Source: Singulisphaera sp. (GTDB lineage: Bacteria > Planctomycetota > Planctomycetia > Isosphaerales > Isosphaeraceae). From it: a stretch of 42,397 bases of DNA. This document shows, in pieces, positions 1-42,397 of this stretch. Below the pieces are notes generated by a model. It saw nothing but the letters and a program-made list of their open reading frames with translations, was not told where the DNA came from and did no database searches. Both the position numbers and the translations under genes were made by a program. Positions within the stretch are counted from its first letter, which is position 1; the number at the start of each line of letters is the position of its first letter. The stretch spans positions 1 to 42,397 of the forward strand of contig DAIDJG010000063.1 in the NCBI GenBank assembly GCA_027451445.1. The letters are read 5' to 3'.

Positions 1-1
1 G

Positions 2-160
2 AAGCTCGACCGCACCGGAGGCGCGCTCCGGATAGGCGGCACGCAGGCCCGCGTCATGGCGGTCCTCGATCAGGTGCGCCTGCCGATGCTCCTGGAATGC
101 TATCCCACCGTTGACGAGGCGATCCTCGGCGCCTGGCCCGCGACGAGCAGCGTGGCCTGA
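2..160 (+). CDS. STAS-domain protein, C-terminal fragment
   Basis: Open from the left edge of the window to a TGA, giving about 52 residues: KLDRTGGALRIGG, then VMAVLDQVRLPMLLECYPTVDEAI. This matches the second half of a STAS domain (anti-sigma-factor antagonist, SpoIIAA-like). The family pattern is a short strand after a 'G-x-L' turn, a helix with the hydrophobic VxxVLxxxxL spacing, then a YxTxxEAI segment. The conserved phospho-acceptor serine, if present, would lie upstream of the window. Such proteins usually act in the cytoplasm by binding anti-sigma kinases or regulating phosphatases; the partner cannot be inferred here. The next gene converges on it after 16 bases. The family call is fairly secure; the function is inferred. 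Confidence 0.7.
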   Translation, partial: KLDRTGGALRIGGTQARVMAVLDQVRLPMLLECYPTVDEAILGAWPATSSVA

Positions 161-176
161 GACGAGCTATGAAACA

Positions 177-1412
177 TCATGGCTTCACGAACCACGTCTT
201 CGCGTGCGGGTCCTCTTCGAAGAACTTCAGGAGCATCTCCGCAACCTTCCGGCGACCGCTTTCGCTCGGGTGCGTCCCGTCGCCGGCGAGGTCCCGGCGC
301 TCCCAGACGAGTCCGTCGGTCTTGCGAGGCGTGGTGCCGTCGGCCCAGAGATAAGGCCCCCAGAGCAGGAGCGGTGCTTTGACGGTCCCCTTGGACGCGT
401 CGTGATTCAGGTCGGGGCTCCCGTTCATCTGGTCGCGGATCATCCAGCGAACCACCAGGTTGCCCTCATGGGCGTACGGCTCCGGGTTGAGCGGCGTGCT
501 GGCCCAGCCGGCGTAGATCCGGCCTGAGAGGTACGCGATCCGCAGGTTCGGAAAGCGTTGCTGGGCATTCTGCAGGAGGGCGGTGGTGTCCTTCTCCAGC
601 TTCTTGCCGTGCTCCTCAAGCGTACCCGTGGGACGGACGTTCGCGAGCTTCACCCAGATCACCTGGACCTGCTCGGGGCTGATTTTCGCGTTGGCGAGCC
701 GCCGGTCCGCCTCGGTCCAGGCGCGGCCCTGGGGATCGACCCACTGCGCCATGGCCTGACCACCTTGAGCACAGTCGACGATCGCCACGTTGGGCGACTT
801 CGCGGGATCGGCGTCGGCGAGCAACTTGAACGCCGAGTACTCCATGGTCGCGTTCGACATGCTGAGCGAAACCACGGCGATCTTGCCGTCGGGCGCCGGT
901 TGCCCCTGCGCATCACGCGGCACGATCTTGGCAGTTTCGGCCCTGGCGAGCGCTGCCAGTGCGGGGGGCGGCTCGTTGAGGCCACCGCCGTACAGGCCGC
1001 CGTCCTCACCTTTATAGGTATCGGTGGCGCTCATATCCGTAAGCGGTTTAATGCCCACGGACGGCTTACCCTCCAGCACGGGCACATTCGGGTTGTTGCC
1101 AGCCGTCGCGGATCTTCCCAGCCGCAGCGCCTGGAGCAACGGCCGGCCATTGCGAGGGTCGACCGTGACGGTCACGACTGTGCCCGGCTTGAGCTCTGCC
1201 GACTTGATGCCGTCGGACAGCTCTTTGCCGTCGGTGCCAAGAACCTTTACATCGTCGGCGATCGTCAGGTTCCGATCCTGACCGTTCGCGAATACGACCA
1301 TCTTGCGGTTTTCCGCGTCCACCTTCTTGATGGTGCCGACCGCTTCCAGCGCGAGCACGCTCCGGGCACAGAGGAGGAGACTCACCAACGTCGTCAGCAT
1401 GAGGGGGCGCAT
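177..1412 (-). CDS. Secreted SGNH/GDSL-like hydrolase-family protein
   Basis: About 411 residues. The fourth Met of the open frame is chosen as start because AAAGGA lies 8 bases before it; the first Met has its purine run touching the codon. The N-terminus is a signal peptide (MRPLMLTTLVSLLLCARSVLA). Residues about 22-100 resemble a small beta-rich domain (EAVGTIKKVDAENRKMVV, then VTVTVDPRNGRP). From about residue 178 the protein looks like an SGNH fold: VSLSMSN at 182-188 could carry the nucleophile, GGQAMAQW gives an oxyanion-type loop, and DGTHPSESG near 378 is the classic DxxH block V. Block I is atypical (SMSN, not GDSL), so activity on an ester is not assured. It lies 42 bases after the transhydrogenase gene on the same strand and could be co-transcribed. 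Confidence 0.65.
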   Translation of the reverse strand: MRPLMLTTLVSLLLCARSVLALEAVGTIKKVDAENRKMVVFANGQDRNLTIADDVKVLGTDGKELSDGIKSAELKPGTVVTVTVDPRNGRPLLQALRLGRSATAGNNPNVPVLEGKPSVGIKPLTDMSATDTYKGEDGGLYGGGLNEPPPALAALARAETAKIVPRDAQGQPAPDGKIAVVSLSMSNATMEYSAFKLLADADPAKSPNVAIVDCAQGGQAMAQWVDPQGRAWTEADRRLANAKISPEQVQVIWVKLANVRPTGTLEEHGKKLEKDTTALLQNAQQRFPNLRIAYLSGRIYAGWASTPLNPEPYAHEGNLVVRWMIRDQMNGSPDLNHDASKGTVKAPLLLWGPYLWADGTTPRKTDGLVWERRDLAGDGTHPSESGRRKVAEMLLKFFEEDPHAKTWFVKP

Positions 1413-1463
1413 CGTTCTCATCCTTTCATTGCAGAATCGACGGCATGCGTGCGGTGATCGTTG

Positions 1464-2741
1464 TTACCAGAGCGTCATCGAATCGAGGAAGATCTGCTTG
1501 AGGTCGGCTTCACTCGCGGGCCGAGGAGAGAGCTTGGTCACCCGGTGCTGCACGATCGTGCCAGCCACGAGGGCGTCGACGTCGTCGGGACCGTAACCGA
1601 CCGCTTTCAGACCATTGGGCATCCCGGTCTGCTGCATGAGCTTGATGATCGCACTCGCGAGCACCTCACCGGCATCATCGGGCCGAGCGCCGGCGACGTC
1701 GGCACCAAGCAGTCGCGCGGCGTCGAGGTGGCGCTGGGGATTCGCGGGCGCGGTGAAGCGAAAGACCGCGGGTGCATTCAGGATGACCGACATTCCGTGC
1801 GGGATCAGCGGGCGCTTCCCCGGATAGCCAGCGGGAACGAAGTCGCGGACCATCCCTGACACCGGATACGACATCCCATGCGGCAGGTGAACCCCTGCGT
1901 TCCCGAAGCCAATGCCGGCAAAGGTCGACGCCAGGAGCATCTGGCCCCTTGCCTCATCGTCGGTGGGATCGCTCATGGCGCGGACGAGGTAGCGAGCAAC
2001 CATCTCCATGGCCCGCATCGACCATACGTCGCTAATTGGGTTCGCCCCCTGGTAGGCCGGCCGCAGCCCAGGGTTCTCGGGTGCGGGCCGCTGATGAAAC
2101 GGCACAGCCGTAAGCGATTCCACTGCATGGCTCAACACATCGAGCCCCGCACACGCCGCCACCTGGGGAGGCAGGGTCCTGGTGTTGTCCGGGTCGATCA
2201 CGCCCAGCACCGGCCGGAGCGCCCGATGGGCAATCCCGGTCTTCGCGTGCAACGGCGTGTAGTCGAAGATCGCCACACCGGTTGTCTCGCTCCCGGTCCC
2301 TGCGGTCGTCGGCACCGCGATGAGCGGTTTCAACCGGCCAGGGACCGGCCGGCCCTGGCCCACCGGCGGATTTACATAAGTGAGCAGTTCCTCGGGAAAC
2401 GTAGCGTAGAGGTTGGCCGCCTTGGCCGTATCCATGCTCGAGCCGCCGCCCACCGCGACGTAGCCGTCGAACTTCCCATCCCGCGCAAATGCGATGGCTT
2501 CGAGAAACGAGGCGTCCGTCGGCTCCACCCGAACCCGGTCGAACAGCACGGCATCGAGCCCGGCCTTCCGCAGACCTTCAAGCACCGTGGCCACCGCTGC
2601 GCCACCGGCCAGGTAGGGGTCGGTCACCACCAACACCCGGCGCACGCCCCACTGGCTCATGTCGTGCCCGACCTCGCGCGAAACCCCCGGCCCATACTTG
2701 ATGCTCGAGGTGTCCATCGTGAAGGCCGATTCGTACTGCAT
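1464..2741 (-). CDS. Hydroxyacid-oxoacid transhydrogenase (iron-containing alcohol dehydrogenase family)
   Basis: 425 residues. The start is an internal Met preceded by GGTGGAG; the 48 codons upstream in the open frame are low-complexity and unlike the family. The sequence follows animal ADHFE1 almost throughout: an AF-M-x-SxI-YG-GV opening, VRVEPTDASFLEAI, GGGSSMDTAKAANLY at about 98-112 (NAD-binding loop), PTTAGTGSETTGVAIFDY, and a C-terminal RVTKLSPRP. Metal ligands of the family are visible: D201 and H205 in LDVLSHAVES, H288 in GVHLPHGMSY, H315 in IPHGMSV. ADHFE1 couples oxidation of 4-hydroxybutyrate to reduction of 2-oxoglutarate using tightly bound NAD. The same cytoplasmic reaction is inferred here, though other hydroxyacids are possible. 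Its promoter should lie in the 252 bases upstream. Confidence 0.85.
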   Translation of the reverse strand: MQYESAFTMDTSSIKYGPGVSREVGHDMSQWGVRRVLVVTDPYLAGGAAVATVLEGLRKAGLDAVLFDRVRVEPTDASFLEAIAFARDGKFDGYVAVGGGSSMDTAKAANLYATFPEELLTYVNPPVGQGRPVPGRLKPLIAVPTTAGTGSETTGVAIFDYTPLHAKTGIAHRALRPVLGVIDPDNTRTLPPQVAACAGLDVLSHAVESLTAVPFHQRPAPENPGLRPAYQGANPISDVWSMRAMEMVARYLVRAMSDPTDDEARGQMLLASTFAGIGFGNAGVHLPHGMSYPVSGMVRDFVPAGYPGKRPLIPHGMSVILNAPAVFRFTAPANPQRHLDAARLLGADVAGARPDDAGEVLASAIIKLMQQTGMPNGLKAVGYGPDDVDALVAGTIVQHRVTKLSPRPASEADLKQIFLDSMTLW

Positions 2742-2993
2742 CGACGTGTCTCCACCCTGGGGAAGTGTCGCGCCGGCTCCGTACGGTCGACCGCCGGATG
2801 CGGACGCCGCGGACCGAGCGCACCCCATCATACGGATCGTTGTCCGCGCAGCGAGGGTGGTGGGCGGAATTTGAGACGCTACCAACGGTCAGCGAAGGAG
2901 CGGAAACATGTCAGCGCAAGAAGCACGTGCGCCAGGCCGTCTTCGGTTAGGCGGCACACGATCGCCGCGTCCCGCGCCTCTGATCCGCCTCGC

Positions 2994-4001
2994 TCAGCGC
3001 CTCGTGTTCCCGGTCTGGCCGGCGCGGGAGACGGCTGGCCAGGTGGTCGGAGTCGGGGGCGAGATCGAGGCAACGCGGTCACCGCCGAGGCACTGGGCCT
3101 TGATCAGGGCGGCGGTCGCGAGGGCGATCAAGGCCGGACCGTCGTGGGCGTTGCTCGGATAGCTGGCGACGCCGACCGAAACGGTCAACGCGGGTCCGTC
3201 GGGCATCGAGCCGCGCGCCGCGATGGTCGCACGGACGGCCTCACCCACGACGAGGGCGTCGCCCGGAGCCGCACCGACCAGGAGGGCAACGAGGTGGTCG
3301 TCGTCGAGCCGGGCGACGACGTCGCCGGCGCGCAGGGTCTTCACGATCGTCAAGCCGGCGTGTTCCACGGCCGCGCTGGCCTGGGCGGCGCCTCCCGTTC
3401 GTTCGAGCGACGGCAGACGGTCCACGGCGACGCATAGCAGCGAGAGCGGCTCCCGGTAGCGCTGGGATTGGGCCAGGGAGTACGGCAGCATGGTCGTGAA
3501 GAAGGCCTCATCGCGCAAAGGCGAGACGGTCTCCGAGAGCGACTCGGCGTGCAGAATGCGAACGGGCCGGCGCCCTCGACGGGCGGCCGCCGCCAGGGTG
3601 CAAAGCGTCGTCAGCCGGCGCACCACGCGGGCCGGCCAGGGCGTTGCCGTGCGTGCAGTGACCCGGAGAAGCCCCTGCAACTGGTCACCACACCGAAGCG
3701 GCAATTTCAGAACGGCCGGCGCGGGCGCACCCTCCGGATGCGGGGTCGTGTCCGGCACCGAGGGCCAGGTGGCCACACACGTCACGGCGGGCTCGCGCTC
3801 CCACGAATCTTCGGTGTCGGTCTCCCAACGCGGCGTCACGCCCACGAAGAGCTCCGCACGGGCGGCCCCGGAAAGGCGCACGGCATGCCGCACGAGAGCC
3901 TCCTCGAGTTCGCCCGGCTCGACGATCGACTCAACCTGAGAGGCGAACTTGTGCAGGGGTTCGTCGCCCGGCAACAGACGATCGAGCGCCTCGGCCGCCA
4001 T
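2994..4001 (-). CDS. GAF-like plus degenerate GGDEF domain protein
   Basis: 335 residues from an ATG preceded by GGGGTGG; a longer frame would begin at 4112 but has no ribosome-binding site and adds a basic, low-complexity leader. Residues about 15-140 look like a GAF-type sensory domain (LHKFASQVESIVEPGELEEALVRHAVRL split by loops, then LPLRCGDQLQGLLRV). Residues about 165-310 follow the GGDEF fold: an LSLLCVAVDRL strand with the first acidic position, GDVVARLDDDHLVALL, and TVSVGVASYPSNAHDGPALIALATAAL. The signature (R)GG(D/E)EF is replaced by RLDDDHL at 231-237, so diguanylate cyclase activity is unlikely and a binding or scaffold role is more plausible. No signal peptide or membrane segment. 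It is divergent from the lipoprotein gene to its right. Confidence 0.65.
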   Translation of the reverse strand: MAAEALDRLLPGDEPLHKFASQVESIVEPGELEEALVRHAVRLSGAARAELFVGVTPRWETDTEDSWEREPAVTCVATWPSVPDTTPHPEGAPAPAVLKLPLRCGDQLQGLLRVTARTATPWPARVVRRLTTLCTLAAAARRGRRPVRILHAESLSETVSPLRDEAFFTTMLPYSLAQSQRYREPLSLLCVAVDRLPSLERTGGAAQASAAVEHAGLTIVKTLRAGDVVARLDDDHLVALLVGAAPGDALVVGEAVRATIAARGSMPDGPALTVSVGVASYPSNAHDGPALIALATAALIKAQCLGGDRVASISPPTPTTWPAVSRAGQTGNTRR

Positions 4002-4447
4002 GATCAGCCACCCCGTGTTACGCCGCCGTTTGCTTTTGGATGCGGCTCCACGCGTTGGGTGGTTGTGGGGCAAGAAGTGGAGCTTGCGCGAAACCTTGGC
4101 GATTTGAGACATGGCGGTTCGTGGCTTTGGGGGGACGTCGGGGCCTACACGGTCCTCACTCAACGCGTGCACCCCGGACATCGACGCGCGTCGGCGAGTG
4201 GAATCCAAAGGCAACGTAGGCCATGTTCGCAATTCTCGTCGGATCGGCCTTGCCACAATGGACGAAAATTGGCACCATCCCGCGCCGACCCGGGGGCCGC
4301 AAGGGGCGAAGTCCCGTGGAAAACGCCCTGCCCGCACGTCTTCAGAGGCCCAGTCGGTCCGATTCCGGCCCCAGAAACGTAATTCCTTTCTTCAGCTCTT
4401 GGGGTTGGCGGAGTTCTGCCAGGCGACTCGGTGACGAGGCACTGCTC
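4002..4447. other. Divergent intergenic region
   Basis: About 446 bases between the leftward GAF/GGDEF gene and the rightward lipoprotein gene. It must hold promoters for both, but no confident -35/-10 pair, riboswitch or terminator was seen. The right-hand 60 bases (4375-4440) are the least GC-rich part and the likeliest promoter for the lipoprotein. Confidence 0.4.
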
Positions 4448-5038
4448 ATGAGGCGTGTCAGGCGAATTGCGCTTCAAATCGTGGCGCCAACCTTGCTGGC
4501 GTTGGCTGGCTGTGCCGAGCTCTCGCAGAGCATCACGGCACTGGTCGCCCCTCGGCCACCGGTCGAGAACCCGCTGCTCGTCCCTACGGGGGACTTTGAA
4601 GCGGTCTGGTTCGCGTGTGTCAAAGCGCTCAACCAACACTTCATCATCGCGTACGAGAACCGGCTGTCGCGCAAGATCGTGACACAACCCAAACTCGGCG
4701 GGACCCTGCTGGAGCCGTGGGAAGGGGACTCCGTAACGCTCGAGCAACGCTTTGAGTCGACCTTGCAGACGATCCGGCGCCATGCCGTGGTCACCGTAAA
4801 CCCCGCCCCCGGCGGCGGTTTCCTGGTGGAAGTCCAGGTGATCAAGGAGCTCGAAGACCTGGTCAAGCCCGAGAAGGCCCAGACCGGCCGCGCGGTGTTC
4901 AACAACGACTTCCCCGTGAATCGCAGTCGCGAGATCGTCGGCCCGGTCCCCGCCCCCATTCAGTACATCAACCGGGGACGCGATAACGATTTGGAAAGCA
5001 AGATCTTACGGCGAATTCGCGAGGGACTGTTTCTGTGA
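4448..5038 (+). CDS. Small lipoprotein of unknown function
   Basis: 196 residues from an ATG preceded by GACGAGG; the upstream extension of the open frame is arginine- and proline-rich and not credible. The N-terminus MRRVRRIALQIV followed by a hydrophobic stretch and LALAGC is a clear type II signal peptide, with the lipidated Cys at about residue 22. The mature part has alternating strands and helices (FEAVWFACVKALNQHFIIAYENRLS, then QPKLGGTLLEPWEG and FLVEVQVIKELEDL), consistent with a compact periplasmic or membrane-anchored domain. The C-terminus LESKILRRIREGLFL is a likely amphipathic helix. I recognise no enzyme motif. Similar short lipoproteins without assigned function are common in planctomycetes; that comparison is from memory. 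Confidence 0.75.
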   Translation: MRRVRRIALQIVAPTLLALAGCAELSQSITALVAPRPPVENPLLVPTGDFEAVWFACVKALNQHFIIAYENRLSRKIVTQPKLGGTLLEPWEGDSVTLEQRFESTLQTIRRHAVVTVNPAPGGGFLVEVQVIKELEDLVKPEKAQTGRAVFNNDFPVNRSREIVGPVPAPIQYINRGRDNDLESKILRRIREGLFL

Positions 5039-5377
5039 GTGGATGGAAGATGGCAAATGCAAAATGGTGCATGCAAAATGGCAAATTCAGAATGGGAGAC
5101 AGTGGATGCGAGTGTTCACACTAACGATGCGATGCCGTCACCCTTCTCAGGCGTCTTGCATCTGACATCTTCACATTTGCCATAACCCAATTCTATTTCG
5201 GAACTTACGACAAGGTTAGCACGGCCGCCCCCCGGCGGAAACAAAGCACTCCAGACGGCACGTGCGCGCGGCAGCGTGTCGGGTCAGGTTCGGCATCCTT
5301 GCGCGCGGAGGCCGCGTCTTGCGCGAGGGGCGGGGTCAGGATTAGGCTGGACGTTAGCGCTTCACCGTCGAAGCGGC
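5039..5377. other. Intergenic region with TGCAAA-rich inverted repeat
   Basis: No gene seen. The left half contains several copies of a GCAAA(A)TG motif and the right half carries it in reverse complement. The last 160 bases are GC-rich, with no recognisable terminator for either converging gene. Confidence 0.5.
5043..5185. repeat. TGCAAA-type interspersed inverted repeat
   Basis: Positions 5050-5059 read ATGGCAAATG and 5174-5183 read its exact reverse complement. Between 5051 and 5090 the word GCAAA recurs four times (GGCAAATGCAAAATGG, ATGCAAAATGGCAAA). The A-rich composition contrasts with the flanking genes. Tandem and inverted TGCAAA arrays of this kind occur between genes in some planctomycetes and cyanobacteria (general knowledge); a related TTGCA cluster occurs at 23704-23736. 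Confidence 0.5.
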
Positions 5378-5959
5378 TTAGTTGGCGTTAAACGTCCAGT
5401 AGGCGCCCATGCCGGCGATCCCGATCCAGCGGATCGAGGGATCGAGCAAGGCAGCGCGGTGAGCGGGCGAGGCCATCCACATCCCGGGGACGGACGCGTA
5501 GTTCCCCATCGCCGAATTCTGCCGGCGAGCAGGGCCCATCACATGGTGACCCATTCCATAGGCATTCTGATGGGTGTTGTTGACATTCGCCCAGTTCGCC
5601 AGGTTCGGGTCGTACCCGACCGGGCCCAGGCCGTAAGACGCACGCGTGGCGTTCAGCCAGTTGGTGAACCCGTAAGGATCCGTCGAGACCACCGGAGCCG
5701 CCGACCTCGCGGGTTGCGCGGCCGCCGGGGCGGGCTTCGCCGGCTGAGCGGCGGGCTTTGCAGGTTGAGCCGGAGCCGCAACCGGTGTAGCCGGCTTAGC
5801 AGCCGCAGCCGTTGCAGCCACTGGAGTAACCGCCGGCGCCGCGGCGGCCACAGGAGCGGGATGTTGAGCATGGCCCGTGCGGGACAACCCCAGCGCGGCC
5901 ATCGTCAGCAGAGCCATCGTCGCTACGAGACTCGGTTTGAAGAAATTGAAATACGTCAA
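5378..5959 (-). CDS. Secreted CAP (SCP/PR1)-domain protein with Ala/Pro linker
   Basis: 193 residues. The start is TTG, chosen because AGGAG sits 9 bases upstream; the next ATG lies inside the signal peptide. Residues 1-31 form a signal peptide (hydrophobic core VATMALLTMAALGL, then GHA). Residues about 35-95 are a low-complexity linker of PAKPA, AAQPAKPA and AAPAV repeats. Residues about 97-193 are a short CAP domain: NWLNATRASYGLGPVGYDPNLANWA, then MGHHVMGPARRQNSAMGNY, SPAHRAALLDPSIRWIGI and a final YWTFN strand. Two family His positions appear to be present (MGHH, PAH). Function is probably extracellular or cell-wall related; CAP proteins bind lipids or peptides or act as proteases, and nothing here decides which. 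The gene appears monocistronic. Confidence 0.8.
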   Translation of the reverse strand: MTYFNFFKPSLVATMALLTMAALGLSRTGHAQHPAPVAAAAPAVTPVAATAAAAKPATPVAAPAQPAKPAAQPAKPAPAAAQPARSAAPVVSTDPYGFTNWLNATRASYGLGPVGYDPNLANWANVNNTHQNAYGMGHHVMGPARRQNSAMGNYASVPGMWMASPAHRAALLDPSIRWIGIAGMGAYWTFNAN

Positions 5960-6587
5960 TGCACAAGTCTCCTGAGAGAACCGTGGGACGTGATCGCAAC
6001 GGTACGAGCACCTGCTCCATTACCACGTGAATCTAGACTCATGACCGGCCGAACCGGCATGACCCCCATACGTGGCCTTCCCACGTCGCGTTGCCAAGAT
6101 GGGATGTCGGTTCTGGAAATGCAAGAGATATTTCCTGAAACGCAAAAAAAATTACACAAGGTCTGGATCCCCCGCGCTTTGGGAAGCGACGGTTCCACGT
6201 TCGCTTGCACTTACGAAACGAGGATCATTTTGTACGTCAGAGGCGTCAACGAGCAGGATATCCTGCACTTCCTCGGACTGTCACAGTAGCGCTCGCCTGC
6301 GTGTCGCTCAGCGCGTCATCAAAACCGCCAAGTAGCGGGATTCCCGCGGTAAACGGCCTATCGAGACAGCCTTTCGGGCCTTTCCTGGGATTGCACCGTG
6401 ACGCGAGCCGTGCTGACATGGCCGCCCGCGAGCGTCTCAGGCGACGCGTGGCCTTCGGGCTCAGCAACGACGCAAGCTGAACCCTCGGACGGGTGTCCGC
6501 GTGATACAGTTCACCGAGATTACGCCAGTTTCCGCTTGTGGTTGTCCCGCATCGGTAACAAGGCTCGGGAGCGCATCGAACGCAGCT
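5960..6587. other. Intergenic region without a recognised gene
   Basis: About 628 bases between two leftward genes. Open frames on both strands are short or compositionally implausible. 6110-6170 is AT-rich (an A8 run near 6144-6151) and could hold the promoter of the leftward CAP-domain gene. No hairpin with a T tract was found for the DUF2071 gene to the right. Confidence 0.4.
5969..5973 (-). promoter_or_regulatory. Shine-Dalgarno AGGAG supporting a TTG start
   Basis: AGGAG on the minus strand, nine bases before the TTG codon at 5959-5957 of the CAP-domain gene. It decides the start, because no ATG or GTG in frame upstream has such a site. Confidence 0.6.
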
Positions 6588-7340
6588 CTAACGAATTCGT
6601 TGGAGCCCGAAGACCTCGACGTCGACCCCCGTTGCGAAGTGGGCTAGCGGAGCCTCGGGGGGCCGGGTCAAACCGGCGGCGGCGATCAGGCTTTCCTCGA
6701 GTGTGAGGACTTCGGCGGGTTGAAGTGGGTAGGGGGTATGGTGGACCTGGCCTCGAAAGAGCCGGCCGCGCGCGGTCGCATACAGAAAATAGCGCTCGGC
6801 CAGAAAGTGCTCCAGCGTACCAACCTGCGCTACCGCTACGATTCCCCGAGGTACCATCTCCACCGCACATTCCGCCGGTCGAGGGCCAGGCCAGAGCCGT
6901 CGCGAGCCGTACGCCACAGAGGCGGGCGTTCGTGTTAGCCGCATCTGGGCGAAGTGATAAGGAAGGTGAAACGACGCCCTGGCCGCCAGCACGGCCACGC
7001 GGTTGGCGGCGTCGAGGCTGAAAAACCAGACACCCGGGTCGCGCCCCTCGACATGGACGTACGTTCTCACATTGGTCTCGTGAAAATTCGAGAGCCACCG
7101 AACCGCCGGCAGTCCTTCCGGCCGCACTCCCACCATCGTGAACGGCACGAGACCGATGAAGGCCCGGCCCTCGTACAGGTCGAGCGTCAGGCCCGGCGGT
7201 AAGTGCGGACGGAGTTGGTCGGGGGCGAGTTCCCAGTGGAGAAAGGTCAAATCCCGCCAGCTCTGGCGCATGACGACCTTTCGCTCCGGCCGTCGCGTGG
7301 GAGCCAGGCGGTCGATGGAATCGGCAGCGTTCCCGCTCAC
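6588..7340 (-). CDS. DUF2071 (YqjF-like) protein
   Basis: 250 residues. It begins at a GTG overlapping the stop of the upstream gene (GTGA), so the two are translationally coupled; an ATG 23 codons later with AAAGG is a possible alternative. It follows DUF2071 closely: MRQSWRDLTFLHWELAPDQL, then RPHLPPGLTLDLYEGRAFIGLVPF, a VRWLSNFHETNVRTYV segment (the family's conserved F-E-N-R-Y motif), GVWFFSLDAANRVAV, and a C-terminal RLFRGQVHHTPYPLQPAEVL. The family adopts an acetoacetate-decarboxylase-like fold, but its reaction is not established. No signal peptide, so it is cytoplasmic. Coupling to a periplasmic redoxin/monooxygenase gene is notable but does not reveal the function. Confidence 0.85.
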   Translation of the reverse strand: MSGNAADSIDRLAPTRRPERKVVMRQSWRDLTFLHWELAPDQLRPHLPPGLTLDLYEGRAFIGLVPFTMVGVRPEGLPAVRWLSNFHETNVRTYVHVEGRDPGVWFFSLDAANRVAVLAARASFHLPYHFAQMRLTRTPASVAYGSRRLWPGPRPAECAVEMVPRGIVAVAQVGTLEHFLAERYFLYATARGRLFRGQVHHTPYPLQPAEVLTLEESLIAAAGLTRPPEAPLAHFATGVDVEVFGLQRIR

Positions 7341-9118
7341 GAGGGTCGTTCCACGGGCGCACCGGTCCTGGGGTCGACGCGGAGATTCAGGTCCTCGTCG
7401 TCCCTTGTGAAGAAGTAGAAAGCGAACATCATCTCATTGAAGGTCTGGCTGCCGTGGCCCACGGTGGCCTTGGGGTCGGGGTTATAGGGGTTGAACTCCG
7501 AGTTGTCGTAGTGTGCAACCGCTTCAAACCGCGTCCCCCTGGGGAACTTTTTCGTGTCCGGAGCCCACCGGTAGGACTGCTGCCAGTCGAAGTTGTAGTT
7601 GGGGACGACGAGCAGCGTCTCCGTCGCGCCGTCGGGCCTGTGGGCGAGGAACGTCATGTCCTTGCCTCGGACGTGCATGTGGGTGAACAGGCCAACCCCG
7701 GTCGCGTCGAAGTCGAGCGTGCGCTCAGCCGCCACTCGATGGGCCGGCGCGAAGGGCGGAATCTGAATCCGCCCTGTGCTGACCTGCTTGTGGTACAGCC
7801 GCTTGTGCACCGGGCTGCGCGGAAACCTCAGTCCCACCGACAACCGCGCACGCTCGGGCTTGCCGGTCGTCGTGAAATGGATCTGCAAGCCGAACACGCT
7901 CCCCGCAGGAATCAAGTAGGCCGTCCCGTCGTCGAGCCACATCGGATCGCCGCCCGGCACGCGACCGGTGATAAAGTTCTCGTCGCTCGGCCGCTCGCCG
8001 GCCTTTGCATAGCCGAGGTTCGCATGATGGACCACGCGCGGGTTGTCCGAGATGATCTCGACTCCCTGGACCCACGTATCGTGCGTGAAGATGTGCGGCA
8101 GGAAGGCGTAACGGTAATCGACATAACCCGTTGCGGGAATGTTCTGGACCAGCAACGTCGTCGTGACGAGGTCTGGTGTGCCGATCCGCCACGGACCCTT
8201 GGGAAACTCGGGCGGGGGCGGAAGGTTTGCCAGATCGCCCTTGGTCGCACCAGCACTGACCCACTGTAAGACGGTCTCGCGCTCCTCCTCGCTCAGGGCA
8301 CGGCGGTTGACGAACGTGTCGTGTTTCGCGCTGCCATACCAGGGGGGCATGCGGCGATCGGCCACAGCTTCGGCGACCATCGCAGCCTGTGCGGCCACAT
8401 CGCGATAGGAAATCAAGGGAAACGGAGCCTCCGTCCCCGGATGATGACATCCTTGACAGTGCTTCCGCACGATGGGCGCGACACGCTCCGCAAAGGTGGG
8501 AGGCGATGAGGCTGCGGGCGTCGAGGGCGGAGAAATGAGGCAGCCGTCGACCGGCGTCTCTTTGAGCGCAACGCCCCGGTCAGCAAGAATCTCCTCAATC
8601 GCGTCCGACAGGGGATGCTGGGTGGCTTCCGCTCGTTCGCCGCCGACGCGAAACTGGTCGTCGATGCGTCCCCGATAGCGGATGACCCGATCGGCGTCGA
8701 GCACAACGACCTCGGGCGTCCGCCGCAATCCCAGGCCTTCGACGCAGCGGCCGGCGATGTCCTTGACGAACGGAAACTCAGCGCCGGCCTCGACAGCCTG
8801 TGCGGCCATCTCGGTGATCGAGTCGTCCGCACCATTGCCAACGTTGAGGGCCAGGAACTGGACCGCGCGCTCGCGGTAAGCCCGCTCCATCGTCGCCAGC
8901 ACGGGCAGATAACGCCGCACCACCGGGCAGGTCGTATTGGTCGCGATGAGGACAAAGGCTTTCCGGCCTTTGAAATCGTCGAGCGAGCGCGTGAGGAAGC
9001 GGATGTCCTTGAACTCGAGGCTCTCCACCTTCCCGCCGATCGGAGGCCGCGCATCGCTCCCCGAGGCGGAGAGCGACACCAGGATCCCCATCAAGGCAAA
9101 GACCGACCCCCGGACCAT
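7337..9118 (-). CDS. Secreted redoxin / cytochrome c / copper monooxygenase-like fusion
   Basis: 593 residues with a strong GGAGGGG before the ATG. Residues 1-23 are a signal peptide. Residues about 28-190 are a thioredoxin-like peroxiredoxin/ResA domain, with TTCP at 62-65 retaining one Cys only (TCPVV, not CxxC). CQGCH at 221-225 is a single c-type haem site within a short cytochrome-like segment (FAERVAPIVRKHCQGCH, then MPPWY, whose Met could be the axial ligand). Residues about 310-590 resemble the copper type II ascorbate-dependent monooxygenase fold, with His pairs in RVVHHANLG, LQIHFTTTGK and FTHMHVRGKDM. It is presumably periplasmic, moving electrons from the haem to the copper domain (inferred). 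Similar three-part proteins occur in planctomycetes and acidobacteria. Substrate unknown. Confidence 0.8.
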   Translation of the reverse strand: MVRGSVFALMGILVSLSASGSDARPPIGGKVESLEFKDIRFLTRSLDDFKGRKAFVLIATNTTCPVVRRYLPVLATMERAYRERAVQFLALNVGNGADDSITEMAAQAVEAGAEFPFVKDIAGRCVEGLGLRRTPEVVVLDADRVIRYRGRIDDQFRVGGERAEATQHPLSDAIEEILADRGVALKETPVDGCLISPPSTPAASSPPTFAERVAPIVRKHCQGCHHPGTEAPFPLISYRDVAAQAAMVAEAVADRRMPPWYGSAKHDTFVNRRALSEEERETVLQWVSAGATKGDLANLPPPPEFPKGPWRIGTPDLVTTTLLVQNIPATGYVDYRYAFLPHIFTHDTWVQGVEIISDNPRVVHHANLGYAKAGERPSDENFITGRVPGGDPMWLDDGTAYLIPAGSVFGLQIHFTTTGKPERARLSVGLRFPRSPVHKRLYHKQVSTGRIQIPPFAPAHRVAAERTLDFDATGVGLFTHMHVRGKDMTFLAHRPDGATETLLVVPNYNFDWQQSYRWAPDTKKFPRGTRFEAVAHYDNSEFNPYNPDPKATVGHGSQTFNEMMFAFYFFTRDDEDLNLRVDPRTGAPVERPS

Positions 9119-9301
9119 GGTCCCCTCCGATCAGATCGAGACTTGAGTCGGAGTAAGATTCTCTTCCGGGCGGCCTGAAGTTTCAACGATCGCAGTTCGA
9201 GAATCGCCGAGCGGAACCTTCGGGAGCGAGGGAACGGAATCCGCGTGTCCGAATGAGATTCGGCCGGTCCGCTCTTTGACCGAAGACAGGAGCCCGTCGC
9301 G

Positions 9302-9757
9302 ATGGATCTCCTTCCTCAGCTTTGCCTCATCCTCGTCAGCCTGGGCCTTTGGGCTCTGGTCTTCCGAGGAAGGCAGCGTCGACCTGGCGGGAATCAAGAA
9401 TCGACCGGCGAGCGCGTACGCCGAGGCACCGGGCATGCCTTGCTCGGTCTGCAACAGTTCATCGAACCTTCCGTTGAGCACATCTTCGAGGCGGAGAACC
9501 GCGAACAGAAGGATGAGGATGATCACGATTCGGACGGCGACGATCCCGTGGCCATTCGTAATGACCTCGCCGCAAGCCTTGCGCTGACGCCGATCGACCC
9601 TGAGGAGGTGCGCCGGCATCTCGCCGCGGCGCAACGGGCAGGGCTTGACTGGCGGGCCTTGTACGAAGAGGCGGCAGAGCATGAGCGCGCCGAGCGCCCC
9701 TTCAAGGCGCCGTCGATCCCGCCTTTGTGGCGCGTCGCGCCGAGAACAGTGGACTGA
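9302..9757 (+). CDS. Small single-pass membrane protein, unknown function
   Basis: 151 residues, with GGAG nine bases before the ATG. The N-terminus MDLLPQLCLILVSLGLWALVF is one membrane helix followed by basic residues (RGRQRRPGG), predicting a cytoplasmic C-terminal part. The middle is acidic (ENREQKDEDDHDSDGDDP) and probably disordered. Residues about 93-125 (EEVRRHLAAAQRAGLDWRAL...) are helical. I do not recognise the family. It stands alone between a leftward gene and the rightward DJ-1 gene, 130 bases from the latter. The ribosome-binding site and membrane-helix signature support a real gene. Confidence 0.55.
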   Translation: MDLLPQLCLILVSLGLWALVFRGRQRRPGGNQESTGERVRRGTGHALLGLQQFIEPSVEHIFEAENREQKDEDDHDSDGDDPVAIRNDLAASLALTPIDPEEVRRHLAAAQRAGLDWRALYEEAAEHERAERPFKAPSIPPLWRVAPRTVD

Positions 9758-9862
9758 CGAAACGGCAGAATTCCTCGACGCACGGTTTTCGACGGCGCGC
9801 TTTCGGACCATAATGACGCCATGCTCGACGGATCGCGCGTCGGACGCTCATTCCATCCCAGC

Positions 9863-9877
9863 GCGGGAGAATCCCGC
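9863..9877. promoter_or_regulatory. Short hairpin abutting a ribosome-binding site
   Basis: GCGGGA-GAA-TCCCGC: a perfect 6-bp stem with a three-base loop, immediately followed by the AGGAG (9878-9882) of the DJ-1/PfpI gene. It could affect translation initiation or be chance in GC-rich DNA. Confidence 0.3.
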
Positions 9878-9887
9878 AGGAGTCATG

Positions 9888-10568
9888 ATGATGAATCGCC
9901 GAGAGATCCTTGGAGTCCTGGCCGGAGGGCCGGCCGTGTTGGGAGCATCGTTGGCGGCCATGGGCGCGGCGGATCCCAATGCGCCGAAGATCCTGATGCC
10001 GATCGGCGACGCCACCGAGGCGATGGACACGCTCTACCCGTTCTTCCGCGTGGCCGAGGATGGCTTCCGGGCAGTCGTCACTGCGCCGAAGGCGCGGAAG
10101 TATCATATGGTGCTCCACGAAGTGCCGCCGGCGGCCGGGATTCCCTGGGACATCACCGAAGAACGGCCGGGCTATCATATCGATGCCGAGATCGCCTTTC
10201 GCGACGTCGATCCCACCGAGTACGCCGGCCTGTTTGTCTCCGGAGGACGTGCGCCGGAGTACTTGCGCTACGACAAGGACCTGCTGCGGATCACCCGGCA
10301 CTTCTTCGAGGCCAACAAGCCGGTGGCCGTCGTCTGTCACGGCATCGAGATCGTGAGCGCGGCCGGTGTGATCAAGGGGCGCACGGTGACCACCGTGGCG
10401 AAATGCGCACTCGACGCCGAACAGGGCGGCGCGAAGTACGTCGACCAGCCCACGGTCCTCGACGGCAATCTCGTCACCGCACGCACCTGGCATGACTCTG
10501 CGCCGTTCATGCGCCACTTCATGGAAATGCTGCGGGCGAACCGGCCCACGGTGGCGGCAGGGAAGTGA
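9888..10568 (+). CDS. DJ-1/PfpI-family protein with export-type N-terminus
   Basis: 226 residues. Three tandem ATGs (9885, 9888, 9891) follow AGGAG; the second or third gives the best spacing. The N-terminus MNRREILGVLAGGPAVLGASLAAMGAA resembles a Tat or Sec signal, although only NRRE matches the twin-arginine motif. From residue about 30 the protein is a DJ-1/PfpI fold: KILMPIGDATEAMDTLYPF, IAFRDVDPTEYAGLFVSGGRAPEYL, then VAVVCHGIEIVSAAGVIKGR, where the Cys is the nucleophile-elbow residue, and YVDQPTVLDGNLVTARTWHD. Family members are proteases, glyoxalases, amidases or chaperones; a His or Asp partner cannot be assigned without alignment. It precedes the TIM-barrel gene on the same strand, separated by a repeat. 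Confidence 0.8.
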   Translation: MMNRREILGVLAGGPAVLGASLAAMGAADPNAPKILMPIGDATEAMDTLYPFFRVAEDGFRAVVTAPKARKYHMVLHEVPPAAGIPWDITEERPGYHIDAEIAFRDVDPTEYAGLFVSGGRAPEYLRYDKDLLRITRHFFEANKPVAVVCHGIEIVSAAGVIKGRTVTTVAKCALDAEQGGAKYVDQPTVLDGNLVTARTWHDSAPFMRHFMEMLRANRPTVAAGK

Positions 10569-10578
10569 ATGATGGAAG

Positions 10579-10680
10579 AGTTTGGCCACGGATTGACACG
10601 GATCGAACACGGATAACTGAAGAGAATTCTTGATTGGATTAATCCTCGCGAATCTGTGTCCATCTGTGGCTAAAAATCTC
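10579..10680. repeat. CACGGAT-type imperfect inverted repeat
   Basis: The left arm (about 10583-10618) contains GGCCACGGATTGACACGGAT and a third GAACACGGATA unit. The right arm (about 10645-10672) reads, in reverse complement, AGCCACAGATGGACACAGAT. The roughly 30-bp arms pair imperfectly around an AT-rich centre. Such CACGGAT/CACAGAT palindromes are interspersed between genes in planctomycetes and verrucomicrobia (general knowledge). A related CGCAGAT version is at 17690-17775. Confidence 0.6.
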
Positions 10681-10701
10681 TGAATGGCTTTGGGGTTGAT
10701 A

Positions 10702-11658
10702 ATGGATTGGACGCGTCGGGAATGGTTGCGAGGAGCCGGAGCCCTGGTGGCGGCCGGTTGTGTGAGGGTCGCAGGGGCTGAGGCGGACCCGGCGGGATGC
10801 ACACTCAGCATCGGCACGTACAGCTTGAAGGGAATCCCCCTTGAAGACGCGGTGCGTGCGGTAGCCGGCATCGGCTTTGACGGGATCGAGATCGCCGTGC
10901 AGCCCGGGTTTGAGGGCGAGCCCTCGCGCCTGCCGGAACCGCGGCGTAAGGCGCTGCGCAAGCTTCTCGGTGACGAACACCTGAAGCTCACCGCGCTCAT
11001 GGAACAGATCACGCCCGCCGCCGAACAGGCGCGGCACACCGCCGATCTCGATCGGCTCCGCCGGGTGTTCGCGCTGGCGCACGACCTGGGGATGCAGTCC
11101 CGTCCGCTGATTCAAACCGTGCTGGGCGGCGGTCAATGGGAGGAACGCAAGGGCTTGTTCCGCGACCGGCTGGGGGATTGGCTGTCCGTCGCACGCGACG
11201 CCGAGGGTGTGATCGCCATCAAGCCGCATCGCGGCGGCGCGATGTCGCGGCCGAGCGAGGCGATCTGGCTGATCCAGCAACTCGGCGACTCGCCCCGGCT
11301 GCGCATGGTCTACGACTATAGCCACTACGCGTTTCGCGATATGCTGCTCGAAGAGACGATTCAAACCGCCCTGCCCTACACCGCCCATATCGCCGTGAAG
11401 GATGCCGTCCAGGAGGGTGACCGGGTCACGTTCGCACTCCCCGGCGCACGCGGCACCATCGACTATGTCACAATCTTGCGACTCTTCTTCCGAGGGGGCT
11501 ATCGCGGAGATGTCTGTTGCGAGGTCAGCAGCATGGTATCGAGCCAGAAAGGCTATGACCCAATCGCGGCAGCGAAGACATGCTACACGAACATGGCGCG
11601 GGCGTTTGCAGCAGCGGGATTGAACCGCCAAGGCGCCAGGGACGCGGAGAAGAGGTAG
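10702..11658 (+). CDS. Tat-exported sugar-phosphate isomerase/epimerase-like TIM-barrel protein
   Basis: 318 residues starting at the Met of MDWTRREWLRGAGALVAAG; this start gives a textbook twin-arginine signal (TRREWL) cleaved after VAGAEA. The mature protein is a xylose-isomerase-like TIM barrel (AP endonuclease family 2): LSIGTYSLKGIPLEDAVR, then GIGFDGIEIAVQPG, AIKPHRGGAMSRPSEA, LRMVYDYSHYAF, HIAVKDAV and GYRGDVCCEVSS. The His, Asp and Glu positions at strand ends (KPHRG, DYSHY, CCEVS) fit a metal-binding active site. Secreted members are abundant in planctomycetes and are thought to act on sugars; the substrate is unknown. The last 11 codons (NRQGARDAEKR) coincide with an interspersed repeat arm, so the C-terminus has been rewritten by the repeat. 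Confidence 0.8.
   Translation: MDWTRREWLRGAGALVAAGCVRVAGAEADPAGCTLSIGTYSLKGIPLEDAVRAVAGIGFDGIEIAVQPGFEGEPSRLPEPRRKALRKLLGDEHLKLTALMEQITPAAEQARHTADLDRLRRVFALAHDLGMQSRPLIQTVLGGGQWEERKGLFRDRLGDWLSVARDAEGVIAIKPHRGGAMSRPSEAIWLIQQLGDSPRLRMVYDYSHYAFRDMLLEETIQTALPYTAHIAVKDAVQEGDRVTFALPGARGTIDYVTILRLFFRGGYRGDVCCEVSSMVSSQKGYDPIAAAKTCYTNMARAFAAAGLNRQGARDAEKR
11622..11657. repeat. GAACCGCCAAGGCGCC repeat arm overlapping a gene end
   Basis: GAACCGCCAAGGCGCC (11622-11637) differs at one base from the arm AACCGCCAAGACGCC found at 17557-17571, and is followed by GGGACGCGGAGAAGAGG, the usual continuation of that family. It supplies the final codons and nearly the stop of the TIM-barrel gene. Confidence 0.6.
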
Positions 11659-11698
11659 AGCCTCTTGAATGGAGCGATCTGCCCACCGCTCGCGATCG

Positions 11699-12124
11699 TT
11701 AGGGTAATGATGCCAGTGACGTGATGAATGGGAACGTCGATCCGAGGTTGCTGAGCAGTTTGGTATCCGCCGTAATCAGAGGGCATCCCTCCCGATCAGC
11801 CAAGACGACGTACAGGCAATCATAAAGTCCCTGTCTCGTCTGTGAGGAGAAGGCTGTCGCCTCCGGAAGAAGGGGAAGGTAGGGATAGAGCTTGGGAGGA
11901 TAGCTTAAGACGCTATTCAGCCGTTTGATCGAGGCAGGCGGACGGATGATGTTTTTTCGCTCGGCTCGCGTCAACGCATGGGAAATCTCGGCGGCGAACA
12001 CGTCAGGAGCAATCAAGTCGTGCATCCCCAAGCGGAACTCGTTTCGGAGGCGTACGGCCTTCGGGGTGTCTATCTCGGGTAGAACCCACTTGAGTGCGAC
12101 GGAACTGTCCAGCACCGCCCTCAT
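11699..12124 (-). CDS. PIN-domain ribonuclease toxin (VapC family)
   Basis: 141 residues, typical VapC length. PIN-domain acidic residues are visible: D6 in VLDSSVALKW, E46 in FAAEISHAL, D102 in LYDCLYVVLA and D120 in PLITADTKLL, the expected set for one Mg2+-dependent RNase centre. The ATG overlaps the stop of the preceding small gene (ATGA), the standard arrangement of antitoxin before toxin. By family knowledge it would cleave RNA (tRNA or rRNA in characterised members) when freed from its antitoxin. Nothing indicates inactivation. It sits between unrelated metabolic genes, as mobile toxin-antitoxin pairs often do. Confidence 0.85.
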   Translation of the reverse strand: MRAVLDSSVALKWVLPEIDTPKAVRLRNEFRLGMHDLIAPDVFAAEISHALTRAERKNIIRPPASIKRLNSVLSYPPKLYPYLPLLPEATAFSSQTRQGLYDCLYVVLADREGCPLITADTKLLSNLGSTFPFITSLASLP

Positions 12125-12324
12125 TCGCTACGTGCGGAAAGTTCCGCCGCTAGATCCAGAATTCCCAACCGCCGCTGGATTTCCTCGCGTGCCTCGTCCA
12201 TTTCCGTCGCCGCTCGGTCCATCGCCCCAGGATCGCGGACGCCCTTGATGAGGTTCTGGATCGTCTTCTCCAACTCGGCCAGGTCTTCAGCAGCGATTCT
12301 CTGTGTCGTCTCTACGGTAGCCAT
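12121..12324 (-). CDS. VapB-like antitoxin of the adjacent PIN toxin
   Basis: 67 residues from an ATG preceded by GAGGAGG; the frame extends upstream but without support. MATVETTQRIAAEDLAELE then a long helical, acidic stretch (MDEAREEIQRRLGILDLAAEL). It has no recognised AbrB or RHH signature that I can confirm, but its size, position, 4-base overlap with the toxin and charge fit an antitoxin. The C-terminal helix probably wraps the toxin, and the N-terminal part may dimerise or bind DNA. The call rests mainly on context. The upstream direct repeats (GGTTGG/AAGGTTGGG on the minus strand, 12347-12370) could be its operator. Confidence 0.65.
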   Translation of the reverse strand: MATVETTQRIAAEDLAELEKTIQNLIKGVRDPGAMDRAATEMDEAREEIQRRLGILDLAAELSARSE

Positions 12325-12427
12325 TGTGTCCTCCTCAATCGATTGTAACCCAACCTTAACCAACCTGAGAACCAAACGTCAGCGGAATCGTTAAGGGTCG
12401 TTGCCAGGACTGACGCTCACCGGCAAG

Positions 12428-15400
12428 CTAACGAATATCCGCTCGCTCGGCGGATTCCAAACCGTGCTGATCCAGGAATGTCGCAATCTCTTGAAGCACG
12501 TCCGCACCGCCAACGCTGATGACGTTGGAATGGCCTGCGCCCGCGACTTCGATCAACTGCGAAAAGTGCGGTAGGGCCTCGGCCAGGCGCTGAGCGTCGG
12601 CAAGCGGCACGAGCGTATCATTCGTGCCGTGAACGATCAGGGCCTGGGCCGCGATGCGAGGCGCCACATCGACGGGGCGCGGGCGAGTGAGCGAGACCCC
12701 TGCGAGACGCTCAGCGCGGTGGGCAATGAGTCTGGCAAACGCGCGAGCGAGCGGTATGTGAAAGCGGCGCAGCACGCGCGCGATCGCCAGCTCGAGATCG
12801 ACGTACGGGGCTTCGAGTACGATCGCGTTGATTCGTGGGTCTTCGGCCGCGGCGCGCATCACCACCGCCGCGCCCATTGAGCGACCCCAGGCGGCGACGT
12901 GAGGCGTCGAGCCAAGGCGAGGGGTCAGGGCGTCGATCCAGGCGCGCAGGTCGTCCCCTTCGCGGCCGCCGAACGAGGTGTGCACCCCTGCGCTGCGGCC
13001 GTGGCCTCGCGAGTCGAGCGACGCGACGTTCCAGCCATGCGCGTTGAGGGCGTCGATCCGGCTCTGGAGCGAGGTCGGCTCCGCGAACCCGTGCAGCACC
13101 AGTACCGTCCGTCCGTTTGAGGGCTCGGCCGCGTGCCAGGTCCCTGCAAGGCGGACACCATCATGTGCGATCGCTTCGATCGACTCGCCGGGACCTTCGT
13201 CAACGTCATCGCCGTTCAGCCGCCGCCGCGGCAGAACCAGCGTCCACGCACCCCACTCGACTACGAGAAGAGTCCCGCACGCGATGAGCCCGAGTCCGAA
13301 ACCAAGAACGCCGACGAGCCCACGCGTCAATCCCATCCCGAGCCCGGAATCACCCAGAAGGATTGGCCAGCCGGTCCAGGCCGCCGAAAGCATCGTCATC
13401 GGCTCGCGTTCCTTCCGGTCGTCCAAAAACCCATGAGTCACCAATCGCTGATTTGTCCAACGGATCTGAATCGCCCCACTCTGCCAGGTGCGCGAGACGG
13501 GGATGCCGCGTTTGGCGAGATCGGCGAGGGCATCGCCGTTCCCCAACGACGGCTGCCGTTGGCTGGCGACGACCCGGTCGGGTCGGGCCCACGCATAGAG
13601 CCAGCCGGGGTTGGCCGACCGCCCTCCGTGGTGAGGGGCGAGGATCATCGCGAGCGGCTCCGTCCGACGCGCGATCAAGGCCGTCAGCCCCTGGCCCTCC
13701 AGGTCGCCCGTCAAAAGCGCATGATGCCCGTTCGCTTCCAGGTCGAGCACAACGCTACGCGCATTGTCGGTCGCTGAGGGAGATACCGACTCGGGAGGAT
13801 GCCACACTGCGAATCGCGCCTCGCCCCACTCCCAGTGGTCCCCCTGCTTGATGGGTCGAACGGCGATGCCCCGCGCCTCGATCCGCCTGAGTAATTCTTC
13901 CGCCCCTGGATTCAACGGCCCCCCAAACCCCGGCGCCACGCGCACCGCGCCGATCACAAAGCGATCGAGCAGGTCGGGGAGTCCGTCGTAGTGATCCGAA
14001 TCGGCATGGGACAGGATCACCTCATCAAGGCGCTGAATGCCCTTCGCCCACAAAGCCGGCGCGATGATCCGACGGCCAACGCTCGCATCGCCCATTTTGC
14101 CGCAATCGTACAGGAGCGTGTGGCCGTCGCTCGTGCGGATCACGATGGCGAGACCGTGGCCAACGGCCAGCGTCTCCGCTTCGAGCGCGTCGGCGCTGCG
14201 TGGTGGCACGATCGACAGGCACAAACCGAGTGTGGCCCAACCGCCAAGGGCGGTGACTGCACCTCGGCGTATGATCCAACCGCCAATCCACGCAGCCGCG
14301 GCAAGCCCGAGCAGGCTGTAGAACACGACCGTCCACTCCCAGCTCGGCCCGGCCACAAACCGGTGGCCCCACGACTGCGCGGCACCCCAGCGCACGATGA
14401 ATTCCGTCAACCACAAGAGGAAGGAGCAGGGCCATGCCCCGACGATCCCCAGCGGCTCCCAGATCGCCGACAGACCGAGCGATAAACCCGCCGCCAGGAG
14501 CGCGAGCGAGGTGATCGGGACCAGGGGGATATTCAACAGGATCCCCATCGGCGAAATCACGTGAAACCGAAGCGCAACCAGCGGCAGCGCCGCGAGCCAG
14601 ACGACCGTGGAGATGACGAATCCCTCAAACAACCAGCGACCGAGCCAACGCGGGACCTTTCGCCAACTGGGTTCGAGCCGCCGCTCGAGGGCGTCGAGGG
14701 GATCATCGGGCTCTTTCCGCAACACTCGCTGCACGCCAAGCTTCAACGCGTTCTGCGCGGGCGCCACTCCCCAGAAGATCGCTGCGATTGCCAGGAAGGA
14801 AAGTTGACCGCCAATATCGAAGAGGTTCGACGGATTGAACGCGAGCGTGATCAACCAGGCCGCGGCGAGCGTATTCGCGGATCGGCGATTGCGATCGATG
14901 AGGCCGGCGACGCAACCCGTGACCGTCATCGCCGCGGACCGCACCACGGACGGCATGAAGCCAACGAGCAACGCGTAGCCCACGGTCACCAGCGCAACGG
15001 CCGCGAACGCCCCACGACGGCTCAGACCAAAGATCCGGAACACCAACCAAAGAACGCACGCCAGGACCTGAAGATGCAGACCTGAGATTGCGAGCAGATG
15101 TGTCGTCCCCGTGCGCGCGAACGCATCGGTCACGTCCGGATCGACCCCCTCGCGACGGCCCAGCAAGAGCGCCGCGGCCAGTGGTGCCGTCTGCGCATCG
15201 AGGCCACGCGTGAGCCGGCGATGACTCCACGCCCGAAGCATTCCCAGCCATCGGGTCCACGTCCAGGGCGAGTTCCCTTCGACGCGCCAGATGCCTTGCG
15301 TGTCGTGCAACGTCAGCCGAAGCCGGATGCCCTGGCCTCGCATGTATTCGCGGTAGTCGAATTCCCCCGGGTTGAGCGGTCCGGCGAATCGGTCGAGGGA

Positions 15401-15907
15401 ACCGGCGGCCTCGACGGCGTCACCCGCGACCAGGTCCGTTCGGTCTCCCGGCACGACCACCTGCACCCGCCCCGAGGCCTCGTGCCAGCTCGTGCCGTCA
15501 TTCCAGCCGGAGACTTCCATCACCGCCTTCGTCGACCCTTCATCCCGAGCTCCATGACCGGGCCGGAAGCCGAGAACGTCGGCCAGGACACCGCGTACCC
15601 AGACGGGTCTCGCCTGCTCCAACGGATTGAGTGCGAGGTCGTCTGGTTCGAGGTCCGACCAGTGGAGATGATGGCATCCGCCCCCAAGGGCGACGAACGC
15701 CGCGCAGATCAAGAGCGTCCAGATGCGGTCACTCCACCATCCTCCGATCAGCACGGCGCAGCTTGCTCCGAGGGCGATCGCGCGCCAGGTCGTTGTATCG
15801 CAAGGGTTCGCATACCGATCGATCAGAACACCCGCGCTCACCGCCAGTGCCAGGGGCACCATCGGCGCGACACCCACCGCACGGCCTTCCGCGTTCCCCG
15901 TGCTCAT
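12428..15907 (-). CDS. ComEC/Rec2 DNA-uptake channel fused to an alpha/beta hydrolase
   Basis: 1159 residues. Residues 1-85 are membrane helices. Residues about 100-205 form the DUF4131/OB-like external domain (GPLNPGEFDYREYMRGQGI). Residues 225-565 are the polytopic Competence domain (LLAISGLHLQVLACVL at about 271). Residues 575-820 are a metallo-beta-lactamase domain with HADSDHYDG at 634-642, LLTGDLEG and LAPHHGG. That is a complete ComEC, which elsewhere carries DNA across the inner membrane, with the MBL domain proposed to degrade one strand. Residues 837-895 add one or two further helices. Residues 905-1150 are a serine alpha/beta hydrolase: VLHGFAEP, GRSMG with S1010, D1097 in HGTNDTLVP, H1126 in AGAGHSN. 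A Met at 837-839 preceded by GGAAGG hints that two genes fused. The lower part may function independently. Confidence 0.85.
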   Translation of the reverse strand: MSTGNAEGRAVGVAPMVPLALAVSAGVLIDRYANPCDTTTWRAIALGASCAVLIGGWWSDRIWTLLICAAFVALGGGCHHLHWSDLEPDDLALNPLEQARPVWVRGVLADVLGFRPGHGARDEGSTKAVMEVSGWNDGTSWHEASGRVQVVVPGDRTDLVAGDAVEAAGSLDRFAGPLNPGEFDYREYMRGQGIRLRLTLHDTQGIWRVEGNSPWTWTRWLGMLRAWSHRRLTRGLDAQTAPLAAALLLGRREGVDPDVTDAFARTGTTHLLAISGLHLQVLACVLWLVFRIFGLSRRGAFAAVALVTVGYALLVGFMPSVVRSAAMTVTGCVAGLIDRNRRSANTLAAAWLITLAFNPSNLFDIGGQLSFLAIAAIFWGVAPAQNALKLGVQRVLRKEPDDPLDALERRLEPSWRKVPRWLGRWLFEGFVISTVVWLAALPLVALRFHVISPMGILLNIPLVPITSLALLAAGLSLGLSAIWEPLGIVGAWPCSFLLWLTEFIVRWGAAQSWGHRFVAGPSWEWTVVFYSLLGLAAAAWIGGWIIRRGAVTALGGWATLGLCLSIVPPRSADALEAETLAVGHGLAIVIRTSDGHTLLYDCGKMGDASVGRRIIAPALWAKGIQRLDEVILSHADSDHYDGLPDLLDRFVIGAVRVAPGFGGPLNPGAEELLRRIEARGIAVRPIKQGDHWEWGEARFAVWHPPESVSPSATDNARSVVLDLEANGHHALLTGDLEGQGLTALIARRTEPLAMILAPHHGGRSANPGWLYAWARPDRVVASQRQPSLGNGDALADLAKRGIPVSRTWQSGAIQIRWTNQRLVTHGFLDDRKEREPMTMLSAAWTGWPILLGDSGLGMGLTRGLVGVLGFGLGLIACGTLLVVEWGAWTLVLPRRRLNGDDVDEGPGESIEAIAHDGVRLAGTWHAAEPSNGRTVLVLHGFAEPTSLQSRIDALNAHGWNVASLDSRGHGRSAGVHTSFGGREGDDLRAWIDALTPRLGSTPHVAAWGRSMGAAVVMRAAAEDPRINAIVLEAPYVDLELAIARVLRRFHIPLARAFARLIAHRAERLAGVSLTRPRPVDVAPRIAAQALIVHGTNDTLVPLADAQRLAEALPHFSQLIEVAGAGHSNVISVGGADVLQEIATFLDQHGLESAERADIR

Positions 15908-16079
15908 CGCACATTGGCCCGTCAGCCCTTTTCACGGTCGCTGCCCCCCAACGGCTCGCTCAGAGTAGCACAGCCGCCGTGCGCCGGAATAGGCGTCAAG
16001 GGGGGAAGTCGTGTATCCTTGTCAGCACCCGATCGATCGGAATGAGAACGAAGGATTGAGGAGAGGGACAACGGGCCTC

Positions 16080-16652
16080 ATGGCGATCATCCTGGAAACC
16101 CCCCGCCTCGTTGTGCGTGCGATGGACATGGCCGACCTCGACTTCGTGGCCGACCAGCTTGCAGACCCTGAAGTCATGCGCTACTGGCCCCGGCCGCAAA
16201 CGCGTGAGGAGGCCGTCGCGTGGGTAGCGCGGCAGCAGGAACGCTACGAGCGCGACGGGTACGGCTACTGGCTGGTCCTGGAGAAGGCGACCGGGCAGCC
16301 CCTTGGCCAGGCCGGATTGCTCGCGCACGAAATTGCCGGTCGGCCGGAAGTCGATCTCGGCTACATCATCCACCGGCCGTACTGGCGCAGGGGATTTGCG
16401 ACCGAGGCGGCCTCGGCGTGCCGCGACCGCGCGTTTGAGACGTTCCCCGGGTGCACCCGCGTCATCGCGCTGGTGCGGCCGGAGAACACCCCGTCTCGCG
16501 GCGTTGCCCTCAAAATCGGTATGCGCGTCCTTTCGTCAACCCGGTTCGCGGATTACGAGCACCTGGTCTTCGCCCAATCACGAGCGGAGTTCGAACGCTC
16601 GCGCACGCTTCAGCGTGCCGCGCCCTCAAAGAACGAGGACGCCGGGGCGTAA
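16080..16652 (+). CDS. GNAT-family N-acetyltransferase (RimJ/RimL-like)
   Basis: 190 residues from an ATG 12 bases after GAGGAGAGGG; the frame's upstream part lacks family similarity. ETPRLVVRAMDMADLDFV is the usual opening strand of RimJ/RimL-type acetyltransferases. It is followed by a WVARQQERYERDGYGYWLVL helix-strand, EVDLGYIIHRPYWRRGFATEA (motif A, with the R-R-G-F-A acetyl-CoA pyrophosphate loop), and VRPENTPSRGVALKIGM, whose Asn-x-x-Ser helix is typical of motif B. It is cytoplasmic and would acetylate an amine (protein N-terminus, amino acid or drug); the substrate is not predictable. Divergent from the comEC fusion; its last 43 bases overlap a convergent small gene. Confidence 0.85.
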   Translation: MAIILETPRLVVRAMDMADLDFVADQLADPEVMRYWPRPQTREEAVAWVARQQERYERDGYGYWLVLEKATGQPLGQAGLLAHEIAGRPEVDLGYIIHRPYWRRGFATEAASACRDRAFETFPGCTRVIALVRPENTPSRGVALKIGMRVLSSTRFADYEHLVFAQSRAEFERSRTLQRAAPSKNEDAGA

Positions 16653-16912
16653 ACCGTGGGTTGCGAAATGTGGGCCAGCCCGTTCTGACGTTCGTTACTT
16701 CCTATGTCCGAGCCGGCAGCCAGCAGCCTTCGCCGTGCGAACGCCGCCGCAAACAGACCTGCCACGACAGCAGCTTCCACGCCAGCGATGGGCCCATACG
16801 CCGCAATGCCTCGCGCCGCACTCGCGGACAGCGAGGAGGACACCCATGCAACCAGAATCGGGAATGCGACGATCAACGCGAGAAAGACGTGTCTGACGTG
16901 GCGGTCGCGCAT
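16610..16912 (-). CDS. Small two-helix membrane protein, unknown function
   Basis: 100 residues starting at MRDRHVRHVFLALIVAFPILV; the longer frame upstream reads as arginine-rich nonsense. Two hydrophobic segments (about 8-26 and 36-60, AARGIAAYGPIAGVEAAVVAGLFAAAF) are separated by a short loop, with a cationic FARRRLL stop-transfer and a polar C-terminus. The start lies immediately next to a GGGACGTCCC palindrome, whose AGGGA on this strand also serves as the likely ribosome-binding site. It overlaps the end of the acetyltransferase gene tail to tail, which lowers certainty. No family recognised. Confidence 0.45.
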   Translation of the reverse strand: MRDRHVRHVFLALIVAFPILVAWVSSSLSASAARGIAAYGPIAGVEAAVVAGLFAAAFARRRLLAAGSDIGSNERQNGLAHISQPTVYAPASSFFEGAAR

Positions 16913-16913
16913 T

Positions 16914-16951
16914 GGGACGTCCCTTCTTCGTGTTCCATGCCGGGACGTCCC
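16914..16951. promoter_or_regulatory. Two copies of the perfect palindrome GGGACGTCCC
   Basis: GGGACGTCCC at 16914-16923 and again at 16942-16951, 28 bases apart and just upstream of the small membrane-protein start. Each is self-complementary, so the pair can also form a 10-bp stem with an 18-base loop. It may be a paired operator or an interspersed repeat. Confidence 0.4.
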
Positions 16952-17136
16952 TTTCCCTCGGATCCTCGACTCGTCGATGAAGCAGCGTCTCGTCTTTCGG
17001 ACCAAGCTCGGCTGCGAAGCCAGTGCCGATCGACGCGACAACACAACTCCCGCCGGAAGTTTAGTGCGCTTTCTTTGGTCGTGCGCTGGGACGAGCGATT
17101 TTCTGTCACGCGCGACTGTGGTAAAGCCGCAACCGT

Positions 17137-17532
17137 TTACAAAGCGGATTCCGAGTCTTCTTGAGCCTCGTAATCGGTATCGAGATCCGAATCCTGTATC
17201 GGTTCGGTCAACCGACGCAAAACGCGTCCCCATTTCCTGGGCAATCGCGACCGGCCAAACTCGTCCAGGTGGGGCAAGAACTGGTTCCAGGTGAGGACGG
17301 TCAGACAGTGCGTTTCCTGAAGGATTGCCACCAGCGCACGGCCACGATGGATGGCCAGCACGGCAATCGCCCCATTCGTCGCATTTCGGCCGAGGCGGCG
17401 GGTACGGGACAACGCCCGGCGCAAGTCTTCGGCAGCCCCCTCAGGCGCTGCACCAAAGCGTTCGACAAAACGCTCCAGGGCATGCTGAGAGAGAAAGACC
17501 GAGCTGTAATCACGCTGGCCAACAGGTGGCAT
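17137..17532 (-). CDS. Conserved-looking hypothetical protein
   Basis: 131 residues from the Met of MPPVGQRDYSSVFLSQHALERFVERFG. The frame runs 21 codons further upstream, but those codons (LGVLGVLAVRCLW) are translation of the repeat arm at 17553-17583 and are unlikely to be part of the original gene. The core has a helical SxHALxRFxERF motif, then RRALSRTRRLGRNATNGAIAVLAIHRGRALVAIL, which alternates strands, and an acidic tail (DSDLDTDYEAQEDSE). No catalytic motif recognised. Similar SxHALxRF proteins occur near mobile regions, but I cannot assign a role. The ribosome-binding site is weak, so the exact start is uncertain. Confidence 0.5.
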   Translation of the reverse strand: MPPVGQRDYSSVFLSQHALERFVERFGAAPEGAAEDLRRALSRTRRLGRNATNGAIAVLAIHRGRALVAILQETHCLTVLTWNQFLPHLDEFGRSRLPRKWGRVLRRLTEPIQDSDLDTDYEAQEDSESAL

Positions 17533-17833
17533 GAGACTCAACAGCCAAAGGCAACGAACCGCCAAGACGCCAAGAACGCCGAGGATAGTAACCAAACAAT
17601 GAAGTGCTCATGCGATGTTAAATAAAACATTTTTGTGATAAAACTTTTGGTTCCACGGACCTCCACGCAAAAGCCCAGAATACAGTTCATTCGCAGATGA
17701 CACAGATTAATGCAGATACGGACGATCAGGAAATCCTTAATCTCAAATCTGCGTAAATCTGCGTCATCTGCGGATAACTCTCTTGCTTTTCTCCGCGTTC
17801 TCGGCGTCTTGGCGGTTCGTTCCCAATTCGCCG
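17533..17833. other. Intergenic region almost wholly made of repeats
   Basis: About 300 bases between two leftward genes. Nearly all of it is the nested inverted-repeat element described at 17553-17821. The rest is AT-rich (17600-17660) and may hold the promoter of the small leftward gene. Confidence 0.5.
17553..17821. repeat. Nested palindromic element with 19-bp perfect terminal inverted repeats
   Basis: The outer arms AACGAACCGCCAAGACGCC (17553-17571) and their exact reverse complement (17803-17821) bound a 269-bp unit. Inside lies a second, related-in-style inverted repeat: TCGCAGATGACACAGATTAA (from about 17692) opposite reverse-complemented CCGCAGATGACGCAGATTTA (about 17755-17774). The centre is AT-rich (AAACATTTTTGTG near 17627). 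No open reading frame for a transposase is present. Such elements are presumably moved in trans or are structural. A stray outer arm occurs at 11622. Confidence 0.7.
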
Positions 17834-20161
17834 TCACTTCGCTGAGTTCTTCACCTCACCCGTGGCCGCCCATTCGACTCCGCGACGGAGCCAGATCTGG
17901 TAGTTGGGGTCGGACATCGCCGCCGTGTCGTGACCGAGTGCGTTGTTGAAGACACGTCCCTTGCCGTAGGTGTTCACCCAGATCACCGGCTCGTCCTTGT
18001 CCGTTCCTTTCGGCTTCTTCGGGTCTGAGAAGGCGGTCGCCAGCACCGTGGTGCCCGGGAAGAGCAGTGAGTTCTGGTAGAGTTCGTCGATCACGTGGTC
18101 AAACGTCGCAGGAGCGCCGTCCGAGATCGGATGCTTGGCCTCGGTCCGTTTTACCACGAATTCGTGCTTCGGCCCGTGGAATCCTTGCGTGCGCCAGCCG
18201 CCGGCGATCGCGCGTTCAAATTCTTCCCAGTTCGGCTTCGCGAATGCGGCCGACGCGAAGTGATGGACGACCAGTCCCTTGCCACCATCATGCACAGCCT
18301 TCAGGAAGGCCTTCTTGTTGTCGTCCGACCACTTGGTGTCCTCGGCGCCTTGCGGCGTCTCCTTGTAGTTCAGGAGTAGGACATCGTACTTGGCGAGGTT
18401 CTCGTCGTTGAGGTCCTTGGCCGGCGTGGCGGTGGATTCGACGACGACGCGATCCTTCGCGGACAGGATCTCCGTGAGCGCCTGGGTCGTTCCTTTCCAG
18501 TCGTGTGCGCCGACGTTATCGCCGGTGATGATCAGCACCTTGATCGGCTGTGAGCCGCTGGCTGTCTTGGGCTCTTCCTTCTTCGCGGCGGCCTCGGCCG
18601 ACAACTCCGCCAGTGCGATTGGCCCAAAGGCGGGTACGGCCATGTCGAAGCCGTCGACGAGATTGCAGTAGGGGTTGAGACCATGTCCGTACCAGAGGTT
18701 GGCGTTGGCGGGGATCGCGCCGGTCAGCTTGAGGACGACGGTGTCCTTCGCGTTGCCAATGGCGGCCTCGAAGATCAAGGGAATTTCCTTGCCTTCGCCA
18801 TCGCGGATCGAGAACCCCGCGATATGGGTCGCCGGCTTCAGCCCGACGGGACCGGAATGGCCAGGACTCATCGAGCCCATCATCCCCATCATCGCGCCGC
18901 TCTGGCCCCCGGCTCCTTTCATCATGCCGGGCATCCCCGCCATGCCGGTTCCTCGGGCCGCCGTCATGTTCACACCCTTGAACTTGACGACCAGGGTGTT
19001 GCTCGGCCCCTTGATGACCCGCTCGAGCGTGGGCGTCGTTGCACCAACTTCACCAAAAAGCTCGCGCAACGCGATCTGCGCCAGCCGGTTCCCCGCGCGT
19101 TTGAGGCCCTGCGTCCCCACGTGAATGGCGTCGTCGAGCTCGAGGTCGATGACAGAGATCACGGCCGTATTCGGTACCCGATCGGGGAGGAGTCGCTGCA
19201 CCTCTTGAACGGTGTTCCACCCTTTAGGATCCGAGCTGTTGATAAAGCGGCCGATCTGGACGTAGTAGAACGGCAGCTCGGATTGGTGCAGATCCTCGCG
19301 TACGGCGGCGATGAGGTTCGTGAAGTTCTTGTTGTAGGAATCGGCCCCGCCTCCCAGGGCGTCGCTTTCACCCTGATACCAGAGGACACCGGCAAAGCGA
19401 TCGCCCGCGAGCTTGAGCTGGCGAAGCATCGAGCCATAAAGGCTGTTGCCTCCCTCGCCCTTCTTGTCGGGGCTCCACTGGGCGAGGCTCGTACCACCGT
19501 GGGCGCAGGCGATCAGACCGATGGGGACACTCGTCCGCTGCGCCAACGTTACAGCGAACGGCAGACCCAGTCCCGCCCCTTTGGAGCGGCTCTTGTGCTG
19601 GGCGGTCGAGCGCTCGGCGCGTGTCTTCGGGTCGCCCGAGTGGACTGGGTCGGGCGAATCGACGAGCCAGTGCAGCGGTTCCTCCGCCTGCGACCACTTG
19701 CCGTCCATGCCCAGGAGCATCACATTCGGGTGGCTCGGGGTGACGTCGATCAGGTTGCCGACGCCTTCCATGTTCGACTGGCCGGCGAGGATCCAGAGAT
19801 CGCCGACGAAGATGGGACCGACGTTCACCAATCCCACCCCGTCGTCCCCCTTAACGTGGCACGCAATTCGGTACGGACCGCCGGTGGGAACACCAACGAG
19901 TTTGCCATCCTCGAAGCGCGCGCCCTCGATCACCTCGTTGCCCATGCCCGACAGCGTGGCGCCGGTGATTGACGTGTTCTTGTGGTCGTCGTCGAGCACC
20001 AACGGAATCACCGCCCTCCCGCCTCGATCGCGCTGATAGACGCGGTGGGCCACCGGTTCCTTCAATTGCAATTCCGCGCGAGCCGACGATTCGAGCCAGG
20101 GCAGCAGCAACAAGAGCGCCAGCATCCAGCGGCCGGCGCGGGTCACGAGGCGGCGTGCCAT
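17834..20161 (-). CDS. Secreted sialate O-acetylesterase (SASA) fused to a ThuA domain
   Basis: 775 residues from an ATG preceded by GGAG; the 13 codons upstream are dispensable. Residues 1-29 are a signal peptide. Residues about 115-370 form the SASA esterase: GDLWILAGQSNMEG places the catalytic Ser at 129, ACAHGGTSLAQW is the oxyanion loop, LWYQGESD is conserved, and DDAIHVGTQG gives Asp343/344 and His347. Residues 404-434 are a methionine/glycine-rich insert (MAGMPGMMKG, GAMMGMMGSM). Residues about 539-770 are ThuA, a glutamine-amidotransferase-like fold: KVLIITGDNVGAHDWKGT, VVHHFASAAF, PVIWVNTYGKGRVFNNALGHD. SASA domains deacetylate sugars; ThuA domains are linked to sugar utilisation. 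The combination suggests a periplasmic glycan-processing protein (inferred). Confidence 0.85.
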   Translation of the reverse strand: MARRLVTRAGRWMLALLLLLPWLESSARAELQLKEPVAHRVYQRDRGGRAVIPLVLDDDHKNTSITGATLSGMGNEVIEGARFEDGKLVGVPTGGPYRIACHVKGDDGVGLVNVGPIFVGDLWILAGQSNMEGVGNLIDVTPSHPNVMLLGMDGKWSQAEEPLHWLVDSPDPVHSGDPKTRAERSTAQHKSRSKGAGLGLPFAVTLAQRTSVPIGLIACAHGGTSLAQWSPDKKGEGGNSLYGSMLRQLKLAGDRFAGVLWYQGESDALGGGADSYNKNFTNLIAAVREDLHQSELPFYYVQIGRFINSSDPKGWNTVQEVQRLLPDRVPNTAVISVIDLELDDAIHVGTQGLKRAGNRLAQIALRELFGEVGATTPTLERVIKGPSNTLVVKFKGVNMTAARGTGMAGMPGMMKGAGGQSGAMMGMMGSMSPGHSGPVGLKPATHIAGFSIRDGEGKEIPLIFEAAIGNAKDTVVLKLTGAIPANANLWYGHGLNPYCNLVDGFDMAVPAFGPIALAELSAEAAAKKEEPKTASGSQPIKVLIITGDNVGAHDWKGTTQALTEILSAKDRVVVESTATPAKDLNDENLAKYDVLLLNYKETPQGAEDTKWSDDNKKAFLKAVHDGGKGLVVHHFASAAFAKPNWEEFERAIAGGWRTQGFHGPKHEFVVKRTEAKHPISDGAPATFDHVIDELYQNSLLFPGTTVLATAFSDPKKPKGTDKDEPVIWVNTYGKGRVFNNALGHDTAAMSDPNYQIWLRRGVEWAATGEVKNSAK

Positions 20162-20314
20162 CGGGTTGTTTCTCCGGGAGAGTCGACAAAAGGGACCCAA
20201 GACGCGAGCGCCCTGCGCCGCGCGCTCTCATCGTAAAGGGGACAAGGGGATGGCGAAAGAGGCTGGAGGCCCGAAAAATAGGGGCCTTTGCGACGTACTT
20301 TGATTTACGAAACC

Positions 20315-20319
20315 GGAGG
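20315..20319 (+). promoter_or_regulatory. Shine-Dalgarno GGAGG defining a TTG start
   Basis: GGAGG followed by six bases and TTG (20326). It fixes the start of the MFS/spermidine-synthase-like gene at residue L-S-W-L-F-G. No ATG or GTG in frame nearby is as well placed, and the open frame upstream is antisense to the esterase gene. Confidence 0.65.
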
Positions 20320-20325
20320 CCCGAC

Positions 20326-22833
20326 TTGTCCTGGCTCTTTGGCCTGACACTCTTCGTCAGTGCCGCCCTGCTCTTCGCCGCACAACCCATGATCGCGAAA
20401 TCGCTCTTACCGGTGTGGGGCGGGTCGCCTTCGGTCTGGAACGCGTGCATGGTTTTTTTTCAGGCCATGCTTCTGGCAGGCTACACCTACGCGCATGCCA
20501 CGACCGCCTGGTTCGGCGCGAGACGCCAGGCGTGGCTGCACGTGGTGCTCTTGCTGCTCCCCTGGGCGTTCTTACCGTTCGCGGTACAGGCACCAATGAC
20601 ACCCGCGTCTGCGCCGCCGGTCGTGCGGCTCTTGACGCATCTATGTGTCACCGTGGGAATCCCCTTCTTCGTCGTGGCCACAACGGCGCCACTCTTGCAG
20701 CGCTGGTTCGCCGAGGCGGCGCATCTTGAGGCGCGCGACCCCTATCCGCTTTACGCGGCGAGCAATTTCGGCAGCTTGATCGCGCTCCTGGCCTACCCGC
20801 TGATCATCGAGCCGAATCTGGGGCTGAGGCGTCAGGAGGTCGTTTGGGCTGTCGGGTATGCAGTGCTGGTGGTGTTGGCGGCCGTATGTGCGGTCGTGAT
20901 GAGGCGTGGCCGCCGGGATGATGACGATTCCCTGAAATCTCTCCGTACAACGAGTGAACCCGGCCCGTCACCCCCTCGACCCCCAACATGCGTTGACTTA
21001 GCGCAGTCCCCCAATCCCCCTCGTCCAAAAAGAACATATAACTCCCCCCCTTGGGAAGGGGGGGTAGGGGGGGTGGAGAGTCAGCGCTCGTATGCGGCTG
21101 ATCCCGCGGCCCCTCAACCTTTAAGTGCAGGAGAGCGGTTCGCGGTGGAATTGCACGAAACGGACGGCGAACGCCCACCCCCCCTTCCCCAGGGGGGGAG
21201 TTATATGGATTTCGCGGAGCGGTCCCACGCCCTACGCTTTGCGCGGTGGGTCGCGCTGGCGTTTGTTCCCTCAAGCTGGCTTCTTGGGGTCACGACGTAC
21301 CTGACGACCGACATCGCCCCCGTCCCTTTGCTTTGGGTAGTGCCGCTGGCGCTCTACCTGTTGTCCTTCATCCTGGTCTTCGCCCGTACGAGCCGCTTGA
21401 GCTACGCGCTCGGCGCGCGTGCGTTGCCACTGCTGGCGTTTCCGTTGGCCCTGGTGCTTGGACTGGGACTGGCCCAAGCATTCTGGCTGCCACTGCACCT
21501 GCTGACGTTCTTCGCAGGTGCCCTCGTCTGTCACGGCGCGCTCGCACGCGATCGCCCCGACCCGCAACGGTTGACTGAGTTCTACCTGGCCCTCGCGCTG
21601 GGCGGAGTGCTCGGCGGACTCTTCAACGCGCTCATTGCCCCCTCGATCTTCAACCGGCTCACGGAGTATCCCCTCGCCGTGGTCCTGGGATGCCTGGCGT
21701 TACCTCGTGTGTCGACGAAGTCATTCCCCCTGCCTCGCGCCTGGCAAACAGCCAGCCGGTACTCGCTCTGGGGACTGCCGCTGCTCATCTTCGGACTGAT
21801 TGCCTTGCTGGTGCGCGATGCGGAAGGTATCGCGATGACCGCGGCGGGCGCACTTCTGGAGCTGCTGGCGTCGGGACTCGTTGTTTACGTGTGGTACCGG
21901 CATCGGCGCCGACCGATCCGCTTCGCCCTGGGGATGGGGGCAGCCTTGCTCGCGAGTGGTCTATCGAACGGCCCGGGGGGCCAGCCTTTGTTTCGCGAAC
22001 GAAACTTCTATGGCACGGCAAGGGTCACGGCAGAGCTCACGCCCCTGGGCGAGTTTCATCGCCTGTTTCATGGCAACACGCTCCATGGACAGCAGAACTT
22101 CGATCCCGCACTACGGCGGGATGCGCTTGCCTACTTCCACCGGACTGGTCCGATTGGACAGATCCTCATGTCGCCGCAGGTCCGGCCTAGCGTAGCGATC
22201 GTGGGGCTCGGAACGGGCTCGCTCGCAGCCTATGCGAAGCACAACGAGCGCTGGACGTTTTACGAGATCGACCCCGCAGTGATTCGAGTGGCCGGCGACC
22301 CTCGCTATTTCACCTTCCTGGGCGATTGCAAGGCCTCGCACGTGGAGGTCCTGGAAGGCGACGCCCGGCTTCGACTGCGCGAGGCGACCAAACATGAGTT
22401 CGCCCTGATCGTGCTCGACGTGTTTAGCTCCGACGCGATCCCGACCCACCTGCTTACGCGCGAGGCCTTCGCGCTCTACCGCGCGAAACTCGCGAAGGGA
22501 GGCCTGATCGCCTTCCACATCACGAACCGTTACCTCGACCTCGAGCCCGTCGTCGGCGCCGGCGCGCGCGACGCGGGGATGGTTTGCCGAGTGCGTTACG
22601 ATCTGACCCTCACCGACGAAGAGAAACGCGAGGGAAAGCAGCCGTCGATCTGGGCCGTGCTCGCGACACATGAGGAAGACTTCGGTGCGATCGCGCACGA
22701 TCCGCGTTGGCGTCCCGCTCGTGTTCCCTCGGGAACGCGGTCGTGGAGCGACGACTTCTCCGATCCCGCAAGCCACCTGGTCTTCCGTCGCGGGTTCCGA
22801 ATCGCACGGGCGCCGACCGTTCCCCAACGTTAA
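20326..22833 (+). CDS. Fused MFS-type membrane / spermidine-synthase-like protein carrying an in-frame repeat insert
   Basis: 835 residues from a TTG with an ideal GGAGG. Residues 1-200 and about 305-590 hold many membrane helices: FGLTLFVSAALLFAAQPMIAKSLLP is the family's opening, and YAASNFGSLIALLAYP and LGVTTYLTTDIAPVPLLWV are hallmarks of planctomycete fused MFS/spermidine synthases. Residues about 620-800 are a Rossmann methyltransferase/spermidine-synthase-like domain: VAIVGLGTGSLAAY (627), FYEIDPAVIRVA, VLEGDARLRL, LIVLDVFSSDAIPTHLL. Catalysis is unproven for the fused family. Residues 238-293 (TYNSPPWEGG to QGGSY) are a palindromic element lying in a cytoplasmic loop between helices. 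Its Pro/Gly-rich content is unlike its surroundings, and the frame is intact on both sides. Confidence 0.85.
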   Translation: MSWLFGLTLFVSAALLFAAQPMIAKSLLPVWGGSPSVWNACMVFFQAMLLAGYTYAHATTAWFGARRQAWLHVVLLLLPWAFLPFAVQAPMTPASAPPVVRLLTHLCVTVGIPFFVVATTAPLLQRWFAEAAHLEARDPYPLYAASNFGSLIALLAYPLIIEPNLGLRRQEVVWAVGYAVLVVLAAVCAVVMRRGRRDDDDSLKSLRTTSEPGPSPPRPPTCVDLAQSPNPPRPKRTYNSPPWEGGVGGVESQRSYAADPAAPQPLSAGERFAVELHETDGERPPPLPQGGSYMDFAERSHALRFARWVALAFVPSSWLLGVTTYLTTDIAPVPLLWVVPLALYLLSFILVFARTSRLSYALGARALPLLAFPLALVLGLGLAQAFWLPLHLLTFFAGALVCHGALARDRPDPQRLTEFYLALALGGVLGGLFNALIAPSIFNRLTEYPLAVVLGCLALPRVSTKSFPLPRAWQTASRYSLWGLPLLIFGLIALLVRDAEGIAMTAAGALLELLASGLVVYVWYRHRRRPIRFALGMGAALLASGLSNGPGGQPLFRERNFYGTARVTAELTPLGEFHRLFHGNTLHGQQNFDPALRRDALAYFHRTGPIGQILMSPQVRPSVAIVGLGTGSLAAYAKHNERWTFYEIDPAVIRVAGDPRYFTFLGDCKASHVEVLEGDARLRLREATKHEFALIVLDVFSSDAIPTHLLTREAFALYRAKLAKGGLIAFHITNRYLDLEPVVGAGARDAGMVCRVRYDLTLTDEEKREGKQPSIWAVLATHEEDFGAIAHDPRWRPARVPSGTRSWSDDFSDPASHLVFRRGFRIARAPTVPQR
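21037..21204 (+). mobile_element. Coding-compatible palindromic element, copy 1 (in the MFS/spermidine-synthase gene)
   Basis: 168 bases, exactly 56 codons, bounded by TATAACTCCCCCCC and GGGGGGGAGTTAT. The ends are inverted repeats of about 30-40 bp that also fold on themselves (CCCCCCCTTGGGAAGGGGGGG is broken here only by length limits). The middle matches copy 2 at 30976-31152 along its length: GAGCGGTTCG versus GAGCAGTTCG, GTGGAATTG versus GCCGAATTG, CGGACGGC in both. Similarity extends to the left (CCAATCCCCCTCG versus CCAATCCCCTTCG). The right end lacks one 9-base TACCCCCCC unit present in copy 2, which removes three codons and keeps the frame. No transposase gene. Confidence 0.75.
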
Positions 22834-22908
22834 GCTCTCGCACTCAGCGTGGACCGCGGTTACGCTCCTCAATAGGGCGACGATTCCCGCGAAAACGGAG
22901 GATTCCCG

Positions 22909-23532
22909 ATGAGCGCGAAAATCCAGGTCATCTTCCACAGCCTTTATGGACACGTTTACCGGCTGGCCGAGGCCATCGCCGACGGGGCTCGCGAGGTCCC
23001 GGGTACCGAGGTCAAGGTGCTCCAGGTGGCGGAGACCCTCCCACCCGAAGTGCTCGCAAAGATGGGAGCCGTTGAGGCGAGGAAGGCGTTCGCCCAAGTG
23101 CCGATCGCCGACCCCAAGAAGCTCGCCGAAGCCGACGCCATCATCCTCGGCACGCCCACCCGCTACGGTGCAGCGACCGCTCAGATGCGCGCGTTCCTCG
23201 ACGCGACGGGCGGACTTTGGGTCACCGGCGCCTTGATCGGCAAGCTCGGCAGCGCGTTCACATCAACAGCCAGCCAGCACGGCGGGCAGGAGACAACGCT
23301 GCTCGCGATGTCCACCTTCTTCTTCCACATGGGGATGGTGATCGCCGGCGTGCCTTACAGCGTCAAGGAGCTCTCCAACCTCGACGAAGTGACCGGGGGT
23401 ACCCCGTACGGGGCCTCGACCGTCGCCGGACCCCACGGCCAGCGCCAGCCGACCGCCAACGAGCTCGCCATCGCCCGCGGCCAGGGCCGGCATGTCGCTA
23501 CGATCGCAGCGAAACTCGCGGGCAAGGGCTAG
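22909..23532 (+). CDS. wrbA: NAD(P)H:quinone oxidoreductase, WrbA flavodoxin family
   Basis: 207 residues, the usual WrbA length, with GGAGG seven bases before the ATG. The flavodoxin fold is clear: [20 protein letters not shown] is the FMN phosphate loop, [23 protein letters not shown] the second FMN loop, [19 protein letters not shown] the WrbA-specific segment, and [21 protein letters not shown] the conserved tail that contacts FMN. WrbA proteins are cytoplasmic tetramers doing two-electron reduction of quinones, protecting against oxidative stress. Its N-terminal loop reads HSLYGH, within the family's range (usually YSMYGH). It is preceded at 75 bases by the MFS/spermidine-synthase gene and may be read from it or from its own promoter. 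Confidence 0.92.
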
Positions 23533-24161
23533 CGCTTACGCGGCTGGGGCGTTCTCACACCGATCCTCAGACTCCTGGTCACCGCGCTGACGGTCGTTCG
23601 GATGCACGAAGTGCCAGCATCGCACCTCTGATCGCGGTTGCACGTGAAAGGCCCGCGCTGCCCTTGACGCACAGGCGCCGTTTACGGTTAAATCTCTTTC
23701 GTCTTGCATGTTGCAACGCGCGTCTTGCAAGTTGCATGTCGGACACCACGCAAGACCACGCCGAGTTCCCCGGAATGAGCCGGGGGAGCGGGGGAACCAC
23801 CTTCTCCGGGGCGAATCGAGCCGCGATAGCGGCACGACGGGGCAACCTTCGGCTCCGAGCCCGTCAGCTAACCTCGCAGGCGTACGAGGGGCAATCGTCG
23901 TCAACCGTCCTCGGTTGCCGACCTTCGGTGCGGTAGCGCCGGCCCCGGTGTGTCCAGACCCGGTGTATTGGCGCATTCGAGAAAGACGAGCCGACCGAGA
24001 AGATCCCGTCGAGGCACGACGTCTGATTCATCAGGCGTGGGCTTTGAGGACTGCTTCATGCCCTCAACGTCCCACTCGATCCAACCGCAAGAAACGGCGC
24101 GGGGGTGCCCCGTCGTAGGCTGCGGTCACGCCTCCACGGCTCGGCTCCTGGGTACCCCTCC
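23533..24161. other. Intergenic region with TTGCA cluster, no recognised gene
   Basis: About 629 bases. The only structure seen is TTGCA occurring four times between 23704 and 23736 (two as TTGCAT, two as TTGCAA), comparable with the TGCAAA repeats near 5.05 kb. Open frames on either strand look like GC-driven artefacts. The promoter of the following permease gene should lie in the right part. Confidence 0.4.
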
Positions 24162-26873
24162 ATGACGACCCCTGCCGACGATTCCGCTCCCTCAACGGCC
24201 CCGACTTCCGGACTCACCCCAAACCCCGGCAAGCGCCGGGGCGTGACGCCAGGACAGGTCCTCGTCGTCACGAGCGTGATGTTCACGTTCATCTCCTTCT
24301 GGCGCACCGCGGCCATCGTGCTCTGCGACCTCGCGAGCACCGCCTATTACATCGGCGGCATCGTCGAGTCGCAGGTCGGCAAAGCCGCCCCCTGGTTCAT
24401 CCTCGCGGTGATGGTCTTCAGCTACTTTGTGCGGATGGTCTACATCGAGAGCTGCTCGATGTTCGTCCGCGGCGGCGTCTATCGCGTCGTGAAGGAGGCG
24501 ATGGGGGGAAACCTCGCCAAGCTTTCGGTCTCGGCCCTGATGTTCGATTACATCCTGACCGGCCCGATCAGCGGTGTTTCGGCCGGCCAGTACATCATCG
24601 GCCTGATCGGCGACTTGCTCGGCGTAACCGTTTCGCAGGAGCGCATGGAGCTCGGCTCCGCCGGAATCGCGATCGCCATCACCCTCTACTTCTGGCGCGT
24701 GAATACCCGCGGCATCCACGAGTCAAGCGACAAGGCGCTCAAGATCATGGGCGCCACGACGATCATGGCCGTGATCATGCTCATCTGGTGCAGCGCGACT
24801 CTCGTCGTCCATCCCGAAAAAGCGCACCTGCCCACCGCCGTCCCCGACCTCTCGAGGGCCGACCAGCCGGGCTCGCCCAAGCTCGACGCCGACGGCAAGC
24901 CGATCCTGGACGCCCTCGGCAACCCCCTCGACCCGCTCGGCTTCATCGGCCGCATGCCCATCGCCGACTCACTCCGGCCCGGACACATCAACTGGCTCGG
25001 ACTGATCGGCATCCTCGGAATCTTCGTGGCGTTCGGGCACTCAATCCTCGCGATGAGCGGCGAGGAGACGCTCGCCCAGGTCTATCGCGAGGTGGAGAGT
25101 CCCAAGCTGCCAAACTTCAAGAAGGCGGCATTCGTCGTTTTCGTTTACAGCCTGTTGCTGACATCGCTCATCAGTTTCTTCGCCGTGATGATCATCCCCG
25201 ATGATGTTCGCCTGGCGAAGTATTCGGGCAATCTGATCGGCGGTCTGGCGATGAATGTGATCGGGCCACACTGGGCCAAGCTGGCGCTCAACATGCTCGT
25301 TGTGGGCGTCGGCTTCCTGATCCTCTCCGGCGCAGTGAATACGGCGATCGTCGGCTCGAACGGCGTCTTGAACCGCGTCTCCGAAGACGGCGTGATGCCC
25401 GACTGGTTCCTCAAACCGCACCCAAAGTACGGCACGACCTACCGGCTCCTGAACCTGGTCGTCGCCCTTCAGCTCTTCACGATCATCGCCAGCCGCGGGA
25501 AAGTGCTAACACTTGGCGAGGCATACGCATTCGGCGTCGTCTGGAGCTTCGTCTTCAAGGCGCTTGCGATGCTCGTCCTGCGGTTCAAGCGGCCGGAAAA
25601 GCGCGAGTACGAGGTCCCGCTCAACTTCCGCGTCGGCAAGTACGACGTCCCCCTGGGCATCGCCTTGATCTTCCTGGCGCTCGGATTCTCGGCCGTCGTC
25701 AACTTCTTCACGAAGGAAGTGGCCACGATCAGCGGCGTCGTCTTCACGGCGGCGTTCTTCCTTGTGTTCGAGCTCTCCGAGCGCGCGCACCACAAGCGCA
25801 CCGGCAGGGCGGCCGAGCACCACGAGCACCTGGAGCAGTTCAATCAAAACACGGCCGAGCAGATCACCGCCGAATCGCTTGGGATCGACAAGCCGTACCG
25901 GAAGCTCGTCGCCATCCGCTCACCGCACAATCTCGCGATGCTGGAACGTTGCCTGAATGAGACCGACCCGGAGACGACCGATGTCGTCGTGATGACCGCG
26001 CAACTGGTGCCGCTCGGGAGTGCCGACTACAAGCCGGCGCTGACCGAAGAGGACCGCGCACTCCTGACCGCCGTCGTGAACCTCGCCGAGCACGCGGGCA
26101 AGCCCGTGAAGCCCTTGATCCTTCCGACCAACGAGCCGGTGTACGCCTTGACGCGCACGGCCTACACCATCGGTGCAGAGGAGTTGATCATGGGCCTGTC
26201 GAATAAGTATGACCCTAGCGACCAACTTGACCAGGTTGCGCTCTACTGGCTCCATATGGGTCCGGGCGAGACCAAGCCCCTCAGCGTGCGCGTGATGAGC
26301 AAAGACAAGGACGTCCGGCTCGACATCGCCGGCGGCAGCCGCATTCCTCGACTGGGCGAGCGCGGGGTGGAATCGGAGCGCACACTGGCCGAACTGCGGG
26401 CGAGCTGGCGAGGTGTCGACAAGCTACTACTGGCATACGACGGCAGCGCGTTGAGCGCCGACTTCCTCGACACGGTGCTCAGCTTCCTCGACCCCCACAT
26501 CGCAGTGACCCTCATCGATGTGATCGAGCGTGGCGACAGTGCCGGCGTCCACGCGCCCGAAACAGCGCAGCGGCTGGTGCAGCAGGGGGTCGAGAGGGCC
26601 ATGGACCTGGGGCGTTCGGTCGAGTACCGAGTGGTCAGCGGGGACCCGGGCGCCGAAATCGTGAAGGCCGCGGCGGAAGGCAAGTTTGATGCGATCTTCA
26701 TGAGCCTTCGCGGCGAGTACCGCGCACTCGATACGATGGTCCTTTCCACCAACACACGCCACGTCTTGCAGAACGCACCGTGCCGTGTCATCCTCGGTTT
26801 CGCACCGAAGTCCATCCCACAATCTGCCGAAGCATCGGAGGCGAAGAAAATCGCCGCGGTTGTGGAAGCGTAA
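24162..26873 (+). CDS. APC-superfamily amino-acid permease with two C-terminal universal-stress (UspA) domains
   Basis: 903 residues from the Met of MTTPADDSAPSTAPTSG; no good ribosome-binding site is visible, so the start is tentative. Residues about 30-560 hold 12 or more membrane helices of the APC family (TSVMFTFISFWRTAAIVL, GGVYRVVKEAMGGNLAKL, SGEETLAQVYREVESPKLPNFK, the conserved consensus loop). Between helices lies a soluble loop rich in Pro and Asp (PDLSRADQPGSPKLDADG). The C-terminal ~330 residues form two Usp-like folds: YRKLVAIRSPHNLAMLERCL... and KLLLAYDGSALSADFLDTVL... ending PCRVIL. Usp domains bind ATP or AMP and are thought to regulate transport. The substrate is an amino acid or related compound (family inference). 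Confidence 0.85.
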   Translation: MTTPADDSAPSTAPTSGLTPNPGKRRGVTPGQVLVVTSVMFTFISFWRTAAIVLCDLASTAYYIGGIVESQVGKAAPWFILAVMVFSYFVRMVYIESCSMFVRGGVYRVVKEAMGGNLAKLSVSALMFDYILTGPISGVSAGQYIIGLIGDLLGVTVSQERMELGSAGIAIAITLYFWRVNTRGIHESSDKALKIMGATTIMAVIMLIWCSATLVVHPEKAHLPTAVPDLSRADQPGSPKLDADGKPILDALGNPLDPLGFIGRMPIADSLRPGHINWLGLIGILGIFVAFGHSILAMSGEETLAQVYREVESPKLPNFKKAAFVVFVYSLLLTSLISFFAVMIIPDDVRLAKYSGNLIGGLAMNVIGPHWAKLALNMLVVGVGFLILSGAVNTAIVGSNGVLNRVSEDGVMPDWFLKPHPKYGTTYRLLNLVVALQLFTIIASRGKVLTLGEAYAFGVVWSFVFKALAMLVLRFKRPEKREYEVPLNFRVGKYDVPLGIALIFLALGFSAVVNFFTKEVATISGVVFTAAFFLVFELSERAHHKRTGRAAEHHEHLEQFNQNTAEQITAESLGIDKPYRKLVAIRSPHNLAMLERCLNETDPETTDVVVMTAQLVPLGSADYKPALTEEDRALLTAVVNLAEHAGKPVKPLILPTNEPVYALTRTAYTIGAEELIMGLSNKYDPSDQLDQVALYWLHMGPGETKPLSVRVMSKDKDVRLDIAGGSRIPRLGERGVESERTLAELRASWRGVDKLLLAYDGSALSADFLDTVLSFLDPHIAVTLIDVIERGDSAGVHAPETAQRLVQQGVERAMDLGRSVEYRVVSGDPGAEIVKAAAEGKFDAIFMSLRGEYRALDTMVLSTNTRHVLQNAPCRVILGFAPKSIPQSAEASEAKKIAAVVEA

Positions 26874-26927
26874 CGATCGTTTGATGTCAAAGCGTTTCGA
26901 CCAGTACGGGGGGAGTACCCAGACCAC

Positions 26928-28928
26928 ATGCTATCTTCGGGCGAACGGCCGCGCGAGCTGCGCTGGTTTCATGCCGGGCCGATGCTCTTCGGCGATTGGG
27001 GGACCAGCCGGCTCTACGTGCTGGGATTGGCCTTCGCCTTCAACGGGCGAGCTTCCTTCTGGTTCATCGCGCTGATGAGCGTGCTCCTGGTCGGGGTCGG
27101 CTGGAGCTACGAGATTATTTGCCGGCTATTCCCCGACGGCGGCGGTGTCTACTCGTCCGCGAGGCACCGTTCCCAGCTTTTGGCGGTGATCGGCGGATTG
27201 CTCCTGTGCGCGGATTACGTGGTGACGGCGTCGCTGTCGTGCCTCGACGCGTTCCATTACCTGGAGGCCGCGCTCGGGTTCAAGGGGATGACCGTGCTCG
27301 GGGTGCCGATCGAGGCCGTGCTCGCGGCGACGACCATCCTGGCGATCGGCGGCCTGAACTACTTCGGGCCGACCAAGACGGGCACGATCGCCATGTTCAT
27401 CGCACTGGCAACGGTTGCGCTGACCCTCGTTATCGGCGTCCGGGCCGGCCTGCACATCTTCCATATCCTGCCGGTGTCTGATGTCGGCCCCATGAAGATC
27501 ACGTCACCCGACCTGGGAGGCTGGGCCGGCATCAAGAACTCGTGGATCGGCTTCACCGAGATCGTGCTCGCCCTGTCGGGCGTTGAGGCGATCGCCAACA
27601 TGACGGGCATCATGGTCCAGCCTGTCGAGAAGACCGCGAGGAAGGCAATCGTCCCGGTCTTGATCGAAATCGTCGTCCTGAACCTGATTCTCGCCGCGGC
27701 GATGAACACGCTCCCGGACTCGGTTCTGTTTACCCCCGACGGCAAGTCGGCTCACACGGACGACATGCTCAAGGTGGTCGCCTCACACTTCATCGGCGAC
27801 ACCTTTGCGAAGTTCAGTTCCGTGATCTTCGGCATGCTGCTGCTCTCGGCCGTGAATACCGCGCTCGCCGACCTGGTGTCGATCCAGTACATGCTCTCGC
27901 GCGACAAGGAGCTGCCGCACGCCTTCAGCGGCCTGAACCGATTCGGCATGCCCGCGTTGCCGCTGGTGATCGGGGCGGTGATCCCAGCCGTGGTCGTGTT
28001 GATATTCCCGGACGTGACGGCCTTGTCGGGACTCTATGCCATCGGCGTCGTCGGCGCGATCGCAATCAACCTGGGCACCACGTCGACCAACGGTGAGCTC
28101 GCCCTGCGCAAGGCCGAGCGCATGCTGATGCTCGTCTTGACTGTGGTGATGATCGCCATCGAGACAACGATCTGCATCGTGAAACCCGAGGCCCGGGGAT
28201 TCGCGCTGATCGTGCTCGTCGCAGGCCTGGCCGGACGTTTGGTGACGATCGTGACCAACCGCGCCGTGCCAATCCCCCGTCGCGGGCGTATCATGTACCT
28301 GACGTTTGCCGGTGCGTCGATTGCGCTCGAGGTTGGGATCACCCTGCTCATTGGACACACCTGGGCCGGCTTCGCGCTTTCGGTGTTGGTGGCGGTCGGG
28401 ATCGGGTATGCGAGCTACCAGACGCAGTCGTACCGCTCCTTGCTGTTCGCCCACGAAGCGCCCGTTCCCGTCGCGCCAAAGCGTCCTTCGATGATGCAGC
28501 CCGGCGCCTACGTACCGAAGCTCCGCATCATGGTCGCCACGCAGGGGAACCCCAAGCTCCTCCAATTCGCCCTCGACGAGTGCAAGAGCCGGCAGGCCGA
28601 GCTCATGCTGCTGTTCATCCGCCACCTCGCGATCACGCCGATGGGTGAGGCTGTCAGCTTCAAGCTGCACGAGGACGAGGCTGCGCTCGAACTCTTCGAG
28701 CGCCTGCGCACTCAAGCGAAGGAAGCCGGTGTCCCCCTTCGGCTCCTCTATGGCGTGGCGCGCGACGTCCCCGACGCGATTCTCGACATGGCTGTGACCC
28801 ATGGCGCCGACTTCCTCCTCCTGGGCACCACCCGTCGCGGCACGCTCTGGCGCGCGATGAAGGGCGACGTCATCCAGGCCGTCGCGGAGCAGCTTCCGGA
28901 GAGTGTTGGGCTACTGATTCACGCCTAA
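26928..28928 (+). CDS. APC-superfamily permease with one C-terminal UspA domain
   Basis: 666 residues; GGGGGAG lies before the ATG. Residues about 20-510 are APC-type membrane helices: LGLAFAFNGRASFWFIAL, FPDGGGVYSSARHRSQLLAVIGG, GLNYFGPTKTGTIAMFIAL, then NSWIGFTEIVLALSGVEAIANMTG, the unwound-helix substrate region. Residues about 525-666 are one Usp fold: LRIMVATQGNPKLLQFALDE and, near the end, LLLGTTRRGTLWRAMKGDVIQAVAEQLP, with the G-x2-G-x9-G type ATP-binding pattern. It follows the first permease by 54 bases on the same strand and is probably in its operon, so two different APC-Usp proteins may work together or as isoforms. Substrate unknown. Confidence 0.85.
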   Translation: MLSSGERPRELRWFHAGPMLFGDWGTSRLYVLGLAFAFNGRASFWFIALMSVLLVGVGWSYEIICRLFPDGGGVYSSARHRSQLLAVIGGLLLCADYVVTASLSCLDAFHYLEAALGFKGMTVLGVPIEAVLAATTILAIGGLNYFGPTKTGTIAMFIALATVALTLVIGVRAGLHIFHILPVSDVGPMKITSPDLGGWAGIKNSWIGFTEIVLALSGVEAIANMTGIMVQPVEKTARKAIVPVLIEIVVLNLILAAAMNTLPDSVLFTPDGKSAHTDDMLKVVASHFIGDTFAKFSSVIFGMLLLSAVNTALADLVSIQYMLSRDKELPHAFSGLNRFGMPALPLVIGAVIPAVVVLIFPDVTALSGLYAIGVVGAIAINLGTTSTNGELALRKAERMLMLVLTVVMIAIETTICIVKPEARGFALIVLVAGLAGRLVTIVTNRAVPIPRRGRIMYLTFAGASIALEVGITLLIGHTWAGFALSVLVAVGIGYASYQTQSYRSLLFAHEAPVPVAPKRPSMMQPGAYVPKLRIMVATQGNPKLLQFALDECKSRQAELMLLFIRHLAITPMGEAVSFKLHEDEAALELFERLRTQAKEAGVPLRLLYGVARDVPDAILDMAVTHGADFLLLGTTRRGTLWRAMKGDVIQAVAEQLPESVGLLIHA

Positions 28929-28941
28929 TTATTGATTACGG

Positions 28942-31900
28942 CTAAATCTCATTTCTTGACACGAGTTTCGCTTCCTCCGCGGTCAAACCGTAGAGTGCCG
29001 CGACCCGAGAGTTCAACTCGGCCTTCAGACAGTCTCCGTCGGTGTCTGGTTCCATTGACAGCCGCTCGGCCAGCCCGCCGATGATCGCCACATCGGCGGG
29101 GCTGGCTTGAACGATCGGCAGCGCACCCACGTACTGTGAGAATAGCCGCAGATAGCCTCCGCGAATCAATCGCACGGAGCCGCGAAGGTACCACCACAGC
29201 ACGTCCGAATGGAGCAGTCCCTGCAAGTAACGATCGGCGTCGGGCAGGAAGTAGGTCGTGTTACCACAGAGGTGCCCCAGCTCGTCGAAGACGAACCGGG
29301 GCCGGATTGTGATATCCGGATAGAGCAGCTTGGGCCCACGAAGCGACGAGGCATAGGCACGTTGCGGCTGCTGGAGTTCGTACCACGCGTGTTGACGGCT
29401 CGTCGCCCTGCGTTCCAGCCGCTCACGGTAGCGTTCAAGGTGGGCGCGAATCGCCGGATAACGGTCGATCGCGATCCCACGATCCGCGTGGATGAGCCAC
29501 AGCCCTCGCCACTTCGCGCGCCAGGCCAGCAGATCTTTCCCTTCGAGGTACGGTCTCAGTATCTCGGCGCAATTCGGGTCTTGATCGACGATGCGATCCC
29601 GTGTTGCCGTGTCGACGACGAACGCCTGGTTGAGGCCGGAAACGATCCCTCGTAGCGGATCGAAGCCGCAATAACTCGCGAGAGGAACACCTCGTTGCTG
29701 AACCTTGTCGCGCAGCCTTGCGGCAACGCAGCCTGCAAAGGTCCAGCCGGTGGATTCCAGATCCGCCTGCCTCACGAAAACGGGAGCTGATTTCGCGCCG
29801 CGGTTCCGGTTCGTTACATCGTTCTCGCCGACAATTGTGCTCTCCAGGACTTGGTCGGCCGGGGGCACCTGGCGACTGGCGACGAGAATGCACGCGTAGG
29901 TCGTGGCATGTTCGAAGAGAGGAAGGTCGCCGAAGTCGATGAAGCTGTGCAGCGCCGTCTCGGCCTTTAGGAACTCGCGTAACCCCTCGCCTGCCTTGGT
30001 CTTCGTCCAGGTGCTCGGCGCGATCAGGGCGAGCCTTCCTCCTGCGCGCAGAAGGCGAATGGAACGCTCGTAGAAATAAATGAATAAATCGGACCGTTCC
30101 GCGTGACAACGGTAATGTTTCCGGAGGAAGGGTTTCAACGGCTTGATGAGTTCCATCCTCACATAGGGTGGGTTGCCGATAACCGCATCGAAGCCCGTGG
30201 CCGTGTGGGCCGGATAAGTTGCGCCCATGGGGTCGCGAAAGACGTCGGGGAATTCAAGATCCCAGTGGAAGGGCCGTGTTTGGCGAGCGAAGCTCTCGGC
30301 ATCGGAGGTTCCGAAATCCTCTGCGACACGTAGATCGAGCGCGCGTCTGGCCTCGGAGGGCTCGTTCACCGGGTGATCCAAATCTTTTACTGACAGCCCA
30401 AGGAGAGAGTCACCAATCCGAACATGTTGATTGAGACCGCTTAGACGCAGGTGTGGCACAGCCGCATCAAGCCAGAGGGTCGCCTTCGCCAACTCTACCG
30501 CCATCGGGTCGCGGTCGACGCCGTAAACACACCGTTCGAGAAGTTGGTACTTGAGCAGGCGGCCCTCGGTGAGTTGAGTTGAATCGATGGTGAGACCGCG
30601 CTCGGTCAGTGAGTCAACGATGCTCTCGCGCCTACGATCGAGGAAGATCGAAACGGGGTTGATTGGAAACTCGTTCAGGAATGCAAGCATCCGTTCGGAG
30701 AGAAACGAAAGGGCTTCAACGAGGAAGTAACCACACCCGACCGCAGGATCAAGCACGCGCATGTCGAAGAGTTTCTCTGCCAAGCCGGGATGTTGGTTTT
30801 GCGCGTGCAGGAGGGCTCGGTGACTGGCGGACGTCAGAGCGCCGAGGCCTGTGCTCAACGCCGAACGGCTGCCCCTCCCCTCCGCAACTTCCGCAGGCGT
30901 TAACTCACACCTTAGTGCGTTCGGATTGTGCGCAGTGTCGCCGGTAACTTCGCCCTTCGGAACCCGGAGCACCTCATAACTCCCCCCCTTGGGAAGGGGG
31001 GGTAGGGGGGGTGGGCATTGGCCGTCCGATGAGTACAATTCGGCCTCGAACTGCTCACCTTTGCTTAACGGTCGAGGGGCGATTGGAGCAGCCGAATGCG
31101 GAAGCTTACTCCCCATCCCCCCTACCCCCCCTTCCCAAGGGGGGGAGTTATATGTTTCCATTTCGCGAAGGGGATTGGGAAACAATGCACCGATTTGGCC
31201 TGTTGTGTGACACTCAACCGTTACGCGTTCGAATTCTTCCGCTAGCCCGAATTCTTGCTCAAACGTGTCGCGAAATCGCTGAAATTCGGCCCGCAGCCGC
31301 TCCAGTTTTTCCGCAAGGACCGGGCCGACCGCCTGGGCGACGATATATCGGGTGATCGTAGCTGGCGTGTAGTAAGAACCCGACGCCTTTCGCTCGAACT
31401 TGACGGTCGAGAGGTAGACTCGCCCTTTCCGGACGACGACTTCATTGGGTTTTCTGCGTCCAGCCTTGGCCTGGGTCACGGGGACATAACGCTCACCAGA
31501 CTCGTCCGACCGGCGCATCAGGTCCTCGGAGGCAACCCGTAGCGTGCAATTCAGCAAACCTTCGTAGATCGCGCCGAGGGTTCGGACGTCCATTGATCGG
31601 TAATCGATAAACTGAAGCCCGATTGATGGTCCGGAGTCCTCGCGCGAGAGTCGATCGATCGCGCGGGCAAGCACGACATCGGGGACGTTGGAATCGTGCA
31701 GGACGCGCCCGTCACCGCGAGCAAGGACATTCGGCATCCTGTCGAACAGCACACGCAGCCGATCGTAAAGACATGTCTCGCGAGGCGAGTACACCTGTGC
31801 AATCTTCGAATCAGCCTCATCCAAGCGGTCGCCGGCCGCGTGCTTGATCTCCCGCCGGATCGCGGTGAGATGGTCACACCCCGGGGCAGAAGACGGATCG

Positions 31901-32229
31901 GCCCAAAGGTCGCGGCTTTCGGCGAAGAACAGGAAGAGGAGCCGAAAGAGGAGATCCCGCGTGGCTTCGTAAACCTCAGCGAGCACTCTTTCCGGCGGAC
32001 CACACTCTCCGTCCAGCCGGTCATCCCGCTGAGACAAAAACCCCTCGGCCAGCCACGGGAACACCGAGCGAATGATTTGCCGCTTGAGACGGGTACCTGC
32101 ATCCCCAGCCTGGTTCCGGTTCCCCGATGAGCGCAGGAGCAATGCCAAACCCCAAGGATCGGGCGTGATCGTCGAGCCGTCGCGTGGCAACCGTCGCTTT
32201 CCTCTCTCAGAGGCCGAGGTCGTCCGCAA
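28942..32229 (-). CDS. Type IIG-like N6-adenine DNA methylase, 5' end undefined, with in-frame repeat insert
   Basis: About 1095 residues if the TTG at 32229 is used. There is no ATG in the first 160 codons, so the true start is unknown and the N-terminus may be lost. Residues 80-225 match the helical middle of Eco57I/type IIG proteins (LLFRLLFLFFAESRDLW, DVRTLGAIYEGLL). SYYTPATITRYIVAQ near 285 precedes the methylase. VLDPAVGCGYFLVEAL at 492 is SAM motif I, and FDAVIGNPPYVRMELI at about 680 is the NPPY catalytic motif of N6-adenine methylases. The C-terminal ~250 residues resemble a target-recognition domain. A PD-(D/E)XK nuclease was not found. Residues 360-418 are the second copy of the palindromic element, and the flanks to about residue 470 also look atypical. 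Activity as restriction-modification or methylation only is unresolved. Confidence 0.75.
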   Translation of the reverse strand: MRTTSASERGKRRLPRDGSTITPDPWGLALLLRSSGNRNQAGDAGTRLKRQIIRSVFPWLAEGFLSQRDDRLDGECGPPERVLAEVYEATRDLLFRLLFLFFAESRDLWADPSSAPGCDHLTAIRREIKHAAGDRLDEADSKIAQVYSPRETCLYDRLRVLFDRMPNVLARGDGRVLHDSNVPDVVLARAIDRLSREDSGPSIGLQFIDYRSMDVRTLGAIYEGLLNCTLRVASEDLMRRSDESGERYVPVTQAKAGRRKPNEVVVRKGRVYLSTVKFERKASGSYYTPATITRYIVAQAVGPVLAEKLERLRAEFQRFRDTFEQEFGLAEEFERVTVECHTTGQIGALFPNPLREMETYNSPPWEGGVGGMGSKLPHSAAPIAPRPLSKGEQFEAELYSSDGQCPPPLPPLPKGGSYEVLRVPKGEVTGDTAHNPNALRCELTPAEVAEGRGSRSALSTGLGALTSASHRALLHAQNQHPGLAEKLFDMRVLDPAVGCGYFLVEALSFLSERMLAFLNEFPINPVSIFLDRRRESIVDSLTERGLTIDSTQLTEGRLLKYQLLERCVYGVDRDPMAVELAKATLWLDAAVPHLRLSGLNQHVRIGDSLLGLSVKDLDHPVNEPSEARRALDLRVAEDFGTSDAESFARQTRPFHWDLEFPDVFRDPMGATYPAHTATGFDAVIGNPPYVRMELIKPLKPFLRKHYRCHAERSDLFIYFYERSIRLLRAGGRLALIAPSTWTKTKAGEGLREFLKAETALHSFIDFGDLPLFEHATTYACILVASRQVPPADQVLESTIVGENDVTNRNRGAKSAPVFVRQADLESTGWTFAGCVAARLRDKVQQRGVPLASYCGFDPLRGIVSGLNQAFVVDTATRDRIVDQDPNCAEILRPYLEGKDLLAWRAKWRGLWLIHADRGIAIDRYPAIRAHLERYRERLERRATSRQHAWYELQQPQRAYASSLRGPKLLYPDITIRPRFVFDELGHLCGNTTYFLPDADRYLQGLLHSDVLWWYLRGSVRLIRGGYLRLFSQYVGALPIVQASPADVAIIGGLAERLSMEPDTDGDCLKAELNSRVAALYGLTAEEAKLVSRNEI
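30976..31152 (-). mobile_element. Coding-compatible palindromic element, copy 2 (in the methylase gene)
   Basis: 177 bases, 59 codons, ends TATAACTCCCCCCC (coding strand) and GGGGGGGAGTTAT. The inverted ends are near-perfect for about 35 bp and contain the extra TACCCCCCC unit missing in copy 1. It is inserted in the same orientation and frame as copy 1, so both hosts read TYNSPPWEGGVGG... and end PPLP...GGSY. The internal segment (APRPLSKGEQFEAEL versus APQPLSAGERFAVEL) is alignable throughout. It separates two conserved methylase segments, and further atypical sequence continues to the right (to about 30840), possibly another insertion. Confidence 0.75.
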
Positions 32230-32518
32230 TCGCGTCGATGAATCTCACCGCCGTGGCGCGGTTTTCCTTGGTCGCCAGCATCTTCGCGGCCAGCGAGTAC
32301 TCGGCGTCCACCACCATGTGCTCAGCCGTAAAATGAACCACAAAGGAAAGCAACTGGGAGCGGATCGTGAACTGCGGCTTCTCCGCATGCCAGTGAAGCT
32401 CGGTCGGCAGCGGGATCTCCGCCCGCCGGCGCGCGTAGGCCGTGCTGATCGCGTGGCGCGTGGGTTCGTCGAGCGGCCGCCGGAGCGGGCGTTTGTGCAG
32501 CGTTTCTTTCCATCGCAT
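32207..32518 (-). CDS. Possible polyhydroxyalkanoic-acid granule-associated protein (PHA_gran_rgn-like)
   Basis: 103 residues from the Met of MRWKETLHKRP; a GTG 20 codons upstream is an alternative. Its second half (EKPQFTIRSQLLSFVVHFTAEHMVVDAEYSLAAKMLATKENRATAV, in pieces) has the strand-turn-strand-helix pattern of proteins annotated as polyhydroxyalkanoic acid system family, in which a short beta unit is followed by a helix ending the chain. The match is by pattern, not a specific motif, so the call is weak. The first half is basic. Its stop overlaps the earliest possible methylase start by 23 bases, which argues that the methylase begins further downstream or is truncated. Confidence 0.45.
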   Translation of the reverse strand: MRWKETLHKRPLRRPLDEPTRHAISTAYARRRAEIPLPTELHWHAEKPQFTIRSQLLSFVVHFTAEHMVVDAEYSLAAKMLATKENRATAVRFIDAIADDLGL

Positions 32519-32927
32519 GGCTGTGCGTCCACTCCAAGCCTGAGCCGTCGTTTCGGGGTCGGTCGAGGCGCTTCTCACGGAGGGGAACGGTCAACGTCGT
32601 CACGCGTCGCCGAGTGCTGCGCAGCGGGCGGTTGAAACCGCGATAAATCATAGCACAACCGATCGACAGGCGCCTTCAACAAGCACCGTTCGGGTCGACA
32701 TTGCCGCGCTTGACCGGGCGATCGTCGGGATTCTACCGACCGAAGCGACTTACAGTCTGTCCCAATAGCGCGGGAAGCGTGGAAATGGGGACTGGCTCCG
32801 GACGTCTTCGGACGGTGCCTGTCCCCATTTCCACGCTTCCCGCTCCGCCGGAAAACGGGGACAGGCACCTCGAAGACTCGGAGCCAGTCCCCGTTTTCCG
32901 GCTCCGCTCCACTTCCGGGACGGACTC
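32519..32927. other. Intergenic region with tandem hairpins
   Basis: About 409 bases. The right half (32770-32902) is two tandem long hairpins. The left half is ordinary GC-rich sequence with no gene or promoter recognised. Confidence 0.45.
32770..32902. repeat. Two tandem hairpins (REP/BIME-like) with mirrored loops
   Basis: Hairpin 1: 32770-32792 pairs perfectly over 23 bp with 32821-32843 (arm begins GCGGGAAGCGTGGAAATGGG). Hairpin 2: 32847-32862 pairs over 16 bp with 32887-32902 (arm GCCGGAAAACGGGGAC). The loops are near-complements of each other: CTGGCTCCGGACGTCTTCGG in loop 1 against reverse-complemented CTGGCTCCGAGTCTTCGAGG from loop 2. GGGGACTGGCTCC/GTGCCTGTCCCC units like these are dispersed in planctomycete genomes and resemble REP sequences mobilised by IS200-like RAYT enzymes (general knowledge). 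No RAYT gene is present here. Confidence 0.7.
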
Positions 32928-33215
32928 TTAGTCGAGATACACCGCAACCATCTGAAGAATGTCCTGGAGCGGAATCGTCGTGGAGAGGCATGGGAGCATC
33001 GGGGCGACGGCGACCAGCGGTACCCACGTCGCCAGCGCAAACACGACCATCGTCTTGAGCGCCTTCCGCGCGCGCGATGGATCGAACGTCTGAAGCAAGG
33101 CCTTCCGGTACTCGGGAATCGCGCTCGCCTGGGAGAGAATCGTCAGCGCAGCGATCGCGTCACCAACCACTGAAGTGGCCCACACCGAACCCGTAACCAA
33201 AAGCCGGCCGCGCAT
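32928..33215 (-). CDS. Possible small membrane protein overlapping the preceding gene
   Basis: Up to 95 residues if started at the Met at 33215; GTG codons at 33185 or 33170 are equally possible and would give translation coupling to the preceding gene, whose stop is at 33160-33162. The sequence from VVGDAIAALTIL onward has natural composition: an amphipathic AIPEYRKALLQTFDPSRARKALK, then one membrane segment TMVVFALATWVPLVAVAPML and a short tail ending VYLD. No family recognised. The REP-like hairpins follow its stop almost immediately. It could be a short real gene or the remains of a frameshifted C-terminus. Confidence 0.35.
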   Translation of the reverse strand: MRGRLLVTGSVWATSVVGDAIAALTILSQASAIPEYRKALLQTFDPSRARKALKTMVVFALATWVPLVAVAPMLPCLSTTIPLQDILQMVAVYLD

Positions 33216-33621
33216 AGCGATCGATGCTCTGCTGAATCGCGTTGTACTTCTGGACCCCAAGCTGCTGGGCCGCGATTTGTTGCTCAACCGTAGGGACACC
33301 GCTCCCACCGTTGAACGTCGCGACGGGGACCGGGTCGCGCCCCTGGTCGCTCTGGAACTGGTTCCCCGGGGGATAATACTCCAGGTAGCGCCCCACCCCG
33401 CCCGGATTGCGGAATCCGCCGCTCCGGTCGTTCTGGTAATAGCCGGGATAAGGATAGGCATTCTGATGTACGCTGCTCGGCTGTCGCATGTAAGCCGGAC
33501 GGTGACGGGCGGGAGCCGCCGCCTGCGCCTTCTGTGCCGGCGCCTGTGCCTCTGCCTGGGGTGCCAGCGCGATCATCGACAACAGCGCCGAGGGAGCGCC
33601 GATCCGAAATAGACGGTTCAT
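33160..33621 (-). CDS. Secreted Gln/Tyr-rich hypothetical protein
   Basis: 153 residues; AGGTG lies about six bases before the ATG. MNRLFRIGAPSALLSMIALAPQAEA is a signal peptide. The mature part is low-complexity and polar: Ala/Gln-rich at first (QAPAQKAQAAAPARHRPAYM), then Tyr/Pro-rich (NAYPYPGYYQNDRSGGF), VGRYLEYYPPGNQFQ, and a helical VEQQIAAQQLGVQKYNAIQQS. The C-terminus RYARPAFGYGFGVGHFSGW is glycine- and aromatic-rich. No enzymatic motif. Such small exported proteins are numerous and lineage-specific in planctomycetes. It lies 44 bases after the kinase gene on the same strand and may be its last co-transcribed partner. Confidence 0.65.
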   Translation of the reverse strand: MNRLFRIGAPSALLSMIALAPQAEAQAPAQKAQAAAPARHRPAYMRQPSSVHQNAYPYPGYYQNDRSGGFRNPGGVGRYLEYYPPGNQFQSDQGRDPVPVATFNGGSGVPTVEQQIAAQQLGVQKYNAIQQSIDRYARPAFGYGFGVGHFSGW

Positions 33622-33665
33622 GGTTGCACCTCGCGAAACATGTTGTGGTCCATTGAGGATTTCCA

Positions 33666-35384
33666 TCATACCGACTTCGATTCCGCGGCCCGCGTCGTGC
33701 TGGGCGGGGCTGTTGTCAAATCGGGAGCCGTAGCGGGCGCGGCTCGAACGAGCTCGACCCACCACGCTTCGGCCTTCTCCTCGTCCCATTCAACGACCGA
33801 AGCGCAGGCGGCGAGCGCCTTGGCCAGCTCCTTGACGTTGGGAAAACGGTCGTTCTTCGCCTTCGCAAGACAGCGCAGCACGACCTGCTCGAGATCCGCT
33901 GGCACATCAGGCCGGATCTGAGATGGAGGCACGACTGGGTCGCGCGCATGTGCGACCATGATCGCAAACGCCGTGTCGCCCTGAAAGGGAGCGCGCCCGG
34001 TGAGGGCGTAGTAGGCCACCGCCCCCAGGGCGTAGATGTCCGCGCGACCGTCGAGCGCCGGGTCTCCGGCCGCTTGCTCGGGCGCCATGTAGTGCGGGGT
34101 GCCGCTCACGGTGTGCTCGGCGGTCAAGGCGACGGCCTCCGGCTCCCTCGTCGGCTTCACGAGGCCGAAGTCGAGAACCTTGGCCACGTCGCAAACCCCG
34201 CCCTGGACCGCGATGAAGATATTGGCGGGCTTGAGGTCGCGATGGACCAACCCCAAAGCATGCGCCTCGGCGAGCCCCGCGCAAATCTGCCGGAGCAGGA
34301 AGATGGCCCTTCCCGCCGGGATCGGACCACGCTCGCGCACCAGGTCGGCGAGGCTCCTACCTTGCAGGTATTCCATCACATAATAGAACGTGCCATCGTC
34401 CGTGCGCCCATAGTCGTAGATCGCGATCGTATTGGGGTGCGCGAGTCGCGCCGCCGACTGCACTTCGCGCTCGAACCGCGCCAGGACGAGCGGGTCGGTC
34501 CCAATCCCTGGGCGGATCACCTTGAGCGCACAGGGGCGTTTCAGCAGTTGGTGCTCCGCCAGATACACCTCGCCCATCCCGCCCGCGCCGATCCGCTCGC
34601 GGAGCTGGTACTGCCCAAACTTTCGTGCCTCGTGAAGCTCCGTACGCAGGCCGTGGAGCACATAGGCCCCGTACGTCGCCAGCGCAGCCCCGATCATTAG
34701 CGACAGAACGTTCGAGCCGGCGTGCTCCGTCATACGCAGCATCTCGAGCTCTTCGGCGACGTCAGGATGCTCCACCACGAGTGTGAGTGCGATCAAGTGA
34801 ACCAGACCCATCGTGAGTACGACCACCGCGACGTGCTTCGGGTCGTTCGGGACAAGCATCCCGTACAGCACCATCAGCACGACGATCCCGAGCACGCCGT
34901 TCTTCATGAACGCAATGAGTGCGGGGATATTGTCGTGGCGCATCAGGTCGAGGTTCACCACATATTGATTCAATGCGAGAAGGAGCGTGCAGCCCCCGAA
35001 CAGAACGTATTCCGTAATCTGCACCTGCCCGTGGCTCAATTCGACGCGACTGAACAGCAGGCCCGCCACGACCGCCGAAAGCGCGAACCGGAGACCAAGC
35101 GTGACCGTCGCCTGCCATCCGACCGCGGATGTGGCGAAAAGGCTCCAAACCACAAGAAGGCCAAACGCAAGCGCCAGGAACAACGCAGCCGCGCCCAGGC
35201 GGCTCCGCCTCAGGTCGTGGATCTCTCCCGATAGGCTGGCGAGGCTCCCCTGCACGAGAGCAACACCTGCGCCAGGATACGGCCCCGTGGGATCGTCGTG
35301 ATGAGCGAGGACCGTCGGCTCGAGCTCGATCTCTTCGTCGTCGATATCAGAACCAGGAACCAGTGGGGCTTCGGACGTGGCCAT
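33666..35384 (-). CDS. Ser/Thr protein kinase with N-terminal multi-helix membrane domain
   Basis: 572 residues from MATSEAPLVPGSDID; 20 codons upstream in the open frame are not credible. Residues about 62-245 contain six or so membrane helices (LGAAALFLALAFGLLVVW; ALSAVVAGLLF; EYVLFGGCTLLLALNQYVV; VLGIVVLMVLYGML; VAVVVLTMGLVHLIAL; LMIGAALATYGAYVL). Residues 257-525 are a complete Hanks-type kinase: GAGGMG loop 266-271, catalytic Lys288 in ALKVI, HRDLKPAN 381-388, DFG 405-407, APE 434-436, and a cytoplasmic C-terminus. All catalytic residues are present, so it should be active. In PknB-type kinases the membrane segment usually follows the kinase; here it precedes it and is polytopic, suggesting a membrane-embedded sensor. 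Ligand unknown. Confidence 0.88.
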   Translation of the reverse strand: MATSEAPLVPGSDIDDEEIELEPTVLAHHDDPTGPYPGAGVALVQGSLASLSGEIHDLRRSRLGAAALFLALAFGLLVVWSLFATSAVGWQATVTLGLRFALSAVVAGLLFSRVELSHGQVQITEYVLFGGCTLLLALNQYVVNLDLMRHDNIPALIAFMKNGVLGIVVLMVLYGMLVPNDPKHVAVVVLTMGLVHLIALTLVVEHPDVAEELEMLRMTEHAGSNVLSLMIGAALATYGAYVLHGLRTELHEARKFGQYQLRERIGAGGMGEVYLAEHQLLKRPCALKVIRPGIGTDPLVLARFEREVQSAARLAHPNTIAIYDYGRTDDGTFYYVMEYLQGRSLADLVRERGPIPAGRAIFLLRQICAGLAEAHALGLVHRDLKPANIFIAVQGGVCDVAKVLDFGLVKPTREPEAVALTAEHTVSGTPHYMAPEQAAGDPALDGRADIYALGAVAYYALTGRAPFQGDTAFAIMVAHARDPVVPPSQIRPDVPADLEQVVLRCLAKAKNDRFPNVKELAKALAACASVVEWDEEKAEAWWVELVRAAPATAPDLTTAPPSTTRAAESKSV

Positions 35385-35447
35385 GGAGGACTCTCGAAGA
35401 AGGTGAATCGTAGGGGCGTTGTTGTAAATGCCGCGACGGCACAAGCG

Positions 35448-36446
35448 TCACGGCTGCTTCGAGCTCTCCTCCTGCACGTCTCGGACGTGCTTGCCGACAT
35501 CCTTGATCAGCCCCTGCGACGCGGCCTCGGGTTTGGGCTTGCCCGACGCACCTTCGTTGTTCTGTGGATCACTGACTTGCTCCTCGAGGGCTTTGAGTCT
35601 GCGCTGGGCGCTCTCGCCGAGCTTGCCGAAATCGAGCTTCTCGACCTGCTTGACCTCGTCCTTCATATCGGCTTCGAGCTCGTTGACGCCGGCCTTTAGC
35701 CGAGCCCCCAGGGGCCCTTTTCGGACGGAGTCGTCCCGGCTCAGTCCGGGGATGAACGTGTACGCCAGGACCACCAGGCCGACCGTAACAACCGGCTTCA
35801 TCAGCCTCCGGAGCGCCTTCTTCAACCTAACGATGTCGGGACCGTCGCGCAGCGGAACCACGGCCAGATTGCCGATCGCCGTGACGAACCTGCCGATGTT
35901 AAGCAGGACCACCGCGGTCGCCCCGAGGAGAGCGACCGGCCGGTTCCTCGTCACCGCGCCGAACAAAAGGATCATGAGGAACGGGACGGAAAGGAGGTAC
36001 GCCGCGTCGTTCACATGGCGGAAGAGGTGCTGGACCCCTCCCAACTCCTTTCGCCAGACCATCAGTACGGGATTATCGCGACGGAATACGCGGCCTCGCG
36101 ACGTCGGGAGCCCGATGACGCTGTAGGGCTTGGAATCAGTTGCGTCGTCGAGTGGGGTCGCGGGTGCTTTGGGCGCGAGCGCGGGCAGTCGGTCGACGGA
36201 CAGCGGCTTCAAGGCAATGTTGCTGGGTAAGTTATCGAGCGCGGAGACCCGAGGGGGTGGCACCTGCCCCACCACGGACCCAGCCGCTTTCGGCGGCACA
36301 GATAGTGCGACGACCGATGCGAGGTCCTCCCGCTTGGGAATGGTCATCCGTTGTCCGCAGGTCTTGCACCGGCCCTTCTTGCCCGCCATCTGCGGGTGTA
36401 CGTCAAACCGCGCGCCGCAACTCTGGCAGAAAAACACGATGCCCAT
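35448..36446 (-). CDS. Zinc-ribbon, multi-helix membrane protein, unknown function
   Basis: 332 residues; GGGGGAG lies nine bases before the ATG of MGIVFFCQSCG. C7, C10, C27 and C30 (CQSC, CKTC) form a small zinc ribbon like those at the start of many planctomycete membrane proteins. A Pro/Ser-rich linker follows. Membrane segments are about 149-166 (YLLSVPFLMILLFGAV), 170-198 (VALLGATAVVLLNIG, FVTAIGNLAVVPL) and 215-235 (VTVGLVVLAYTFIPG). The C-terminal 90 residues are acidic and helical (VNELEADMKDEVKQVEKLDFGKL), probably a coiled coil. Family not recognised. It sits 63 bases upstream of the kinase on the same strand and may share its promoter, so it could be a partner or substrate. Confidence 0.7.
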   Translation of the reverse strand: MGIVFFCQSCGARFDVHPQMAGKKGRCKTCGQRMTIPKREDLASVVALSVPPKAAGSVVGQVPPPRVSALDNLPSNIALKPLSVDRLPALAPKAPATPLDDATDSKPYSVIGLPTSRGRVFRRDNPVLMVWRKELGGVQHLFRHVNDAAYLLSVPFLMILLFGAVTRNRPVALLGATAVVLLNIGRFVTAIGNLAVVPLRDGPDIVRLKKALRRLMKPVVTVGLVVLAYTFIPGLSRDDSVRKGPLGARLKAGVNELEADMKDEVKQVEKLDFGKLGESAQRRLKALEEQVSDPQNNEGASGKPKPEAASQGLIKDVGKHVRDVQEESSKQP

Positions 36447-36513
36447 CAAAAACGCTCCCCCCCCTGTCACGGCTGATTCGCGCGGCTCAGGGTCTCCGGC
36501 GTCCTCGCACGGC

Positions 36514-36858
36514 TCAGAACAACACCACCAGGATCCCCAGAAGCAACAGCGTCCAGAAGATCACACCTTCGTCGAACCTGCAAATCATCCGGAAATAGAC
36601 CGTCGACAGAACCAACGTCTCACCCAGCCATGCCACCCACGGAGAGACTCCCACCACCGCCGCGATTTGCCGGTCCAAGGCGCGGAAGGGGATGTTTTGC
36701 CAGCTTACCAGAAACACGTAGCTGATGAACGCAACTCCCGCCGTGTACAAGATACCCAGGAACAGGTAATGTTTTTGGAGGGGCTCAAACTTGATCAGGG
36801 ACCGAAGTATCCCGAAAAAGAAAACAAACTTGATAAAGAAATAATAAAGATCGAACAT
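36514..36858 (-). CDS. Small polytopic membrane protein, unknown function
   Basis: 114 residues from the Met of MFDLYYFFIKFVFFFGIL; the upstream frame is arginine-rich and not used. Three or four hydrophobic segments: 1-20, 30-52 (YLFLGILYTAGVAFISYVFLV), 67-85 (IAAVVGVSPWVAWLGETLVL) and 96-114 (GVIFWTLLLLGILVVLF). Loops are short and slightly basic (RSLIKFEPLQKH). AGGCG precedes the start. AT-richer at its 5' end than the neighbours. No motif points to a function. It lies 67 bases upstream of the zinc-ribbon gene on the same strand and may begin a four- or five-gene unit running to the kinase. Confidence 0.6.
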   Translation of the reverse strand: MFDLYYFFIKFVFFFGILRSLIKFEPLQKHYLFLGILYTAGVAFISYVFLVSWQNIPFRALDRQIAAVVGVSPWVAWLGETLVLSTVYFRMICRFDEGVIFWTLLLLGILVVLF

Positions 36859-37181
36859 GAATCGCCTGAACTTCCTCGGCGAGAACTGACTGGCAACGAC
36901 GGCATCGGTCTGTCCGCTGGCGACGGGCCTGCGGTCGCGAAACGACGGCGCACGATACCGGACTCTCACATCTCGACGATTCTAGGTTGGCAGGCGGAGC
37001 GCTGTCTATTGGAGACGGTATTCCTCATCCGCTTTGGGACGATGAAACCCTACGCCTTTTGCGTCAACGGGGGTGGACATGGCGTTAAGTTAACGCATAA
37101 GCCACGCTACGTCGTACAGACATTCCTCAAACGGTTGCGCGCGGGGCGACCTGTCGGATCCTGGGCCGCTGGTCGCGATCC
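36859..37181. other. Intergenic region between two leftward genes
   Basis: About 323 bases. It contains a 15-base palindrome at 37082-37096 and the presumed promoter of the small membrane protein. No terminator with a T tract was seen after the enolase-like gene. Confidence 0.4.
37082..37096. promoter_or_regulatory. 15-base palindrome GCGTTAA-G-TTAACGC
   Basis: Two perfect 7-base arms around one central base. The size and symmetry fit a dimeric-regulator operator. It lies about 225 bases before the small membrane-protein start and about 85 bases after the enolase-like gene, too far from either to assign. Confidence 0.3.
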
Positions 37182-38504
37182 TCATACCCCGAGCGCCGCG
37201 CGCCCGGCGAAGCGAGCCTCCGGGCCGAGAGCATCCTCGATCCGGAGCAAACGGTTGTACTTCGCGAGCCGCTCTGAGCGGGCCACCGATCCGATCTTGA
37301 TCTGGCCGGCGGCTGTGGCGACGGCAAGGTCGGCGATCGTCGTGTCCTCGGTCTCGCCCGAGCGGGCCGAGACGATGGTTCGGTAGCCATTCCGGCGGGC
37401 GAACAAGAGCGCGTCGAATGTCTCACTAAGCGTCCCCACCTGGTTCAGCTTGATCAACACCGCGTTGCCCGCCTTGCGTTCGACGCCCCGCCGCACCCGC
37501 TCGACCTGCGTCGCGAACAGGTCGTCGCCAATGAGTTGGACGAAATCGCCCAGGCGCTCCGTGAGCGAGCGCCAACCATCCCAATCGTCTTCAGCCAGAC
37601 CGTCTTCGATGGAAAGGATCGGGTATTGCTTGACCCAGTGCTCCAGCAAGGCGATCATCCCCGCCGTGTCCAGCAGCTCGTCCCCGGTCGCCGAAAGCCG
37701 GTACGTGCCCGTCGACGGGTCGTACCAGTGTGACGCCGCCACGTCGAGCGCGATGGCCATGTCCTTACCAAGCGCTAGCCCGCACTCGAGCGCAGTCTCG
37801 AGAATCAGATCCACTGCCGACGAGTTCGACAGCAGCCGGGGTCCGTATCCTCCCTCGTCGCCGACGAGCGAACCTTCGTACCCCTTGCGCTTGATCACTT
37901 CGCCGAGCGCATGATAGACGCAAACTGTGGTCTCCAGCGCCTCGGTGTAGCTTCGCGAGCCGATCGGCAAGAACAGGAAGTCCTGGAAGTCGAGATTGGC
38001 CCCCGCATGCAAGCCGCCGGAGATCATGTTCACCATGGGAAGCGGGAGAACCGGCTCACCGGGCTCGTCCGGCCTGAGCCTCTGCCGCCAAAGACGGTTC
38101 AAATACATGAATAATTCTTCGCCGCACGCGTCCGCAGCCGCGTGTGCGACGGCCAGTGAAACGCCCAGTATCGCATTCGCCCCTAGCCTCGCCTTGTTCG
38201 GCGTACCGTCGATTGCGATTAGCTTCGCGTCGAGAGCACCTTGGTCCTCGATCTCGATCCCCACGACCTTCGGCGCGATCTCTTCCATCACATTCTTGAC
38301 CGCTAGCAACACACCGCGGCCGTTGTGCCGCTTCGGGCAATCACCGTCGCGCAGCTCGAGCGCCTCGTGCCGGCCCGTGCTCGCCCCCGACGGCACGATC
38401 GCTCGTCCCCACGCGCCATCGGCGGTTGTGGCCTCAACTTCCACGGTCGGACGGCCTCGCGAGTCGAAGACCTCCCGTGCCTTAAGCTTTGCTAGCGTGG
38501 ACAT
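37182..38504 (-). CDS. Enolase-family protein with two altered active-site residues
   Basis: 440 residues, normal enolase length, with AAGGG before the ATG. The fold is unmistakable: SRGRPTVEVE, PSGASTGRHEALELRDGD, GANAILGVSLA, VGDEGGYGP, SIEDGLAEDDWDG, LIGDDLFAT, IKLNQVGTLSET, GQIKIGSVARSERLAKYN. Retained residues: H166, E217, the Mg ligands D254, E300 and D327, K352, R381, S382, K403. Altered: the Glu of the usual QEF motif (E. coli E167) is D175 in FQDFLFLP, and the His of SHRSGETED (E. coli H369) is A380 in SARSGETED. Enolase makes phosphoenolpyruvate from 2-phosphoglycerate; these changes suggest weak or different activity, so I do not assign eno outright. It is co-directional with the kinase-like gene 53 bases upstream. 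Confidence 0.8.
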   Translation of the reverse strand: MSTLAKLKAREVFDSRGRPTVEVEATTADGAWGRAIVPSGASTGRHEALELRDGDCPKRHNGRGVLLAVKNVMEEIAPKVVGIEIEDQGALDAKLIAIDGTPNKARLGANAILGVSLAVAHAAADACGEELFMYLNRLWRQRLRPDEPGEPVLPLPMVNMISGGLHAGANLDFQDFLFLPIGSRSYTEALETTVCVYHALGEVIKRKGYEGSLVGDEGGYGPRLLSNSSAVDLILETALECGLALGKDMAIALDVAASHWYDPSTGTYRLSATGDELLDTAGMIALLEHWVKQYPILSIEDGLAEDDWDGWRSLTERLGDFVQLIGDDLFATQVERVRRGVERKAGNAVLIKLNQVGTLSETFDALLFARRNGYRTIVSARSGETEDTTIADLAVATAAGQIKIGSVARSERLAKYNRLLRIEDALGPEARFAGRAALGV

Positions 38505-38557
38505 GATCAGACCCTTTCATGCAATCAATGCTGCAAGCTCCGATAGTCGTTGCCTTA

Positions 38558-39580
38558 TCAACGATTCAGCCGCATCTCTTGTGCCGCGATATCCATGAGC
38601 TCGGCCCAGCTCGCCGGCGCAGTGCCCAGGGCGTTCGTGGCGAAGCGGCGGACGCCGTCCTGCGCGGGGGAATCCAGGTAATCGACGAGGCTCTTGCCGT
38701 CGACCCGAGACAAGGCGCACGCGGCCGTGTGGGCGTTGGCGCGGAGGATGAGCGCCGGATCATTATCGAGCAACGGACCGATCCGAGCCCGGTACGCCAC
38801 CCAGAATGCGTCGAGAAGCTCGAGAAACGGTTGTTCGTGCGGCACGGCTCGGAGCGTCTTGAGCAGCAAGTGGCTGAGGAAGAACCCGAGGTCAAAGGCC
38901 GGGTCGCCCGCGTGGGCTGTCTCGAAATCGACGAGCGTGAGCCCCTGAGAATGCACCAGGATGTTCTTGGGGCTGAAATCGGCGTGGACGAAGGTCGGCT
39001 GGGGCACCGTGCTCATGGACGCGATCAATCGATCGAGTGCGTCGGAAAGCTTGGGATGGACGCTCGCGATCGTGCGGTAGAACGGGTCGATCCGCAACTG
39101 GTCGAACACAACGGTGTCGGCCAGCGTCCCCTGCAAGGCTGCGTGCCCGACGGTTTCGGCGTGCATCGCGCCCAGGGTTGTGCCGGCGAGGCTCGCTACG
39201 GCCGCGTCGGCTTCACCTTCCAGAAGTCGCTCTTTCCAGACGACCGAATCGTCCGGGGCGCAGGTCATCGCGAAGAGGTAGTTCTCGGTATCGGCAAAGA
39301 GGACCCGGGGAACGGCCCCTTCGGGTAGGATCGTGGCGAGTAACTCAAGGGCTGCGCGTTCGGTCCAGATTCGGTCCAAACGGCTGACCCAGAGGGCCTT
39401 CGTCCGCAGTCGTTCTCGGGCCTGCTTGAGCACGATCGGCGGCTGCCCTTGCACATCAACCCGCATGACGATGTTCGAGACCCCCCATCCCAGGGCCTGC
39501 GCTCTGACGGTCGCGTCGTTCGGAACGCGTCCGGTCTCTCGCAGATAAGCAGCGGCCGTTTCGGGGGTCACTTCGCGCAT
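38558..39580 (-). CDS. APH-family phosphotransferase (MtnK/choline-kinase-like)
   Basis: 340 residues; GGAG seven bases before the ATG. It shows the aminoglycoside-phosphotransferase fold: IVLKQA with K52 as the nucleotide-binding lysine, then a helical segment (ERLRTKALWVSRLDRIWTE), FVHADFSPKNIL at 197-208 (catalytic D201 and metal ligand N206), and VDFETAHAGDPAFDLG at 217-232 (metal ligand D218). The layout and the LKQAxxxxR start resemble methylthioribose kinase more than antibiotic kinases, but the substrate cannot be read from sequence. It is cytoplasmic and is the first gene of a likely pair with the enolase-like gene. If the pair forms a pathway, a phosphorylated hydroxyacid or sugar is one possibility (speculative). 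Confidence 0.8.
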   Translation of the reverse strand: MREVTPETAAAYLRETGRVPNDATVRAQALGWGVSNIVMRVDVQGQPPIVLKQARERLRTKALWVSRLDRIWTERAALELLATILPEGAVPRVLFADTENYLFAMTCAPDDSVVWKERLLEGEADAAVASLAGTTLGAMHAETVGHAALQGTLADTVVFDQLRIDPFYRTIASVHPKLSDALDRLIASMSTVPQPTFVHADFSPKNILVHSQGLTLVDFETAHAGDPAFDLGFFLSHLLLKTLRAVPHEQPFLELLDAFWVAYRARIGPLLDNDPALILRANAHTAACALSRVDGKSLVDYLDSPAQDGVRRFATNALGTAPASWAELMDIAAQEMRLNR

Positions 39581-39675
39581 TTTGGGGCTCCGGTCGGTTA
39601 TGATCGGTTCGACTTAGAGATACCAAAGCCGAACCGCATGGGAAACCCACTCGACCGTCGCTGGGAACACGTTTC

Positions 39676-40803
39676 ATGACTCAGACTTCCGACGTGGTAA
39701 TCATCGGCGGCGGCGTGATCGGCGGTGCGGTCGCATGGTCGCTGGCGCGGCGAGGGATCAACGTAACCATCGTCGAGGCCGGCCGGATCGGCCGGGGGGC
39801 GAGCTGGGCTTCGGCCGGCGTGCTGGCTCCGGAGTGGAGTGCCCACGATCCCCCCGCCCTGACGACCCTCGCCGAGGACAGCCTCGCCTCCTGGGAAGAT
39901 TGGGTCGGTGAGCTGGAAGAGCACACCGGGATCGGCCTGAACTTCCGGCGCGACGGGTTACTCAACCTCTGGGTCGATCCCGATGCAGCTCACTTGCCGC
40001 CGGAACTGGCCGTCGAGTGCCCGCCAGACCAAAGAGGTGAGCGGTTGAGTGCGGCGGAGGTCCGCAAGCTGGAGCCCTTGCTGACGGGTCCGATTGCGGG
40101 GGGTGTCCTTTATTCGCAGGATGGCCAGGTTGATAACCCTCGACTTGCGCCCGCACTTATTCGAGCGGCGAGCGACCTGGGTGCGCGGGTCTTGACCGAC
40201 TCGCCGGTCGCCTCCTGGCTGGGCACGGCGGGGCGCTGCACAGGTGTCCGCACATTGAATGGGTTGGAAATCTCGGCCGGGGCAGTGCTCATCGCGGCAG
40301 GCGCATGGTCGGGACCGCTCGCCAAGGCATCGGGAGTTACACTCCCCGTCGAACCCTGGCGCGGGCAGATGCTTGCCTTCGACACGCCGGCTCGCCCTTT
40401 TCGCCACATTGTCTTCTGCGGCGAGCTCGTGTTGGTGGCACGCCCGCATGGCCCTCTGGTCGTGGGGACGACGCTCGAAAAAGTGGGCTTCGATTCTCGT
40501 GTGACGCTTGCGGGCTTGCACCACATCCTCGCGCGCGCCGAACGGATCGCGCCCGGCCTGGGCGACTTGCCGCTTGCTCGATCATGGGCCGGCCTGCGAC
40601 CCGGCTCACCGGACGGCCTCCCCTACCTCGGTCCGGTCCCCGGCTGGGAGGGTCTCTTCGCCGCCACTGGCCACGGTCGCAAGGGCATCATCCTGGCACC
40701 GATCACGGGCGAATTGATGGCGCGGGCCGTGCTCGATGGGGTGATCGACCCTCGGCTGGCCCCGTGTTTGCCGTCGCGGGTGGTCGATGGACCGCAACCT
40801 TGA
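39676..40803 (+). CDS. thiO: FAD-dependent glycine/D-amino-acid oxidase, ThiO-like
   Basis: 375 residues. DVVIIGGGVIGGAVAWSLARRG is the FAD dinucleotide-binding start (GxGxxG), VEAGRIGRGASWASAGVLAPEW the conserved flavin-contacting loop, GLLNLWVD, DGQVDNPRLAPALIRAA, VLIAAGAWSGPLA, PVEPWRGQMLAF and, near the end, SWAGLRPGSPDGLPYLGPV and TGHGRKGIILAPITGELMA, whose H-G-R-x-G-I-x-L-A-P string is typical of glycine oxidase. ThiO oxidises glycine to iminoacetate for the thiazole ring of thiamine. No other thiamine gene is in the window, so a more general D-amino-acid oxidase remains possible. Divergent from the APH gene across 95 bases, which should hold both promoters. The ribosome-binding site is weak. 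Confidence 0.8.
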   Translation: MTQTSDVVIIGGGVIGGAVAWSLARRGINVTIVEAGRIGRGASWASAGVLAPEWSAHDPPALTTLAEDSLASWEDWVGELEEHTGIGLNFRRDGLLNLWVDPDAAHLPPELAVECPPDQRGERLSAAEVRKLEPLLTGPIAGGVLYSQDGQVDNPRLAPALIRAASDLGARVLTDSPVASWLGTAGRCTGVRTLNGLEISAGAVLIAAGAWSGPLAKASGVTLPVEPWRGQMLAFDTPARPFRHIVFCGELVLVARPHGPLVVGTTLEKVGFDSRVTLAGLHHILARAERIAPGLGDLPLARSWAGLRPGSPDGLPYLGPVPGWEGLFAATGHGRKGIILAPITGELMARAVLDGVIDPRLAPCLPSRVVDGPQP

Positions 40804-40842
40804 GAACGAAGATTCGCGTGGACAAAACGGACTGCGGCGGCG

Positions 40843-41640
40843 TTATGACGCCGTGGACTTTCCACGACCCCGGTTCTTCTTTCGGGGTGGTTTTGGACCT
40901 GACGCAATCTGAGCCGCTTTATTGGCCATCGCGTCCGTAACGTCACGCAGGAGTGAAAAGCAAGCGATCAGGTAGGGTTCATCGATCTGAACGTGTTGGG
41001 ACTCGGTAAAGCGTGCTGCGGCGCCGGCCTTGTTGACATAGTCCCGGTTGACCACGCCCCGGTTGTGCTCCAGGCAGTCGCGGGCGGCTTTCATTTCGTG
41101 CAGCTTCGCCCGCTGGGCCAAGTCCGGAGACCCGAGCTGCATTCGAGTCTCGAGGTACTGGAACCACTTCTCAGGTCGCTGATAGGACAGGTCACGGATC
41201 TTTGCTTCGATCAAGCCACCAAGAATCATATCGCAGTCGCGCAAGTGAAGTAGACGAGACAAAGGGACTTGAATCTCGTCACGTTCCCTATTTCGCCGCT
41301 GCCCGGTTGCGGGATCGAATTCAAGATCAAGGTCTTCTGGATAGGCGATCAACCAAATTCTGATCAGACCCAGAACCCACTCCTCAAGGATACGGCAAAG
41401 TTCACGGAAGGTGGTTTCGGTGAGTTGAACGGTCGTGTACTTCTGGACCCGTGACTCGAATTCGTCCTGAAGCAAGTGCCGCTTCGTGGTGAGATCCACG
41501 ATGCCGACTGGCTGACCCTTCCGCGCGAGCTGTTGGAGGAGCCGCCAGGCTTGGCGGCAGTGAATGTAGAATGCCCACGCCTCGCTCAGGCGATCTTGGG
41601 TTTGATCGGCCAACGCACGAAGATCGTCTCGCAACGACAT
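40843..41640 (-). CDS. HEPN-like domain protein with RxxxxH motif
   Basis: 265 residues, all-helical by composition and without signal or membrane segment. The second half carries AARDCLEHNRGVVNRDYV, in which R187 and H192 give the R-x4-H motif of HEPN ribonucleases. The following HNRGVVNRDYV matches the 'H-N-x-G-x-V-x-x-x-Y' seen in RiboL-PSP-HEPN-type proteins. The N-terminal half (QVGIVDL-like linker, LLQDEFESRVQKYTTVQLTETTFRELCRILEEWVLG in pieces) is helical and may bind the partner. The C-terminus is strongly basic (KPPRKKNRGRGK), possibly for RNA contact. It lies 15 bases after a small gene on the same strand, forming a two-gene module. RNase activity is inferred. Confidence 0.65.
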   Translation of the reverse strand: MSLRDDLRALADQTQDRLSEAWAFYIHCRQAWRLLQQLARKGQPVGIVDLTTKRHLLQDEFESRVQKYTTVQLTETTFRELCRILEEWVLGLIRIWLIAYPEDLDLEFDPATGQRRNRERDEIQVPLSRLLHLRDCDMILGGLIEAKIRDLSYQRPEKWFQYLETRMQLGSPDLAQRAKLHEMKAARDCLEHNRGVVNRDYVNKAGAAARFTESQHVQIDEPYLIACFSLLRDVTDAMANKAAQIASGPKPPRKKNRGRGKSTAS

Positions 41641-41655
41641 GCTTGGCGTTCGGCC

Positions 41656-41898
41656 TTAGCCGGCCTCGTCGAGAATGGCCTGGATCTTGGCGGGATCACC
41701 GGCCCGGCCAAAATTGATAACCGTGACCGGCGGCTCGTTGTTGATCGAGATCGCGTCCGAATCGACCCAGTACCGAATCTTATGGCGATCGAGCGCGGCG
41801 CAGATTTCGTCGAGCTGAGTAATGACCACCATGAGGTACGGCCCGGCAACCTCATCCGTAGCAACCTTCAGTACACCCTGCGTCATTTCGTCAATCAC
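41656..41898 (-). CDS. Small conserved protein, partner of the HEPN-like gene
   Basis: 80 residues. The start is GTG because GGAGGG lies five bases upstream; the ATG four codons later lacks a site. It reads VIDEMTQGVLKVATDEVAGPYLMVVITQLDEICAALDRHKIRYWVDSDAISINNEPPVTVINFGRAGDP (given here as a pattern: a GPYLxVxxxQLDEI strand-helix, IRYWVDSDAIS strand, then VTVINFGR and a final helix). This is an alpha/beta sandwich-like small fold that recurs in genomes without an assigned role. Being encoded immediately before a HEPN RNase-like protein makes it an antitoxin or immunity candidate (inference). Co-transcription is nearly certain because the gap is 15 bases. Confidence 0.65.
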   Translation of the reverse strand: MIDEMTQGVLKVATDEVAGPYLMVVITQLDEICAALDRHKIRYWVDSDAISINNEPPVTVINFGRAGDPAKIQAILDEAG

Positions 41899-41903
41899 GG
41901 TAG

Positions 41904-41909
41904 CCCTCC
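41904..41909 (-). promoter_or_regulatory. Shine-Dalgarno GGAGGG supporting a GTG start
   Basis: GGAGGG on the minus strand five bases before GTG (41898-41896) of the small HEPN-partner gene. The longer open frame begins 8 codons earlier, at 41922, without any comparable site. Confidence 0.55.
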
Positions 41910-41996
41910 ACAGTGTCGACACACCGCGCTGATTGATTTTAGGTGTTTCATTTCGGTCTTGCCAGGTCTTTAACGGCTGTAGTCGAGTGTTCGTTT

Positions 41997-42152
41997 ATGA
42001 GTGACCGACGAATTCTCAAGGACACCAAGCGACCGGGTGAGGTTCGATACTTTCAACGCCCATTGACCCTGCGCGTTCACCCGCGTAATATGGGAATCGT
42101 GGACGTGAGGCGGACGCTCTCGGAGCTCCCGAATGTCAATCGTGCGGCTTAA
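41997..42152 (+). CDS. Possible small protein of unknown function
   Basis: 51 residues, MSDRRILKDTKRPGEVRYFQ and onwards to a TAA. It is basic, has no membrane segment, and no ribosome-binding site is evident. The only support is that a rightward terminator-like hairpin follows 90 bases later, implying a rightward transcript here. It may instead be untranslated leader of the next gene. Confidence 0.2.
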   Translation: MSDRRILKDTKRPGEVRYFQRPLTLRVHPRNMGIVDVRRTLSELPNVNRAA

Positions 42153-42242
42153 CCTTCGACTTCAACAGCTCCTCGGCCTACTTCTAGGCCGGGCTGGGTC
42201 CTAGGGTTCGCCGCCGCCGCGCCTTCCGCGTGACTTACGAAG

Positions 42243-42295
42243 CGAAGCCCCGAGACCCGCCTGGACCGGTGGATCTCGGGGCTTCGTGCGTTTTC
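42243..42295 (+). terminator. Rho-independent terminator-like hairpin
   Basis: CGAAGCCCCGAGA (42243-42255) pairs perfectly over 13 bp with TCTCGGGGCTTCG (42274-42286), with an 18-base loop, followed by TGCGTTTTCC. The T tract lies on the plus strand, so it acts rightward. It could end a short transcript or serve as an attenuator in the leader of the gene that begins at 42375. Confidence 0.55.
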
Positions 42296-42374
42296 CACCC
42301 GGTCATTGCGTTGTCCCTTTTCCCCAAAGGGTTTGCGTGCGAGCCAACCCGATCCCAAGGAAAGAGCCCTAGCC

Positions 42375-42397
42375 ATGGCCGATTCGAACCGAATCCG
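42375..42397 (+). CDS. Start of a rightward gene cut by the window edge
   Basis: ATG followed by GCC GAT TCG AAC CGA ATC CG (MADSNRIR...), with AAGGAAAGAG about 10-14 bases before it. Seven full codons cannot identify a family. The M-A-x-x-x-x-I-R opening is reminiscent of elongation factor G (which continues NIGISAHIDSGKTT), but that is a guess. Confidence 0.4.

Follow-up and report, generated by a model that had tools for sequence, protein, structure and literature searches.

The first protein-coding palindromes to be described were those of Rickettsia. The Rickettsia palindromic elements (RPE; Ogata et al. 2000, 2002) are palindromic sequences that lie in frame within genes (PMC2229807, PMC10969869), and their presence in guanylate kinase provides a precedent for an insert that is translated within an active host protein (PMC2229807). 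Here, we describe a repeat of a planctomycete, Singulisphaera sp., that resembles the RPE in being palindromic, MITE-sized, repeated and stop-free, in lying both in unrelated genes and between genes, and in being tolerated by the host protein. The RPE are approximately 105-150 bp long and reside in a reduced intracellular genome, whereas the present element is nested, measures approximately 309 bp and occupies a GC-rich genome of 10.9 Mb. It also differs from the RPE in a strong sense-strand bias and in the many copies that lie between a start codon and the core of a signal peptide.

Several other repeat families bear a partial likeness to this element. According to the portions of Delihas (2007, PMC2759123) drawn on here, the ERIC/RU-1, YPAL/RU-2 and RU-3 repeats of enterobacteria are likewise MITE-like, with an open frame that is fused to genes, in some cases as part of a signal peptide, and with TA termini in several families, but they are mostly intergenic and their fusions are often small hypothetical proteins; no genome-wide phase test is reported in those portions. 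The GTAG and CGTC families of REP/BIME sequences are also short, G/C-rich hairpins with many copies and several arrangements, some of them intragenic and in frame (PMC3733652). These, however, are units of 20-40 bp tied to RAYT (Y1) transposases, and the nine Y1_Tnp genes of the present genome have no copy of the element's arm nearby. The coding palindromes of Nematomorpha mitochondria are long, translated inverted repeats as well, but they are perfect repeats within mitochondrial genes and not a dispersed mobile family (PMC6649704). The literature searched yielded no report of palindromic repeats lying in frame in Planctomycetes.

The Singulisphaera repeat adds a new family to a known class, the RPE-like protein-coding palindromes. 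This likeness, which had been proposed from the letters of the two founding copies (hereafter the sequence-only reading), is upheld by the dispersal of the repeat, its stop-free insertion in frame and its absence in orthologues; its sequence is apparently different from that of the RPE. The same outcome as in Rickettsia is thus reached with an apparently unrelated sequence in a large genome, and the copy number suffices for frame, strand and selection to be tested statistically.

Two copies in the window and the architecture of the family

The window is a stretch of 42,397 nucleotides and contains two homologous segments with palindromic ends. The core of copy A, consisting of arm, centre and arm, occupies positions 21037-21204 of the + strand (168 bp) and is open and in frame in host gene A; that of copy B occupies positions 30976-31152 of the - strand (177 bp, 59 codons) and is in frame in host gene B. 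Copy A has inverted-repeat ends of 34 nt that agree at 94%, and those of copy B extend over 53 nt with 87% identity. The left G/C-rich arm of copy A (ATAACTCCCCCCCTTGGGAAGGGGGGGTAGGGGGGGTGG, 21038-21076, + strand) is identical to positions 30976-31014, and inverted-repeat analysis and alignment place its right arm, which is shorter by one 9-nt unit, at 21174-21204 (+ strand). The arm occurs four times in the window, where 0.00 occurrences are expected. The two copies agree in orientation and in frame relative to their host genes, both read TYNSPPWEGGVGG...GGSY, and they differ in length by a single 9-nt unit, so that the initial description of two related inserts in two unrelated genes, differing by exactly three codons, proved accurate.

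The limits first assigned to the element did not hold. The 168-177 bp segments are only the core of a nested palindrome, and modules of approximately 60-65 nt on each side of it are repeated as well. To the left of copy A, the outer module GCGTTGACTTAGCGC...CCCAATCCCCCTCGTCC...GAACAT (20990-21036, + strand), read as VDLAQSPNPPRPKRT, resembles the modules left of three other copies (L027, L028, L014); this stretch is missing from homologues and is probably part of the insertion. Copy B is followed on the sense side by GGSYEVLRVPKGEVTGDTAHNPNALRC, with a GGCGTTAAC end (30894-30975, - strand), which matches the TAGAGCGG outer module weakly and has a shared tail peptide, and is preceded by a module read as PNPLREMET (31153-31179, - strand). 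All outer-module boundaries of the two copies were placed by inference and are approximate. The predicted element-derived peptide in host A or in secreted hosts includes (R)SYAADPAAPQPLSAGER.

Throughout the 10.9 Mb genome, a 23-base pattern of the arm has 296 sites, and the reversed control pattern has none. Approximately 120 regions were fetched and 44 distinct complete type-1 copies were aligned, a set that is large but not complete. The arm is shared by several arrangements: type 1 (157-180 bp, as in the window), 197-bp units, units of 259-423 bp, back-to-back pairs and single arms. Two of the 197-bp arrangements (L049, L078) lie between convergent genes, unlike type 1. The full type-1 element ends in TAGAGCGG...CCGCTCTA, and its consensus is 311 bp with both copies of a terminal TA, or 309 bp net (103 codons) if TA is a target duplication. 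These TA ends may represent a target-site duplication; the outer ends are often degenerate, and base-level comparison of filled and empty sites gave no clean duplication.

Type 1 comprises two subfamilies, with 176 or 175 nt between the arm ends. The 175-nt subfamily was for a time regarded as non-coding, a view that was dropped once another of its frames was seen to be open and continuous with starts upstream. The openness is due to its left end, where ATTACT takes the place of ATAACT and TAA thereby becomes TTA. The predicted fold of the consensus RNA has a free energy of -204.5 kcal/mol (z = -11.8), and hairpins of the family range from z = -10.7 to -11.8. The TAGAGCGG...CCGCTCTA ends are common to elements of differing content, as in MITEs, and two MITEs with the same TAGAGCGGTTTACG ends (L054, 3502-3732; L103, 35-260) enclose a different inner palindrome. 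Between copies the arms (33-40 bp) are 95-97% identical and the centres approximately 79%, in genic and non-genic copies alike, whereas the putative terminal repeats are only 60-70% conserved. The better conservation of the arms than of the terminal repeats goes unexplained under a simple MITE model. An origin from RAYT/REP sequences was considered and rejected: no arm lies within the 1.9-3.3 kb around each of the nine Y1_Tnp genes, and no TAGAGCGG pair was found there, one lone end excepted.

Empty sites and host proteins

Host gene A (19969-22833, + strand) encodes a multi-helix membrane protein of 954 amino acids with a C-terminal alpha/beta domain, which has no Pfam match and is spermidine-synthase-like in its sequence motifs. 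In the predicted structure, the insert region (residues 240-314) has pLDDT values of 31-50 and falls between helices at residues 192-232 and 318-355. The insert is therefore most likely a disordered loop between two helices in the model, in keeping with the tolerant position that had been surmised for it. Host gene B (28942-32229, - strand) encodes an Eco57I-type DNA methyltransferase of 1095 amino acids (PF07669, TaqI_C PF12950), whose methyltransferase domain lies downstream of the insert.

The segment is absent from the homologues of these hosts, as expected from the sequence-only reading. None of 11 homologues of host A carries it, members of the same genus included, and it is missing from a paralogue of host B in the same genome (L152) and from three further homologues. 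Uninterrupted versions of the PMT_2 hosts (L028, L036) are found in several relatives. Empty sites also occur at gene starts. In the same-genus genome G001, the homologue of L008 lacks the element and keeps the start ATG, which lies upstream of the insertion point; the N-terminus is MSATRRNR followed by the element in the one and MSAPLRQR in the other. This ATG apparently overlaps the stop codon of the preceding gene (ATGA). The G001 homologue of L095 also keeps its start region, but a different palindromic repeat sits there. Among 40 relatives the short arm was found in G001, G005, G007 and G035 only, and the full 177-bp core in its own genome only. Scans of approximately 85,000 species genomes with a DNA pattern and a peptide profile of the type-1 core, from which its own and very near genomes may have been excluded, gave no match outside its own genome.

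The host proteins belong to known families, among them planctomycete-type ones such as PSCyt1/2 and DUF1501. Approximately 11 in-frame copies are internal to genes, and at least 10 internal hosts belong to different families. These insertions fall in loops or linkers of GT87 and PMT_2 membrane glycosyltransferases, a polyketide synthase, an ATP-grasp protein, methyltransferases and host A. One copy, in a PMT_2 glycosyltransferase (L027), is antisense, yet in frame. At the N-terminus, the element separates the start codon from the hydrophobic core of the signal peptide, as in L008, L095, L012, L019, L032 and L105; these secreted or lipoprotein signal peptides were judged by eye.

Strand, phase and selection on the encoded peptide

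The strand and phase of the sequence downstream of each copy were read with a codon model trained on the long open frames of these same loci. Gene calls were made in this analysis, the distinction between genic and non-genic copies rests on that model, and several categories were set by eye. Among the 31 type-1 copies with a readable downstream flank, 27 are codirectional with the gene (p = 1.7e-5), and 23 of these 27 are in phase and open into it (p = 4e-8). Unrelated genes carry more than half of the complete copies, internally or at their start, in sense orientation and in frame. The bias in frame and strand that two copies had suggested is thus strong across the genome, and it persists when the two window copies are removed and only copies with the exact arm pattern are counted (17/21, p = 1e-5). 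Other architectures with the same arm served as a control and show no bias (6/19).

It had been proposed that the mobile unit is selected to read as protein. A mobile, sense, in-frame palindrome is borne out by these data, but selection on the sequence of the peptide is not. In the centre of the element, divergence at codon positions 1, 2 and 3 is 0.194, 0.185 and 0.204 across 25 in-phase copies. The corresponding values are 0.227, 0.200 and 0.197 for 10 internal copies versus 0.242, 0.199 and 0.219 for the rest, among which N-terminal copies in frame were later recognized. Synonymous and non-synonymous changes in the internal set of 10 number 49:136, against a neutral expectation of 54:126. 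Purifying selection on the peptide was rejected, and the amino-acid sequence is not conserved, because codon positions diverge equally and the ratio of synonymous to non-synonymous changes is neutral. The open frame of the consensus was likewise set aside as weak proof of selection, since 39% of shuffled consensus sequences are stop-free in some frame. Indels in the 10 internal copies are multiples of three, and the constraint on genic copies is the avoidance of stops and frameshifts only.

Spread and retention of the repeat

We favor, with a probability of about 0.8, the explanation that the repeat is a selfish, non-autonomous, MITE-like palindrome that has multiplied in one species, and that its in-phase sense copies in genes are kept and translated as disordered insertions. 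The palindrome would have spread by transposition, each full insertion adding 309 bp should the terminal TA be duplicated target sequence, with one frame of the sense strand open from end to end. A copy landing in coding sequence in the sense orientation and in phase would spare the gene and be retained, giving rise to a disordered insertion in a loop, in an inter-domain linker or in the stretch from the start codon to the signal-peptide core; copies in other phases would persist only between genes. The DNA would be tolerated in genes because it is readable, and would survive because it is harmless to the fold. The insert would be translated as an extra, apparently functionless peptide.

Readability, together with sense orientation and a target bias toward 5' ends, might itself be a selected trait of the mobile unit and not a filter acting after the fact, a possibility that we consider doubtful. 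If so, the one-base difference in the centre of the two subfamilies and the change from TAA to TTA at the left end would have the consequence that each subfamily keeps one frame open and in phase. The palindromic repeat of G001, though different, has the same tendency: in a small sample, 9/9 copies are codirectional with the downstream gene and 7/9 share one phase with it.

The element might alternatively be used as a portable 5' leader, with copies at gene starts supplying translation initiation or mRNA structure. On the sense strand, an AGGAG-like site stands 8 nt ahead of a GTG that is in frame (GCAGGAGAGCGGTTCGTGGCT) and that is replaced by ATG in L010 and L053, and the tail has further in-frame GTG or ATG codons; the consensus hairpin is very stable (-204 kcal/mol, z = -11.8). 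When internal insertions are left out, 14 of 18 codirectional copies keep the phase of the gene downstream (p = 1.4e-4). Additionally, four in-phase 5' copies (L010, L034, L045, L053) carry stops in the centre that block read-through from upstream, an observation that counts against the preferred explanation; translation there would have to begin within the element or after it. However, whether or not a copy is in phase, its codon positions are flat across the region of the internal start, the native starts of L008 and L095 lie upstream of the element and are conserved in G001, and a leader role would be senseless for the copies internal to genes. We therefore regard a leader function as improbable.

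Still less likely is an ordinary intergenic repeat, whose 5' copies would be untranslated and in frame only through mis-called starts and whose internal copies would be lucky survivors. REP-type repeats are mostly intergenic, and N-terminal REPs elsewhere often lie outside the true gene (PMC3733652), but a repeat of this kind should fall in random phase, contrary to the 23/27 copies in phase overall and the 14/18 without internal copies; the conserved native starts upstream of the element in L008 and L095 and the lack of bias in repeats with the same arm also speak against it.

Removal of the insert, by ribosomal bypass of the hairpin or by excision at the RNA or protein level to give a mature protein without it, is scarcely credible: the extreme hairpin would suit it, as would an Eco57I-type methyltransferase paralogue of host B (L156; G000:C72, 2-2590; open frame of 863 codons) in which two copies lie in frame, one inside the span of the Pfam methyltransferase domain match, but removal would make stops and frame irrelevant, whereas genic copies avoid the former and keep the latter, and no intein, intron or bypass signature was recognized in the sequence.

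Under the preferred explanation of a selfish palindrome retained where it can be read, in-frame selfish DNA is predicted to add 50-100 residues to signal-peptide regions, loops of membrane proteins and linkers of enzymes within one species, and to do so with no visible selection on the peptide. The set of insertions is a natural catalogue of protein positions that tolerate them, and the parallel repeat of G001 makes general in-frame targeting of 5' ends a testable question.

Some further repeats were observed in these genomes. The G001 repeat, of CCTCTCCCCTTGCGGGAGAGG type, forms a family there and is in frame at the N-terminal site equivalent to that of L095 (L188, G001:C39); a similar-looking G001 repeat is present in the loop of a host A homologue (L121). 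Within the window, positions 17550-17591 and 17783-17824 form a separate inverted repeat (42 nt, 86%) whose motif, CGCCAAGACGCCAAG, resembles one upstream of a G001 gene (L192). Finally, positions 32770-32843 contain a hairpin, with a 12-nt spacing between 31-nt arms that are 94% complementary; an inverted copy related to it occupies positions 32879-32903.
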